A stretch of 64,000 bases of DNA from Astropecten irregularis (lineage: Eukaryota; Echinodermata; Asteroidea; Paxillosida; Astropectinidae), in contig OZ020252.1 in assembly GCA_963971285.1 (NCBI GenBank), forward strand, positions 20,559,662 to 20,623,661, in the 5' to 3' direction. Every line of letters begins with the position of its first letter. Position 1 is the first letter of the stretch. The notes beneath the pieces were generated by a model. It worked only from the letters and a program-made list of their open reading frames with translations, was not told the origin of the DNA and did no database searches. Positions 1 to 64,000 of this stretch are shown one piece after another. The translations under genes and the position numbers were made by a program.

Positions 1-2266
1 TTTTATGTTCACCCACCTTTAACCTTTTTCTTCTCTGCCATGTTGATACTTTAGACAACCCTTCGTTATCAGACGTGCGATGTTTGTATCTATTTTAGAA
101 AAAAAATAGACATTTTTGTACAATGGATTGTTCCACTTTTTTGTTTTCAACACAACGACGTGAACGCATGAAGAGGGTATAGGTTCGACCGACGATTTGT
201 CGACTTTTGCATCAGTTTCGGTGACTAGGCCTACTATTAAAGTACAATCGACACCTGGTCGACAAAATCTCTCATTGAATTCTCTTTCCGAGCCTAGCAA
301 CTTCGACCAAAGCTTAATTATTACTAGGTTCACAGATTGAGTCACTTTAAGTTTAAGATAAAGAATACATAGCGTCGACATTGAGATTCCGGATAATAAT
401 TGTTGTTAAGGGAGCATTGTGTTTAAGATAAACTATACATCAAATATCAACATATTCGTTTGTAATAAGCTGAGTAGCTCACCAGTAAAATTCAAACGGT
501 GACGGCCCACTGGCCAAAAAGGTAAATAGGCATAATTATTCAGTATTCAATGCCCTTTTCAATAGAATATACAGATCTTACACGCCTCATTGCAATTCAT
601 GCATATATTACAGCTACAAAGAGTTGTAGCTATATAATACATACAGTGATATTCCAGGTCAAATACTTTTATCGCTATATGCTACTAACGTGCTGTGAAT
701 TCAATAAATAAATAAGCAGACCTTTGCAACCAAACTCCTTCATGGTGCTTGCTTGCAACAATGGCTGGCTCGGTATTAAATTTATGATACCTAGGCCTAT
801 ACACTATGGTTAGTCCTATGTTCTTGCACAGCTAGACCTTAGTGTACTTACTTAGTGATTGTGATGCTGTTCTCTTGCCCTTGTCTGCTTGTGTGTAATA
901 GTTACGGGAGGACCAAAAGGCTGGTGACCGATCAACTCTCGTAGCAAGCAGGTAGAGAGCTACCAATGATGACAACTCCCACTTTTATAATCCCGTCGTG
1001 AAACAGCAGTCAGGCGCAAGGCTCACAACAAGTGTAATCGTGATGTCACTGACGGTGGAATCTAGTCCATTAGGGCGTCGATCAAATTCTACGGAGCCCC
1101 TAAGAGGACGGGAAAACAAATTTGGAGAGGGAAATATCTCAACAATTCCGTTCCATCGAAAGGTAACGAAATCATTTCGGTAACCGAATAATTCACAGGG
1201 AACGAAACCATCCATTTCATTACCTTGGAATAATTTAATTCGTTCCCTCAAAATAGTATTTTCCAGGACAACGAAAAAATTTAGACTTTCCACTTTCCAT
1301 TTTGTTTTTGCCTGTCCGACATGCTCTTAGGGCTCTTAGGGGCTCCGTACTTGAGAGTTTGCCGTAGATCATTGAAATCAACTAGGGCATATATCGAATT
1401 CCAGCACATGCACGGTGCATGGCATTAAAGGTAATATCATACTTTGGTTTTTGTCAAAAAAAAATGGAGATTCATTGGCAAAAATATCAAGGAAGGTACA
1501 TGAACAGTCATTTTGTGAAACTCCCAGTCCCAGACATATATAGTGCCGACTTTTTTAGGAAACACTGTAAAACGCCTACAGAATTTCTTTAATCTTTACC
1601 CCTTTAGCTTTGATCTTTTAAAGATCAAAAATATTTCGGACTTTACGATAAATACAGCATTTCAGGCGGAATTATTTTAACAGAATGCAGACATTCTGTC
1701 ATAATTTTCACCACCAGGGCACCGTCAAAATACAGGCCTAAAAAAGAACAACATAGCCAAAGAGACGGTCAGAGGGACAAATGCCAATTCGACAGCGGAA
1801 TAAAAATGCAACATAAACAGGCTTGGCATTAGGCTATACACTATACAGGCTTACAGGAAAAACAAGAAAATAATAATACTACTGACGACGCGTCAGAAAT
1901 GTTGCCTGCAAAATGCACCTTGTGCAGCTATTGGTCTGTCTAGTAGCCTATTATGACGGCGTTCTCAGCCGAATGTGTAAGGTGCAAGAAGTATTGAATA
2001 GGCAGAAGAATTTTATTAACTTGGTGGCAACCGCAACAATAACAGCGGTTATGGAGGCAGCCATTCCTTCTGAATGCATAGAATGTAACGGGGCTAATGT
2101 CATTGTTATGCAGTCAATGGTTTTGATGAATACAACTGACTGACTTCTACACTCAGTCATTGACTTTTAGACTGTACTTGAAATAACTGTCTACTTACTC
2201 GTTCGAGTACGCCCTTCCTTCCCGAAGACATTTTGAAAACCTCTTCACAGCAAAATCTCCAGAAAA
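1..2266. other. region upstream of the NEK gene
   Basis: No gene supported. A minus-strand open frame covers 19-381 (120 codons), but it has no recognisable domain. 1120-1290 has a degenerate CGTTCC/GGAACG palindromic repeat. A truncated TTAA-bounded MITE lies at 1425-1683. The NEK promoter and 5' UTR presumably lie in the last few hundred bases; no TATA box was obvious. Confidence 0.5.
1425..1683 (+). mobile_element. TTAA-bounded MITE, subfamily A, 3'-truncated
   Basis: Begins TTAAAGGTAATATCATAC and runs through the palindromic centre (GATCTTTTAAAGATC) to GGCGGAATTATTTTAACAG, then stops; the right terminal repeat is missing. Confidence 0.75.
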
Positions 2267-2525
2267 ATGGCGGCAAAATATGAACGCATCAAAGTGATAG
2301 GCAGGGGCACGTACGGACTGGCGTGGCTGACCAAATCCAGGAGTAGTCAGAGACTGTACGTCGTCAAGGAAATCCGCCTTGTTGGCATGACTGAGAAGGA
2401 TAGGAACCAGGCAGTGAATGAGGTAGCCATATTGGCTGGTCTCAAGCACGTTAATGTGGTTCGATACCGTGAGGCGTTTGTTGAGGAGGCCATGCTGAAC
2501 ATAGCAATGGAATATGCTGATGGAG
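2267..2525 (+). CDS. NEK kinase exon 1 (N-lobe)
   Basis: Codes for the start Met through the hinge (MEYADG). It carries the glycine loop, Lys34 and the alpha-C Glu. The donor is GAG|GTATTG and the exon ends in phase 1. Confidence 0.93.
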
Positions 2526-5500
2526 GTATTGTAATATGGCATTCCCCATTCCATTAAAATCAACGGCAAGGACTCTGAAATAGGAACAAAGTGTACAAGC
2601 CAATAGTTCTTGAATAAAGTGTTCATTTACATGCGATGTTAGAATGAAGAAAAGGGAAAGAATTCCACTGGTGACCATTATGGAAAAAATATTATATCCT
2701 CCAAATGTTAACTTATTGGATACACATTATGATGACCTTCAATCTTAGGTGTATAAAACTGGGGTAGTATATTTAAAAAAAAATGGGTTTTACAGGTTTT
2801 TTTAACCTACAAATTGTACACAATTGTGACGACAGGTTGCATGTTTCATAGAGTTGTGCACAAAATGATTGTCGTCAGTGGAATTCTTTCCAACAGTGCA
2901 GTCGTAACCGTGAAACACCGAATTCAAGTTGAAGTAAATTAAGAAAAACAACAACAACAAACAACCGGTGGTCAGTAGCTCATATAGAAAGCACAGGTAA
3001 AAACAATCATGCATTTAAAATGTTTGAATTGTACTACCTCTGACCATATTGATTAGAAAACCTGGGAGGTATAAAGGAAAATGAATAAATCAATTTATTA
3101 CTTAATAATAATGAAACGAAAAATGATGAGTAGGCCCATTTTTAGTAACACATTAAATTGTTTACAATCTACAACATCTGTGTTCTTGACGACATCATTC
3201 AGGGTCATTGTAGACCAGTTAGGACTAATGATTCCTGAAAAGTTGAAAATATCTCATTTCCCGATCCCATTGCTTTAAATGGCAACTGCATGAACACAAA
3301 TATCATTCTATACACATATGTATACATTGTACTCCTCGAGTAAATAGTCAGTTTGAGTTTTCTTCTTAGGTTTGCTCTCTGTATTTGATTTGCTTCTTTG
3401 TAGGTGATTTAAGCGAGATGATCCAGGCGAGGCGACAGGCCGAAGGGTACTTCTTACAAGACACCATCATGAACTGGTTCGTGCAAATGTGCTTCGCTCT
3501 ACGCTACATACATACCAAGAAGATCCTCCACAGAGGTAATGTATAAACACATGCTACAAATACTTTTCTATCAATTCTTGCAAGAATTGGAGAATTTTAC
3601 TTAAACCAGAACTGGGGCAAATTTCATGCAGCTGCTAAGCACAAAAAATTGCTTAGCAGAATAATGTCTTGCCCAATAAAACAAACCACCGTCAAAAAAT
3701 TCCATTTGATATTCATGGTCAGCGAACAACAGCCAAAGAACAATCACATGCAATACCACAACACATGGACATTTGGTTGTTTTTATTAAGACAGAAATGT
3801 CATGCTTAGCAAATTTTCGTGCCGTGAAATTGGCCCCTGGTGAAGAGATCCATGCACTCCTGGTAGCTAAAACAAATATTGAGACTTATTCAAGTGACGT
3901 CATGTACTACCGGTACCCTTAGATGCATGTTTAAGACGCGTTTTGATCTCATGTTACTCAGATCTTAAGCCGCAGAACATCTTCATGACAAGCAGGGGAG
4001 TCCTCAAGCTGGGTGATTTTGGAATAGCCAGGATGCTGCAGGATACCAATGACCACGCCCTGACAGCAATAGGCACTCCATACTATATGTCACCAGAGAT
4101 ATGCAGACGTGCTCCGTATCCTTTTCACTCAGATGAATTAGGGGATTACATGTAGATCCAATCCTATATGGATCGGTTTGCGGAAACACCATGTAATAAT
4201 CGTTCGTACTTTCGCACTTCTATATCGTTCGCACTTCTCGCAATTAGGTCTCAACGTTTCGACTAGCCTGTTCTAGTCCTCATCAGGAGACGATTGAAAT
4301 GAGGGATGTGGGGTCCTTATATATGACTCCTTGGGATTCTGTTCCATGGAGGAGCATTGTGATTGGTGCTCACTAAGGTGTGAGAGGATCCGATGTGTGG
4401 AAGGGCTTTTCTGATTGGTGCTCACTGTTAATATTGGGAAAATGGCTGCTAACCGCTTGATATCTTGACAAGACTGCCAGATTTCACGCCATCAAAATGT
4501 TCAATTCATGCCAATTTAAAAAGGCTCGGATTAAGGAATCCTGTTTGAAAAACCAAAAACTACAAGTACAAAACTGCAGCAAAACTGCTCGCCAACTAAA
4601 CAATTAGAACCGTAATACATAATTCTCAAAGTTAGCACGGCCTGACGTTTGGATCCTATAGCAGGATCTTTCTTGAAAGCTGCTCAGAGTTAGGAGGGCC
4701 TGTCGTTTCGATCCTAGCAGGATCTTTCTTGAAGCCTGCTCAGATTTAGGAGGGCCTGACGTTTCAATCCTAGCAGGATCCTTCTTGAAGGCTTCTCAGA
4801 GTTAGGAGGGCCTGACGTTTCGATCCTAGCAGGATCTTTCTCGAAGCCTGCTCAGAGTTAGAATGGCCTGACGTTTATATCTTTCTCAAAGGCTACACGG
4901 GAAATACTTCTTGGAGGAAATGATCCAAACGCCCGTCCCTCCTTAATCCGAGCCTTTTTAAATTGGCATGAATTGAACATTTTGATGGCGTGAAATCTGG
5001 CAGTCTTGTCAAGATATCAAGCGGTTAGCAGCCATTTTCCCAATATTAACAGTCAATTTCCACTTTATGGTTGTTGATTATTACCAGTATTTTTTGTGCA
5101 TCCTTCAAATTGCTACCATCAGCTACAATCAGAAGAGTGACATGTGGGCAGCTGGATGTGTCCTTTATGAGATGACGTCATTGGTACACCCATTCGAGGC
5201 ATCGGATTTCTCTTCGCTCGTCCTGAGGATTGTACGGGGTCGCTACAAGGCCATTCCAAGGTATTCCATTCCAGTTTCATCGAATAATAATTCCGATTTC
5301 AAACACTAGTCATCGATGAACTTGTTCCTTCGAGAATTGTCTTTTGGAAGTGCATTTGCGAGCTTTATAAATTAAGCAGCTTATCTTGTATCATTTATGA
5401 ATCAGCTAAGAGTCAAGCATAGATAGTGCATCAGAATTATAAATGTTTAAACTACCACAGGATCAGGTTCCTCGAACCTTGAAATATTTCTCAATGTCAT

Positions 5501-7033
5501 TTCAATCCATCTCACTTGGCATTCTGTTTAACGTTCTGCAGTCACTACGGACCTCTCATGGAGGATTTGATCAAGGTTCTGCTTCGAGTCGATCCAGAGC
5601 GCCGTCCCTCGGCCGACCAGCTCCTCTCCGTCCCTGGTATTCAGAGCCACGTGCTGGCATACACCAGTCGGCACGACAACCAGAGCTCGACATCTTTAAC
5701 AGACTTGGGAAAAGGCGGTGGAGAATCAAGTCATTGCAGTAGTGAGAACCTAAGAAGTCGAGATTCTGGAATTGGATCGAGAGTGTGCCATGAGCGAAGG
5801 GAATCGAACGTGGGGAGCCATTTGGCGTCGGTGGCAAACAACACCGAGTTGGCTGGCGGTTCCCTGCAGGACTTCAAGTCAAGAAGCGAGAACAGACGAC
5901 ATTCGTCTGTAGGGCGATCTACCGAACATGAGATACCTCCAAAGGTTAACAGCTCACTTGGAATCAGTCCAGCACAAGACAATAACAAGGTTGTACGTGT
6001 AAGGGAGAATTATGCACAGCGTGTACTGGTCAAGAATCGGCAACAACGGGTATCAAGCACGAGTAGAGTCCCGGCTAGAAATGACAGTGACGTTGAAGAA
6101 TCCATCTCAAAACAAAGAAGCTTCTCCGTGGGTACCGAGAAGACAGACTCTTTAAAATCAGACGAAGTCAGGATGATGAAGAGAAAGACCTCAAGTATCA
6201 ACAAGGACAAATCAAGCAGAGACATTTTACCAAGAAAGACGGTAAGAGTTATTTTTCTCAACTTGTGTCAATGGTTTCACATTTTAAACTGTAACTAAAC
6301 ATTACAGGGTATTTACCAAGAATTGTTTAAATTTAATCAGTTTTGTTGTACGGATTGATTTAAATTACAGGCAAAACACACCAGCCCTTGTCTGAGTCCC
6401 AAGAAATCCAACACCTCCATCGTGGACCTTTTCAATTTGGAAAGTCGTGGCCAAACAGTGACGAGACAGTCTCTGAAGAAATCGACGTACATCCTAGACA
6501 GCCCCACTACAGGTAGAGGAATACAGGGAGTTGGAGATACTCTGATTCATCAGGATTACTGGGAGATGGAATCTGCCGGAGGTGGTCTTCGGAACACCGT
6601 GGTAGAAAGGAATCGATCGAGCCAAGACAAGCCATCGTGCTCCGATGTCAACCGCGGAGTTCTGGAATGTTACCCCTGTACACGTCCCGTCGGCAAGAAC
6701 CAAAGCAGGGAAGGCAAAGCCCTGGATCAAGTGGAGTCCCACATCAACGACCGTATGTTCCACTGCAGACTTCAAGAGGGAGATTCGCCGCGTGAAGTCC
6801 GCGGCAAAGTGGAGACACTTCGTATTTTCCTGGAGGAGAATCTTGGCGTGGAATGCTCTCTTGCCTGTCTGGATCTCATCAGATCTTCCTCTCGGCACAA
6901 ACCTGACTCTGCTTTGTCCGTTCACGGCGTCTTGGAAAAGATGGAGGCAATCCTTGGCGACAAGATGACATACGCACCGGTGGTGCTGTATTTGCATAAC
7001 CTGGAGCAGAGCTGTGATTGGATGTCGGACTGA
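2267..7033 (+). CDS. NEK-family Ser/Thr protein kinase, six exons, complete
   Basis: CDS joins 2267-2525, 3404-3535, 3962-4115, 5123-5260, 5542-6241 and 6371-7033; all junctions are GT/AG and the phases agree, giving 681 residues. The kinase domain spans about residues 5-265: glycine loop GRGTYG (13-17), catalytic Lys34 in VVKEIR, alpha-C Glu52, HRDLKPQN with catalytic Asp131, DFG at 149-151, and GTPYYMSPE closing the activation loop. The order and wording (YADGGDL, MNWFVQM, PSHYG, PERRPSADQLL) are those of NIMA-related kinases, which act at centrosomes, cilia and microtubules. The C-terminal half is Ser/Arg/Lys-rich and disordered-looking, ending in a more ordered block (LEENLGVECS, DLIR) reminiscent of the short helical tail of some NEKs. 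The start ATG sits in a good context (A at -3, G at +4). The paralogue (NEK1/3/4/5-like) cannot be fixed by eye. Confidence 0.95.
2526..3403 (+). other. NEK intron 1
   Basis: AT-rich, with no repeat of the families seen elsewhere and no reading frame of note. Confidence 0.6.
3404..3535 (+). CDS. NEK kinase exon 2 (hinge to HR of the HRD motif)
   Basis: Preceded by a T-rich tract ending TTTGTAG. The split Gly codon rebuilds the NEK signature GGDL. It encodes the alpha-D/alpha-E helices (MNWFVQM, YIHTKK) and ends in AGA G, so that the catalytic Asp is made across the next splice. Confidence 0.93.
3611..3840. repeat. fold-back repeat, GGGGCCAATTTCA family
   Basis: Inverted ends: ACTGGGGCAAATTTCAT with GCTAAGCAC at the left, and TGCTTAGC...GAAATTGGCCCCTGG at the right. 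Lies in NEK intron 2. A sibling is at 42199-42446 and a fragment at 12681-12720. Confidence 0.7.
3962..4115 (+). CDS. NEK kinase exon 3 (catalytic and activation loops)
   Basis: Begins right after TTACTCAG and completes HRD-LKPQN. It contains DFG and GTPYYMSPE. The best-fitting donor is CC|GTATCC, because joining to 5123 restores APYNQKSDMWA, the standard NEK subdomain IX sequence. Confidence 0.92.
4169..4300 (-). mobile_element. hammerhead-ribozyme-like element, single copy
   Basis: On the minus strand (4291 to 4247): GTCTC, CTGATGA, a GACTAG/CTAGTC hairpin, GAAACGTT, then GAGACC. It is preceded on the plus strand by one arm (GGATCGGTTTGCGGAAACAC) shared with the fold-back at 11656-11833. 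The element is in NEK intron 3. Confidence 0.6.
4424..5053. mobile_element. 630-bp fold-back element with tandem ribozyme-like units
   Basis: Perfect 114-bp inverted repeats, 4424-4537 and 4940-5053 (outer ends ACTGTTAATATTGGG), enclose about 400 bp. Inside are five tandem units of 56-58 bp (GCCTGACGTTTCGATCC type, starting near 4641, 4699, 4755, 4811 and 4867). On the minus strand each unit reads a GATCC/GGATC hairpin followed by GAAACGTC. The whole element lies within NEK intron 3. Confidence 0.85.
4631..4897 (-). repeat. tandem array of 56-58 bp hairpin-GAAACGTC units
   Basis: Five units with consensus (minus strand) TTCGAGAAAGATCCTGCTAG, GATCGAAACGTCAGGCCC, TCCTAACTCTGAGCAGG. The hairpin stem is GATCC/GGATC with a TGCTA loop. 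The last unit is truncated. Confidence 0.8.
5123..5260 (+). CDS. NEK kinase exon 4 (C-lobe)
   Basis: Encodes YNQKSDMWAAGC, the invariant SDxW aspartate region of the C-lobe. Donor is CCAAG|GTATTC. The intron before it contains the large fold-back element described separately. Confidence 0.92.
5542..6241 (+). CDS. NEK kinase exon 5 (end of kinase domain and tail)
   Basis: Starts after TTCTGCAG and rebuilds PSHYGPLMEDLIK. The PERRPS arginine block marks the end of the kinase fold. The rest is a Ser/Arg/Lys-rich tail (for example SRDSGIGS) with no folded domain that I recognise. The donor is ACG|GTAAGA in phase 0. Confidence 0.92.
6371..7033 (+). CDS. NEK kinase exon 6 (C-terminal tail and stop)
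   Basis: Starts after AAATTACAG in phase 0 and reads to TGA at 7031-7033. The N-terminal part is low-complexity. The last ~80 residues (REVRGKVETLRIFLEE onward) are predicted helical and look conserved. Confidence 0.9.
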   Translation, partial: AKHTSPCLSPKKSNTSIVDLFNLESRGQTVTRQSLKKSTYILDSPTTGRGIQGVGDTLIHQDYWEMESAGGGLRNTVVERNRSSQDKPSCSDVNRGVLECYPCTRPVGKNQSREGKALDQVESHINDRMFHCRLQEGDSPREVRGKVETLRIFLEENLGVECSLACLDLIRSSSRHKPDSALSVHGVLEKMEAILGDKMTYAPVVLYLHNLEQSCDWMSD

Positions 7034-7680
7034 TGACATCATCTTGGCTGTCACGTGGATATCTTGGAACAAGACTTTGATTGGCCAGCTGACTGATCAC
7101 ATCTTTGGGAGAAACTATTATAAGTTCTATAATAATACATCATTCGCAAATGTGCCACCTTTACAAGTCAAGAGTAATCGCAAGGGTAGAGGAGAGAATA
7201 GCTGAAAGTGCCAAAGTATTTGAAGCTTTTGTCTAACAAAGTTAAGGTGTTTATTAAAATCGTACTATGTAGCTATGAAAAAATGGCTGCCATGTTACAG
7301 TCACTGTCTGGATAACTCCATCTGGACCATTAGGTACCTGGTTAAATCAATCTATTCTTACCATACATGCTTCATAATAATACATGTACTGAGATAACTA
7401 CCGTAGTTATGACAATGACACATTTTTCCTCAATGCAGTACTCTCATTGATGGTCACTTCGAGCAGCTGATGCCAAATTAATATTTGTTTCATGGACTCA
7501 AGAAACCTGTTTTTTTTTTTACTTTATATTCTAAGAAATTATTGCTATTTTATAAATCTATAACTGGAATTTATTTATCGAAATTATTTATAGTGAAGAT
7601 GTGTGTTTATATATGCCTAGAGTAAAAAGATAGTTGTGTGTTTTTGTCTTTTTTATCAATAAAGTGATTTTATATGTGAA
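7034..7680 (+). other. NEK kinase 3' UTR
   Basis: AT-rich and without a significant reading frame. It ends near a canonical AATAAA at 7658-7663 followed by T/G-rich sequence, the expected layout for a poly(A) site. Confidence 0.6.
7658..7663 (+). terminator. poly(A) signal AATAAA of the NEK gene
   Basis: Canonical hexamer about 625 bp after the stop codon, followed by GTGATTTTATATGTG, a T/G-rich downstream element. Confidence 0.6.
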
Positions 7681-7868
7681 TTGTTTAACTAGTAATCAAT
7701 ATTTTTGTGTGATGTATCTCTCATGATGATTCAACATGGTTGAGGGTTCGACTCCCCATACACTCAAAATGTCCTTCAATCACCCATAAATTCACCCAAT
7801 TTGCAAAGTACGTTTCATCACATATCCAACATAAACAGTACAAGGCATTCCCTTTCATAGTAAATTCC

Positions 7869-7874
7869 TTTATT
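7869..7874 (-). terminator. candidate poly(A) signal for the minus-strand CAP-Gly gene
   Basis: TTTATT on the plus strand reads AATAAA on the minus strand. It lies about 200 bp from the NEK signal in the opposite direction. Other AATAAA-like hexamers occur nearby, so the choice is tentative. Confidence 0.3.
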
Positions 7875-9289
7875 TCTCATGCCCTTACATAACATTGTAC
7901 CAAAAGACATATGAAATGCGTAACGAGCAGAACCAAATAAAAATCACAGACATTATAGTGTGCTTGTTCCACAGAAATGCTGTACAAAATATACAACCAA
8001 ATACACCTTACAAAATATACACAAAAAAATCAGTAGGACTTATTAATCCATGTTTATTTCCTAAATTGTGGTTAACATGATTTCATATGTTAATAGATAA
8101 TTCGGCCCAGGACATGATATGTCATGAGCCGCTAATATAATATACACACAAGATATTCATCTCTCAAAATATACACAAAATAAAAATGAAATTTTTAAGG
8201 TCACAGCCATTTTGAAAATAAAAGCCTGAGCATACATTTACATATTTTTGATCTAGTTACTTTTGAAGTGTTATAAAGCAAAAAAAGCAATATGCTTTCA
8301 AAAATATTCATTTATACAGTAAGGCATGGTCACCTTTATTAGTATGCAAATTTAGATTACCATTTCAGAAGATATTTATATAAATCTTGGATTAAGTGCA
8401 AACACAAGAAAGAAGTAAGAATAATGACGAGGATTTTATACTACCAGATATTTTAAAAGATGCATTGAAAATTGTGTATATATTTGTTCTCAAGAAACCA
8501 TAGTAGATATATAGTTGGATACTTGACAGAATGCCCGAGACTCGTATCTTATTCAAGTATGTATGCAGGGGTTAATTTCATCGTAATAACTCATCGTAAC
8601 TTACAATCAATCGTAGGACTTATGATTCATTGCAGGCCTACATTGGATACGATGGCTTATCTTTCGTAACTTGAGTTAAAGATCGATTGTAGGACTTCGT
8701 GAAATCGACCACAGGTCTTTTAAAACTTGAGGTTTTCTTTACTGGTTGGAAGAAGGAAAAATCACTCATTTGCAATTTAAGGAGGTTTGATGTGTTAACC
8801 TCTGGCCTCCGATGCCGCTCAAGATACCACAGAGCCACACAATATCTTACTTAAGGGCCATAACATACAATTTCTGTCATCTACCCATAATACATGAATT
8901 CAATTCCTTTATAATGATGTGACCAAGTTAAGTGAGTCGCTGAAAAATAACTTGATTTGGGGGTAAAAATAGTAAGTTTTTCCAAAATAATGAAGCTCTT
9001 TGAAATGGATGAGGTGACCTTAATCCTTAAAAGATTTTCTCTTAATGATTTCTCACATCAAGGTTTAAACAAAAGGTGGCAAGAAAATACAAATCTACAA
9101 ATATAAAGCCATTCTGGCATTGTTTTTTTAAGGGGTACATTCCTTGCATTTTGCAAAGGCGGGGCACTGAATATTCAATTTCTGGATCTCACATGCAATA
9201 TCAATCAAATGATTAAAATTGATGCATAATATGGATGGGGTGACAGAGGACCTATCTTTCTGTGTATGGCACACACAGTTAGGGTACAC

Positions 9290-9438
9290 CTGGGGCCGAT
9301 TTCACTTAAGGTTTGCGATCATTGCTAAAGCCCAAATCCATCGCTAAACGGAAACTGCTACGCAAAGTACCGATCGATTTTCCATTTAGCGATGGATTTG
9401 GGCTTTAGTGATGATCACAAAGCGTCAGTGAAATCACC
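9290..9438. repeat. fold-back repeat, GGGGCCGATTTCAC family
   Basis: Near-perfect palindrome: TGCGATCATTGCTAAAGCCC and AATCCATCGCTAAAC at the left return as TTTAGCGATGGATTTGGGC and GTGATGATCACAAAGCG at the right. Sibling at 30117-30254. Confidence 0.75.
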
Positions 9439-10139
9439 TGATGTGTGTTATAATAAAACTAATCAAATATTAAGGCCTGTGTGCAGTGTGTCTACAAAAG
9501 AATCTTCCACAAATAATAAGACCCAAACAACAGATAGTGTCTACACAGTCTACTAATGCCACTAAAAATCCCTTGAAGAATGGGGCAGTGTAAGTATCCA
9601 ATTATGTCATTACATTGACACATGTGGCCTGGGTAAGTTAAACAAATATTACACATCTTGAAGATGAGGCATAAAAAAACATAGCAGAAAAAGCTCAGTA
9701 TTTTACTTCTACACAAAATCAAGTACGAACATAAAGATGATGCCACCAAGTGTATGAGTTAACATCGGACCTGAGCGTCAGTATTGAAAATTCCATGAAA
9801 AATAACTACAATGCAATGAAACAAAAAGCAACAACAACAACAACAAATGTGCAATAATATCAAGCAAAAGATAAATGTCAATGAATCTATGATGCTGTCA
9901 AAATATACAGAACAAAATAATTGTGTACAGTGAAATAGGTACTTCATGTAAAAGTACCGTGTCAAAGACATAACAAGATCAAGGTAGGCTCACTCTTATG
10001 GATTGAATTCTTACAAGTCCAAACTGAAATTTACAAGACTTGCTGCTATCCATTTCACACATTTGTTACAGACTCTGTAGTTGGGAATCCTTTAACGCAT
10101 GACTTTCATACTATTTGCACAAACGACTGTTTACCACAT

Positions 10140-10386
10140 AGTTTGTTGTAAATGTGGTACCCTGAATACCACAAAACACCACATATTTCATGGTAAGGCA
10201 TGGTTTATATAAATCAAGTCCCACTGTGGAGATTGTGGTAAGCAGCTTTTGTCTTGTGTGGTAAGTGCAGTTAGGGGGGTTAGGGTTAGGGTTAGGGTCA
10301 ATATCCAGTCCTCCTGAGGAGACTGTGGTAGTGTATGGTAAACAGCCCCTGTGTTGTGTGGTCGGTAAAGAGGGTTAGGGTTAAGA
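10140..10386 (+). repeat. GTGGTA-rich repeat with interstitial TTAGGG tracts
   Basis: Three tandem TTAGGG at 10280-10297 plus a second GGGTTAGGGTT at 10373-10383. Between them are imperfect repeats of the words CTGTGGTA and GTGTGGT. The same words reappear at 27529-27720. Confidence 0.6.
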
Positions 10387-11553
10387 GTGAGCCTACACTT
10401 GAACTTATTAAAGGTGAAAAAAGGTGCAAAGTATGTGGTCAAATGATATGGCCACCAGTCAAAACACAAACATCGGCAGAAAAAAATCAACAAGACAAAA
10501 TATGACGGTAATAAATAATGTGACAAGATCATATCTTGCCTTTCATATAAACCAAAGGAAATATTGATGCACCTCCAAAATATTCACAAAGCCAAATTGG
10601 ACCACTCCTAGAGCTTGCTCTAAGCTTCCAGTATTTTAAAAATGGTATTGTTTTACTTCCCAATTTGCACATAAAGTGTTTGCACATGCAGAGAAAACAT
10701 TGTTTAAAAATCGCAGAACAATGAACACTAGAAAGAATAAACAAAATGCACACAGACAAACGCGTCTGGTACCTTCAATGAGTTTGAGAAAATAACTTCC
10801 AGATGTTCACTCACCGATACTGATGAACTAAATCTATTCAGATGATATTGATCTAAATTTGCAACAAAGAAAAAAAAACGTTTATGAGTTTCTTCTCGCA
10901 CAATGAGCTTTGGACAAAGGTGAACAAAGCTAAATGAGTAACATGCGTGATTCGGACTGGATAAGCTGTTTGATGGTGTCCATAGCTGTGATAATTACTG
11001 AGTTTGAAGTCAGGGCAGTCATAGGAGATGTTGTTGATGGTTTTGGGATCTTCCCGACTGATTATGAGCCAGCAGCTTCCAATGTTGAGATGGAATGAGG
11101 CAATATGCATGGCCGTAACCAGTTCAAAGTCGGTTGAGTAGGACCCTGGCCCTAGTATGAAAGATCTCAGGCTGCAGGAACCAAGAGATAAGACTCTGAA
11201 TGCATTCATAAGAGTCTTTCTGAAGATGCTGAAGAGATATTCCTGTGTATCATATGCGCAGGATGCAAATACTCCAAACATGCTGACATGTCTCAGGGAT
11301 ATGGACGTACTTCCTGAATCTTATCAACCCTGATCCCAAGTAGGAACTTAGACCACACCAGTGCCTGTCTAGACACATTACACTGTGGATTATATGGTCA
11401 TCTCATGCACTGAGATACCTAGAGCTTGTGTGCCATGTATGGAAGATCGATAGAAGATTCAAAGTAATCGTGGAGCTGTTTGAACATCGAGCCCTCGAGT
11501 TGTCATGGCAATCCAGTTGAGTTGTTAGAGGATGAAGCGTCTTTGCTCTCTAC

Positions 11554-11587
11554 TTATTCCGTCACGTGATAGACGGGGAGGGAAGAC
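11554..11587 (-). CDS. candidate last coding exon of the CAP-Gly gene
   Basis: Minus-strand TTCTATTCTTCAGAG offers two acceptors (CAG or AGAG). From the second, the phase of the previous exon gives R-SSLPVYHVTE then TAA at 11556-11554. From the first it ends slightly later at TGA. The evidence is limited to the acceptor and the compatible phase. Confidence 0.35.
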
Positions 11588-14500
11588 CTCTGAAGAATAG
11601 AACAAATAAAATAATTCTAATAATATAAGAAAGATTTGTGGTGACAATTGGTATGTGGATCGGTTTGAGGAAACACCATGTACGAATTGTCATACTTTTG
11701 CACTTCTATTTTGGTCTCCTGATAATGACTAGAGCAGGCTAGTCGAAGCCTTGAGACCTTACGAGAAGTGCGAATGAAAAAGAAGTGCAAAAGTACGAAC
11801 GATTCTCACATGGCGTTTCCGCGAACCGTTCCACTTATAATAATATACTTGATTTGATGAGAGATGTTGCTTCAATACATCAATTGACTGCAGACTGGTG
11901 CAGATTTTGGAGAAGGACAGCAGGACTGCGAGTGTTAGAACAATGGCTCTCCATTAAAAACAAAAAAGAACAAATTTTCAATTCCTTTTGTTCAAGGCTC
12001 TGGGCTCTATTTAAAAAAAAGTACTGTACTTAGGAATCTTCCTAATTCAATGTTCCTACAGTTATACATTATGTTGGACAAAAAAATCTGTTACAAAGAA
12101 ACAACTACATGAAACACAGCCAGATTGAAACGTAGAACTGAAATGATCCAAACCTGCTTTGCCTGAGACTGGTGCTATCCGCTGATATGAGTCTCTTTCC
12201 TGATGATGTGCGGTGCCCTGACTTGCTCTGCTTGATATCCATGGGATAGTTGCCAGGGTGCCTGTAGCTGGGACCTGTGGACCCATGGCGTTGGCTGACA
12301 TCCACAGTCTTGGGTCTTTTGCTGGGCTGGAAGACAAAAATCATACAAATGAAAATATAAATGGAAAAACCTAGCCAAAATCATGCTTGGAGTTAGGAGG
12401 GCCTCACGCGTTTTGATCCTAGTAGGATCTCTCTCAAAGCCTTTGAGAAAGATCCTGCTAAGATCGAAATACGAAAGGCCCTTTTAACTCCAAGCATTTG
12501 ATATATTTCAGGTCATTTTGGCTGATGAGCAGTTTGCAGCAGTTTATTACTTGTATTGGCAAAATCATATTAGTTCTGTGATGGATTTACACATGATAAC
12601 AGGCATCAACAGCAACAAAGACTAAAGAAAGATTAACCAACAAGAAGAGAAATGATGTTTGAATGAGCAAAATCACATCACCAGGGGCCAATTTCATGGC
12701 CCTGCTTAGCACAAGAATAAGGTTTGGTGAGGGCAAGGCCACTTTTCCATTGCAAGGGGCACTTCCATTGGAAAATCATAATGTGTATGGATACATTTGA
12801 AGGGGCACGAAGGCCAAGAACCAGGGCAATGAAGGCCATGGCCTCTGTTTATTTCCAGGCTTGTTTACATGTTCAAGGAGAAATTGCGTGGACTGGCAGA
12901 GACGACTTACTTTCTTGATGATTGCAACAATGTCTTGCACAGGAACAAACAAGCCAAAATTACGATGACACCAGAAATATCGCTTGCCGTGAATGAAACC
13001 ATCATGGCGGCCCACTACAAACAAAAAACAGACAGAATCATTATCACTACTATCATTATTACCAATCTAATCATCAAATAACTACAAAGGAAAATGACTG
13101 AATTCTTAAGTCATTAAAAGGTGAAAAAAGAACAATTGACTGGAACAGGATTCGAACCAGCGCCCTCCTTAATACCATACAGGTTGAATTTTCTTTTCAT
13201 GTAAAAAGGAAATCAAAGGACCAACTGCCTTGTATCTTACAAATCTAAAAACAAAAAAGACAAACAGTTGCGAGAAGACAAGCATAAAAAGGAAAGGGTT
13301 ATTCATCGCGGTAGATACAGATAAGGGAAAGAGCTGATGAATGATGAGGACATTTACCTGGTGCATCCAGTTCCAGACCAGCATAAACAACATGAGATGA
13401 TTGTGCCTTCTCTAGATGGCCGATGTAACGAATGTACCCTGTCTTGTCACCTTTCGTCGCTACGTGGTCGTCAAGATGAATGGTAAACCTGTTGGGAAAA
13501 CAAGATCAGGAGAATATGAAAGAATGCCAAAATAAAGATACAACAAATATTAGTTGGTTTGGGTTTTTTTTATCAGGGACAAGATTTGATCATGCTGTGC
13601 TGATTGGAATGGTGACAAACACATTGTATGGAAATTTGCACTGAAATCGGTTGAAACAAACTAATTAGAAAAACAATTTTAAGCAAACAACCAATCTAGC
13701 TTTGACATAGTGTGGCTCTGTTGCTACTGTATGTAAAGCACCATCTGAAATCCAGCAACTAAACTCACTGATCAAAAGAATCAAGTAATAATTTTTTCCT
13801 AAATAAACTAAAGTTGAAAAAACCTTTGAGTCAAACAGAAATCTGTGATTTGATTGGAAAAAGTTATGGAGAGGTGAACAAAGAAGACTGAACCTAAGAC
13901 CTGCCAACCAATCAACCAAGCAGTGAGCTAACTAGCCCTATGCTGGTTGACATAATAGGTCACTGGTTCAAATCCTGTTTCAGTCAGTATTCTTTGTTCA
14001 CCTATGAATAATTTCTACTCATCTGATTTATGACTAACCTGTGGTTGACGCCCCGTGTGACCGTGTGTCCCTGAGATGGAGTGACCTGTCTGCTGCCCTC
14101 CAGCTGCGGTTTCTGGCAAGATGCGCACAGACACCCTGATATGAAGTGCTGGGCAGGTGGGTGGGGAGGGGAATGCGTGCGAGGTTGTGACGGGGGTTGC
14201 GGGCTGGTCGGACTGGTGCGACTTGCAGACGCAAAACTGCCAGGGAAAAAAAATGAATGCAATGTAAAAACATATCCACGACTCTTTCGGTATTTCTTAA
14301 ACATCCACTTAAAATGAAATATCATATATTAGGTGAATGCAATACAAAATACTGACCGGATTCCATTTTCTACTGAAATGACAGAAAAACCTCACTTTAC
14401 AAAAATCTTCCATAATCTTCAGCTTGGTCACTGTGACGACATTATCTAGAAAGACTTTACCTGGAATTAGGGCTACCATGTCGATGGTTGTGAGCGTGCT

Positions 14501-17500
14501 CGGCTCGGTTGAGCATGGGCAAACTGAAGGACGTTTCTGATTGGTCGTCGGCCTCGGTGCTTGGAGCTTCGGACCAACTCCCATTCATCTCATTCTCAAT
14601 CCTGAGACCGCACATTTTACTCTGCTGTAAGACAATCACACAAAAAGATACATTAAATTTGGCTTTTAAATCATTTTCCTCCAAAGAATTTAAAGCGCCA
14701 TTGTTTGTTGAGCATAACATTCGCAAGGATTGTTGGCTGGCATACTGATTTTATTTGCCAAGGTTTTTGGTGCTTCAGCCAATTTTGGTGCATATAGCTG
14801 CTCCTTCTTTATTTACCTTCAAATGATATACACCGATCCGATGGCACGAAAATACTATCCACCGTTACTGCAGTGTCCCCGCCCACATTTTGAGTGTAAT
14901 ACAAATCCGACTTGAAATTCAAGTAATTGGCCTTGCGGTGTATCAGAGGACATACACCCTGCAGTATAGAGTGCGACAGAGTGGATATTTGTTTGTTGCC
15001 ACTCAGTGGACACAAAATGCGGACGGGGACACCGCAGTAATGGCAGACAGTATGTCGTGCCGTCGGATCAGTCTATTCAATAACAATAGAAATGCAATTC
15101 CAATCAAGACTTAAGATATAAACACACAATAATGATGGATGTAAATTTCAGACAGATTGGACACACTAGCTGACCGTCCACTGTTCAACTGACCTCATTA
15201 TGCAGTGCCTCAGTGATGGTCAGTTTTTCCCTGAGGTCATCAGCCTCCTGCTTGGCCTTCAGTAGATCCTCCTCAAGTCTGCTCTGGGCACTGCAAACTA
15301 AGAATCAACAGAAAGAAAAACAGGCCTCAGCAGGGGGATGCATGAGTGAATTGTAGAGGTCTCCTCTAAGGTAAAGCTGGTGGTGTGACTGGCTTGGCTA
15401 CCTGTCAGGTGTTAGCCTGTTTAGCTGTTTTGGACATGTTCTGTTTCACCAGCAGTTTATATATCCAGGGGCTTGAAAGTGACACCAATTAGACAGTTCA
15501 GGACGCTCAAATTGGACTTGTAGTACAAGGCATTGATGACCATGCTACAGAAGTGAAGAAGGAAGTTACCAACTGAGAATTATGGTATAACACCCTAGCG
15601 TACGTCAAGAGATATGGCATCTGGACTTCCAACCATTTAGGACCCCGTTTTAAGTTTTGATTTTGCTTCCAAGCATATTCTCCGGTCTTACCTTCCATGT
15701 ACTTCTTCTTCAGTTCCTGGTTCTCCTCGGAGAGACTGGAGCATTGGACTTCCTTGGAGAACGTCTCCACGTTCATTCTCTTGACCTCAAGCATGCTGTC
15801 AAAAACCTGATCATCCTAGGGGGAATGGGAAAGAATATTTCATGTATAAAATAATGATGACGACTTTCAGCCAACATCCTGAGCCATCAAACAATTAAGC
15901 ATAGCTTCTAACCATTTTCCACAATGAACAACCTCCAATGAAGACAACTCTCTTTCAATATACAATTACATTTGCACTAGTAGCAAGCAGAAGGTAGTGG
16001 GTTTGAATCCAACCTGAGCCAGTGCTACTTCAATAAGTGCTGAGTATGAAGCTGATATATACATCAAGTGAAGGGCAAGTGTAATCTGCATAGATGCACA
16101 TACTGTTGAGGTTTGTCTAAGAACGTTCCAGAGAGAGAACCATACCTCAGTGCTGGCATCCAGGGACTGGGCGTGATGAACCTCTGCCGTCACTAGGTAC
16201 TGATTGGGCAGGAGCTCCGTGGACGAATGATGGTGGGTGCCTGAGTCATGTGACTCAGTGGAGACGGTGGATTGGTTGAGGGCCCGCTCCAGGCGCGGGG
16301 AGGAAGCGAGGGAGGAGCACGGGCTGCATCTCGACGAGGAGTGAGATGAAGTCTGCAAGCAAAGACAGAACAATGAGGGCACCCTTCTTGCAATATATCA
16401 CCACAATCAATCAAACAAGGCTATTGTGAAAACTGTTTCATAAAAGTTGTCAAATTTCTTCAAACTCTTGTACATTATATGACTACGGTATGATGAATCA
16501 GCGGGCATTCTGGACTGACACAGATCTGAGTTGGACAACTGTAAAGGATGTTTTGAGGTGGCATGGAATTTTGAACACAGGGACAACAGCATTTAATAGA
16601 ATTAAAGAAACTTGGTAATGAGTTTCAGTAAAAAGTTATGGCCAATAAATGTCACAATTTCTTAATATCAGAGGCTGAAAAATTATTTCCTTCATGAAGG
16701 GCTCTGCACTCGAGGTATTTATAGAATACACCCTTTATATCGACAGCTATAGTTACTCGGATGTTCGGACAAATTTCACAACGTTTACGTGTAAGTTAAT
16801 TGGGCAACGTGCGACTTGTTTGTCTGAACTTCTGAATGTGACGTCACGAGCACGGAGCCCTATTGATTGTTATTTTTTGACAATGGAAAATTGCTGGTTG
16901 GATGCAATACACACCTTCTGATTAGAATTGCGGCGATGTGACAGGGAGGCGGAGTCAAAGCATCTAAAGGAGGGGGGTGTCGGGCTGGTGGAGCGGCTCG
17001 TCCGATTGCTGCCGCTACCGGACAGTTGGCTGTTACGTCTGAGCTTCAAGAGCTCCTTGTGCTGAAGCTCAATCGTCTGTTCCAACCTGGGCAAAGGAGA
17101 AAGAACACATCCATAGTTTATGATAAACGTGATTGATCATTGGAAGATTTTGTCCTGATCCTCTCATCCATTTATGTGCATCTTTTACTTGCATGCTCTT
17201 GTCCTCTTGTCATTTAGCCTTTGAGAAAGATCCTGCTAGGATTGAAACCGTCGGGCCTTCGTAACTCCAAGTATTTTATATTTTCAGGTCACTTTTGGCT
17301 GATGAGCAGTTTGCAGCAGTTTATTACTTGTATTGATCATTGCAAGATAGTTACCAGTAGTTACTCCCAAAATACAATGTGCTGTTTATTATGCACCCTA
17401 CCCTTCAATTTGCAATGTAGCGTACCCATCATCCTTCATTACCCATGATGCAATGCATTACCCATGATGCAATGTAGTACCCATAATGCAATTGAGTATC

Positions 17501-20500
17501 TAGATTCTTTGGTCAGTTCACAATTGTCACATGTGTAAAAAGGAAACTGAATGAAACCATCGAGCAAAGACCTTGATCAATGATTAAATTGTACATCCCC
17601 ATTTACGGTACCTGCACATCAATCACATTCATGTACATGATTTCCTACATCACTACCTTGACATGATAACTTCCTCTTTCAGAAAGAGGACACAGAGTTT
17701 CCTCCAGGAAGTTCCATCATGACAGAGGATGATCCCAAAGTTACACAATGCACTCACTGGACCAAACAGTCCCATACAATAGAACCAGTCAAGCGTGTCA
17801 GTTCAGGGAAATATTGTTTACTCCAGAGGGCTTGATATTAACATACAGCAGTACCAAGTGTCAAGGAAAGCAAGGACAATGTTTGTTCCATTACACTATA
17901 CATGTACATGTATACATGACTCACTGGACCACTATGTTATTCACAATACACTGAATCAGAATCCACAGCCTAATAAAACCCAGATTCTACCTGGTAAAAA
18001 AATGGGGAAAAACTAACTCTGAATGACAGCTTATTACAACTTATAGAGTATAAAACATATTACCGGTATATGAAAGAAATTTCAAAGTAGAACTTGCTTT
18101 AAGTTAGGAGGGCCTGACGTGTTTCGATCTTAGCAGGATCTTTCTCAAAGGCTCACTAGCGCTAATCGGGCATTCGCAATTTATGGGAACTGACATGGCA
18201 ACTTCTGCGTCATGACGCCATACAAGGATCGAGTGCCTGGCTTTTAAGCCACAACTATCAGCAGCCAAAAGGGATACCTTTGAGTTGCCATACTCTGGGC
18301 ACTGGTTGGATCCTTGTGCTTCATGAACTCCATTGCAATGAACAAATCAACCAATGTTCCTCATTACATATACATCCTTAATAAACACAAAGACTTTAAT
18401 CAAATTACTGAGCCATGTGAGTACCAGGGTATTTGTGCTGCTTCCTATAGTGTACATCTATTACAACTGTTGGGATCTTATTAGCTTGTTTACAGGCTCC
18501 ATGCATATACAGTAATAAGGAATCCTCATGCACCTTCAATTGTGTTTTGTAATTACCTGTATCAAATTTGATTATTATGTGTAATTCTTCCTTCCTCCAT
18601 GGTGTAATCAAGTATAGGTGATGGATCAGAGGGTAAATCCTCCGAATAATGTCGCGGAATCACTACAAGATGGGTCACTCACACTCACAGGAATTGTGTG
18701 CAAATATTGCTGGTCTTACTCTATGGTTGTGAGACATGGACCTTGACTGGGGACCAGGGGAGGCGACTCATTGTCTTCGGTCTCTGAGGAGGATCCTTAG
18801 GTACTGCTGGTCGGACCATGTGTCTAACGAGAGGTTACTCAGGGAGAGTCAGATGAGACCTATTGACTGAGTACAATGTCTCAAATATTATTTAAAAGAT
18901 AATTTTAGTACAAAAGAACCCCCCAAACCAGCAATATAGAAATTACGGCAAACTGAAAAAAACCTGCATGTACCTGCCTATCCCAGTTTGCATACAGTTG
19001 TCGGCAGAAAAAAAAGGAAGGAAAAGTCAGAAGGCAAGTTAGCTTTGACTGGGGAGATTAATGCTGTAATCACCAACCAATCTATCTAATGATCCTACAC
19101 CGTGAATAAGAGATCATCACAGGTAATATAAAACCACTTCCACTGGCAAAATCACATCTTGCAAAATGTTCAGCCTTCCGGAAACATGAGCCTTTTCATC
19201 TCTCTCTAACGAGAAAAAAACAACAACATGTGTCCGTGACTAGCCTGGCTGCCAGTTGCAGGAGTTTGCCTCGTCTTCAAGAGACTATTGAACGAGGATG
19301 TGCCAGGCTAGCTCTAGTCGTAGAAAGAGAGTTCAGCGACCCTTCTACACCCCCCTCTACCACCATCACCTCATAGGATCATAGTGAGGCATTCCTCTCT
19401 TGTATTGCAACCAAAGAGCCACGGTCTTTGTTTGCTAACCAGCTTCTATCCTCTAGCAAGCTACGAGGAATGCAGTCCTGGATCTTTTGTCCATCCATCA
19501 GACAATGCAAGGAAACCAGCCCACCTCTGCTTACACAAATTTTCAGCGGTAATTGCAAGTGGAAAGGGGGGGTGATGACAGAAAAAAGGAATGAATAGTC
19601 TACAAAGTTGAATGGGGCGAGTTCTCTTTTAGAGGGTTTAACGGGGGAAAGATTGAAGGCATGGAACTGTGATTCAAGACGAGAGAGGGAAGGTTACAAT
19701 AGGATGAGATTCGGGGTAGAATCGTCCTTGGTAGACTCTTATTCTCTCCAGCAGGCTTTGACGTTTGTTTGCAAGCTAAGGGCTCCGACTTTCAATGCTT
19801 TGTGATTCTAAGCTGGGGCCAGTGCCCCCCTGGGCAATATACACTCTCAATGCTCCACCCTTTAAATCCCCAATCCAACATCCGACCATTGGGGGCTGTG
19901 TCAGACACGAGCCATACAGTTTGGGGTTGAGGGTTGGGGATGCGATGCAAGAGGATTTTGTAAGTCTACTCTGTACTCACAATTAAGCAAGCTATGAAAC
20001 CACATAGGACATTTCATCAGAGATACCCAATGCTGTGTAGATGCATGCTGTTGGTTTTTTCTTCATTTTTTCTCCCTTGTTTTGATTTTGAGGCAAGTAA
20101 GGAACATTTGACTGAGCCAGGGAATGAACCCGAGACCTACAGATTAATGTGCCACAAGTTTGAGTCCCCCAGCCCTAGTATGGAGGGGCTCTCCTTTTCA
20201 TCCAATATTCCTGCTTGGCAGTGGCGCAACCGCGCAACTTTAAATACCACAAAAAAATCAGTCAAAACAATCCGACAATAAATCTTCAACCTTTCTTAAA
20301 ACGGGCACCGAGGAAAAATCGGAGAATTGAAGGGACTGAGAAGTACATGTAGGTAAATGAGCAGAAAGATTTATGTGTTGCTCCTCAAACATGAAATGTA
20401 CTCCTTGAGCAAAGAAAAATATAATGGTCTGTTTGACAGTAACCCGACCCCCAAGTACCTGAAATTCAGGCTGGACAATCTGCCCACTTCAGACTTTATT

Positions 20501-23500
20501 TGCCATTTGCTACTTATGTAAAGCCAGCACATCATTCTCATAACAGGCCTATGATTATTTGCTCTCAAATGTAAATACTTTCCACAAAATCTTCTTTGAC
20601 CTTTAAAGGTACAGTACAGGATTGGTAACATACCCAAACAGAAATGTTCACAGATTTACGTTTAACTTTCAGGGTATGAAGATGGTGCTGGTAGAAACAA
20701 ACTGTTAAAATATTTCTGCCTGAAATGGTGTAATTATTCAGAAATTAATCAAACAAAGACCGAAAACAGTTTTGATCTCGGGGTAAAATCAAAACCATTC
20801 TTTATGTTTTATACAAAAAATTGAGTCGGGTTTTTGCTATTTTCTTGTGACTCAGATGTCAGATTGAGCTCAAATTTTCACCATTTCATGCACAAGCTGG
20901 ATCAGACAAAGTGTGAGTGCTGTTCTGTGACCTTTACCAATCATGTATTATACAACTGAAAGTGAAGTGAACCTTACTGGATGTGACAGAAAAGTGAGAC
21001 TAAGGACCAGATACTCTAGATCTATGTAAGCCCTGAAAAAAAAAAAGATTACGGTACCTGCCACGACTGCACGTACCTGGAAACTGACAAACTGCAGGGA
21101 ATGTTCCTGTTTTTGTGAGGGACATACAATGAACTCCTACCTCAATACACTTCCCTTTCTATTTGATGTTACACTGGTGTATGTATAATGTAGGCCCTAC
21201 ATGACAAAAAAAAGGTCAGCTAAAATCCAGCTAAAAGTGGGACAATTCCTGAATTGTACAAAACAACACACAATGTGAAAGTCAATGCACGTATGAGAGA
21301 CCCACATAATACCAATAGGGCCTATATCTTATCATCACTCACTTTCATCTTAATACAAAAGCTCACCCTAACCCTTCACCAACACAAAAAGAGAGAGAAA
21401 GATCGAAATCTTATTGGGAACACGGGACAATCTACCAGGGCCCAAAGTGCCAAAAAACGATGGAGGAGGGAGAGGTGCCACCAGCCCCACTTCTTTAATA
21501 GGCCTCTATTTGCCAATGGGCTCAACGGACCCCAATGTAACAATGTACAAAGATGAAGGGAACATGAAAGCCCTGGTGAAACTCAAACAAGTCCAGTTAG
21601 CTCTGGGAGAAGGGTTTATGACACCTTACCAGCCAGCAGGCTGGGTCTAGGGGAAGGTATACTCAGACTCTCTGGGGCTTTTGCCTGAGCTTCCACATTT
21701 CTGGTTCTCTTCCACAAGCAGCTGCAACACTCGGCTAATGTTACTGGTTTCAAAAGAAAGAGCGGGTATTGCTCAGCAGAAAGAGCGAGTATTGCTCAGC
21801 AGAAAGAGCGAGTATTGCTCAGCAGAAAGAGCAAGTACTGCTCAGCAGAAAGAGCGGGTATTGCTCAGCAAAAAGAGCAAGTATTGCTCAGCAGAAAGAG
21901 CGAGTATTGCTCAGCAGAAAGAGCTAGTACTGCTCAGCAGAAAGAGCAAGTATTGCTCAGCAGAAAGAGCGAGTATTGCTCAGCAAAAAGAGCAAGTATT
22001 GCTCAGCAGAAAGAGCTAGTACTGCTCAGCAGAAAGAGCGAGTATTGCTCAGCAAAAAGAGCGAGTATTGCTCAGCAGAAAGAGCGAGTATTGCTCAGCA
22101 GAAAGAGCGAGTATTGCTCAGCAGAAAGAGCGAGTATAGCTCAGCAGAAAGAGCAAGTATTGCTCAGCAGAAAGAGCGAGTATTGCTCAGCAGAAAGAGC
22201 AAGTATTGCTCAGCAGAAAGAGCGAGTATTGCTCAGCAGAAAGAGCGAGTATTGCTCAGCAGAAAGAGCGAGTATTGCTCAGCAGAAAGAGCAAGTATTG
22301 CTCAGCAGAAAGAGCGAGTATTGCTCAGCAGAAAGAGCAAGTATTGCTCAGCAGAAAGAGCGAGTATTGCTCAGCAGAAAGAGCGAGTATTGCTCAGCAG
22401 AAAGAGCGAGTATTGCTCAGCAGAAAGAGCGAGTATTGCTCAGCAGAAAGAGCGAGTATTGCTCAGCAGAAAGAGCGAGTATTGCTCAGCAGAAAGAGCT
22501 AGTACTGCTCAGCAGAAAGAGCAAGTATTGCTCAGCAGAAAGAGCAAGTATTGCTCAGCAGAAAGAGCTAGTACTGCTCAGCAGAAAGAGCAAGTATTGC
22601 TCAGCAGAAAGAGCGAGTATTGCTCAGCAGAAAGAGCAAGTATTGCTCAGCAGAAAGAGCAAGTATTGCTCAGCAGAAAGAGCAAGTATTGCTCAGCAGT
22701 CATGAGCATTTTTGGCTTTTTTTGCTCCTGTTCATTTTGCATGGTTAAACAGAGTGTCACATTAATGGTGTTGGATCAATGTGATGACATTACCATGTGT
22801 TGTGTCGCAGTATGGCAGGCAGAATGACAAACAAAACAACACTTTGTTGTATCTCATCATACATTGTACTTAATTTCCATAATATCATTCATATTATGCG
22901 GTAATGAGGTATTATCCATATAAAGAGTTTCTGCCAAAATTTGCCCTGATACTTGTTTAACAATTCATTTCTGCTGAACATTTCTGTGAAAAAAGGATTT
23001 TTACATCTAGGCACAGGGTAGAGGTGGGTTTGAAGGGGTGGCTAGTACTAGTACCGTACGGGGATAAGGGTTATAAACCCAATACTGCAGGCTGAAAGCT
23101 GTGGGCGCGTTCTTCCATTGACTGGGATAATCACAGCCAATAAAACTGGGGATTAGGAACCAGGCTGCGGTCTACCGATCTACCGTGAGCTGGTATTTTC
23201 CGCTGTGGTCTACCAGACATTGAGGACATCAATCTCTTTTATCTAGGAGGGCTTCTTCTTCCAGGAAGATGCTCATTACCAGGGGCTTGCCTTGTCATTT
23301 ACAGGAGCAGTCCAGGGTTGAAATGACTGGTTAGTAGAATGGATAATAATAGTGTCTCTGATCTGGTTTATGTCAATGGCTTTCAGGGGTTGAGGGAGGC
23401 CATTGTTACAGGACTGATTCTTGAAGTAAAGTTAACTAGCTTAACGGCGCTTGACAGCCCAATCCAGCATACCTACTGGTACAATGTACTGTACCAAAGA

Positions 23501-26500
23501 CCACCAGATTACTACATTAAAAGCAGATTCATGTACTGTACCAGCACTGTACAATGCATGGGTAATTATGCCGAGCCAGCATGTGGTGAACTTTTCACAA
23601 AACGTTTCGAAGCAAACTGACAAATCGGACTCAATGTTCCATGGCCGGAATCCGATCATTACAAAGTCTAATGATTGTGTCTAACAATCTACATGTAGTG
23701 CTCACTGGTCATCCACAGACCTCCCTCTGTGGCCCATCCCATTCGTCATCACATCTTGAAACAAAACAACAACAACGATGACAAAAACAAATACAACAGT
23801 AAACAGGCTCATAGAAATTTGCAACTTTTATAGTTTAAAATGTTCAAACATTTTACATGATACAACCAATGTCAACCAAGTAATACATTAATTCATTTGA
23901 AGACTACGCATTGTACACTGTACGGTGTGTACATCCGTCATTATGTTGATATTGGAAGACAACATTCATTCTAATAATGTAGATATGTAGGTTTACATAA
24001 CCTGTAACAAATTCATCAAGAATGGTGTTTAATATTTTTATAAGATATTTCTTCTTCACCTTTTAAAGTAAATTAGTGCATGATCTTGTTGTGTTTCTTG
24101 CTGTTGCAATTGTGATGCAGTTTTCTCGATGAATGACAGCATTTCAGAAGCCAAAGAAATATTTCACAAGAACATTAAATATCAACTTTATAGACAGCAT
24201 ATCCCTCACGCAGAACCCGAACAACCTCTACTGTACTTCTGGTCAATACCAATTTTGTAACCATTATATCAATGAACATGTAGGCCTACCATAATTTTTC
24301 AAAATGACAGGCTATAGGCCAAGTAAAATGTTTTTCTCTTGAAAGGAAAAGCAAGCCCTATTTTAAAATGTGCATACATGTACTGTACTATGATGGTAAA
24401 AAAGAGTACGGTACATAAAAAGACCGTTTATGCCATGTTCATGACACAACATTGTGCAACAAGTTATCTCATTCACGTACAAATTACTAGCAGGATACAA
24501 TGGTACTTGGCATGTTACTTAAAGAAGAAGCTTAGAAGAAGATTGCCTTTGCAGAAGACTGCATCTATGTACAAATGGCAGCATGAACTTTCCCACCAAC
24601 TAACACCACAACCACAAACAGTGTTCAATGTAACAATCTCTGGTTCTACCCTCCGGTCAGCTTTTGCACTACCGGGAAAAGTCCACATGTATCTCCAGGC
24701 TGGGTTCTTTCCCGGAGAAGACGTGCCGCTACGCACACATCCGGGATCATTCCCTGCCCCCAGTTGCAACAACACCTCCTAACTGCATGTTTGCTAAACC
24801 TCAGGAAACATCCTTCCCCTCCCTCCAATGAAGAACAGAAGAAGAAGAGGAGATGATGTTGAATAGGATGCAGTCTTGAAAGTCCTTTGCTCTCGTTTCG
24901 TATTGACAGTTTACAACAGCGACTCAGACCGCCGTGGAGAGCCCGAAGGTGAACAGGGAGGATGCTTGAATGACCAGTGTGCATCGGCCAATCGTTCCAG
25001 ATCCTATTAGCAAACTTTGCCCAGGCTGAACCACCTTCTCATTGTCAGCACTCCACAAGAGCCCAGTGAGAAACTCATTAGCACCAAACAACGGTGGCCA
25101 TTAAGACCTCAAGTTTGACTTATGGGCTAGACAATTTTGGGGTGAGGGGCTATTAACACCAAGTACTTGCAAAAGAATTGAATGTTTTCAGAGGAGGAAG
25201 GTAGGTAAATCCCCAATAACCTCTGTTTGGTCGCCAAAAAAAAGAGGATAAAAAAGTTAAGTGTGACAGCTGAGCATGTAGCTACATCATCTTTGTTTAC
25301 ATGTAGGTTGTTATACAGCATGTTTGAAAGATTGAAGACAAACACTAATTAACATAATTCTCCATGACAACCAAAGAGTGAAAGAGTACGCACATGTATG
25401 CACACGTGCTAGTCATTCGTGGATGATCCTGTTAGTACCAAGAACATGGCAACAGAAATATTTCAAATATGAAAAAAGGGCAACAAATAGATAGGAAGAT
25501 GGAAAATAGACGGAAGGTCAGGTTACTATAAAAATACCCAATTCCATTGCAACCTTTTTGTTAAATTATTGATTTGAGAGGAAAAGTATTAAGTTTAATG
25601 CAATTAGAATTCTAATTGGGCCCATCCCCCACAAGCAATATACAGCATAACATGTACAGTGTATGCTGCAGGATACTTCCCTGTAAATCATTTTAATCTT
25701 CTGAAGAATCCCCCCAAAAGTAATCCAGGAAAACTCATAGCACATTTTTTGTCATCAGTAGACACAAAACACAGTTCTAGACTAAAGTTGTAGTCCTTCT
25801 TCCTCATATATTGCTAGTCTAAATCTGCTCTGGTATTTCAAATCAACAACAACCACAATGAACGACAACAAAAAAACACAAAAATAATTCCTCCTATTCA
25901 GGGGCGTGACAAAAGATAACTTCTCCCTGCTGGTGGTACATGTACATTTCCTGAATCTGCGGACAATTCCTGAGACGAATACCCCTGTCTGAATCCGGGG
26001 ATTACAGCCTACAGGTACTGTTCACATTGGTTGGATTTACGCGACGCGACGTGACGGCAGTGTGGCACATTTTATCTGAATTATGTCTTGCTTACATTCT
26101 TGGACGTGATTATGAGCCTGGTTGTTATAGCACCTAGATGTAGGTATTGTTCATGAATCAGGGTCTTATAGTCTGTCCTACAGATTTACAGGACTGGACC
26201 CGACGACCCGTACACAAATGCCAAGAATCAAAACTATTGCCAAGACCGCTATTGTTGCCACAGCCAAAGTCTTAAGCTGTTGGCAATAGGAATCATCAAA
26301 TGAAAAATTCATGAAACGGTTCTTTTCAGTACCAAAAAATGGTTTATCCGCCAACCTTCTATGTCGAATACATGGAAACAATGCAAGAGAAATCTTGGGT
26401 TATTCATGGTGAGAGTACACTAGTACAGTGACATGGCAGGGGGATGTTTGTAGGGAATCATACTCTTTTGTGAGTATTGTGTATTGAGTATTTATGTGGT

Positions 26501-29500
26501 TCTGAATAGAACCAATGAGACTCTGTCATCGCAAACCAACCCTGTCAAAGCCAGAGAAAACTATGTATGAAAACGTGTGACACTGCAAATACATGGACCC
26601 ATTCCATACAAGTAAAAGTGTATACATGTACACCATGTACATATGTACATGTACACGTACAGTCACTGTGTAATGAACGTAACTTTACATTTTTGCTGAA
26701 TTTTCAGTATATGTAAGACATCCTAATAGTAACGTAAGTTTCTTTTCGTGACCCAAGGAAACATCAATGTTCTTCATATTAACACAACCCCAAGATTGAA
26801 CATTCGGCCAAATTATCAATCCAACCCTCTTTATCCACTTTGAAAGTACAGTACCTTATACTGTACACAGTACAGCCTTGTCTGCCGTTAAGATGCACAA
26901 AGGCTAATCAAACACATAGCAACATCTCTCCTCCTTCCATGTACTCGTAGGTGGAGGGAAGGCGCCCAATTAGTGACCAAGTCTCTTGCTCAAGGATGCG
27001 GAGAGGCTTGATCCCCTGAGGCTGGGGCTAAGATCCACAATCAGGCCGAATTACCAACGATTATCTTGGGTTTGACACGGCGGATCATTCATCTGCAGCA
27101 GTCCGATCCAGCACCAGCAAGATTTCTTAATATTCCTCAACTGACTGAAGTTTTGCGGGTGGCGACAGGAAGTTTTCTGTGGGTGGCGACAGCCATTATT
27201 AGCATGTAGACAGTCATGAGTCTGTTGCAACTGAGTAAATGTTCTACAGAGTGCATTTAACATGCAGCAGATTCAGGGAACTAGACCGTCCTTGTTCCAA
27301 CATGTTTCTAGTATTACTCCATTGCAGATTTAATAATCTCTTTCATTTTTCTACTTTACAAAGTTTCCATTGTCAGCTTGTGGCTAATTTCATGATTTTC
27401 AGACAAAACTCTTCACCGTGAAGCTTCTACAGGTTCGGCCAGACCCTGCTTTCCAGATTCATTCATAAAAACCCACAGATTTGGAAAGATGGGGGACCAT
27501 TGGGATCAAGGCGGGATTTTATTTTTTGACCCTAACCCTCTGCACCTACCAAGATAAGAGCTGCTCACAATATACATGTACTACCACAGTCTGGATCATA
27601 CATACTGTACGCATTACCAAACAAATCACACTTTGGTGTATTGTGGTATTCAGGATACCCAACTTACCACATGGAAAAAAATGTGTGGTAAACTGTGGTA
27701 TGCAGGAGGGTTAGGGTTAAGAATGATGATGTTATTAGGTAAAAATAGATTCCCAATTCGACCATTCATGAACCCACGGCTTGAAACCTGAAATCCTTCA
27801 AATTGACTGGATTTAAGCAGCGTTACTCCCATGGGATGGTGCGCCAGTAGCTGGTGCTATTGGTTGGTCTGTCAGCTTAATGGCACCCACCAGAATATTG
27901 GGCAGATTACAGACAATCACCCAACCTGCTGGAGCGAGGGAGACTTTATATAAAAGAGAACGCCCATCAACCGAGCAGCATCATGAGGTTTCAAATCCTG
28001 TCCCATGTGACGTCTGCATCAAACCACTCCGCAATCCTTTATTTGGATGTTATTTTTCTTTCTCAAGATCCAAGACACAATATGGGCAAACTTTTATATA
28101 TCGTGTGTTGTAAATCTCAACACGGTTTGTTTTTCTTCTCTATTTGTCAATCACAAGACGGTTCAAAAAACTTTTCAAGGTAACTAGTGTACCAGTCTGA
28201 AACCTGACTATTTTAGAATAGTCTTTTCATAATCGTCGGCCCAAAGTACACCAGCCTCTAGACAGTAACCTCTGTCTGCTCCACACAGAGACAAAAGTGG
28301 CAAAAGCAGAGTGGGTCATTCCTGTGATCAGCTTAGAGCAGAACAAGTCGTAGTGTCCATGTTACAAGTCAGTAGACTATCTACAGCACATAACTGCTGA
28401 ACTGTGACACATTAAATTTGAAACACTGTTTCATTTTTCTAAAATACATGTGTCGGTCTCCGTGTTTATAAATGTAGGTAAAGAAAGTTATTTAAATCTG
28501 ATTTAAAGAACTTTCAAAAGTTTTTATTTCAGTTACCATTATTTTTGTTTTCATTGCCCACGCCATCTGTTTAATAGCTCCATGGCTGAACGCTTCCAGT
28601 TTAAGTTTGAAAAATGTGAACTTCCATTACCTGTACACGTGATGTGCTGTACATGTACATGTACATAGCCTATTAGGTAAATGCATGTATGTGAAACTAT
28701 TTGTACTAAATTCTTATACGTTCACTTGTACATGTACATATATACACCAAAAGTAAGTCTAAGAATTCAAAGAACATTGCATGACCTGTACAAGACTTGT
28801 GAGATACGTACATCATAGGCTTATAAGTACATTTGGATCAGTTTGAATGCGAACCCACCCTTAATGAGGTGAGGGAGCTTAGGAAACAGTATCAGGCTGC
28901 TTCTCAAAGATATGTTGATAACCTTCAAAGCATTACAGGTAACAACCACCCAAGGGAGCAGGGACGCTTCCCAGTACACACCTGTGGCCAACAACATTGC
29001 AAGGTTTCTGACAACTGAAACAGACGTGACAGGTCTTAGGTCCCCAAAGTATTGAAAAAAGAAGAAAACCCCTTAAATCTGAAATCCTTCAAGATCATGT
29101 CATGATGTCTGTAACCTGGATTTGATGGAGTTTCTACAGCGGGCCTGTCGGGAAATGTCCAGGCGATTATCAAGAGAAACAGGGATTAATGGCGACATGA
29201 AATTAATGAGCAGCGTGCCCTTTCCCTCTGCACTCTCGTCCAATGGAACAAGTTTTACTTTTCAGTTCTTTTTAAGGTTTCTTCTGCTATTTTTTTCCCT
29301 CACATCCCACAAAAAAGGACATCAGGAGAGCCGTTAACAAGCCCAAGATACAAAAAATGAAATCTGATTATAGCTGGGACAGCTTAGGGAGGAGGGAGGG
29401 GGAGGGGGAGTTGACAAGACTTTCCTAAGTGATGTAACATTGTAAACAAGCTCCAGACAAAAAAATGAAGATAGGATTATAGATACGACAACATGTAGGA

Positions 29501-32500
29501 ACAAGGTTTCACTGAGGAGGGAAAAATGGAAGCCTTTAGTCCGCCTGTCAGAAAGATAAGCAGCTACAATGTAGGAATCCTCAGCATGAAATGCACGTTT
29601 TCATTGTTGGTCTTTTCTTTTTTTACATTATGTGGAGAGAGGAAAAAAAGGAAAAGAATGGCATTTTTGTTCATCTTCTACAGGATTACTTGAAACGAAG
29701 GTGATCAAAAGATAAGGGGCCTTGTTTTTAAAAAAACAAACAAACAAACAAACACCCCAACAGACTCATCAAAATGAAAACAAATTCCTTAACATTTTGC
29801 GTGTGATATGTGGGGAAATGTTAATCATCTTCTGCCTCAATTTATGTACATGGCAACTGGAAATCAAATGAAAATGCTACATGTATATTCCATAGCAACC
29901 AATCAGAAGATATGTTCATGTACATGTATGGTATGTGGGTATCAAATAAAGTTTCAATCTTCCAAATGAGAAGACAAATTCTCGTCCCCTGAAGAACAGT
30001 GGAATAAATTACTGAAATCATCATACCATACACTGCTATAACGGTGACCATCAGACAACATTACAAATCGTTTGAACAACGAATAGTGTGATAACACAAA
30101 GATAGTTTTTAAAACCCAGGGGCCGATTTCACTATGTTTTGCGATCATCGCTAAAGCCCAAATCCATCGCTAAACAGAAAATCGATTGCTACTCTGCATA
30201 GCAAATTTCGTTGGATTTGGGCCATCAGTGATGATTGCAAAACGTTAGCCCCTGTTTATACTTCCTGCGAAGTTGCGATGTGAAACAAACTTTGCTAACG
30301 TAAAAAGCCATCAGTGATATGTTTTTCTTTTTCTGGCACAAGAAAATTCCCTTCCTTTTGCAACATTTGCATGAAGTATTAAACGGGTTTAGGCGGCATA
30401 GAGCAATCTAGTCTCCTGCCCCAATTTAATTATTTCCTTGAGGATGAGACAAAGGACGAGAGAAGACAAAGGAAAAGAAACTGAAACACTACGTACTTCT
30501 TCTTGGCCCTGAGAATACTGGCGACATCAGCGCAGAGAGAGACGACACCTTTACGACTGCTGTTGACAACTAACGTTACAGCTTTGGCAGCGACGTCCTT
30601 ATCCTCTACTAGATTGTGAATTCCAAGACTGCTGCTCCCTGTAGGAGGAAGAAGAGAACAGAGGATTAATGAGGAGCAAGACATTGACAGCACATCTTGA
30701 ATCTGACACTTTCCCCATTGCAATAATTGAATTACACACCAACTAGGGTCAATGTTTTATAGCGCAGCTTAATGAAGAGCAATGCTTTTCTGCCTAATGT
30801 TAAGTGAAGTGATGTCATTTATTACCAAGAAAACGGACTGCCTTATCAATAGTTACTGTTATTTGTTCTTTAAAATGTCAATAATACTAATCCAGAATAT
30901 TACCAATATTTCTTAATCACTTAAATCAAAAACTCTCATCAATTCATATAAACACCGGTACTAATAGTACAGTGGGTATAAAACTTGCAAAGGTACATTT
31001 ATACAGTATTAGTTTATTATGTGCACATGATTTGTGTGTACCGTACACATCATTTTACACTGAATATCAACACATCTACATATTTTTATATGTGGGCCTA
31101 CTGAATTAAATTCCTGTGTATGAAATTATAACATTCTTTTGTTTGTAGCATCTTTTGAGTTTTTCGCATCTTACGACATTTGTTAGTAGCCCTATAAGTA
31201 TAAGCAATAATGTTAATTTGTGTCATATGGATTAAGCAGCACTTGTAACTTTAAGATATTTCTTAAAACATGTTTGCCTGTTTTTTATGCGTCGCTTTTC
31301 GAGATGTCAGTCACGGCAATAACCCATCCCAGGTCCCAGTATCTCCCATGCCAAACATGGTTCTGCTGCCAATTTTTTAAACCTACATGTATATGTCATA
31401 GCTGATATGATTTTGGAAATTAGTAAAACAACGTAATTGTCAGTCACACAGGGATGTGAGTGGCCACACATAAACAAATCTGAAAACACCAAGAAAAAAC
31501 CTGAAATTTAAAAGTTCCTCTACTTTTTTACAGAGCAGGTGTACAAGCTTTAAATCTCAAGTTTCACATCCTTGGCCACAGTGAAATTGCCCATGATCAG
31601 ACCATGATCTGACTAGTGTATCCATGTAATGTTTGCCTGTATTATCCGTTCATACCAAGCATACCTTCACTCTGCAGTTGAAATAAATCCAATTTGAAAT
31701 CTGACGGTAAGGAAGGAATCCCAGGGAGGGACTTGGAAAAATCAGACGAGGACATCGTAGCGTCTATGATGCAAAGAGCAATATTCAACAGTACTGAGCT
31801 TGCTTCAAATGCCACTACAGTGTATGAATAAAGATCCTGTTACTGTTCATAGGTACTGTATCGTAGTTCCATGATAAGGGTACATGCTGTTTGCAACGAC
31901 TGGATGAGTAGCCTACCACTTGTACCAGACGGCAAATCACATCGATCAGTAATGTCCAGCAAAATGATACCATCCAGCTATGACAAGAAGTCCAGAACCT
32001 CTCAATGGACAGTACAAACATATGGGTATTTCCCTCAAGATCTCAAATGCTGTTAAATGTAGTTTGTGACCAGCGACTTTGTTGTTTTTCGAGTCATTTG
32101 ATGCAAGTCAAGACCGAACAAAGTTGCTCGAGCTGTTCATGTAATTTCTAGGGTTTCTTTCGCTTCGGTGCCGATGTCATGGATGGTCGATGATTTTCTT
32201 TTCCAGTGTCCTCGGATGTCTAATGCCGACTGCTTGCTGTAATGAAGCATGTAACCTCAACAACAGGCTGAAGAAGAAGGGTCATAGTTGTGGCAGCACC
32301 CAACATTGTCCAACGGCAGATGCAGACAAAGTCACTTCTTAGAACCAGAAGAATGAAAAAAGATGTCGGTGATTTCATGTCATCTTGGAGCAGGACACAA
32401 ACAGTTCAAAATCTGTGTACATCTGTGTCATCTGTACTGTACGTTCTGCTGAACAGGCACACTGACCATGTACTTTTGCTGTACATCTGTGTTTCCTCAA

Positions 32501-35500
32501 ACTTCTGAGTCGGATGTAATCATGGTAATGTACGGGTGCTCTCTATCCACAAGCGCAGACTCCGCTTCAACAAGCTTAAAGCCTAATCAAGGAATGAACG
32601 GTAAATGTACACAAGAGATTACCGGCCACTTTCGTTTTGGAATCCTATGCATTGGCTGAAGCACTGCTACTTGTGTTTGGCATGTCACACTACAAAGCTA
32701 AGCTCACCGGAGTCCAGCCAAGGGGGGCCCGGGGAGGGCAAGGAACCAAGTCGCAGAGTGGCACAAGGACTTGTGAATCTCAGCCTGGCTATTGATCAGA
32801 AAGCCTTACAACTGTCCAGGCCCCGGGTGCATGATGCACACACAGTAGCCTGGCAACTCGGGTAGTCATTGGAAGGGGAGAAAGCAGAGGCAACACAATG
32901 GGAAGTTGTCCACCGATGGTGGTGGGCCATCAATCGGACGGTCGGCCAGAGCCGCAGGGAGGACAATAGCCAGGGTGGCTTAAGCCAGCTTAATATGAGT
33001 ACTCATCAATCGGGGGAACAGTGAGCGGGATAGAATAAGCTGCAGACTAGAGGCTGTTCAGACATGTATGCAGCATACAGATTCTCTTGCCAGTGGGCCA
33101 GAGTTCGCATCTTTCATGTAACTGGTTAAGACCAATCTTCGCTATAACAGTCACGTAATAACAGTTACGTAAGGCACATCCAAATTAAAGTGATTCTCAA
33201 GCCAATAAATAAACTATGTAACTCAAATCTCAAAATCTGACCTTTGACTTTAATAAAGACTAGATGTTAACCTGAAATCAGATATTCTTAAAAATACAGC
33301 GTGGTGGTAATACTGTAATTCAAACACAAGTTTTTAATGGCGCCCTCTTTTGATATGACCAGTACAAAGAAACTGCTGTGGTGTTTGTTGGTCTACATGC
33401 ACTGCACAGGTCTGCAACTCCGGCTCGGTACCCGTACGCGGGGCGTGATTTATTCCTGAAAGGGATATTCGGCATAGACAACATTTCCCGGTTTTTACCG
33501 CCGGTCTCTTGCTCATGGTTACACAAAAAAACATAATAGCTCTGCTTCTGGTTATCTGACCGACCCTGTTTTTTGGCTGCGACCCTAATGATTTTAGGAA
33601 GTATCCAGTTCTTCAGTTGCCTGATATCAGAAGGCTAAACAGTACCAGCAGCCGAAACATCGCTATCAGCAACACGACATTGCGTGACTTTGATCACCTT
33701 TTTTCCTTATCTGTATCCACCGTGATGAATAATCCTTTCGTTCTTAACAATTTTATCAAGAAAAAATTGAAAAAAGTTGTATTATTATCACAGTACAGGA
33801 TTGGTAATAATTATATTTACCCAAACAGAAATGTTCACAGATTTAAGTACAACTTTAAGGATATGGAGATGGTGCTGGTAGAGACATACCATTAAAATAT
33901 TTCCCCCTGAAATGGTGTAACTTATCCAGAAATTAACAAAAGACCGAAAACAGTTTTGATTGTTTATGTTGTATAATAAAAATTGAGTTAGGGTTTTGCT
34001 ATTTTCTCATGACTCAGATGTCCGAATTAACCTAAATTTTCACAGGTTTATTATTTTATGTAGGCGTACATGTTTGATCAGACAAAGTATGAGTGCTGTT
34101 CTATGACCTTAACCAATCATGTATTATACTAGGGTATAATACATGATAAGCCTTGACTGCGTGGAGATGCCTCCAATCCATATGATTGTACACACAAATA
34201 TTGGTAAAAAGGAAAATTCCCTATTGTACCTGCCTTTGGAAGTTTGGAAAATAAGCAATCGTTACCCTTACTGACATTTGCAAATTAAAATTTTAGCCTT
34301 TATAACTCAGAAAGATCCAGCTAGGATCAAAACATCAGGCCTAGCATCAAGCATTTTGTAATTTGTATTTTTGTACATATGTGTTTTTTTAGGGGGGGGG
34401 GGGTAAACTATTCATCTATTCCATTCTAAGCTTGCCTGGATTGTGACCAGCTTCTCTCCAGAGTTCACCTCTTCATTGTCAACCTTCTGTCAATCTTTCT
34501 GCTTCTCTACAATTCAGAATGAAGAGTTTCTATACTCACTGCAGTCAGTCCACTCTCAAGAAAAGTACATACACCCACCCTACATACTGTAGTTCAGAAT
34601 ATGCGTGTATGTATGGTGCACTGTGTTGTATTCCTCTCTCCCTCTATACCAAACTCCAATTTCAATATCTTCATTGTTGGTACTCACTTTTTCTACACTC
34701 TTTTTTCATTTCCATTGCTTTGTGGAGTTTTTAAATTGTGCGTGCGTAGAGTACAGTGCCCTGTGCTGCATGTTGAACTTGGCATAAATGCCATACTGTA
34801 CGTGTTAAGTAACCGTACTAGTTTAGGACACATGCCACTGCTTGCACGCAGATGGTTAGTACACTTGTGTACACAAGCAGTGTACATGTTTGCATGTTGC
34901 TGTATATGTAAAGGCGTAGAATACCATCTTGTCTTGGAGACGTACAAACTTCAAAATTTGTTGCAGAAAACTACAAACGAACATCATTATCCCCTGTCAC
35001 CCACTCCCTAGGCTGTCAATTTCTAGGGCTAGTTTGAATGTGACTGCTGTACATTGTGTATGTTTGTACAGTACTTTATTCCTCCATGCTATAATAAACT
35101 TTTGTACAGAGCAGGTGTTCAAAAAAACTGAAATTTTGAGTTAAAAATAGAATCTTGTAATTGACACAGAAATTCCTATTTCTGTTAACACTGCCAATTA
35201 ACGCTTTAGTTTAAGTTTAAGATCCAAACAGGATCTTTCCAACTAGGATCCAAACGAGTCAGGCCCTCCTATTAACTCCAAACATTTTATAAATTTCAGG
35301 CCATTATTTTGGCTGATGAGCAGTTTGCAGCAGTTTATTACTTGTATTAATTGAGGTTATTACTTGAATTAACGCTTTACATGTAAGAATGTATTTGGAA
35401 CTAAACGGTGCCATAAAATTAGAAACTCGAGCCATGATGGCCCTGACTCAAATACAAGTTAGGAAGTTTCTAATTGAAGGGGGTGACACAATTCTACTCG

Positions 35501-38500
35501 ATCCTGTCTCAATAGCACGGCCATGGATTGGACTGAGTTGCGATCAATCCACAGTTGCAAAGCACAGTCTTTTCTGTGGGCATCACCCCTAATCCAGGAG
35601 TCATATCAACCCAATTCCTTCCAATGGGTTTATAAAAACCAATGTTTGTACAGACTGGCAAGAATATCCCGTTAGGTTTCCACACCTCAATACTTAAGAC
35701 ATGTTCCAGCCCAGGGGGAAGATCAACTGGGAGGGGGGAGACAAAGCAATGAGCCCAGGAACACAAGTCTATTTTTAAAATATCCCCTGGGAGGGTAGGT
35801 TCGTAAACTCGCCATCAACTAAACTCTCGCTACACCTCTACCCTCAAGCAGAAAGAGCCCCTACACTTCCCCCACCCTATCCCTGTACAACATCCCATCC
35901 ATTGAATCCCAGATAACCCTTATTTGACTTCCTCCAAGGGCACTAAGATATATTCGTCATCCCCCCCCCCCTCAAACTCCAAGGATTAACACCCCCTCAA
36001 TATCTCTAAATCCACCCCCTCTAAAAATCAAACCAGGCAAAGGCGAATCAAACAAAAAATGGCCGTCCTGGCAAATCACAAGGAGAAAACAAAAATGGAT
36101 CAACCCTGGGCTACTTTCCTTCTTCCTCATCTGCTTCTCTTTCATACGAAGGGAGGGGTGGGGGGCTTTGTATCCCCCACTGTCTACTCTACTGGGCAAA
36201 GAGCAATGAAAGACAACGGACAATACTGAGATTTTCCTCCTCTTTTCAACCCCACATCTCTGACAGTTCTGTAGAAGGATTACGGCTTGGAGTCTCGCAG
36301 TTCTAAAGGGAGAGCGCATCAAGGAGAAATTGAGGAGTTAAAAGGGAAAAGGGAGCAATGGAGGACAATAGGACGGCAGTTATAAGGTTCCGGTAGCCCA
36401 ATCTCTGCCAACTTTCTCAAAGAGACATGTCGAGGGAAAAATAGAAAGAACTAGGGGGGAGAAAGAGAGAGAAAGTTACAGGTGCTGAAAGCAGGACTCC
36501 AATGAAGGTGGAGGGAGGGAGTGAGTTAGAAGGGATTCTTTGCTAGGGGATTATTAGGATGGCCTTCTCTGAGGATCGGATGGAGGATTGGCAGGGGATG
36601 TAGATTTTAGGTTTGATCTCTGAAAGGTCTTTGAGGACTGACTCCGAGTTCTGATCCTTTCCGCTTCCTATTTTATCTCTTCTCCTACTAGTCAAGATTG
36701 AAAGAAGAAGCATGCAGGTCATGTGTACTGCACCAACAAAATACAACTTTCATAAAACATTTTGATTACAGTTCAATCATTTCAAGAAGAGGATATTGCT
36801 ATGCAACAGAGGTCACAATTAGGATGTCTAGATATTTTACAGTATGTCATTCATTGCAAGGTTCTGATAATCAAAGTGCAGAATTCCCTCATCATCCTGC
36901 AACAAACATTGCTAATTTATCAAGTGGCAACATGAAGAAAATTGACCCTCAGTTGAAAAAAATATGAAATCTCAGCAATTCAATTTCAACTAAAAAATAC
37001 ACCACAAAACATGAATGTGTAGCTTACCGGGGAACATTTTCGTTGACAGTGACACCATTCCTCACTGACAGCACAAATGCATCGAACGATGAGACAAAAA
37101 TGCCAGCAAACGACACAAAGTTTACGCAATTTTTATGCATGCACGTATGAACCGTATACACGTACACTGAGCAGGCAGCTCACGATGTCATACAAAAATG
37201 GCGAATGTCCACTTGAGAGCCAAATGTTACCCAAATCGCTGCCTCTTGATACTTTAATGCAATTTTCCTCGACCGCGCTTTGAAAATGCTTTGACAAACA
37301 GACATCACGGACATGAAACCCCCCTGTGGCTAGTTGGTTGCAGGGAGAGACCCAGCTAGCTACAATGAAAACGCTTGTGTGTATGTGAGTATGTGGATAT
37401 GATTATGCCAACGATCCATGGAAGGCATACCCCTGGGCCTCACTGACAGGGGAAGAAGGTTGGGCCAACGTAAATATAAACCAGCCCGCCAGCCCAAGTG
37501 CAGTTTTGAAAAAGTATCTGATTACATTTTTCTGTTCAAAGTGAGAGTGTGGCTGAATACATACTGCACCTCACTCGCTCGCTAGTCTGCACATGCAAAA
37601 TTAGGATAGTCTTCTGTGCGCCATTCATGCCCAGTATGTTGAATTTGCAGAATCAAGTTCGTCTCTTTTTTGGGGAGGTGCAGAGGGGTAGGTAGGCCTA
37701 CACTACATGTGAATAGAACAACTATTATTGTTTGGGAAATTAAGACCGAAGTCCCGGACCTTTCTACAGTCCCCAGAGCGATTGTCCCCACAAGACTTGT
37801 CAAGTACGGGAAAGCACATGGGTTTATACTACATGTACTGTGCACTACACTGTACATGTAGGCCTACATGTACATATACAGTATGGAAAAAAAAACTGGC
37901 AGGGATACATGTATTACAAGCCCATACATGTAGGATTCTGGCATTATAAGTAATATAACACCAATTTATTAAAAAATACAATACACACATGTTTGGATGT
38001 TACATCAACATTGACATTTGTAGAGACTGGGTGCAGTTGAAATATTAGGCCGAAAAAAAAAAAATTGTTGTGTTGCCCTCAGCGACCGACCGTAAAATGC
38101 CAAAACTTTGGGTCGGGATTTTTTTTTTCTCCGAGTCCTAAAGTATAAAAAACTCACAATTTTTGACAGAAAATGTAAGATTTAGCAGTAAAAAAGTGTG
38201 TCTCCTCAAAACGACCCAGGACCGTTGATTTATAAGCCCTTGTGACCATACATCCTGTATTTATTCTTAAATGTTTGAAAGTCGGCAAAAAAAAAAAAAA
38301 AAATTGACCGACCGACCGACCCAAAATTTTAATTTTTCCACTTGAGGGCAACACAACAATTTTTTTTTTGGCCTTATGAAATATACCCCTATACCCTTGT
38401 ATGAACTAGCCTGTAGGCCTACACTTTGTGAGCTCTACTGATGACTTACCGGTACTCAAGACCAAATATCACGCATACACATTATTGTACATAATCAGAG

Positions 38501-41500
38501 TCCCCAAACTTTTTTTAAAGGAGTGGTGTCGTTCAACTTTCAAAGACTGTTTTTATTTCTTCCCAATGTGAAGAAGAAAAAAAGTGGGAGAAAAAAAACC
38601 CAACAACAAAAACCAAAGAATTTACAACTAAAAAGCGTGATTTCATGCACGGCTGAAAATCTGGGCCATGTGAACCAGATCCTTCAGGGAGATTTTGATG
38701 GAGTGGTTTACAATGCAATCCATGCATACCATATAGTCAGTGAACTATTAGGTCCCTAGCACACCCTCTGGTCATTGGCCTGGAGTCTAGTCAAACTCCA
38801 AATAGCTCATACAACCACTCCTTTCAATAAAAGAGGGGGCCCTGTTGGCATATGGCCACCGGAGATGACCCTTTCTACTTCCAGCCCTCAAAGCACCATT
38901 CACAGGGACAAACAAGTAGAAAAAAAATCCCAATAAGATTGGAGAATTTCAGTGAACAAGGTACGCCTTGAGTATTCCTACATACGTGTACATGTACCTT
39001 CAGCATACATTAACCTTCACATCATATCTGGGTACTGTGTATACTTTTTAAGTTTTATAGACCTGCACGTATGCATTGAAAAGCCCTCGGAACAAATATT
39101 TCAAATCAAGTTTAACAAATACATTTGTACACTATGTATGTAACACAATCTACGTACTCAGTGCAGACTTCATAGCAAGCCTTTTTTTGGTATGCCTGTA
39201 CATTTCTCCAACACAAGATCCATCTAATCTATGGTATAATCTCCAGCTTTGTGGGTGCTTTTCTTACCAGTATGGCACATTATGTACAGTAAATGCAGTT
39301 TGGAACCGGGTTGAGATTTTCAACCCTGCTCCCTACCAGGGTTGATTTCGATCCGGCTAGACTGTCCTACCCGGGTTGGCTTGGGGTTGAAACTTTTCAA
39401 GTGTGAAAAGGGTTTACAAAAATCTCGGGGATCGATCCGTTTCCAACCCCGAGATTTTGGATAGTGTGAAAAGCCCTACAGTTTGGTTACTTCCGACATC
39501 AATGGGCAAAAAGCCAAAACTGAGGCCGTGCTTTAGGTATGGATTGCACGAGAGTTTGACGGCACATAGTTCACAGAAAGGCTCTAGGGGGCCTGTACTA
39601 AAAGTGTACAAGTGTTTTATGACTGCATGTAGTAATCTTCTTCTTCTCAGGAAATAAAGATAATCACTTCCTCCCCTCAAAACTGACAAATAATAAAACA
39701 TGACCACTCCTTCAATATAAAGCCCTCATACATTAATATCTATACCTGACCGCACCTTGCCATCTTATCAATCAATCATAACTTTCACCTGTTTCTTCTT
39801 TTTTTTCCCTCCTACTTTAACCATCCACAAACACGTGCATACATTCCTTGGAAGCAATCACCAACCCATAGAAGATGACAAAAAGAGTGAAAAGTGAACA
39901 AAGAAAAAACAGAATGGAGAGGCCTGGTTGTACACAAAAATAAAGAAAATCAATCAAGAAATTTCACGGTGTCCTGCACCGATGCAAAACAATGTGATGA
40001 TATCCCATCCTCCCCGATTACTTCTAGGGGTAGGGGGAGATGGAGGGAATGGAGAAGCCCTACCATGGCTGCCTGGATGGCTTAATACCCTGCTTGTTAT
40101 TTACTAGGGATATGTTATTATTGACTGAGGTCTAACCATCCTAATGCCTGGATGGATAGGCAGCTAGTATGCTGGGTGTTTTGTGTCCTGATGGCCTAAG
40201 GGATACCCAGAGGTGTGTACCTGAAGGTGTCTTGACATCTTCATTGCTTCCACTGGTTCTATTCTTTGCTAATGCCTGGCTGGATCTAGGCAGTATTAGG
40301 CTACAGGGTGTTTAGTAGTGGACAGTGAGGGTTTGTCAGAGGGCCTAACTTAGGATACCCAGAGGGGTACATGAACCTGTACATGTGGGTACAAGTATGC
40401 CCGCATGTATCTTGACAACTTCATTGCTGTCCTAAAGCCTTTTCACATGTCCTTTTCGATCCGTGTTGAAATCAACCCAGATCCACGCCGGTTCAGCCTG
40501 GCAAGTTTTTTAACCGGATCAAAAAGATGCAACGTTCACACTACGTTTATGGTGAACCGGCTCATACTACACAGATCACGGCACAAAATGCAGCTTGGAC
40601 AGCCTTAGTAAAAGTTTGATCTAGGGCCTATAGCTCAACAACAAACCAAAAGAATAAGCACCTTGACGTTTACAACAAACAAAAACTGATCAACAATTCC
40701 AGTGAGTAGGCCTATTTCCGGAATTTGACTTGTTTTATTTTCATTCTGTTCTGTCCATATTGTGGTCAATTTCTATAGATTAATTTTAAAGTTTTGTGAA
40801 AACAGCACAGGTTGGTGTTTTTCAAGTTCATTTTGAGACCCCCCAAAAAATATGACAGCCAAAAATAATGGTTCTAAGAATATTCCTACCAATTGGTAAC
40901 CACAGAGATCTCCCAAAACCTTGAAACCCATCAACATTTCAACATGTTACACAAAAACTCTCATTCTTCAGTTCATGACAGTAGTCTATCGCTCCATATA
41001 TCAAACTATTTGTGGTTGTTGAGGTTTTTTGAAATATAAGGAAACAAATATTTTGAGTAGAGGAGTGCCAGGAATTGTGGTCTGGATATAAATTGATGTC
41101 ATAAGTATCAGTTTGGTTTGCCACCACCTGTGGAGCTACATGTACAGTATGGGGGCCAGTCTGGTCCACTTTCTTTTTTACTTTCAGATGTATGTTTTTG
41201 TCACAAATTGATCAATGCTGACTAGTATTAGTGGTGTATAAAATGTGGAAGCATTACTACAGTCTTGCAAATACTGTAAGAGGGTTTTGAGAAGATACAA
41301 ATTATAAACAAAATGATGGAAAAGTATATCTTTATATGAATAGAGTATCTTGCATCAATTTGTAAAAGACTGTGGGCGGATGATATACAAACATCTACAT
41401 GTATAGGCGGTGTATACATGTGTAGTGAAGTTTTAGCATTGCTGCGAGTATCGATAAAATTATCCCTGTGATATAGCAGAATTTGTGTGGTTTCATGGCT

Positions 41501-44500
41501 TCTGACTGCCAAACAAACAAAGATAACTGACTATAAGGGAGTCCACCAACATCTATTACACGTAGGCCAACATGAACACTGTGCTAAACATGAACTTGTC
41601 CCATTAGGCTATTCAAAATGCCGTTATGATTTTGAATTATCCCTTATTTTAAAAAAGTCTGACTTTGAATTTCAACCACAAAAGATGCCAAGGGACAGGA
41701 ATCACAGGATCCTATCTTCCTTTCTATGTGTATTATAATATTATGTAGCATGTGAACATTTGTGGACACCAAAGGGATGAACATTTAGTTCCATTTACAT
41801 ATATGTACAACTCCATTTCCAACGCCAACTCCAATTGTAATATATCATCCCAAGTCCTAGGCTGGGCCTACTTCAAGTCTTTATTTATTTACCAGCCCGT
41901 GGTGTCAACAAACTCGGAGTCTAACCACATGTCAATGATACACATCCCACACGTCCCTGTTACACATGAAATACCAAATCCATCAACCCAAACTTGGTTT
42001 TGTCTTCTTCTTTTTTTCCGGCTGGACTAGAACTCCCTGTATAACCCATTAGGCAGGCAATGACCCCCCTCCCAGCCTGCAAACCAATGCCATGAGGGTA
42101 GGGGCAGGCATACTGTCCTAGGGGCAATGTGCTTTAGGGTCACTTTAAAATCATTTCTTGTTTCTCAAGCAGTGGAGAGAATGTCTTGAAGAAAACATCC
42201 AGGAGCCAATTTCATAGAGCTGCTTAAGCACCAAAATGTGCTTATTATGCACCCAAAATCTTGGTAAATAAATCAGTATCCCAGTCAAAACTCCTTGTGA
42301 ATGTTATGCTCAGCAAACAATGGCTGAATACAAGTCAGTGAACATCAGGTATGAACATTTTGGTTGGCAATCCTGTTTGATCAAGGAAGACTTTTCATGC
42401 TAAAAGCAAATGTTGTGCTCTAAAAGCAGCTCTGTGAAATTGGCCACAGAAAATTTAATAACATTTGACTTGCAGGTTTGTAGAAAGGTCAATATGCAAA
42501 TTTATGTAAATTAAGTTTGCTAGGGGTACTTGAATGACAACATTAACAGAAAATATAAGGGCCCTATTCAATCATGATACAAATTATGTTAATATGGCAA
42601 GCCAAATGTTGTTTTTCTTTTTGTTTGTTTGTTGTTTGGGTTTTTTTTGGGGGGGGGTGGTTAAACTTAAACAGATTTCAAAAACTTGCATTGATGGAGG
42701 TCGCATGATGGGATGTTGCAATCAACCACTCATCTGAAATTTTCACACAGAATTGCCATTTTTCATCTTCATAGAACTTTCTCAAATTGCAATCTGAAAT
42801 TGCTTCCATTTGGGACAACAAACAGAATTCTTGTTGGCAATGGCCTTGCATACTACATGTAGGTAAAAGCCAATTACATACCAATGCTTGGAGTAAGAGG
42901 ACTACCACCTGTACTAAGTGGGCCGCACCTCTCATACCCACACCACTCTTGGGGTTTTGGTTCACCCACAATCACAGATATACATGCATGCTGACAAAAC
43001 AAACTCCTGTAATGTATTCCTAATATCACAGGAGGGGTATCAGTTGGAGTGTGTGGGGTGGGCCCACAGTGATTCATACTTAATATTGCATTATTAGCCA
43101 GGAGGTGAAAATAATAGCTACTTTGTGAGGGAAGATTTTACTTTGTGGTTTCTATAATATGGAGAAAGAAGCTAGAGAACCATTTCAGCAAAGCTTCATT
43201 TTCTGGTTTGTGGATATAAATAGGCCTACACCTATTGATTTCAGTTTTAAAATTGAATTACAATGTTACATTACAGGGTATTGATAACTTCTTGGAAAGT
43301 TGGAAATAAACAGCACTTTCACTATGAGGTGTGCACATTGGGCATCACCTCATGACATGCATGATGACCACTTTGAATCAAATTCCAGTTTCAAAAATGA
43401 CTCTTAGATATGTAGCACTCTACTTGTTTGTGACTACCCTGACTAACAACTGATGTTGATGCTATTATGGCAATATGCCATAATTATCATGAGGGGCAAA
43501 AGATTGCACTTGCTTGGCCCATCCCAGCACCCTAGGTTCAATGAGTAATTTAATCTAAAAACAAAACATATATTTCCCATTTGTGAAAATGGAATTTACT
43601 TCACCTATTTGTATGTATAATAGGCCTGGGCGATTAACTCGATTAATCGATTAATCGCGATTACATTCCTGTGTCGATTACACGATTAGTAAATTCTGAA
43701 CTACTCGATTAATCGTGCCAGCGCGATTAGTGCCTTCGAGTTGCGATTAATTCCACGAGTTACTACTATTCTCAGTCGATCAATAGCCATGCTTTGTGTG
43801 TTGCATCCTAGCTCTATGGTTGCATGGAGCAGCTTCATAGACTTGATGGCAAGTCGTTAGACATTCGTGTTTTGTCCATCCGTCCGTAAATATGATGCAT
43901 CGGAGTAATCGTGAAATGTAAAATAATCGCGGTGTGTTTAGTAATCGTGACGCGTGAGCTGTGTAATAATCGTGTTCACTGTTCAGTAATTGTGAACTGT
44001 ATAATAATCGTGTTCACTGTTCAGCCTACTATCGTTGACTTGTACATGCATGTATGGGACTACGTCTGTGTGTACGTACGTGAGGCAGTCTGCATGCCTT
44101 GTCGGCCAACACTTCGCGAAATTACCCTACTTTACTGAAGGAATTAATTATGGACGATAAAAGCTTCACGAATTTTGCATTATACATTATCAGAACAATG
44201 GCATTGCTCAATGCAATGGAAATCGGAACTGATCGCTGTTGAAACTTCTAAGAATCAATACATTACGCCAGTGCCGCTATGATGAAAACAAGGTACGTGC
44301 TGCTCGTATAGTCACTTCCGGGTAATCGCGATTAATCGATTAATCGCGATTATTTCCTCCGCGATTAATCGATTAGTGAAAAGCACTAATCGCCCAGGCC
44401 TAATGTATAAAAGTGTGGGCAGTGCAACAGTCAATCATTCTCATACTACATGTAAGTATGCATGTGTTAGGGCCTACGTGTATGTTTTATATGCCTTGAA

Positions 44501-47500
44501 TCTTGAAATTAATTTCAGTTTGTGGATGCTATAAAAAGTTACATGTAAATGGATTAGTCAACACCATACTACAGATAATTGGTGAACCATGAAGCAGAAT
44601 ATACACATGTAGCTAGGCCTACCTTGTGACTGGTAAAAGTGGTAGGCCTAGGCCTAAATGTGGGCCTACATGTCTGTACATGTATTTCACGTAGGCCTAC
44701 AGGTGTATGTGAAAAAAAACTTTGTTGTCCTTATTTTGCCACTGAGAGTCACAAGTCTTAATGTCTTAAGTCATATGGATGCAATAGTCTGCAATTCACA
44801 ATAACATTACGCAGCAGTTAGCAACACAGAATTTGCGCATCTGGAAAGGATCCTGTAATCGATTCTGAACGATTCCGCGCATTGTGACTGGCCAATGCCT
44901 TGCAAACTCATGGAGAGTTGGAGACACAATAATTGTGAATCAGTGTACATGTCACAGTATGTAAGGATGCCTTGTAGTACTGTGCAATACAGTCAGACTC
45001 TGATCCATATTGGCAAATCATTGGATCAATAACGAGTACAAAAGTACTGCACAAACTGGTGGCAAGTCAAACAGCCCACTTCAATCTCAGTGCAAGTGTA
45101 CAACAGAGCACACAATGTACGGGATTTTCCAATCAATATTTGTCTGTCTTCTCCAGTACACGCTGTTTCCCCATTCATCATACAATTTTGATTTCATTGC
45201 ATTTTTCTGAGCCTTTACTCTGTTCAGACATGCAACTTTGACTTTAAAAAAAAAAAAGGGGGGAAATTCATATTCTTTACAATTCTTTGTACAGTGTGCT
45301 TCACTTTTTAATGGCATTTATAAGCAAGCCTTGAATTATGGAGGCTACGTCCTGTGTATTAATTTACTATACATACAGGGGGGTGTGCTGTGTGGATACT
45401 AACCAGGCTCTGGGGGAGGGGGATGAGGGGGCTGCTGGTGGGGGATGCTTCTAGGAGCAGACGCTGGGAAGGGGAGTACAGTACACGAATGTAGATGATG
45501 GAGGCCAAGGCGAAGGGGGGGGGGGACTGTCAGGCTCGTTAAGACACTGTTTCAAATATTTCACACCTACATGTACACACTTCTTCAAGTGCTTCAAGGT
45601 TAAAGGGGTGTGAGGTCACAGGGATACCACGGAAACAGACTCACAACATAGCGACTACAGAGCCTGGGAAACAAGCTACTGAAAGGAATGGCACGGATCC
45701 CATGAACTACAGTAATAACTCTGTCTGTGTCTGTAAGTTGGGGGAGGAGGGAGGAGGGAGGAGGGATAGTGCCATCAATTCATCTTTCATTGCATTTCCT
45801 AGCTGGCATTGTGTAAACAACTAAACATGGAGTTATGTCCATGAATACCTGGTGGGTATAAACAACAATACACTATTAAAGACAATACCTGTACATTCAT
45901 GTACAAAAGTGTGTAATGTTCAGGTAGGTAGGCTACTTCTCTGAAGGTACTACTTTGCGAAGTGATGCGGATAGTTGTACTATGGTTGAACACTGTACGT
46001 GTGTGTATACTTAAGCCCATGGTATCATCACTGAACTCTATCATACAGAAAAACTATACACACACTCAGTCACAGTCTAACAGTGGCCTACGCTGGCCTA
46101 CCCTGGCCTATGATCAGCATCCTTGTCAGACCCAGGAGTTTTGATATTTGGAGGCTATTTCTCCATTAAAGATAGTCTATGTGACAGTAGACGCACTCAC
46201 CGTAAAGCAACCGAGCATCTGGGTCTGTCCACACTAATGGGGACTTTTAGTGTGACATTTAGAGGGAACCAGGGACATAAGTTGATACATCAAGTAATTT
46301 GCCATGTTTTCTCTTTCACTACATCCCACATTCTTGTCAGAACTTGGCCAGCCAAAAAGCTTGATAAATTCCTTAGTATTGGAGATATTACAGGGGATCA
46401 TCTTCAAGACATTATGTTTGTAACATGGACAGACATTTCATCATAAAGTTATGGGAATTAGTAGTGAAATGAATTAATTATCCCTAGTTTTGTTTCTACA
46501 GCAGAGCTATCCATTGAGGGATTGCCACTGGCCAATCATAGTATATAACCATTGGTATTTTAGCAACTGGAGGGTCTACACCTTCAAGATATTATGTTTG
46601 TAACATGGACAGAAATTTGTCACAAAATTTCTGTCCATGTTACAAACATTGTTTAAGACGCATCCTAATTTCTTAAATATGTAATAGGTTGCTTTAACTT
46701 TGAGTGATGACAAGTTAACATTGGACAAGTAATATATATGGAACAAGTCTGCATTAATTATAACAAGAAAAATACTTATATAACACAAGAATGTCTGTCC
46801 ATGTTATGAACATAATCGTTCATTTCATTTTCAAGATGACCTTGTAATTTCCTACATATCCAGCGAATCAGCCTATTTATTTTCAGTACAACCACGAATG
46901 ACTACAGGAATATTTAGGAAACAAAAATTAGCAAAAAACCTGATCTTAAATCCACTTCCCACGTTACACCCAAAAGTTATCTTTTGTACACAAAAGGTAC
47001 CATTAGTGTGGACAGACCCACCTACATGTACATGTATCTCATGAGTGCAGATTTCCTGATTAATTATGCAAGCCAACCCAGCACTGACCGCTCTAAGTTC
47101 GTACCGTTTGGCGAGCGTGTCTATCACTTAGCAGCTGCCGTGCAGACGTGGGAAATTGCCCAATCAACATCCTCCATCACGATCCTGACGGAAAAGTTCT
47201 CAAAACAGATCTGATTGGCTGATGTGCCGAGTTGCATAAAATGTGCATGATGCACGCATGTATCAGACGTTCATACGTAGTGGCACGGAGTAGAATTGGT
47301 GATACTCAGACGACATTGAAGATGGGATGGTCCAAAAAAACAAGATGGCCATGGGGAATGTACATCATGTAGTGCAACATAAGGACCATGGATACCATGG
47401 ATACCATTGGGCCATATATGGAAGGTCAAGGTCTCAGTCACCTCCAGAAAATTCCAGAAGTGTCAAGGGTCAATGCTGAATACTACGCGCAAGATGGATA

Positions 47501-48703
47501 ACTGACCATAGGGCGCATGGCAATTGGTATGGAGGTCGCCATTCTCCATACAAATACACGATCCGCCATTTTGGCATGCAAATAGCGAGTTATAGGAGCT
47601 GGGAGATTTATCAAAAAAAGGGGAGTGTTAGGCAAAATGTTGGCCCGGATTCGATTGAAACTTTATTGTAAATAGAAATATTTGACATTGATGTGAAGCA
47701 GCTGAATATGAAAACAGCGATTTGTAGTTCTGTTGGCTTACATGTGGGCCTACACTGAAATGTTGCACAAATTTATTCAATCTAGGCTTGTGAGGACCCA
47801 CGAACATTTGCTGAAAGACAAAATATAATTTTTGAGGAGTAGGAGCTACATGTGTATTTAAGAGCTAAAATAATCAATGTGCTTTGGGGATCCCGTCTTA
47901 TCAAAATCCCCAAACTAACTCACCTTAAATATGTTGACCAGTTGTGATGTCCTCTTCAATATTATTACTAATTAATATTAGCAAGGTTAATTTGTGGAGA
48001 GAGCGCAAGGCTTTGATTTGAGGGAAATTATGGGGGTCTGAAAATAATGCTTGTGGACTAATAGTAATACTGGCTCCGCGCTTGTGACATCACATTCAGA
48101 TGTTCGGACAAACAAGTCGCACGTAGCCCCCATTATTAACTTACACGTAAACGTTGTGATGTTTGTCCGAACATCCGGGTAACAAAGGGCATATATTCTA
48201 TAAATAACTCAAGCACGGAAAGGGAATTAAATTAAAAAGCACAATACCCCAAAATATACCAACAATCTTTTGTCGCTGTTCAGTCTCAGAAATCAAAGGA
48301 AATTAACAGACATGTAATGATGTATGATGAAACGCAAACGCACGGACATTGCATAATAATATTAACTAACAAACTAACGTTTATTATTAATATAAGGCCT
48401 AGGGCCTAGTATAATCTGATAATATTTAGTGACAAATAATATTTTACCACTAGCCTACCCAGGATGCACTACCTGACTACACTACATACAGCTACAGCAC
48501 TATCGTGACTAGACTGAGTCACTATCCTAGTGCAAGGACCTAACAGTAACAGTACTAACAGTAACAACGTTAGGTCTAACGTGTTATAAATTGCAAGGCC
48601 GTCACTTACCATTGCTGCTGCCTTTGTCCCAAATTTTCATCAACATTGACCCCGTAGCGCTGTCGTTGGACGGTGGACTGTGGTCAGAGCTGTCATTATC
48701 CAT
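11554..48703 (-). CDS. coiled-coil protein with C-terminal CAP-Gly domain (incomplete model)
   Basis: Exons in coding order: 48703-48610, 30638-30493, 17086-16915, 16352-16146, 15815-15692, 15290-15194, 14621-14461, 14236-14039, 13488-13358, 13014-12911, 12326-12154 and probably 11587-11554. About 546 residues are visible. Phase breaks between exons 2 and 3 and between exons 5 and 6 show that further exons were missed. The start is Ser/Asp-rich, the middle alternates Ser/Pro-rich linkers with coiled-coil helices (RLEQTIELQHKELLK, EENQELKKKY), and exons 9-10 build a CAP-Gly domain (GYIRYIG, GLELDAP, GRHDG, KRYF, FVPVQDIV). CAP-Gly domains bind C-terminal EEY/F tails of tubulin and EB proteins, so a microtubule-plus-end or centrosome role is likely. 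The orthologue was not recognised. Confidence 0.8.
11656..11833 (+). mobile_element. fold-back element with hammerhead-like centre
   Basis: Two ~52-bp inverted arms (GGATCGGTTTGAGGAAACAC ... TTTTGCACTTCT, returning as AGAAGTGCAAAAGTACG ... GCGAACCGTTCCA) enclose GGTCTC, CTGATAA, a GACTAG/CTAGTC hairpin, GAAGCCTT and GAGACC at 11713-11758. It is a decayed sibling of the 4247-4291 motif. Confidence 0.65.
12154..12326 (-). CDS. CAP-Gly gene exon: basic Ser-rich tail
   Basis: Acceptor TCTTCCAG in phase 0. Encodes PSKRPKTVDVSQRHG and more Ser/Lys/Arg-rich sequence. The likely donor is AGCAG|GTTTGG. If unspliced, the frame runs on for 16 codons to a TAG at 12105-12107, so this could also be the last coding exon. 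Confidence 0.75.
12394..12560. repeat. head-to-head pair of hairpin-GAAACGTC units with conserved 3' flank
   Basis: A minus-oriented unit (GATCCTAGTAGGATC) abuts a plus-oriented one (GATCCTGCTAAGATC). The plus unit is followed by AACTCCAAGCATTTGATAT and the conserved GCTGATGAGCAGTTTGCAGC tail also seen at 17217 and 35217. Confidence 0.65.
12911..13014 (-). CDS. CAP-Gly domain, second half
   Basis: Acceptor TTTGTAG, donor AAA|GTAAGT. Completes the domain with V-GRHDG (the GKNDG-equivalent ligand groove), GKRYFWC and FGLFVPVQDIV, then a basic helix end (AIIKK). The Asn of GKNDG is His here, with Asp and Gly kept. Joins both neighbours in phase. Confidence 0.9.
13075..13170 (-). mobile_element. 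tRNA-derived SINE, minus strand
   Basis: Minus strand shows a B-box-like GGTTCGAATCC, then CAGTCAATTGTTC, a CACCTTTTAATGACTTAAG body and a TAGTTATTTGATGATTAG end. Same family as 53098 and 59152. Confidence 0.6.
13358..13488 (-). CDS. CAP-Gly domain, first half
   Basis: Acceptor CCCAACAG, donor CCAG|GTAAAT. Encodes HLDDHVATKGDKTGYIRYIG then YAGLELDAP. This is the beta-strand order and the GxxRYxG ... GxELD pattern of the CAP-Gly fold. Ends in phase 1. Confidence 0.88.
13890..14010 (+). mobile_element. tRNA-like SINE
   Basis: GGTTCAAATCC B-box is followed by TTTCAGTCAGTATTCTTTG and TTCACCTATGAA, like the other SINE tails here; the A-box end is decayed. Lies 28 bp from the donor of the 14039-14236 exon, on the intron side. 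Confidence 0.5.
14039..14236 (-). CDS. CAP-Gly gene exon: Pro/Ser-rich linker
   Basis: Strong acceptor (a long T/C tract ending TGGCAG) and donor CACAG|GTTAGT. Begins FASASRTSPTSPQPPSQP and includes a CxxCxK motif (CLCASCQK). Phase is 2 to 2 and agrees with both neighbours. Such Ser/Pro/basic regions beside CAP-Gly domains commonly bind microtubules; that is inference here. Confidence 0.82.
14461..14621 (-). CDS. CAP-Gly gene exon: acidic/His linker
   Basis: Donor CCAG|GTAAAG, phase 2 at the end. The acceptor is a NAGNAG (ACAGCAG), so 14621 or 14624 can be the first base, adding or omitting one Gln. Encodes a polar linker (ENEMNGSWSEAPSTEADD). Confidence 0.78.
14828..15078. mobile_element. 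MITE with ~75-bp inverted repeats (GGGGACACCGCAGTAATGG family)
   Basis: Left arm ACCGATCCGATGGCACGA ... CCGTTACTGCAGTGTCCCCG returns at the right as CGGGGACACCGCAGTAATGG ... TCGTGCCGTCGGATCAG. A solo arm of the same family is at 51954-52020. Confidence 0.75.
15194..15290 (-). CDS. CAP-Gly gene exon: coiled coil
   Basis: Acceptor TTTGCAG, donor GAG|GTCAGT. One base plus 32 codons encode a clear heptad repeat (RLEEDLLKAKQEADDLREK). The other two frames are closed, so its phase is certain. Confidence 0.8.
15692..15815 (-). CDS. CAP-Gly gene exon: coiled coil
   Basis: Acceptor CCCTAG, donor GAAG|GTAAGA. Encodes an amphipathic helix (SMLEVKRMNVETFSK, EENQELKKKYME). It ends in phase 1, which does not join the next exon. 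A short exon whose length is 1 mod 3 is implied between 15290 and 15692. Confidence 0.75.
16146..16352 (-). CDS. CAP-Gly gene exon: Ser/His-rich linker
   Basis: Acceptor GCTTGCAG, donor GAG|GTATGG, 69 whole codons. Ser-rich (SSHSSSRCSPCSS) with a short possible helix at the end. GC-richer than the surrounding intron, as expected of coding sequence. Confidence 0.75.
16695..16862 (+). repeat. fold-back repeat, GGATGTTCGGACAAA family
   Basis: Contains GGATGTTCGGACAAATTTC, ACAACGTTTACGTGTAAGTT and the inverse TTGTTTGTCTGAACTTCTG. It matches 48070-48218 in opposite orientation across ~165 bp. Confidence 0.65.
16915..17086 (-). CDS. CAP-Gly gene exon: coiled coil plus Ser-rich linker
   Basis: Acceptor TTTGCCCAG, donor AAG|GTGTGT. 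Encodes a heptad-like helix (LEQTIELQHKELLKLRR) followed by a Ser/Thr/Pro linker. It needs two bases from an upstream exon that I could not locate. Confidence 0.75.
17213..17337 (+). repeat. hairpin-GAAAC unit with conserved tail
   Basis: CCTTTGAGAAAGATCCTGCT, then AGGATTGAAACCGTCGGGCC, then TTTTATATTTTCAGGTCAC and GCTGATGAGCAGTTTGCAGC. Same head-plus-tail arrangement as 12440 and 35217. Confidence 0.65.
18100..18157 (-). repeat. hairpin-GAAAC unit, minus orientation
   Basis: GTTAGGAGGGCCTGACGTG, TTTCGATCTTAGCAGGATC, TTTCTCAAAGGC: the same unit as the 4631 array, single copy and without the tail. Confidence 0.65.
18700..18860 (+). pseudogene. non-LTR retrotransposon (LINE) reverse-transcriptase C-terminal remnant
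   Basis: From 18713 the plus frame reads VLLYGCETWTLTGDQ-RRLIVF before a stop. After a frameshift the next frame continues CLRSLRRILRYCWSDHVSNE. This succession (LLYGCETW ... LRRIL ... WxDHVxNE) is typical just after the RT domain of LINE elements. Short, frameshifted and dead. Confidence 0.7.
20603..20953 (-). mobile_element. TTAA-bounded MITE, subfamily B
   Basis: Starts TTAAAGGTACAGTACAGGAT, passes GAAATGTTCACAGATTTACG and TCTCGGGGTAAAATCAAAAC, and ends ACCTTTACCAATCATGTATT. Close match to 33780-34130 and, inverted, 62330-62695. Confidence 0.75.
21757..22699 (+). repeat. minisatellite, 41 exact-length units of 23 bp
   Basis: Unit AAAGAGCGAGTATTGCTCAG plus CAG. The 943-bp span equals 41 x 23 with no length change at any unit. 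Variants: GCGAGT, GCAAGT, GCTAGTAC, GCGGGT, and CAGCAAAAAG for CAGCAGAAAG. Because 23 is not a multiple of 3 and no frame has a stop, all three plus frames are open across it. The encoded 23-residue repeat is therefore probably not a real protein. Confidence 0.97.
27529..27720. mobile_element. element ending in inverted telomere-type repeats
   Basis: Left end GACCCTAACCCTCTGCACC, right end GCAGGAGGGTTAGGGTT: inverted CCCTAACCCTC/GAGGGTTAGGG ends about 190 bp apart. The inside (CTACCACAGTCTGG, GTATTGTGGTATTCAGG) shares words with 10140-10386. Confidence 0.5.
28840..28938 (+). other. exon-like plus-strand ORF inside the intron
   Basis: Between GGATCAG and ATTACAG|GTAACA the frame reads CEPTLNEVRELRKQYQ and AASQRYVDNLQS, a plausible coiled coil. 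A second fragment at 29122 reads MEFLQRACREMSRRLSR. The pyrimidine tract is poor and no partner exon was found. It may be a retrocopy scrap or chance. Confidence 0.2.
30117..30254. repeat. fold-back repeat, GGGGCCGATTTCAC family
   Basis: CAGGGGCCGATTTCACTATG ... CTAAAGCCCAAATCCATCGC at the left, GTTGGATTTGGGCCATCAG ... CAAAACGTTAGCCCCTG at the right. Second copy of 9290-9438. Confidence 0.7.
30493..30638 (-). CDS. CAP-Gly gene exon 2
   Basis: Acceptor CTTCCTACAG, donor TAC|GTAGTG. Read in the phase set by exon 1 it is fully open: a Ser-rich join, then an ordered stretch (NLVEDKDVAAKAVTLVV, VVSLCADVASILRAKKK). The fold is not recognised. It ends in phase 0, which does not fit the next recognised exon, so an intervening exon is missing. 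Confidence 0.7.
33780..34130 (-). mobile_element. TTAA-family MITE, subfamily B
   Basis: CAGTACAGGATTGGTAATAA ... GAAATGTTCACAGATTTAAG ... TCATGACTCAGATGTCCGA ... ACCTTAACCAATCATGTATT. The left terminal TTAA is lost. Confidence 0.72.
34300..34345 (+). repeat. degenerate hairpin-GAAAC unit
   Basis: CTCAGAAAGATCCAGCTAGG then ATCAAAACATCAGGCC: the GAAAC core has become AAAAC. Confidence 0.5.
35217..35350 (+). repeat. hairpin unit with conserved tail
   Basis: AACTAGGATCCAAACGAGTC, AGGCCCTCC, then TTTTATAAATTTCAGGCC and GCTGATGAGCAGTTTGCAGC: the third head-plus-tail copy. Confidence 0.6.
38048..38373. mobile_element. 326-bp PIF/Harbinger-like MITE with TTA duplication
   Basis: Inverted ends GGCCGAAAAAAAAAAAATTG then TTGTGTTGCCCTCA, returning as TGAGGGCAACACAACAATT ... 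TTGGCC. TTA flanks both sides (38045-38047 and 38374-38376), the 3-bp target duplication typical of PIF/Harbinger. Confidence 0.75.
39290..39480. repeat. fold-back-like repeat with GGTTGAAA/TTTCAACC words
   Basis: GAACCGGGTTGAGATTTTCA, GGGTTGATTTCGATCCGG and GGGTTGAAACTTTTCAAG arranged in both senses. A related segment is at 40430-40620 (GTGTTGAAATCAACCCAG). Boundaries are uncertain. Confidence 0.4.
42199..42446. repeat. fold-back repeat, GGGGCCAATTTCA family
   Basis: CCAGGAGCCAATTTCATAGA with GCTTAAGCACC at the left; AAAAGCAGCTCTGTGAAATT GGCCA at the right. Sibling of 3611-3840. Confidence 0.7.
43621..44402. mobile_element. 782-bp hAT-like MITE with 8-bp target duplication
   Basis: Perfect 16-bp terminal inverted repeats TAGGCCTGGGCGATTA flanked by a perfect 8-bp duplication ATGTATAA (43613-43620 and 44403-44410), diagnostic of hAT-type insertion. 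The interior is full of ATTAATCGATTAATCGCG words and has no transposase frame. Confidence 0.9.
46221..47019. mobile_element. ~800-bp element with 20-bp terminal inverted repeats
   Basis: Ends GGGTCTGTCCACACTAATGG and its exact reverse complement. The interior repeats ATGTTTGTAACATGGACAG in both senses near 46412, 46594, 46624 and 46790. No target duplication was seen and no transposase frame. Confidence 0.7.
46594..46649. repeat. 25-bp perfect hairpin, 6-nt loop
   Basis: ATGTTTGTAACATGGACAG then AAATTT, loop GTCACA, then the exact reverse complement. Sits inside the 46221-47019 element. Confidence 0.85.
48070..48218 (-). repeat. fold-back repeat, GGATGTTCGGACAAA family
   Basis: Inverted copy of 16695-16862; shares TTACACGTAAACGTTGTGA and both TTCGGACAAAC and GTTTGTCCGAA arms. 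It lies 390 bp downstream of exon 1 within the first intron. Confidence 0.65.
48610..48703 (-). CDS. CAP-Gly gene exon 1 (start codon)
   Basis: On the minus strand CACCATGG is an ideal Kozak context. The exon encodes 31 residues beginning MDNDSSDHSPP, then splices at AATG|GTAAGT in phase 1. This matches exactly the phase needed by the next exon found, 18 kb away. Confidence 0.75.
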
Positions 48704-48949
48704 GGTGACAGTACGAGTGTGTTAAAAAACACACGTCAAATGTCTAAATTGTGGACAAAATTAACTCATTTCCACTGCCCGATTGACCACTGTGCCAGTG
48801 GTAGCCATCTTCGTTTGTAACTTCGTTTGCAACAACTTTCATTCAACTTGTGCTTGAAGAAAGTTGGGATCATAGCGCCCTCTACGATTATGGTTTTATC
48901 AACAGACCACTGAATTATTATTTTTTTGCCCGCTTGGCAAACTTCGTAT

Positions 48950-49062
48950 CGCGTAATAAATCCACGTTTTTCACTATTTTCTCCTGACCTAGATGTCCGA
49001 TTGAGCTCAAATTTCCACAGGTTTATCATTTCTGACGTACATACTGGATCAAACAAAGTGTG
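48950..49062 (-). mobile_element. subfamily-B MITE fragment cut by a hAT-type end
   Basis: CACTATTTTCTCCTGACCTA ... GATTGAGCTCAAATTTCCAC ... GATCAAACAAAGTGTG, then abruptly CAGTGGCGAACCCGG, a hAT-like terminus whose partner was not found. Confidence 0.6.
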
Positions 49063-49307
49063 CAGTGGCGAACCCGGGGGGGGGGGGGGCGTGGGGGGTT
49101 GCTCAAGCTTGAGCCTCCCCCATTAGTTAGTTAGTCATGTTGCACTAAAAATTGGTCAAATGGAGGAAAAAATTAGTCTTCAAATCCAAAAGACTACTCG
49201 AATATATTTTGACTTATTGAATCTGTTGAAATGCTACTGATCTAATTTTTGCGAAGACTAATGAAAATGTTGTTGTGACAAAATAATGTTGCCGTCAGAC
49301 TAATTAG

Positions 49308-49517
49308 CAGTGGCGTCGCCAAGGGGGGGCCAGGGGGGGCACGTGCCCCCCCTGCCCCCCCAGGAAAACCTCGTGCCCCCCGCGTGCCCCCCCCCCCCCC
49401 CCATTTGAGATTTGGGTTGGTGAAAAAAAATATAATATATATTATTGTAGTGCCCCCCAACAATTGCTAGTGCCCCCCCTTGTGCCCCCCAGAATCAAAA
49501 GGCTGGTGACGCCACTG
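49308..49517. mobile_element. 210-bp hAT-like MITE with 8-bp target duplication
   Basis: Ends CAGTGGCGTCGCCA and TGGTGACGCCACTG, flanked by a perfect CTAATTAG duplication (49300-49307, 49518-49525). The interior is runs of G and C (GTGCCCCCC repeated) with no coding potential. Confidence 0.88.
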
Positions 49518-50458
49518 CTAATTAGTACAGATCATAATAAGTAATCTTATTTGTCAGTACATTGTCGAAAGACGAATTCAAATGTAGAAGACGAATTAAA
49601 TGACTAATCATCTCCTGAAATGTCGACTAACTGTCTATGATTAGTCAAAAAGTTGTTTCAAGTTCAAGTAATAATCTCCCTCCCTCTGGTCTTTGAACTC
49701 AAAAACAAAGAAAAGAAGTGCCACTCTGAGTAAACAAGCACATTCGGACTGCCATATCAACACCATAAAACAAGTTCACGAGTAAAAACAGAAAATGAAA
49801 GGCAAAATTAATTGCATGGTCACGAAATGAGACGTCATTACACATTGCTGTATATACCGCATAGGACGGTGAGCGCAGTTTTTAGAATGGCAAGAAAATT
49901 TGGCGCCCTTTTTGTTTTGTGTTTTACACGACGCGTAGCCTAGGCCTACATGTACACATACTGTGTCATGTACTGTACATGTAGTTCAGCGCACTACATG
50001 AAACTGACATGTATCTGACATGTATCGTTGTGTACGTCGCGAATCACTGGTGCATTGAGCAAAGATGTGTGAAGATACGAAGTCTGATTAAGGTAGGTCT
50101 ATAAAATAGACACGATAAGTAAGGCCTAACTGTCATTGCCTTTGAATGAAGAAAGCACAGCCTACAGTGAGTAATGGGTCTGTCTGTTACGTCGCTTCAT
50201 ATTCATAGCTGACCCTGCCCTTATCAATGCGTACGCTATAGTGTGGAAGTGTCCGTGCCACATTGGGTCTAGAATGAGGCTAGGCCTATCCTGCATGGGC
50301 TAGCTCATTAAGGCTGGGCCTGCCTCGTCTGTTTGGCCTGGGTGAGAGTTTAATAAGTTGACCTCCATCGTTGACATTGACCTGAGTTACTATGTACAAA
50401 TCATTAGTAATTACCGTAAGTATGCTTACAAGTTACAACTTAGAAGTTAAAGATAGTA

Positions 50459-50821
50459 ACTAACTATCATACATTGGTTTTTGTTAAAGAAATACAGATT
50501 CATGGGCAAAAATATCAAGGACGATACAGTAATATTCATCTGTGAAAATGTCAGTCCCATACGATGCCCACGTTTTGAGAAAACAGTGAAAAACGGCCAC
50601 AGTCTTTCTTAAGTCTTTTCTCTTTTATTGTTGATCTTTTAAAAGATCAACAAGATTTTCGGTCGTTGTTTTATTAATTTCTGGATAAATACACATTTTC
50701 AGGCGGAAATATTTTAACGGTATAGGTTTCTACCAGCATCATCTTCATATAGTGAAAGTTATACGTAAATCTGTGAACATTTCTGTTTTGGTCTCTTACC
50801 AAAGTATGATACAACCTTTAA
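50459..50821 (+). mobile_element. TTAA-bounded MITE, subfamily A, near full length
   Basis: Runs from ACTATCATACATTGG through CAAAAATATCAAGGACGATA and the GATCTTTTAAAAGATC centre to TACCAAAGTATGATACAACC TTTAA. Confidence 0.78.
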
Positions 50822-51855
50822 AGTCAAACCTCGATGACAACATATAATTATAGTGTGTAGCCAGAATCATTATGTATTATAAGGACGCCGTACCTTGGAT
50901 GATAAAATGGAAATCAATATGCTTTGTGTTGGTTGTCTATGGGTAATTATGCCAGTTAATTGTTCTGTTCAGGCTATAGGTCGTAGCAATCACGGCCAGA
51001 GAGATACCCCTTTATTATAATTCAGGTTTTTTTACCAAGTGAACCACAAAACCGTCTAGTAGGCCTACCTAGCGAGTTGCATGGTCGCCATCGTTCTGAG
51101 TGACACATATTTCACTGGTAAGTACAATATTTATATCATGATATAATAAACATGCATCAAATAAGCTGAGTTTGTGTTCCCACATGTTCCCACAGAAACC
51201 AACTGAAAAAGGGGGCTTTCTTATGTGGTTTGATAAGACCTATTGCACCAGCTGGGAAGTTTATCCGTTGTATGCTTCAGGAGATTTGAGAAGGACAAGT
51301 ACATTAATAGAACGTTGAGCTTTGAAATAACTGGACGGGCTGATAACACCTGACCACGTTTCACTCATTCTGTGATTACCAGCTACATTTTCTGGGCCTG
51401 TTTGTGGGATCCCAAACTCTGCGGTCCATGTCCAATGTAGTATAGCGCTAAAATGGGATCCAGATCAGTAGGATCCGTGATCTTGTGCATGAAACAAACA
51501 TGCTCTCTGTTATTCAACATTATCATAAAAGGGAGGACATCAATCAAAAAGGGGGTGTGGCTCAAGAAGGGTGTGGCATTGCACCTCTCACCCGGTTTAT
51601 TAGCATTCAGTTCAAATTTAAACAAAATAATTCCCATAGTGGCGGAAACAAGCTAGAGAAATATTAATCATGAAATTAAAATTAAAAAATTAAACATGAA
51701 TAAGCTGGATTTTATCTGTTTATTTGTGGAGAGGTCAACAAGTGGTTGGCACTTTCAGTGGCAGATTTGCCGCAGGCCAATGTTATCACAATCCCATATT
51801 TATATCACTTTTAAAGTGGCGAATAGAAAACAATGGGCAACCCTTTTTAAAGGGT

Positions 51856-51952
51856 TTAAAAATGTACTATCATGCTTTGGTAGCATACCGAAACAGATTT
51901 ACCTATAACTTACATGGGTATAAAGATGGTGATGGTAGAAACCAGACTAAAA
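51856..51952 (-). mobile_element. subfamily-A MITE fragment
   Basis: TTAAAAATGTACTATCATGC ... GCATACCGAAACAGATTTAC ... GATGGTGATGGTAGAAACC, about one quarter of an element. Confidence 0.65.
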
Positions 51953-51953
51953 G

Positions 51954-52022
51954 ACAAAAGGTGGGCGGGGACACCGCAGTAATGGCGGATGGTATATCGT
52001 GCCGTTGGATCGGTGTATAGGG
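51954..52022 (+). repeat. solo arm of the GGGGACACCGCAGTAATGG MITE
   Basis: GGTGGGCGGGGACACCGCAG, TAATGGCGGATGGTATATCG, GCCGTTGGATCGGTGTATAG; matches the right arm of 14828-15078. Confidence 0.65.
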
Positions 52023-52154
52023 CGAGGCAGTAATGGCGGCATGGTGTACCTGTGCACCAATAATCCAACCCTATATAGGCCTTTCATGTTTATTTCCACG
52101 TTTGTCTAAGATTTCTGTAAAGATCTTGTCTTTCCTCTTTATGCATTTGTTCAG

Positions 52155-52256
52155 GTTCATGCACACGCCTTACATTTGGAATACAAGACCCTGCCCAGAC
52201 TATCTTGTTTCATACAATGGCAATGGAGTCACTGCCATGTCTCCTTCTGGTATTAG
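52155..52256 (+). CDS. possible upstream exon of the FTP gene
   Basis: Pyrimidine-rich acceptor (TTTGTTCAG) and strong donor ATTAG|GTAAGT bound an open 102-bp segment reading FMHTPYIWNTRPCPDYL and on. It looks extracellular (Cys, aromatic, Asn-Gly). Its phase (2 to 2) does not join the 54285 exon (phase 1), so a further exon would be needed between them, or it belongs elsewhere. Confidence 0.4.
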   Translation, partial: VHAHALHLEYKTLPRLSCFIQWQWSHCHVSFWY

Positions 52257-52425
52257 GTAAGTAACATCAAATACAATTGTCAATAAATGTTTATAAGGTT
52301 TCCAAGTCGAACCCATGATATTTGATTACCACTGCAATGGTAAGTAGTTTAGACCCCAAAATGATCATGCTTGGTTAATTTTAATGCCCATATTTTGTTT
52401 ACACAGTGACAAACAAAAAAATGTA

Positions 52426-52792
52426 TTAAATGTACTTTCATACTTTGGTAGCATACCGAAACAGAAATCTTTACAGATTTACCTATGACTTACAGAGAAT
52501 AAAGATGGTGATGGTCGAAACATGGTTAAAAAATCTCTGCCTGAAATGCTGTATTCATCCAGGAAAGAGTAAAACCAATGACCAGAAACAATTTTGATCT
52601 TGAAAAAAAAAACAGATAACGGTGAAAAGATTTTTAAAATACCGTGGGTGTTTTTCACTGTTTTCTTAAAAAGTCGGCACCGTATGGGACTGGGTTTTTC
52701 ACAGATAACTATTACTGTATCGTTCTTGCTATTTTTGCCGATGAATCATCCGCATTTCTTTGACCAAAACCAAATTATGATATTACTTTTAA
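52426..52792 (-). mobile_element. TTAA-bounded MITE, subfamily A
   Basis: TTAAATGTACTTTCATACTT ... CCTGAAATGCTGTATTCATC ... GTCGGCACCGTATGGGACTG ... CAAATTATGATATTACTTTTAA. Both TTAA ends present. Confidence 0.78.
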
Positions 52793-53056
52793 AACTTTGA
52801 AATAATTATGGCCAAATGGATGTGCAGAAGACTACACTTTTTTTTTTGGCCATTTTCTCAAAATGCGACCAAAATTTGACCTAAATCATCTTTCCTTCGG
52901 TAGGCATACATCATCCCTGAGATAGTTTTTTAAGGTTTCCTCCCCTGTGGTTGTTTATTTTGATGATAATGTTGATTAAAAAAGGCGCATCCTCTTTGCG
53001 GCATGGGACATGGTGGTTAACGAGTGGTTTCAGCTTCTGACTGCCAAACGGCAGGG

Positions 53057-53078
53057 TTAGGGTTAGGGTTAGGGTTAG
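53057..53078 (+). repeat. interstitial telomere-type repeat, three TTAGGG
   Basis: GGGTTAGGGTTAGGGTTAGG followed by GTTAGTG. Flanks (TTCTGACTGCCAAAC before, ATCCACCAACAT after) match 41503-41552, where the tract is absent; the hexamers therefore lie within a dispersed repeat. Confidence 0.8.
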
Positions 53079-53097
53079 TGTGGTATCCACCAACATA

Positions 53098-53215
53098 GGA
53101 CTGAATAGCTCAGTTGGTAGAGCACCAGTACGGTATTTCGGGGTCGCAGGTTCAAATCCCACGCCAGTCTATTTTTCATTGTTCACTTTTCAATGACCTA
53201 ACAATATATAGAATT
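53098..53215 (+). mobile_element. tRNA-derived SINE
   Basis: Head GGACTGAATAGCTCAGTTGG with A-box, then GCAGGTTCAAATCCCACGCC with B-box; outer pairing GACTG/CAGTC. The T stem is mismatched, so it is not a working tRNA. Tail TTTTTCATTGTTCACTTTTC AATGACC is shared with 59152 and, inverted, 13075 and 57545. Confidence 0.7.
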
Positions 53216-53389
53216 TAAAAAGAACAATTAGTTCCCCCTCCCCCATGTTTAATTACCCTTAGAGTTATTACACACAATAACATTCCTAAGTTCATGCGTC
53301 CACTTTGAAATTAATCTTTGAAATGTTCATTTGCAAGAAAGTATGATAAAACAATCTATTGGTGTATAATATGGTTATGGTTATGGTGA

Positions 53390-53680
53390 TTAATGTACTA
53401 TCGTACTTTGGTAGGAAACCAACAACAAAAATGTTCACAGATTTACGTATAACTTACAGGGTATGAAGATGGATCTGGTGCAAATATACCGTTAAAATGG
53501 TTCCGCCTGAAATTGTGTATTTATCCAGAAATGAGTAACACGAAAGACCGAATAAAGTTTTGATCTCCGAGATCAATACCAAATAATTACAATTTCTTTA
53601 CAATTTCGCGTAACAATAATTTCAATGATTTTCGCTGTTTTCTACTGTTTTCAGTAAGCTGAAAATTGCACAGGTTTGTT
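53390..53680 (-). mobile_element. TTAA-family MITE, subfamily A, truncated
   Basis: TTAATGTACTATCGTACTTT ... ATGTTCACAGATTTACGTAT ... GATCTCCGAGATC centre ... then diverges after TTTTCTACTGTTTTCAG. Confidence 0.7.
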
Positions 53681-53804
53681 TTTATTTCACGAAAAATATA
53701 ATTATGAACAGACCGCACCGCTGTTGTTCAATCAACTTTATGATAGTATGATAAGTATGATATACTACATGTAGGCCTACATGACTGTGTACCTTTGAAC
53801 GTAA

Positions 53805-54141
53805 TTAATACTTGGGTTTTTGCGAAAGAAATACAGATTCATGGGCAAAAATATGAAGAACGCTATACAGTAACAGTCATCTGAGAAATTTCCAGTCACA
53901 TACGGTGCTCACTCTTTGAGGAAACGGCTAGTGAAAACCATGGTACATGCATTTTCAAATCTTTTCACACAGGGGTGTTGATATCCCTGAGATTTTTGTT
54001 TTTGGTTGTACATTTTTCTGGAAAAAATACTTCATTTTAATGGTATGTTTCTACCACCACGATCATTATACCACGTAAGTTAAAGGTAAATCTGTGGAGA
54101 TTTCTGTTCTGGTATACTACTAACTTATGAAAGTACCTTAA
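53805..54141 (+). mobile_element. TTAA-bounded MITE, subfamily A
   Basis: TTAATACTTGGGTTTTTGCG ... ACAGTCATCTGAGAAATTTC ... TTTCTACCACCACGATCATT ... AACTTATGAAAGTACCTTAA. Confidence 0.74.
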
Positions 54142-54284
54142 AGAACGGGAAATAAGATGTAGGAGAGGTTGTCAAAGATGGGGTCGCTCTCGACAGAAAT
54201 AAAATAAAGGATGGAAAGATATTGAAAAAGAAAATCCCAACATTTTGAATTTGGTGTTTCAATTAATAATTTTGCTTCCATAAG

Positions 54285-54518
54285 CTTTGATACCAATGGG
54301 CGAATCATGCACATGCTACGTGGGGAATGAACGTGACCCAGATAAGAACATGGACTGGATGACCTCTACCGGTGATGATCCCTGCGACTGTTCCATGCTT
54401 CAACTCGGAGGGTTCAACTCCGTACCAGTTCTACACGGCAGCAACAAGCCTGTTATACGCAAGAAATATCCAGTGACCTCTAATGACCAGGAAGTGGTCA
54501 AACGCCATGTTGAATGTG
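54285..54518 (+). CDS. FTP gene exon 1 of those seen (Cys-bearing segment)
   Basis: Follows CTTCCATAAG. Encodes ESCTCYVGNERDPDKN, a DDPCDCS motif and HVEC. The donor TGTG|GTGTGT (phase 1) is chosen because it joins the next exon in frame. No domain recognised; five cysteines suggest a secreted disulphide-bonded module. Confidence 0.6.
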
Positions 54519-57500
54519 GTGTGTAAATTACTTGATCTTATAGGCCTTTCACGAAGCTCAGCACCGGCTCAGGCTCCGGCTTACGAGCCTGGCCGGCAAT
54601 GATTTCGCGAATTAAAATAACGGTTATCAAAATAGAGACTTTTGGCTGCGGTACGGAAACAGATTCTTTTGTTTGATAAAGAAAACAGAGCTTCAGCTTC
54701 AATGAAAAACCACAACCTATATTTCCAGCCCGAGCCGGAGCCGAGCTTTGAGAAGGGTATCTTGTGTCGATATTTAAAAAAAAAAGTTTGCCTAACCATC
54801 ATGAATTTGGTTTTAACTTCCTGAACAAGGTTTGCTAACCAATGTGAAAAGCCTCGTTGTAGTCATGTGACGGTGCTGTGACGAAAAGGGCCTATTGAAA
54901 TTGAATTTCATTCAAATAATCTATAGGCTCAAAATAATAATGTCTATGAAATTCAATCTGTCCACAGATAAATACAAAATTAATGCAATATGGTAAAAGG
55001 GGAAATGGATTTTCTAAAGCAAACCTTTCAGTGCCAACTAAACATGTGCCTATAGCACTCAGTGTACGGACATGAATTTAAATAAAAATGGCGGGAAAAT
55101 CGTCTATAAGTTGTTTAATCTGTTTATCAGTGAGATGCAGATATATTGAAGAAGAACCATTCCCTCTTGATATTGCACAGATCAACCGAGCACACCCCCA
55201 CCAAATGCCTCCCCAATGTCGACTGACGTCAGCGTGACGTCTGCGACCAATGTGACGTCTGACGCCAACATGACGTCTGCGGCCAACCTGACGTCTGACG
55301 TCAACGTGACGTCACCCCTTGATGGATGGGTTCAAGTCTTGCATTTTGATCGAGAAAATCCAAGCATGGCCGAGGTTAATCTGACCGTTCTGAACCAATG
55401 GGAATCGCTGGGGATATCGAAGGTGAGTAATGATCTCCATAAATAAACAAGGCTGATTAGGTAGATTAGCTCACAATATTCATATCATTTAATAAAAACC
55501 ACTTTTGTAAAGTAAAGGTTAATTGTGATGTCCTCTTGAATATTAGCAAGGTTCAATTTGTGGAAAGAGGGCAGGGCTTTGATTTTTTAGGGAAATGTTG
55601 GGGTAAAACCGTCATGTTACACCATAACGCGTGACGCCACGACAGATAGGCTGGTTTGAAGTTTGACAGAAACATTGTCGAAATTTGTTCAATGTAAGAT
55701 TTTAAGGCCTCAGGAACATTTCTCATTTTGGAACAGTAGAAGTTTTATAAGAACTGAAAATAATCGCTGTGATCTAATCTGTACACAATCCCCAAACACA
55801 AGAAAATAGCGAAAAACTGACTCACGTCGTATAAAACATCATAAAAATGTCTTTGTTTGACTAATTTCTGGATAAAATAATACACAATTTCACGCAAAAT
55901 TATTTTAACGATATGTTTCTACCAACACCATCTTTATACCCTGAAAGTTATACGTAAATCTATAGACATTTCTTTGTGGGCTTGTTACCAATTCTGTACT
56001 TACCTTTAATGTTGATTTTTCGTTTTATAACCAATTTTACCTTGGTAATAACATGTACATGTACATACATTAAAGGTAGTATCATACTTTGGTAAGAAAC
56101 CAAAACAGAAATGTTTAAAGATTTACGTATTACTTACACGGTATGAAGATGATGGTGGTAGAAACATACCGTTAAAATATTTCGGCCTGAAATGGTGTGT
56201 TTATCGAGAAATTAGTAAAACAACGACCGAAAATCTTTTTGATCTTTTAAAAGATCAAAAATAAAAGAGAAAAGACTTAAGAAATACTGTAGCCGTTTTT
56301 CACTGTTTTCTCAAAACGTTGGCACCGTATGGCACTGAAATTTTCACAGATGACTTGTTACTGTATCTTTCTTGATATTTTTGCCCATGAAACTGTATGT
56401 CTTTGACAAAAATTAAAGTACGATATTACCTTTAAGTTAAAATCTCCTGTCACGTTTATGCCGAGGCTCTGTTTGTGACTATACATCATTGAATAGGCAA
56501 TGAAGGTTATTGTCTATTGTCTATTGACAAAATACCCGTTCAATAAACCATGCAGAGCATGACAATGACAGGTTCAATGGAAAAGAAAAATTGCCTAATT
56601 GCTCTCCATGCATGCAGCGCTGATTCAGAGGGCTATATTCATTGATGGAGAGATGGCCTAGAAATAAAAATTGTTCAAATATTAAACCAAATATAGGAAA
56701 TTATCGAATTTATATAAGAGAAGGCTAATTATATTCAATTCACGGGGGAGCATGTATACAGAGAATAAAGCGAATACATCGATTACCTAATATTCGCGGC
56801 GCATGCAAGATTTTAGTCTCGGTACAGAAATCCGACCGCTGCGCCTGCATGGCCATTGTTGACGTCAGTACTTACTCATGATTATTCATTGCTGTTATTT
56901 TGAATATATGAATATTAAGTGTGTGTTGATGGAGAGATGAAACAATGATTACCAAATTAGCCCTACCCCTGATGATTTTGCACATTGCCAGTGTAGTGGT
57001 CTTTTTGTGGTACAAATCTGACTGGAATGAGTAGTCAACAACTTACAAGGCAGTGAATGTATTATACCTAGTAACGAAACAAAAAAGGAAACAAAGGGAT
57101 TGGGCCACAAGACGAAGCCGACAAAAGGCTCGAGCTTCACCATGTATCTCAAGCCCTTCATTTCATGTAGGACACAAAATGGCCACATGGAAATAAATCC
57201 TAAGCCTAGGCTCAAGCCTTATTTCGTAAAGGCCCTATAGCACAACCACCTTCTAAATCTAGTGCCTTATACCGTATTCAGTAACCTGCGATACTCGCTT
57301 ATTTTAGTGACATACCAAATCAAATTTTATGTGGTTCATTTTCTATCCAGATCAATATTTCGTTTGGAGGAATTGATCAGGTCATACAACCGATGGACTT
57401 GGTTTTCAATGCAAGTGGCAGTAATTCTACATCCTGGTTTGCCTACAACCGCATTCAGAGTTCCCCTTGGAATGATCTGGCTGCAAATGCAACCTTCATC

Positions 57501-60500
57501 TTGAACTGGACAGCGAAAAGGTACCAAACATTGAAGAAATCTTCACAATAATCAACAAATAACTACAAGGGAAAGTGACTGGAATTATCTTAAGTCATTG
57601 AAAAGTGAACAAAAAAAATGACTAGAGCGATATTCGAACGAGCAGCCACTGAGATACCGTACCGGTGGTTCTAAAAGGTTACATCATACTTTGGTATAGC
57701 TTACCAAAACAGAAATCTTCACAGATTTACCTATAACTTCGGTATAAAAAATGGTGATGGTAGAAACATACCGTTAATACCTTTTCAGCCCGAAATGCTG
57801 ACTTATCCATAACATGGAATCAATTACATCAATGGTTTATGTCTCAGGAAGATCAAAACTCCCGGTGTGAAAAGTTTTGAAAATTATAACAGATTTGAAA
57901 ATGGTTTGCGGTTTCCACTGTTCCTCATAAAGTGGGCACCGTATGCACATTTCACAGATGACTATTACTCTATCTTCCTTGATATTTTTGCCCTTTAATC
58001 TTCGCTTCCTTTGCCAAAATCCAAAAATTAGTTAATCATTGGCTTGAAATTGAAAGCATTAAGTCTAGTGTTGCCCGTGCATTTATATAAACGACGTATT
58101 TTCCAGGTGTTGTTGTTGTTGCTGCTATTAAATGTTGCTGCTGATCTTATTTTCAGCGAGGAAATTCTCGGCATTCACGGTGAGCTGCGTGGGATCATTC
58201 CCGTCGATGGCTGGCTGAGATGCGATCCTCCTGCCGTCGAGGCTCCTGATTCTCCGGCAGTTATCGCCTTGGGAAAGACCGGGAAAACCTCATGGATAGA
58301 CAGAGGTAGGTGTCCTTTCTGAGATGCTTATTTTGCATGACACTCTTAAAGATACTATCATACTTTGGTAGCATGTATACCGAAACAGAAATCTTCACAG
58401 ATTTACCTATAACTTATAGGGTATAAAGATGGTGATGGTAGAAACATATACCGTTAACATTTTTCTGCCTGAAATGCTGTATCTATCCAGAAAAGAGTAA
58501 AAATTGATATTTTAAATATCAAAAATAAAAGAGAAAAGACTTAAGAAATACGGTGGCAGTTTTCACTGTTTTCTCAAAAAGTGGACACCGTATGGGACTG
58601 AAATTTTCACAGATGACTGTTATTGTATCTTCCTTGATATTTTTGCCCACGAATCTGCATTTCTTTGACAAAAACCAAAGTATGATATTACCTTTAAAGG
58701 TTATGACTGCGTAGGGCCTTTACGAAACTAGGCTTGGGGCTAGGCTTGGAACTATATATCCACAGAACGAAACTACGTGATTAGGCCACATGCCAAAGCC
58801 AAAGAAAGGCTCAAGCCTCGCCATGTATCCCAAGCTCTACATTTCATTCAATATGGCACAAAAATAAAGCCAAATGAATCCCAAGCTTAGTCTCAAGCCT
58901 CATTTCGTAAGGGTCCACAGGTGGACAGAATGCAGGTAAAGAAATCCATGACCGACAACGAAACTAAAGTGATGAGAATGATAATTTACGGCGTCAAATA
59001 ATACTGGAAGACAACACGCAGTAGCGATGCTGCAACCTGAGAAACGGTACAGTGGTGATCACTCAAAGAGAATGCTGCTTTTTAATTAATACAATCATCA
59101 AATAACCACTATACCACAAGGGAAACTGCCTGGATTATTTTTAAAGTCATAGGACTGATGGATAGCTTAATTGGTAGAGCGCCGGTACGGTATTCTGGTG
59201 GTCTCTGGTTCGATTGCCGCTCCAGTCTAGTTTTCTTTGTTTACTTTCCAATGGCTTAAAATATTAATCGGTTTCACTCGTGGTTATTTGATAATTTTTA
59301 AGATTTCTTTTGTTTGGTTTTCATTGCAGAGCTTCTTTCCCGCGGTCGTCAAGTCGGGCAGAGCTCGGTCGCTAAGCCTGGACTCGGTCAATATGGCGTC
59401 GATAGAAACTCAACAACTAGGACAAGCACAGGTAAGGTGTAGTGCATGATGCACTAATCCATGACTTGTACTGAATGATAACTTCCAATCACTTAAAGGT
59501 AATATCATACTTTGGTGAAAACAGTGAAAAACACCCACAGTATTTCTTAAGTCTTTTCTCTTTTATTTTTGATCTTTTAAAAAATCAAAAAGATTTTCGG
59601 TCGTTGTTTCGGCATTGCTGGATAAATACACCATTTCAGGCGGAAAAAATTTAACAGTAGGCCTATGTTTCTACCACCACCATCTTCATACCCTGTAAGT
59701 TATAATAATTATGTGAACATTTTTTGTTTTGGTTTCTTACCTTTAAAATGCTCTTCATTTTCAGAGCCGAGGCTTAAAGATAATATACTTTATTTTCTTT
59801 GTCAAAGAAATTCAGACTCATTGGCAAAAATATCCGGAAAAAATACAGTAACAGTCAGCTGTGAAATTTTCAGTCCCATACGGTGACCATTTTGTTTTTA
59901 GGAAACAGCGAAAAACGCCTACAGTATTTTTCCAACTTTTCACCCTTATTTTTGATCTTCCTCAGATCAAAATTGTTTTTGGTCATTTGTTTTTTGTCTT
60001 TTCTGGATAAATACAACATTTCAGGCAAAACCATTTCTATACCCTGTAAATTATAGGTGAATCTGTGGAGAGTTATATATGCTGCCCTACCAAAGATTGA
60101 TAGTATACAAATATCACTTGGTTTGAGGGTGACAGACGATTCTAGCAATCTAGCTCCCTATTTGTTGGAAGTTGACAAACTATAGGTCATGAATATTTAA
60201 GAGGTATAGTAATACCTCTAAGAACATGATGTTATATCTTCATTTTGTTTTTTCGTGAAGCTTACGAGTTTGAACCCTGGTGGATGGTCGATTTGGGAGA
60301 TGGATACGAAGTGTATGAGGTCACCATCACACCGTGTGACGTAGGGAAAGGCAGTAAGTACTCGAGAAGGCCTAACTAGAATTTCTACCACCGACCGTCA
60401 TCCGTCACACTGTCTGTCTTGTTTTTCTTTCATCTTTATACCGTTTTGTTGACATTCTCTGGATGTTTTCTTTATTTCAAGGTTTCGTCGGTGCAATCTC

Positions 60501-63500
60501 AATGCCTCAATGAAAAACATTGGTTACTTTGGTTGTCGAGATTGTGCATTAATTTTACTTCAAAGTTTGATTCCCGATTTCTCCCCTTTTTATCTGCCGT
60601 GCGAATTCCGCACATTAGGAGGGGCATACAACCCCCTTATCACATGTCGCCCTTACATCGGCTATTATTTTTACAGCTTACACATGGCTGATATTAGATG
60701 AAAAGTGTAGAAAAATAATCTCCACAAGCGAAAGGAAAGAGCTCTCCTATGACACGGAACGCTCTATTGGCGTGTGCACAGACAACACATTGAGGAGATT
60801 CTAACAACATAACTTAACTAGCCATGTGCCGAATTTGGTATCTTTCCGCTTACAGAGTTTAATACAGGCTACCATCATAATTATGGCAACATTCAGTAAA
60901 ACAGTACGTTGAGTTAATAGGAGTTTAAACATTTCAAAACTGTTTCAGCCTGTCTAAAGATGTGACAACACTGTAAATCTGCAACAAGAATAAGCAGAAA
61001 TTATCGTCTTGGATTTAATGTGCAAGCATTCTTAATTTTGTGCTCTGCAGAGACTGAAGTGACAGGAGCTCAGTTGCGTGTTGGTGACACTCTAAACATC
61101 GACGGTGGAAACCTATGTGGCTCGCCAATAAGTCTCCCGGCCACGGAGGGTGGCTCAGTAACTGTCGAGTGTGGGGAGGGAGAGAGTGACCAGTTAGAGA
61201 ATGACCAAGGAGAGAATGACCAGGGAGGGGATGACCAGGGAGATAATGGCCCGTCGACGAATAACCAGCTGCCATATGGACGATACCTGAGCATGAGAAT
61301 AGATGGAAACTATGGTGTACTTGGATTCTGTGGCATCCTCATCCTGATTGACGTAGATGTAGACGGTAGCTAATAGTCGTCGCATTATACTCCTCTTTCA
61401 GTTTCTGTTTTAATCGCACAGTCGTCAAACTTGATGTAAAACGCATAGCCTGATTTGTTATCAATCTGGTGGATATTTAAGATGAAAATATTAAGTAATC
61501 AAATTATTAGAAATACGAAATCATCATCATCATTAATTCACCAAAGTACTTTCCAGAGGCGGATTTAGCCTTCGGAATCAGTACTATTTTGATGAAATTA
61601 AAGTCTCAATCATGAAGAAGGTGGGCCTGAACAAATACTTATCTAGGGACGTGTAATGACTAGTATCAATTTTGGGAACGGAAGATGTTCTGCCGGTATT
61701 TTTCTCCAATGACAAACAATCAAATCACAGCTTCAAGTAAAAAAAAAAGGTTTGAAAAATTACCAGAAGTAATGATTTGGTAAAAAGGGTGCTCTTTTTC
61801 TTGTTCTCCTTTTTACTGCTAAAAATGATAACATTGTTCTGCGGCTGAACGAGACCGGGGGCGTTGCAACACAGTCCCCAACCCCACTCTAGATCTGCCA
61901 CTGTAGTGGATGTTAAATTTCTGTATAATTTACATCTTGTATTTTCTTGCTCAGTGGTGACGTGAAGGTAGCATGGCACAAAAAGTATACTTTTAGCACA
62001 CCACGTAAGCCCATCAGCGCCACTACAAGTATAATTATATTGTTATACAAATGTAATTAGTTCAGGTTAATACGGATTATTAATTAACCAATGACTGTGG
62101 ATGATCATTCCATAAACAAATGGACTGGAACCAGACTGAAGAAAAAGCCCTCCACTCTATGACAAATTAGAGCTGTTTTTGGACAATAATTTCATAGAAA
62201 TTACACTTTTTGATTTTCAACCCTTCCCCCCCCTTTCCTAAAAGCTCAAGATTCGCCCCTACTGACCGATGAGTTCCACTCTTATCGAAGCTTCGTGCAA
62301 ATTAAGAGCATTTGAAAAATTGTGTCTGTTTAAAGGCATAACACATGATTGGTAAAGGTCACAGGACAGCACTCACACTTTGCCTGATCAAACATGTACA
62401 TGAAATGATAAACCTGTGAAAATTTGAGTTCAATCAGACATCTGAGTCACGAGAAAATAGCGAAAAACCCAACTCAATTTTTCCTATAAAACATAAAGAA
62501 TAGTTTTGTTGTTACCCCGAGATCAGAACTGTTTTCGGTCTTTGTTTTGCTGATTTTTGATGAAATATATACCATTTCAGGCGGAAATATTTTCACGGTT
62601 TGTTTCTACCAGCACCATCTTTATATTCTGAAAGTTATACATAAATATATGAACATTTCTATTTGGGTATTTACTAATCCCGTACTTACCTTTAATGATT
62701 TTGTCATGGTAGGTTTTGATAATGAGCCAGTTGGGAATCCTACCTGGCAGAGTAGTATACTCGTCTACAATGCCTCCCTGTCAGTCGATGGACTTCTCGG
62801 TGTTCATGGAGAAGATATGACATGCAGTCAGACCAGCGAGACAGGCCCCGAACTCAGCTTAGCAAATTGGCTACCAGGTATCCCGTCAATATTTCAGTTG
62901 TTAATCAACATTAAAAATACATTCGTTTTTCACTTCATTCTAAACCATTAAGGATGAACTGCTTTTAAACATTCATTTTCTATTTTTTGTAACTCCAAGT
63001 ATTTTGTGACATACTTTATTCCTATGCTCACTGTTGAAAAATAATTTGAGAGATTCAAACTACAATGTTCAGTAACGTTGCCAAACCTGAGAGACTCCTG
63101 GGTGGGGCATGTGTCACTGTGGGGTTTTATGCCGTTATCCCAAAATGGTCACAAACGGGATAGGCCATTATGCGCAAAGCATTCTGGGTAAAATTGTTGC
63201 TAGGGCTGTCGCTGAGTGATCACAGGCTATCTTCGATAAAGGGACTTTTCGAAACGGAGGCTCAGGCTCAGGCTCCTTGTTGTGAATCCATTCTAAAATA
63301 AAATGGGTGTCAAAATAGAGGCTTTTGTCTGCGGTTCCGAAGTAGATTCTCTGGTTTGAAAAGAAAAACAGAGCTTCGGCTCAATGAAAAACCACAACCT
63401 ATATTTACAGCATAATTATGGCCTATGACGGAGCCTGAGCCTGATCCTCCATTTCGAAAAGGCCCATTGGACAAAGGAAGTTGTGGGTGCGCCCTCTGGA

Positions 63501-63658
63501 GACGATGTAAGGGTTAATTGGATTCATTTACATGAACTTAATTACTGTCTTTTTTCCAGACGACTCGTATAATGGCAAGGCGTGGTGGGTGGTCGACCTT
63601 CAGGACACCATGAATGTCTCTATGATTCGAATCAGCCCGTTCCCAGACCTACAGAAAT
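54285..63658 (+). CDS. FTP (fucolectin-like) multidomain glycoprotein, partial at both ends
   Basis: Nine exons join in phase: 54285-54518, 55181-55422, 57351-57520, 58157-58305, 59330-59431, 60261-60353, 61051-61365, 62713-62877 and 63560-63658 (about 522 residues). Order: a Cys-bearing segment; a Pro/Thr linker with a repeated N-glycosylation motif; an ordered domain of about 150 residues (GWVQVLHFDRENPS, SSPWNDL, GWLRCDPP) that I do not recognise; FTP domain 1 (exons 5-7: QSSVAKPG, PWWMVDLG, GAQLRVGD, GRYLSM); FTP domain 2 starting in exon 8 (NPTWQSS, AWWVVDL). FTP domains are F5/8-like jellyrolls, some binding fucose in innate immunity. The fucose-binding Arg motif (RxD...R) is absent in domain 1. 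The start codon and signal peptide lie upstream and were not found; the gene continues past the right edge. Confidence 0.85.
54542..54845. repeat. fold-back repeat, GGCTCAGGCTCCGG family
   Basis: GGCCTTTCACGAAGCTC and GGCTCAGGCTCCGGCTTACG at the left; CCCGAGCCGGAGCCGAGC and AATGTGAAAAGCCTCG at the right. Shares GAAAAACCACAACCTATATT with 63236-63470. Lies in FTP intron 1. Confidence 0.6.
55181..55422 (+). CDS. FTP gene exon 2 (glycosylated linker and start of unknown domain)
   Basis: Acceptor ATTGCACAG, donor AAG|GTGAGT. Starts QPSTPPPNAS, then a six-residue repeat with NVT, NMT, NLT and NVT sequons, then the ordered GWVQVLHFDRENPS segment. The repeat is a short DNA tandem duplication built on TGACGTC. 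Confidence 0.75.
55801..56009 (+). mobile_element. subfamily-B MITE, 5'-truncated
   Basis: From AAGAAAATAGCGAAAAACTG to TTACCAATTCTGTACTTACC TTTAA; its first part is lost. Confidence 0.65.
56070..56435 (-). mobile_element. TTAA-bounded MITE, subfamily A, full length
   Basis: TTAAAGGTAGTATCATACTT ... palindromic GATCTTTTAAAAGATC centre ... TTAAAGTACGATATTACCTTTAA. The best-preserved copy, about 366 bp. Confidence 0.82.
57028..57240. repeat. fold-back-like repeat, AAGCCTAGGCTCAAGCC family
   Basis: GGCCACAAGACGAAGCCGAC, GCTCGAGCTTCACCATGTAT, CCTAAGCCTAGGCTCAAGCC and TTTCGTAAAGGCCCTATAG; matches 58712-58921. It ends 110 bp before FTP exon 3. Confidence 0.55.
57351..57520 (+). CDS. FTP gene exon 3 (unknown ectodomain, middle)
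   Basis: Acceptor TTCTATCCAG, donor AAAAG|GTACCA, phase 0 to 2. Reads INISFGGIDQVIQPMDLVF and SSPWNDLAANATF. Five N-X-S/T sequons in 56 residues indicate a heavily glycosylated extracellular surface. Confidence 0.8.
57545..57640 (-). mobile_element. SINE tail fragment, minus strand
   Basis: CAACAAATAACTACAAGGGA, AAGTGACTGGAATTATCTTA AG, CATTGAAAAGTGAACAAAA, then a decayed B-box (ATTCGAACGAG). Begins 24 bp after FTP exon 3. Confidence 0.55.
57671..58034 (-). mobile_element. subfamily-A MITE, diverged
   Basis: GGTTACATCATACTTTGGTA ... TTCACAGATTTACCTATAAC ... GGGCACCGTATGCACATTTC ... CCTTTGCCAAAATCC. Terminal TTAA only loosely recognisable. Confidence 0.68.
58157..58305 (+). CDS. FTP gene exon 4 (unknown ectodomain, end)
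   Basis: Acceptor TTATTTTCAG, donor AGAG|GTAGGT, phase 2 to 1. Encodes EEILGIHGELRGIIPVDGW, then RCDPPAVEAPDSPAV and a short Gly/Lys/Thr stretch ending SWIDR. Confidence 0.8.
58346..58697 (-). mobile_element. TTAA-bounded MITE, subfamily A, full length
   Basis: TTAAAGATACTATCATACTT ... CCGAAACAGAAATCTTCACA ... GTGGACACCGTATGGGACTG ... CCAAAGTATGATATTACC TTTAA. Starts 41 bp after FTP exon 4. Confidence 0.8.
58712..58921. repeat. fold-back-like repeat, AAGCCTAGGCTCAAGCC family
   Basis: GGGCCTTTACGAAACTAGGC and GGGCTAGGCTTGGAACTATA at the left; CCCAAGCTTAGTCTCAAGCC and CATTTCGTAAGGGTCC at the right. Confidence 0.6.
59090..59300 (+). mobile_element. SINE flanked by an inverted copy of its own tail
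   Basis: tRNA-like head at 59152-59226 (GATAGCTTAATTGGTAGAGC, GGTTCGATTGC, outer GACTG/CAGTC). To its left lies an inverted tail (ATCATCAAATAACCACTATA), to its right the normal tail (CAATGGCTTAAAATATTAAT ... GTTATTTGATAATTT). The unit ends about 30 bp before the FTP exon 5 acceptor. Confidence 0.6.
59330..59431 (+). CDS. FTP domain 1, N-terminal exon
   Basis: Acceptor TTCATTGCAG, donor ACAG|GTAAGG. Encodes ELLSRGRQVGQSSVAKPG followed by YGVDRN. This is the opening of F5/8-like and FTP domains (A-x-G-x-x-x-QSS ... DGN). Confidence 0.85.
59493..59746 (+). mobile_element. TTAA-bounded MITE, subfamily A, internally deleted
   Basis: Left end TTAAAGGTAATATCATACTT jumps directly to GAAAACAGTGAAAAACACCC, losing about 100 bp, then continues intact to TTTCTTACCTTTAA. 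Confidence 0.78.
59774..60110 (+). mobile_element. subfamily-A MITE, diverged right end
   Basis: TTAAAGATAATATACTTTAT ... CAGTCAGCTGTGAAATTTTC ... GATCTTCCTCAGATCAAAAT ... CCTACCAAAGATTGATAG. Lies 27 bp from the previous copy, in the same orientation. Confidence 0.72.
60261..60353 (+). CDS. FTP domain 1, central exon
   Basis: Acceptor TTTTCGTGAAG, donor GGCA|GTAAGT. Encodes EPWWMVDLGDGYEVYEVTI, the hallmark PWWxVDL strand pair. The stretch usually carrying the sugar-contacting His (SCTHT region) is missing between this and the previous exon, and TPCDVGKG replaces the family RGDCC. Confidence 0.9.
61051..61365 (+). CDS. FTP domain 1, C-terminal exon with acidic repeat insert
   Basis: Acceptor GTGCTCTGCAG; donor GACG|GTAGCT joins the next exon in phase (read-through would hit TAG-flanked TAA at 61371). 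Contains GAQLRVGD, NLCG, VTVEC and GRYLSM, matching the family end. A ~33-residue Asp/Gln/Gly/Glu/Asn-rich insert sits just after the VEC strand, encoded by 15-bp repeats. Confidence 0.88.
62330..62695 (+). mobile_element. TTAA-bounded MITE, subfamily B, abutting FTP exon 8
   Basis: TTAAAGGCATAACACATGAT ... GACATCTGAGTCACGAGAAA ... GTTTCTACCAGCACCATCTT ... TACTAATCCCGTACTTACCTTTAA. Its end lies 17 bp before the exon starting at 62713. Confidence 0.8.
62713..62877 (+). CDS. FTP domain 2, N-terminal exon
   Basis: Acceptor GTCATGGTAG, donor CCAG|GTATCC. Encodes EPVGNPTWQSS, LSVDGLLG and a TCSQTSETG loop; the typical CTHT of sugar-binding members is CSQT here. Separated from a MITE by only 17 bp on its 5' side. 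Confidence 0.88.
63236..63470. repeat. fold-back repeat, GGCTCAGGCTCC family
   Basis: AAAGGGACTTTTCGAAACGG and AGGCTCAGGCTCAGGCTCC at the left; GGAGCCTGAGCCTGATCC and CATTTCGAAAAGGCCC at the right. Shares its centre with 54542-54845. Confidence 0.68.
63560..63658 (+). CDS. FTP domain 2, central exon
   Basis: Acceptor CTTTTTTCCAG, donor AAAT|GTAAGT. Encodes AWWVVDLQDTMNVSMIRI, the second PWWxVDL-type strand pair. Phase 1 at the end; the remainder of the domain is outside the window. Confidence 0.88.
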
Positions 63659-63666
63659 GTAAGTAA

Positions 63667-63715
63667 CGATCCACCCCCCTCCCCCTACCCCCCCCCCCCC
63701 CCTCCCCCCGCCGTC
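63667..63715. repeat. C-rich tract
   Basis: Mostly C with a few T, A and G between 63672 and 63715, immediately after the exon 9 donor. Candidate i-motif/G-quadruplex on opposite strands; no further function implied. Confidence 0.7.
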
Positions 63716-64000
63716 CCGGCCTATCGTAAGAAGGAGAAAGTACAAAAGATCAAATTTGAGCAGCCACGCCAAACTGACCCCTTGATCAAGAAAATTGAAT
63801 AATAATCCGGCCATGTGGTGATTTTAGATATTAGAGGGGATAGAAAAAAGAAACTTACAATAATCATTGGATGGAATACATTCGCGACAAAATGTCAAGT
63901 ATGTAGAGTTTTGGTTTGTTTTTGGCCCTCGGAGTTGCCACGTCTATTGGCCCTCCACCTTCGGTCAGAATGGTTAAAATACCTCACTAGACTTGACCCA

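Follow-up and report, generated by a model that had tools for sequence, protein, structure and literature searches.

The five tandem units at 4623–4895 of the window (the whole stretch of 64,000 nucleotides that was analysed) are, judged by their sequence, decayed members of a dispersed family of 56-bp repeats. With a probability of roughly 0.55, this family is a small non-coding retroelement, most likely of the PLE/retrozyme kind, in which a hammerhead-derived segment appears to have been tandemly amplified and one core pair swapped; the inverted arms around the array would be a separate matter. The family, its layout, its 3′ tail and the inverted copies at its 5′ side are all evident in the sequences compared. 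The RNA of the family would correspond to the GAAACGTC strand and would consist of one or more 56-nt segments with a minimal hammerhead layout, in which U3-A8 stands for C3-G8, followed in many copies by the tail. Insertion would use a helper enzyme and proceed by target-primed reverse transcription, the hammerhead segment may have been multiplied through slippage or through rolling-type copying of a short circle, and intact units may be able to cleave after GUC.

The array, its family and the inverted arms

The array is located in an intron whose flanking exons, in a joined reading, match a protein kinase domain (Pfam Pkinase). TRF, nhmmer, model R2 and the letters themselves place five hammerhead-like units on the minus strand, of the 56–58 bp length given in the original prediction; the five unit starts are spaced 58, 56, 56, and 56 bp apart, and TRF reports a period of 56 with 4.5 copies and 88% matches at 4625–4876. 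The hammerhead parts of the units, on the same strand, were located by the letters and by model R2, whose training rows include three of the five target units, at 4640–4680, 4698–4736, 4754–4792, 4810–4848, and 4866–4893. A decayed 3′ tail of the family, recognized by blastn and alignment, lies behind the last unit at 4561–4622 (minus strand); the blastn match is to 17216–17332, at 72% over query positions 138–258.

The units are less uniform than had been described. The layout of the unit motif is seen, but GAAACGTC is exact in two of the five units and the GCCT/AGGC pair is exact in two of the five (minus strand). The GATCC hairpin, which was said to be in every unit, is present in four and lost in one, and the TTGAGAA core, although it is the family consensus, is read by a single target unit, with TCAAGAA in three and TCGAGAA in one. 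U4 is changed in four units, G5 is changed in three, and stem II is missing from the fifth; the units at this locus therefore probably do not cleave. The minisatellite reading taken up below draws on this decay and on two further results: the target array folds no better than shuffled sequence does (z −0.15 on the minus strand and −0.21 on the plus strand), and Rfam scans of the units, at a lax threshold too, gave no hammerhead match. CRISPR repeats, mir-296 and RUF20, which came up in low-threshold Rfam scans, all scored far below their gathering scores and were rejected. A descriptor for the variant motif matches none of the five units, and a model built from PLE-type hammerheads only lists no unit of the target array up to E 10 in a search of the window, presumably because the array is too decayed. 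Random decay of stems and core, which had been named as evidence against a ribozyme, is thus what the target locus presents, with no unit passing either the descriptor or the PLE-only model, but it is not what the family presents. Since folding, Rfam and the descriptor fail on these five units, their hammerhead likeness rests on the family.

A genome search with 4424–5053, in which 40 of 2189 candidates were scored, turned up 124 matches, and these were grouped by hand into at least 40 arrays, a sample of the scored candidates and not a census. Outside the target locus and its arms, it is the array portion of the query that is matched, with one match extending into the tail portion (138–471). 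With nhmmer, 258 units were collected from 22 loci, the five target units included. Their consensus is AGCCTTTGAGAAAGATCCTGCTAGGATCGAAACGTCAGGCCCTCCTAACTCTGAGC, in which the columns of two CpGs vary the most, and TTTGAGAAAG is read by 197 of the 258. One consensus across 258 units and at least 40 arrays argue for a dispersed family. A single contig of 12 Mb (C30) carries 28 of the 40 arrays among the matches listed, which is either an enrichment or an effect of the listing.

Further copies of the family are found at 12383–12496 (an inverted pair), 17216, 18095, 34295, and 35231 of the window. The first of these belongs to a plus-strand copy at 12383–12574, composed of an inverted unit, a unit and a 3′ tail (nhmmer, tail matches, letters). 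The copy at 17133–17348 (plus strand; descriptor, tail match, letters) features one unit with the variant motif at 17216–17256 and a 3′ tail. Single units are located at 18095–18154 on the minus strand, where the variant motif is kept at 18112–18152 (nhmmer, descriptor), and at 34295–34342 on the plus strand, where the unit is decayed (nhmmer, model R2). The last copy, at 35196–35379 on the plus strand, has a 3′ tail and a flanking direct repeat (tail match, direct-repeat test, letters).

The perfect inverted arms that had been reported were confirmed: all 114 positions of the left arm (4424–4537) are complementary to those of the right arm (4940–5053), no strand being assigned to either, and both the tandem array and the arms are plainly beyond chance. 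A search of the organism's own genome (475.7 Mb, 168 contigs) with the left-arm query 4424–4560 returned only two candidates, which are the two arms; this search ignores very common words, so it is good, not absolute, evidence of a single copy. When inverted pairs spanning the main array were sought at the 22 loci with units masked, the window locus gave the 114-bp perfect pair and none of the 21 other loci gave comparable arms. Fifteen of them have no array-spanning inverted pair at all. The remaining six have one to three such pairs, the perfect ones of 24 and 17 bp and the longest of 388 columns at 76% identity, all of them hundreds of bases off the array, and these are taken to be copies of other repeats.

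These results bear on the possibility that a transposase moves the whole as a foldback or MITE-type DNA transposon, with the arms as its terminal inverted repeats and the tandem repeats in its interior. In its favor are the perfect arms, the TTAA near both of their outer ends, which is compatible with a TTAA target, and the inverted 5′ copies of unit and tail within the family. There is also a precedent in Tetris of Drosophila virilis, a foldback element in which inverted arms occur with internal tandem repeats; in the available text of PMC4079207, however, Tetris elements form a multi-copy family and have their terminal repeats in common, whereas the arm found here occurs at the target locus only. 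That restriction led to the rejection of the arms as ends of a repeated transposon, the spanning pairs at other loci are few and unlike them, and no direct repeat is seen in the letters outside the arms at the target locus. A foldback origin is accordingly judged quite improbable. The array and the arms look like two things, not the one arm-bounded element that had been proposed. In the retroelement reading, the arms are best taken for the result of a separate, one-off event that duplicated otherwise unmatched sequence locally, in inverted orientation, on the two sides of the insertion, and their identity for the mark of a recent duplication or of conversion that keeps them alike; a local duplication would explain the arms with no transposon of their own.

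Hammerhead layout and the 3-8 core pair

The family consensus, which reads on the minus strand at the target, features stem I, a 7-nt core plus one extra purine, stem II, and GAAAC-GUC. It folds as a GCCU/AGGC pair with the 8-nt strand UUGAGAAA, a GAUCCU..AGGAUC hairpin and then GAAACGUC, the extra nucleotide before stem II being an A. Stem I, stem II and GAAA..UH stand in the correct order and spacing in the consensus but not in all five target units. The core reads UUGAGAA, not CUGANGA, and the two differences are at positions 3 and 8, so that C3-G8 becomes U3-A8. Positions 3 and 8 of the hammerhead form a Watson-Crick pair (PMC2837043, in the part of the text available), and the mismatch pointed out in the original prediction is therefore a double change of one pair. 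U-A is found at 3-8 in 242 of the 246 units (of 258) that have both letters. Within the 22 loci the pattern CTGANGA..GAAAC..GTH matches only two copies of another family, the PLE-type family described below.

G12 is the general base of the hammerhead. It is kept in 71% of the 258 units and replaced by C in 16% and by A in 12%; the 29% of non-consensus letters speak against the PLE/retrozyme reading, and the change from G12 to C is not a CpG change. Outside the CpGs the core varies by 2.4% and the spacer by 4.0% (raw percentages, 258 units). On such figures, selection for cleavage in the family is not clearly indicated. The relaxed descriptor, which was drawn up after the units had been seen, has three matches in the window, at 17216, at 18112 and at the PLE-type hammerhead; 60 Markov-resampled windows contain none. 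In the 22 loci it gives 62 matches, of which 59 read TTGAGAA, 1 reads TTGAAAA and 2 read CTGATGA. The two CTGATGA matches belong to the PLE-type family, and the other 60 keep the whole variant motif, with G12 intact as in the consensus.

A canonical minimal hammerhead of the PLE kind, GTCTC CTGATGA G GACTAG..CTAGTC GAAAC GTT GAGAC, is located directly left of the array in the same intron, at 4248–4291 on the minus strand. It was found by motif scans, among them one for CTGANGA..GAAA, and is absent from the original prediction; it has one extra nucleotide before stem II, as does the consensus unit, and scores 11.7 bits against Rfam Hammerhead_3, far below the gathering score. It is part of the remnant of a PLE-type element at 4165–4423 (minus strand), identified by similarity to 11652–11833 and to loci L002 and L016, with a tail at ~4165–4247; 4292–4423, unlike 4165–4291, matches neither 11652–11833 nor L002/L016. 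The second PLE-type copy, at 11652–11833 on the plus strand, is short and palindromic, with an inverted tail, a mutated hammerhead (11714–11757) and a tail. The plan of this family is thus a hammerhead, a ~85-nt tail and, at 11652–11833, an inverted tail before the motif. The label PLE-type is a classification made here; it is based on PMC6155905, which, as far as its available text goes, describes PLE hammerheads as minimal and without helix III.

The two families were compared with an unguided MAFFT alignment, in which seven units and three PLE-type hammerheads fall in one register; three target units are in this alignment, which leaves out the first and the fifth together with the 34295 and 35231 copies. 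Over ten named pairs, 92.9% of the cells are paired, where shuffled alignments average 81.5%; the covariation score of 0.484 compares with 0.265 for shuffled alignments, and neither value is reached in any of 500 shuffles. When the partners are slid along the alignment, pairing falls to 27–45%. The register, the pairing and the covariation favor the PLE/retrozyme reading. Both sides are changed in 5 of the 10 pairs, 3-8 among them, and 93 of the 500 shuffles reach that number, which counts against this reading, as does the exclusion of target units 1 and 5. The covariation essentially amounts to a single difference between the two families. Covariation inside the 56-bp family alone, where the original prediction had suggested looking for compensatory changes in the stems, was set aside, the units being too similar to inform on it.

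Model R3 was built from three PLE-type hammerheads only and run unfiltered. In the window, the PLE-type copies score 70.6 and 68.7 bits and the next match is an unrelated A-rich stretch (15.2 bits, E 0.089). On 10 of the 21 other array loci, every match above 11.6 bits, the score of the best non-unit match, is an array unit, the best at 17.1 bits (E 0.012). That the top matches are array units in ten loci is in favor of the PLE/retrozyme reading. The consensus unit itself obtains a weak score of 16.3 bits (E 0.02), and its closeness to the 15.2 bits of the unrelated stretch, together with the absence of an Rfam hammerhead match, is against it; the support that this model gives to the units is weak to modest. 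The proposed hammerhead layout can thus be upheld for the family, through the MAFFT register and the PLE-only model, but not for the five target units by folding, Rfam or descriptor.

The same evidence is what an ordinary minisatellite in a small non-autonomous element has to account for, with the hammerhead layout as an accident of a hairpin beside GAAACGTC. The narrow difference in R3 scores, the variable G12, the folding and Rfam results and the decay of the target locus would all suit such a repeat. It is less easily reconciled with a register that came from an unguided alignment, with pairing and covariation scores, the 3-8 pair included, that exceed all 500 shuffles, and with the adjoining canonical PLE-type hammerhead, which has the same extra nucleotide and the same motif-plus-tail plan. 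A minisatellite is considered unlikely, though it retains a real share of the probability.

Tails, inverted 5′ copies and flanking repeats

The ~75-nt 3′ tail was traced as a shared sequence in the GAAACGTC sense, with 16 matches in the 21 loci and the window, 5 of which end exactly in ACTTGTATT. At the other side, 6 of the 22 main arrays begin with inverted units, and at L009, L020 and L021 an inverted tail is also present at the array start. In both the 56-bp and the PLE-type families one extra nucleotide precedes stem II, a 3′ tail is present, and some copies carry an inverted tail or unit on their 5′ side; this common plan supports a PLE/retrozyme-like element. Pieces of a 5′ region upstream of the units are common to 17149–17216, L009:1386–1505 and L019:1410–1451, so that a longer parent element may exist. 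The 1480 bp upstream of array L019 contain no long frame in the three forward frames, and a coding parent there was rejected.

Nine tail-bearing copies were tested for flanking direct repeats. The copy at 35196 has a 13-bp direct repeat, AATTAACGCTTTA, at 35196–35208 and 35367–35379, the right copy of which starts 18 bp past the tail end, and the copy at 17133 has a 17-bp repeat with 1 mismatch around 17133 and 17333, which overlaps the tail end by at most 3 bp. In a control search at 150 random positions of the window, 6 reached the level of the weaker repeat and two that of the stronger one. Each repeat alone is modest evidence, which is strengthened by the position of both immediately outside the element ends; target duplications are suggested at these two copies. 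The other seven copies have direct repeats in the chance range. Short ones at the 12383 copy (9 bp, at 12337–12345, 12561–12569, and also 12772–12780) and at L017, with scores of 8–9, were set aside as chance level by the same control. The 13- and 17-bp repeats argue for the PLE/retrozyme reading, and the seven copies with chance-level repeats and the exact tail end in only 5 of 16 matches argue against it. A pattern of long target duplications and a fixed 3′ end, at which the sequences hint, would be in keeping with target-primed insertion.

Relation to known elements and other repeats of the window

The unit shares with the minimal type I hammerheads of PLEs a stem I, a stem II, GAAAC-GUH, almost no stem III and a place beside a 3′ tail; it differs from them in its UUGAGAA core, where they have CUGANGA, and in the return of the motif every 56 bp. 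Przybilski and Hammann (2007) reportedly found that any Watson-Crick pair at 3-8 permits cleavage in two type III hammerheads. The hammerhead-bearing pDo500 satellite DNA of Dolichopoda crickets provides a comparison for the core: in the available part of PMC2837043, C3, G8, and G12 are mutated in 4, 2, and 1 of 198 sequences, whereas here the 3-8 pair is exchanged and G12 is variable. In another PLE hammerhead, a C3G/G8C double mutant partly regains cleavage (PMC11167929, as its accessible sections report), which is in favor of the PLE/retrozyme reading.

Animal non-LTR retrozymes carry type I hammerheads and, like the present family, are non-coding tandem repeats that contain a hammerhead motif and occur at many dispersed sites (Cervera and de la Peña 2020, PMC7229834). 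According to the accessible part of that paper, their units are 150–450 bp long and circular RNAs have been demonstrated; here the DNA has a 56-bp unit with a variant core. These elements lend some plausibility to a live mini-retrozyme, in which tandem transcripts would self-cleave to 56-nt monomers, ligation would close these into 56-nt circles, and the circles would be copied back into arrays. Homogeneous arrays of 5–23 units, the 60 matches in 22 loci that keep the whole variant motif and the reported tolerance of the 3-8 pair would agree with it. The unit, however, has about one third of the length of the shortest published retrozyme repeat, G12 is not conserved, and the terminal unit and tail differ from the internal units, so that the element is not accounted for by a 56-nt circle alone. 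Such a cycle is therefore a long shot, and the stronger claim of a natural U3-A8 hammerhead lineage in the smallest known retrozyme, with 56-nt monomers that cleave, circularize and re-insert as arrays in an animal genome, is improbable to the same degree.

For the retroelement reading as preferred here, the consequences depend on activity. If intact units cleave, they would represent a natural double exchange at the core Watson-Crick pair, in 242 of 246 sampled units, in a repeat about one third the size of the shortest retrozyme repeat published, and natural RNAs would let the freedom of the 3-8 pair to change be tested. If they do not cleave, the family would be an instance of a ribozyme-like repeat whose spread followed the alteration of its core; this would fit the in vitro finding that PLE insertion does not need hammerhead cleavage, as given in the available text of PMC11167929. 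No account of a 56-bp unit or a natural U3-A8 core was found among the open-licence papers listed, which is weak evidence of novelty, and a pattern scan of viral contigs gave 0 matches. The ‘mirage’ minisatellites of amphioxus, which in the part of PMC3087553 available duplicate intron-exon boundaries and have units of 10–160 bp, were considered as a parallel and rejected.

Several other repeats are present in the window. A 23-bp tandem repeat with 41 copies at 21755–22699 is open in more than one reading frame. Self-blast of the window revealed an interspersed repeat of ~360 bp with many copies in both orientations, located at 20603, 33790, 50465, 52426, 53795, 56070, 57674, 58346, and 62338. 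Additionally, TRF identified a short interstitial run of the telomere-type hexamer TTAGGG, with 4.3 copies, at 53053–53078.
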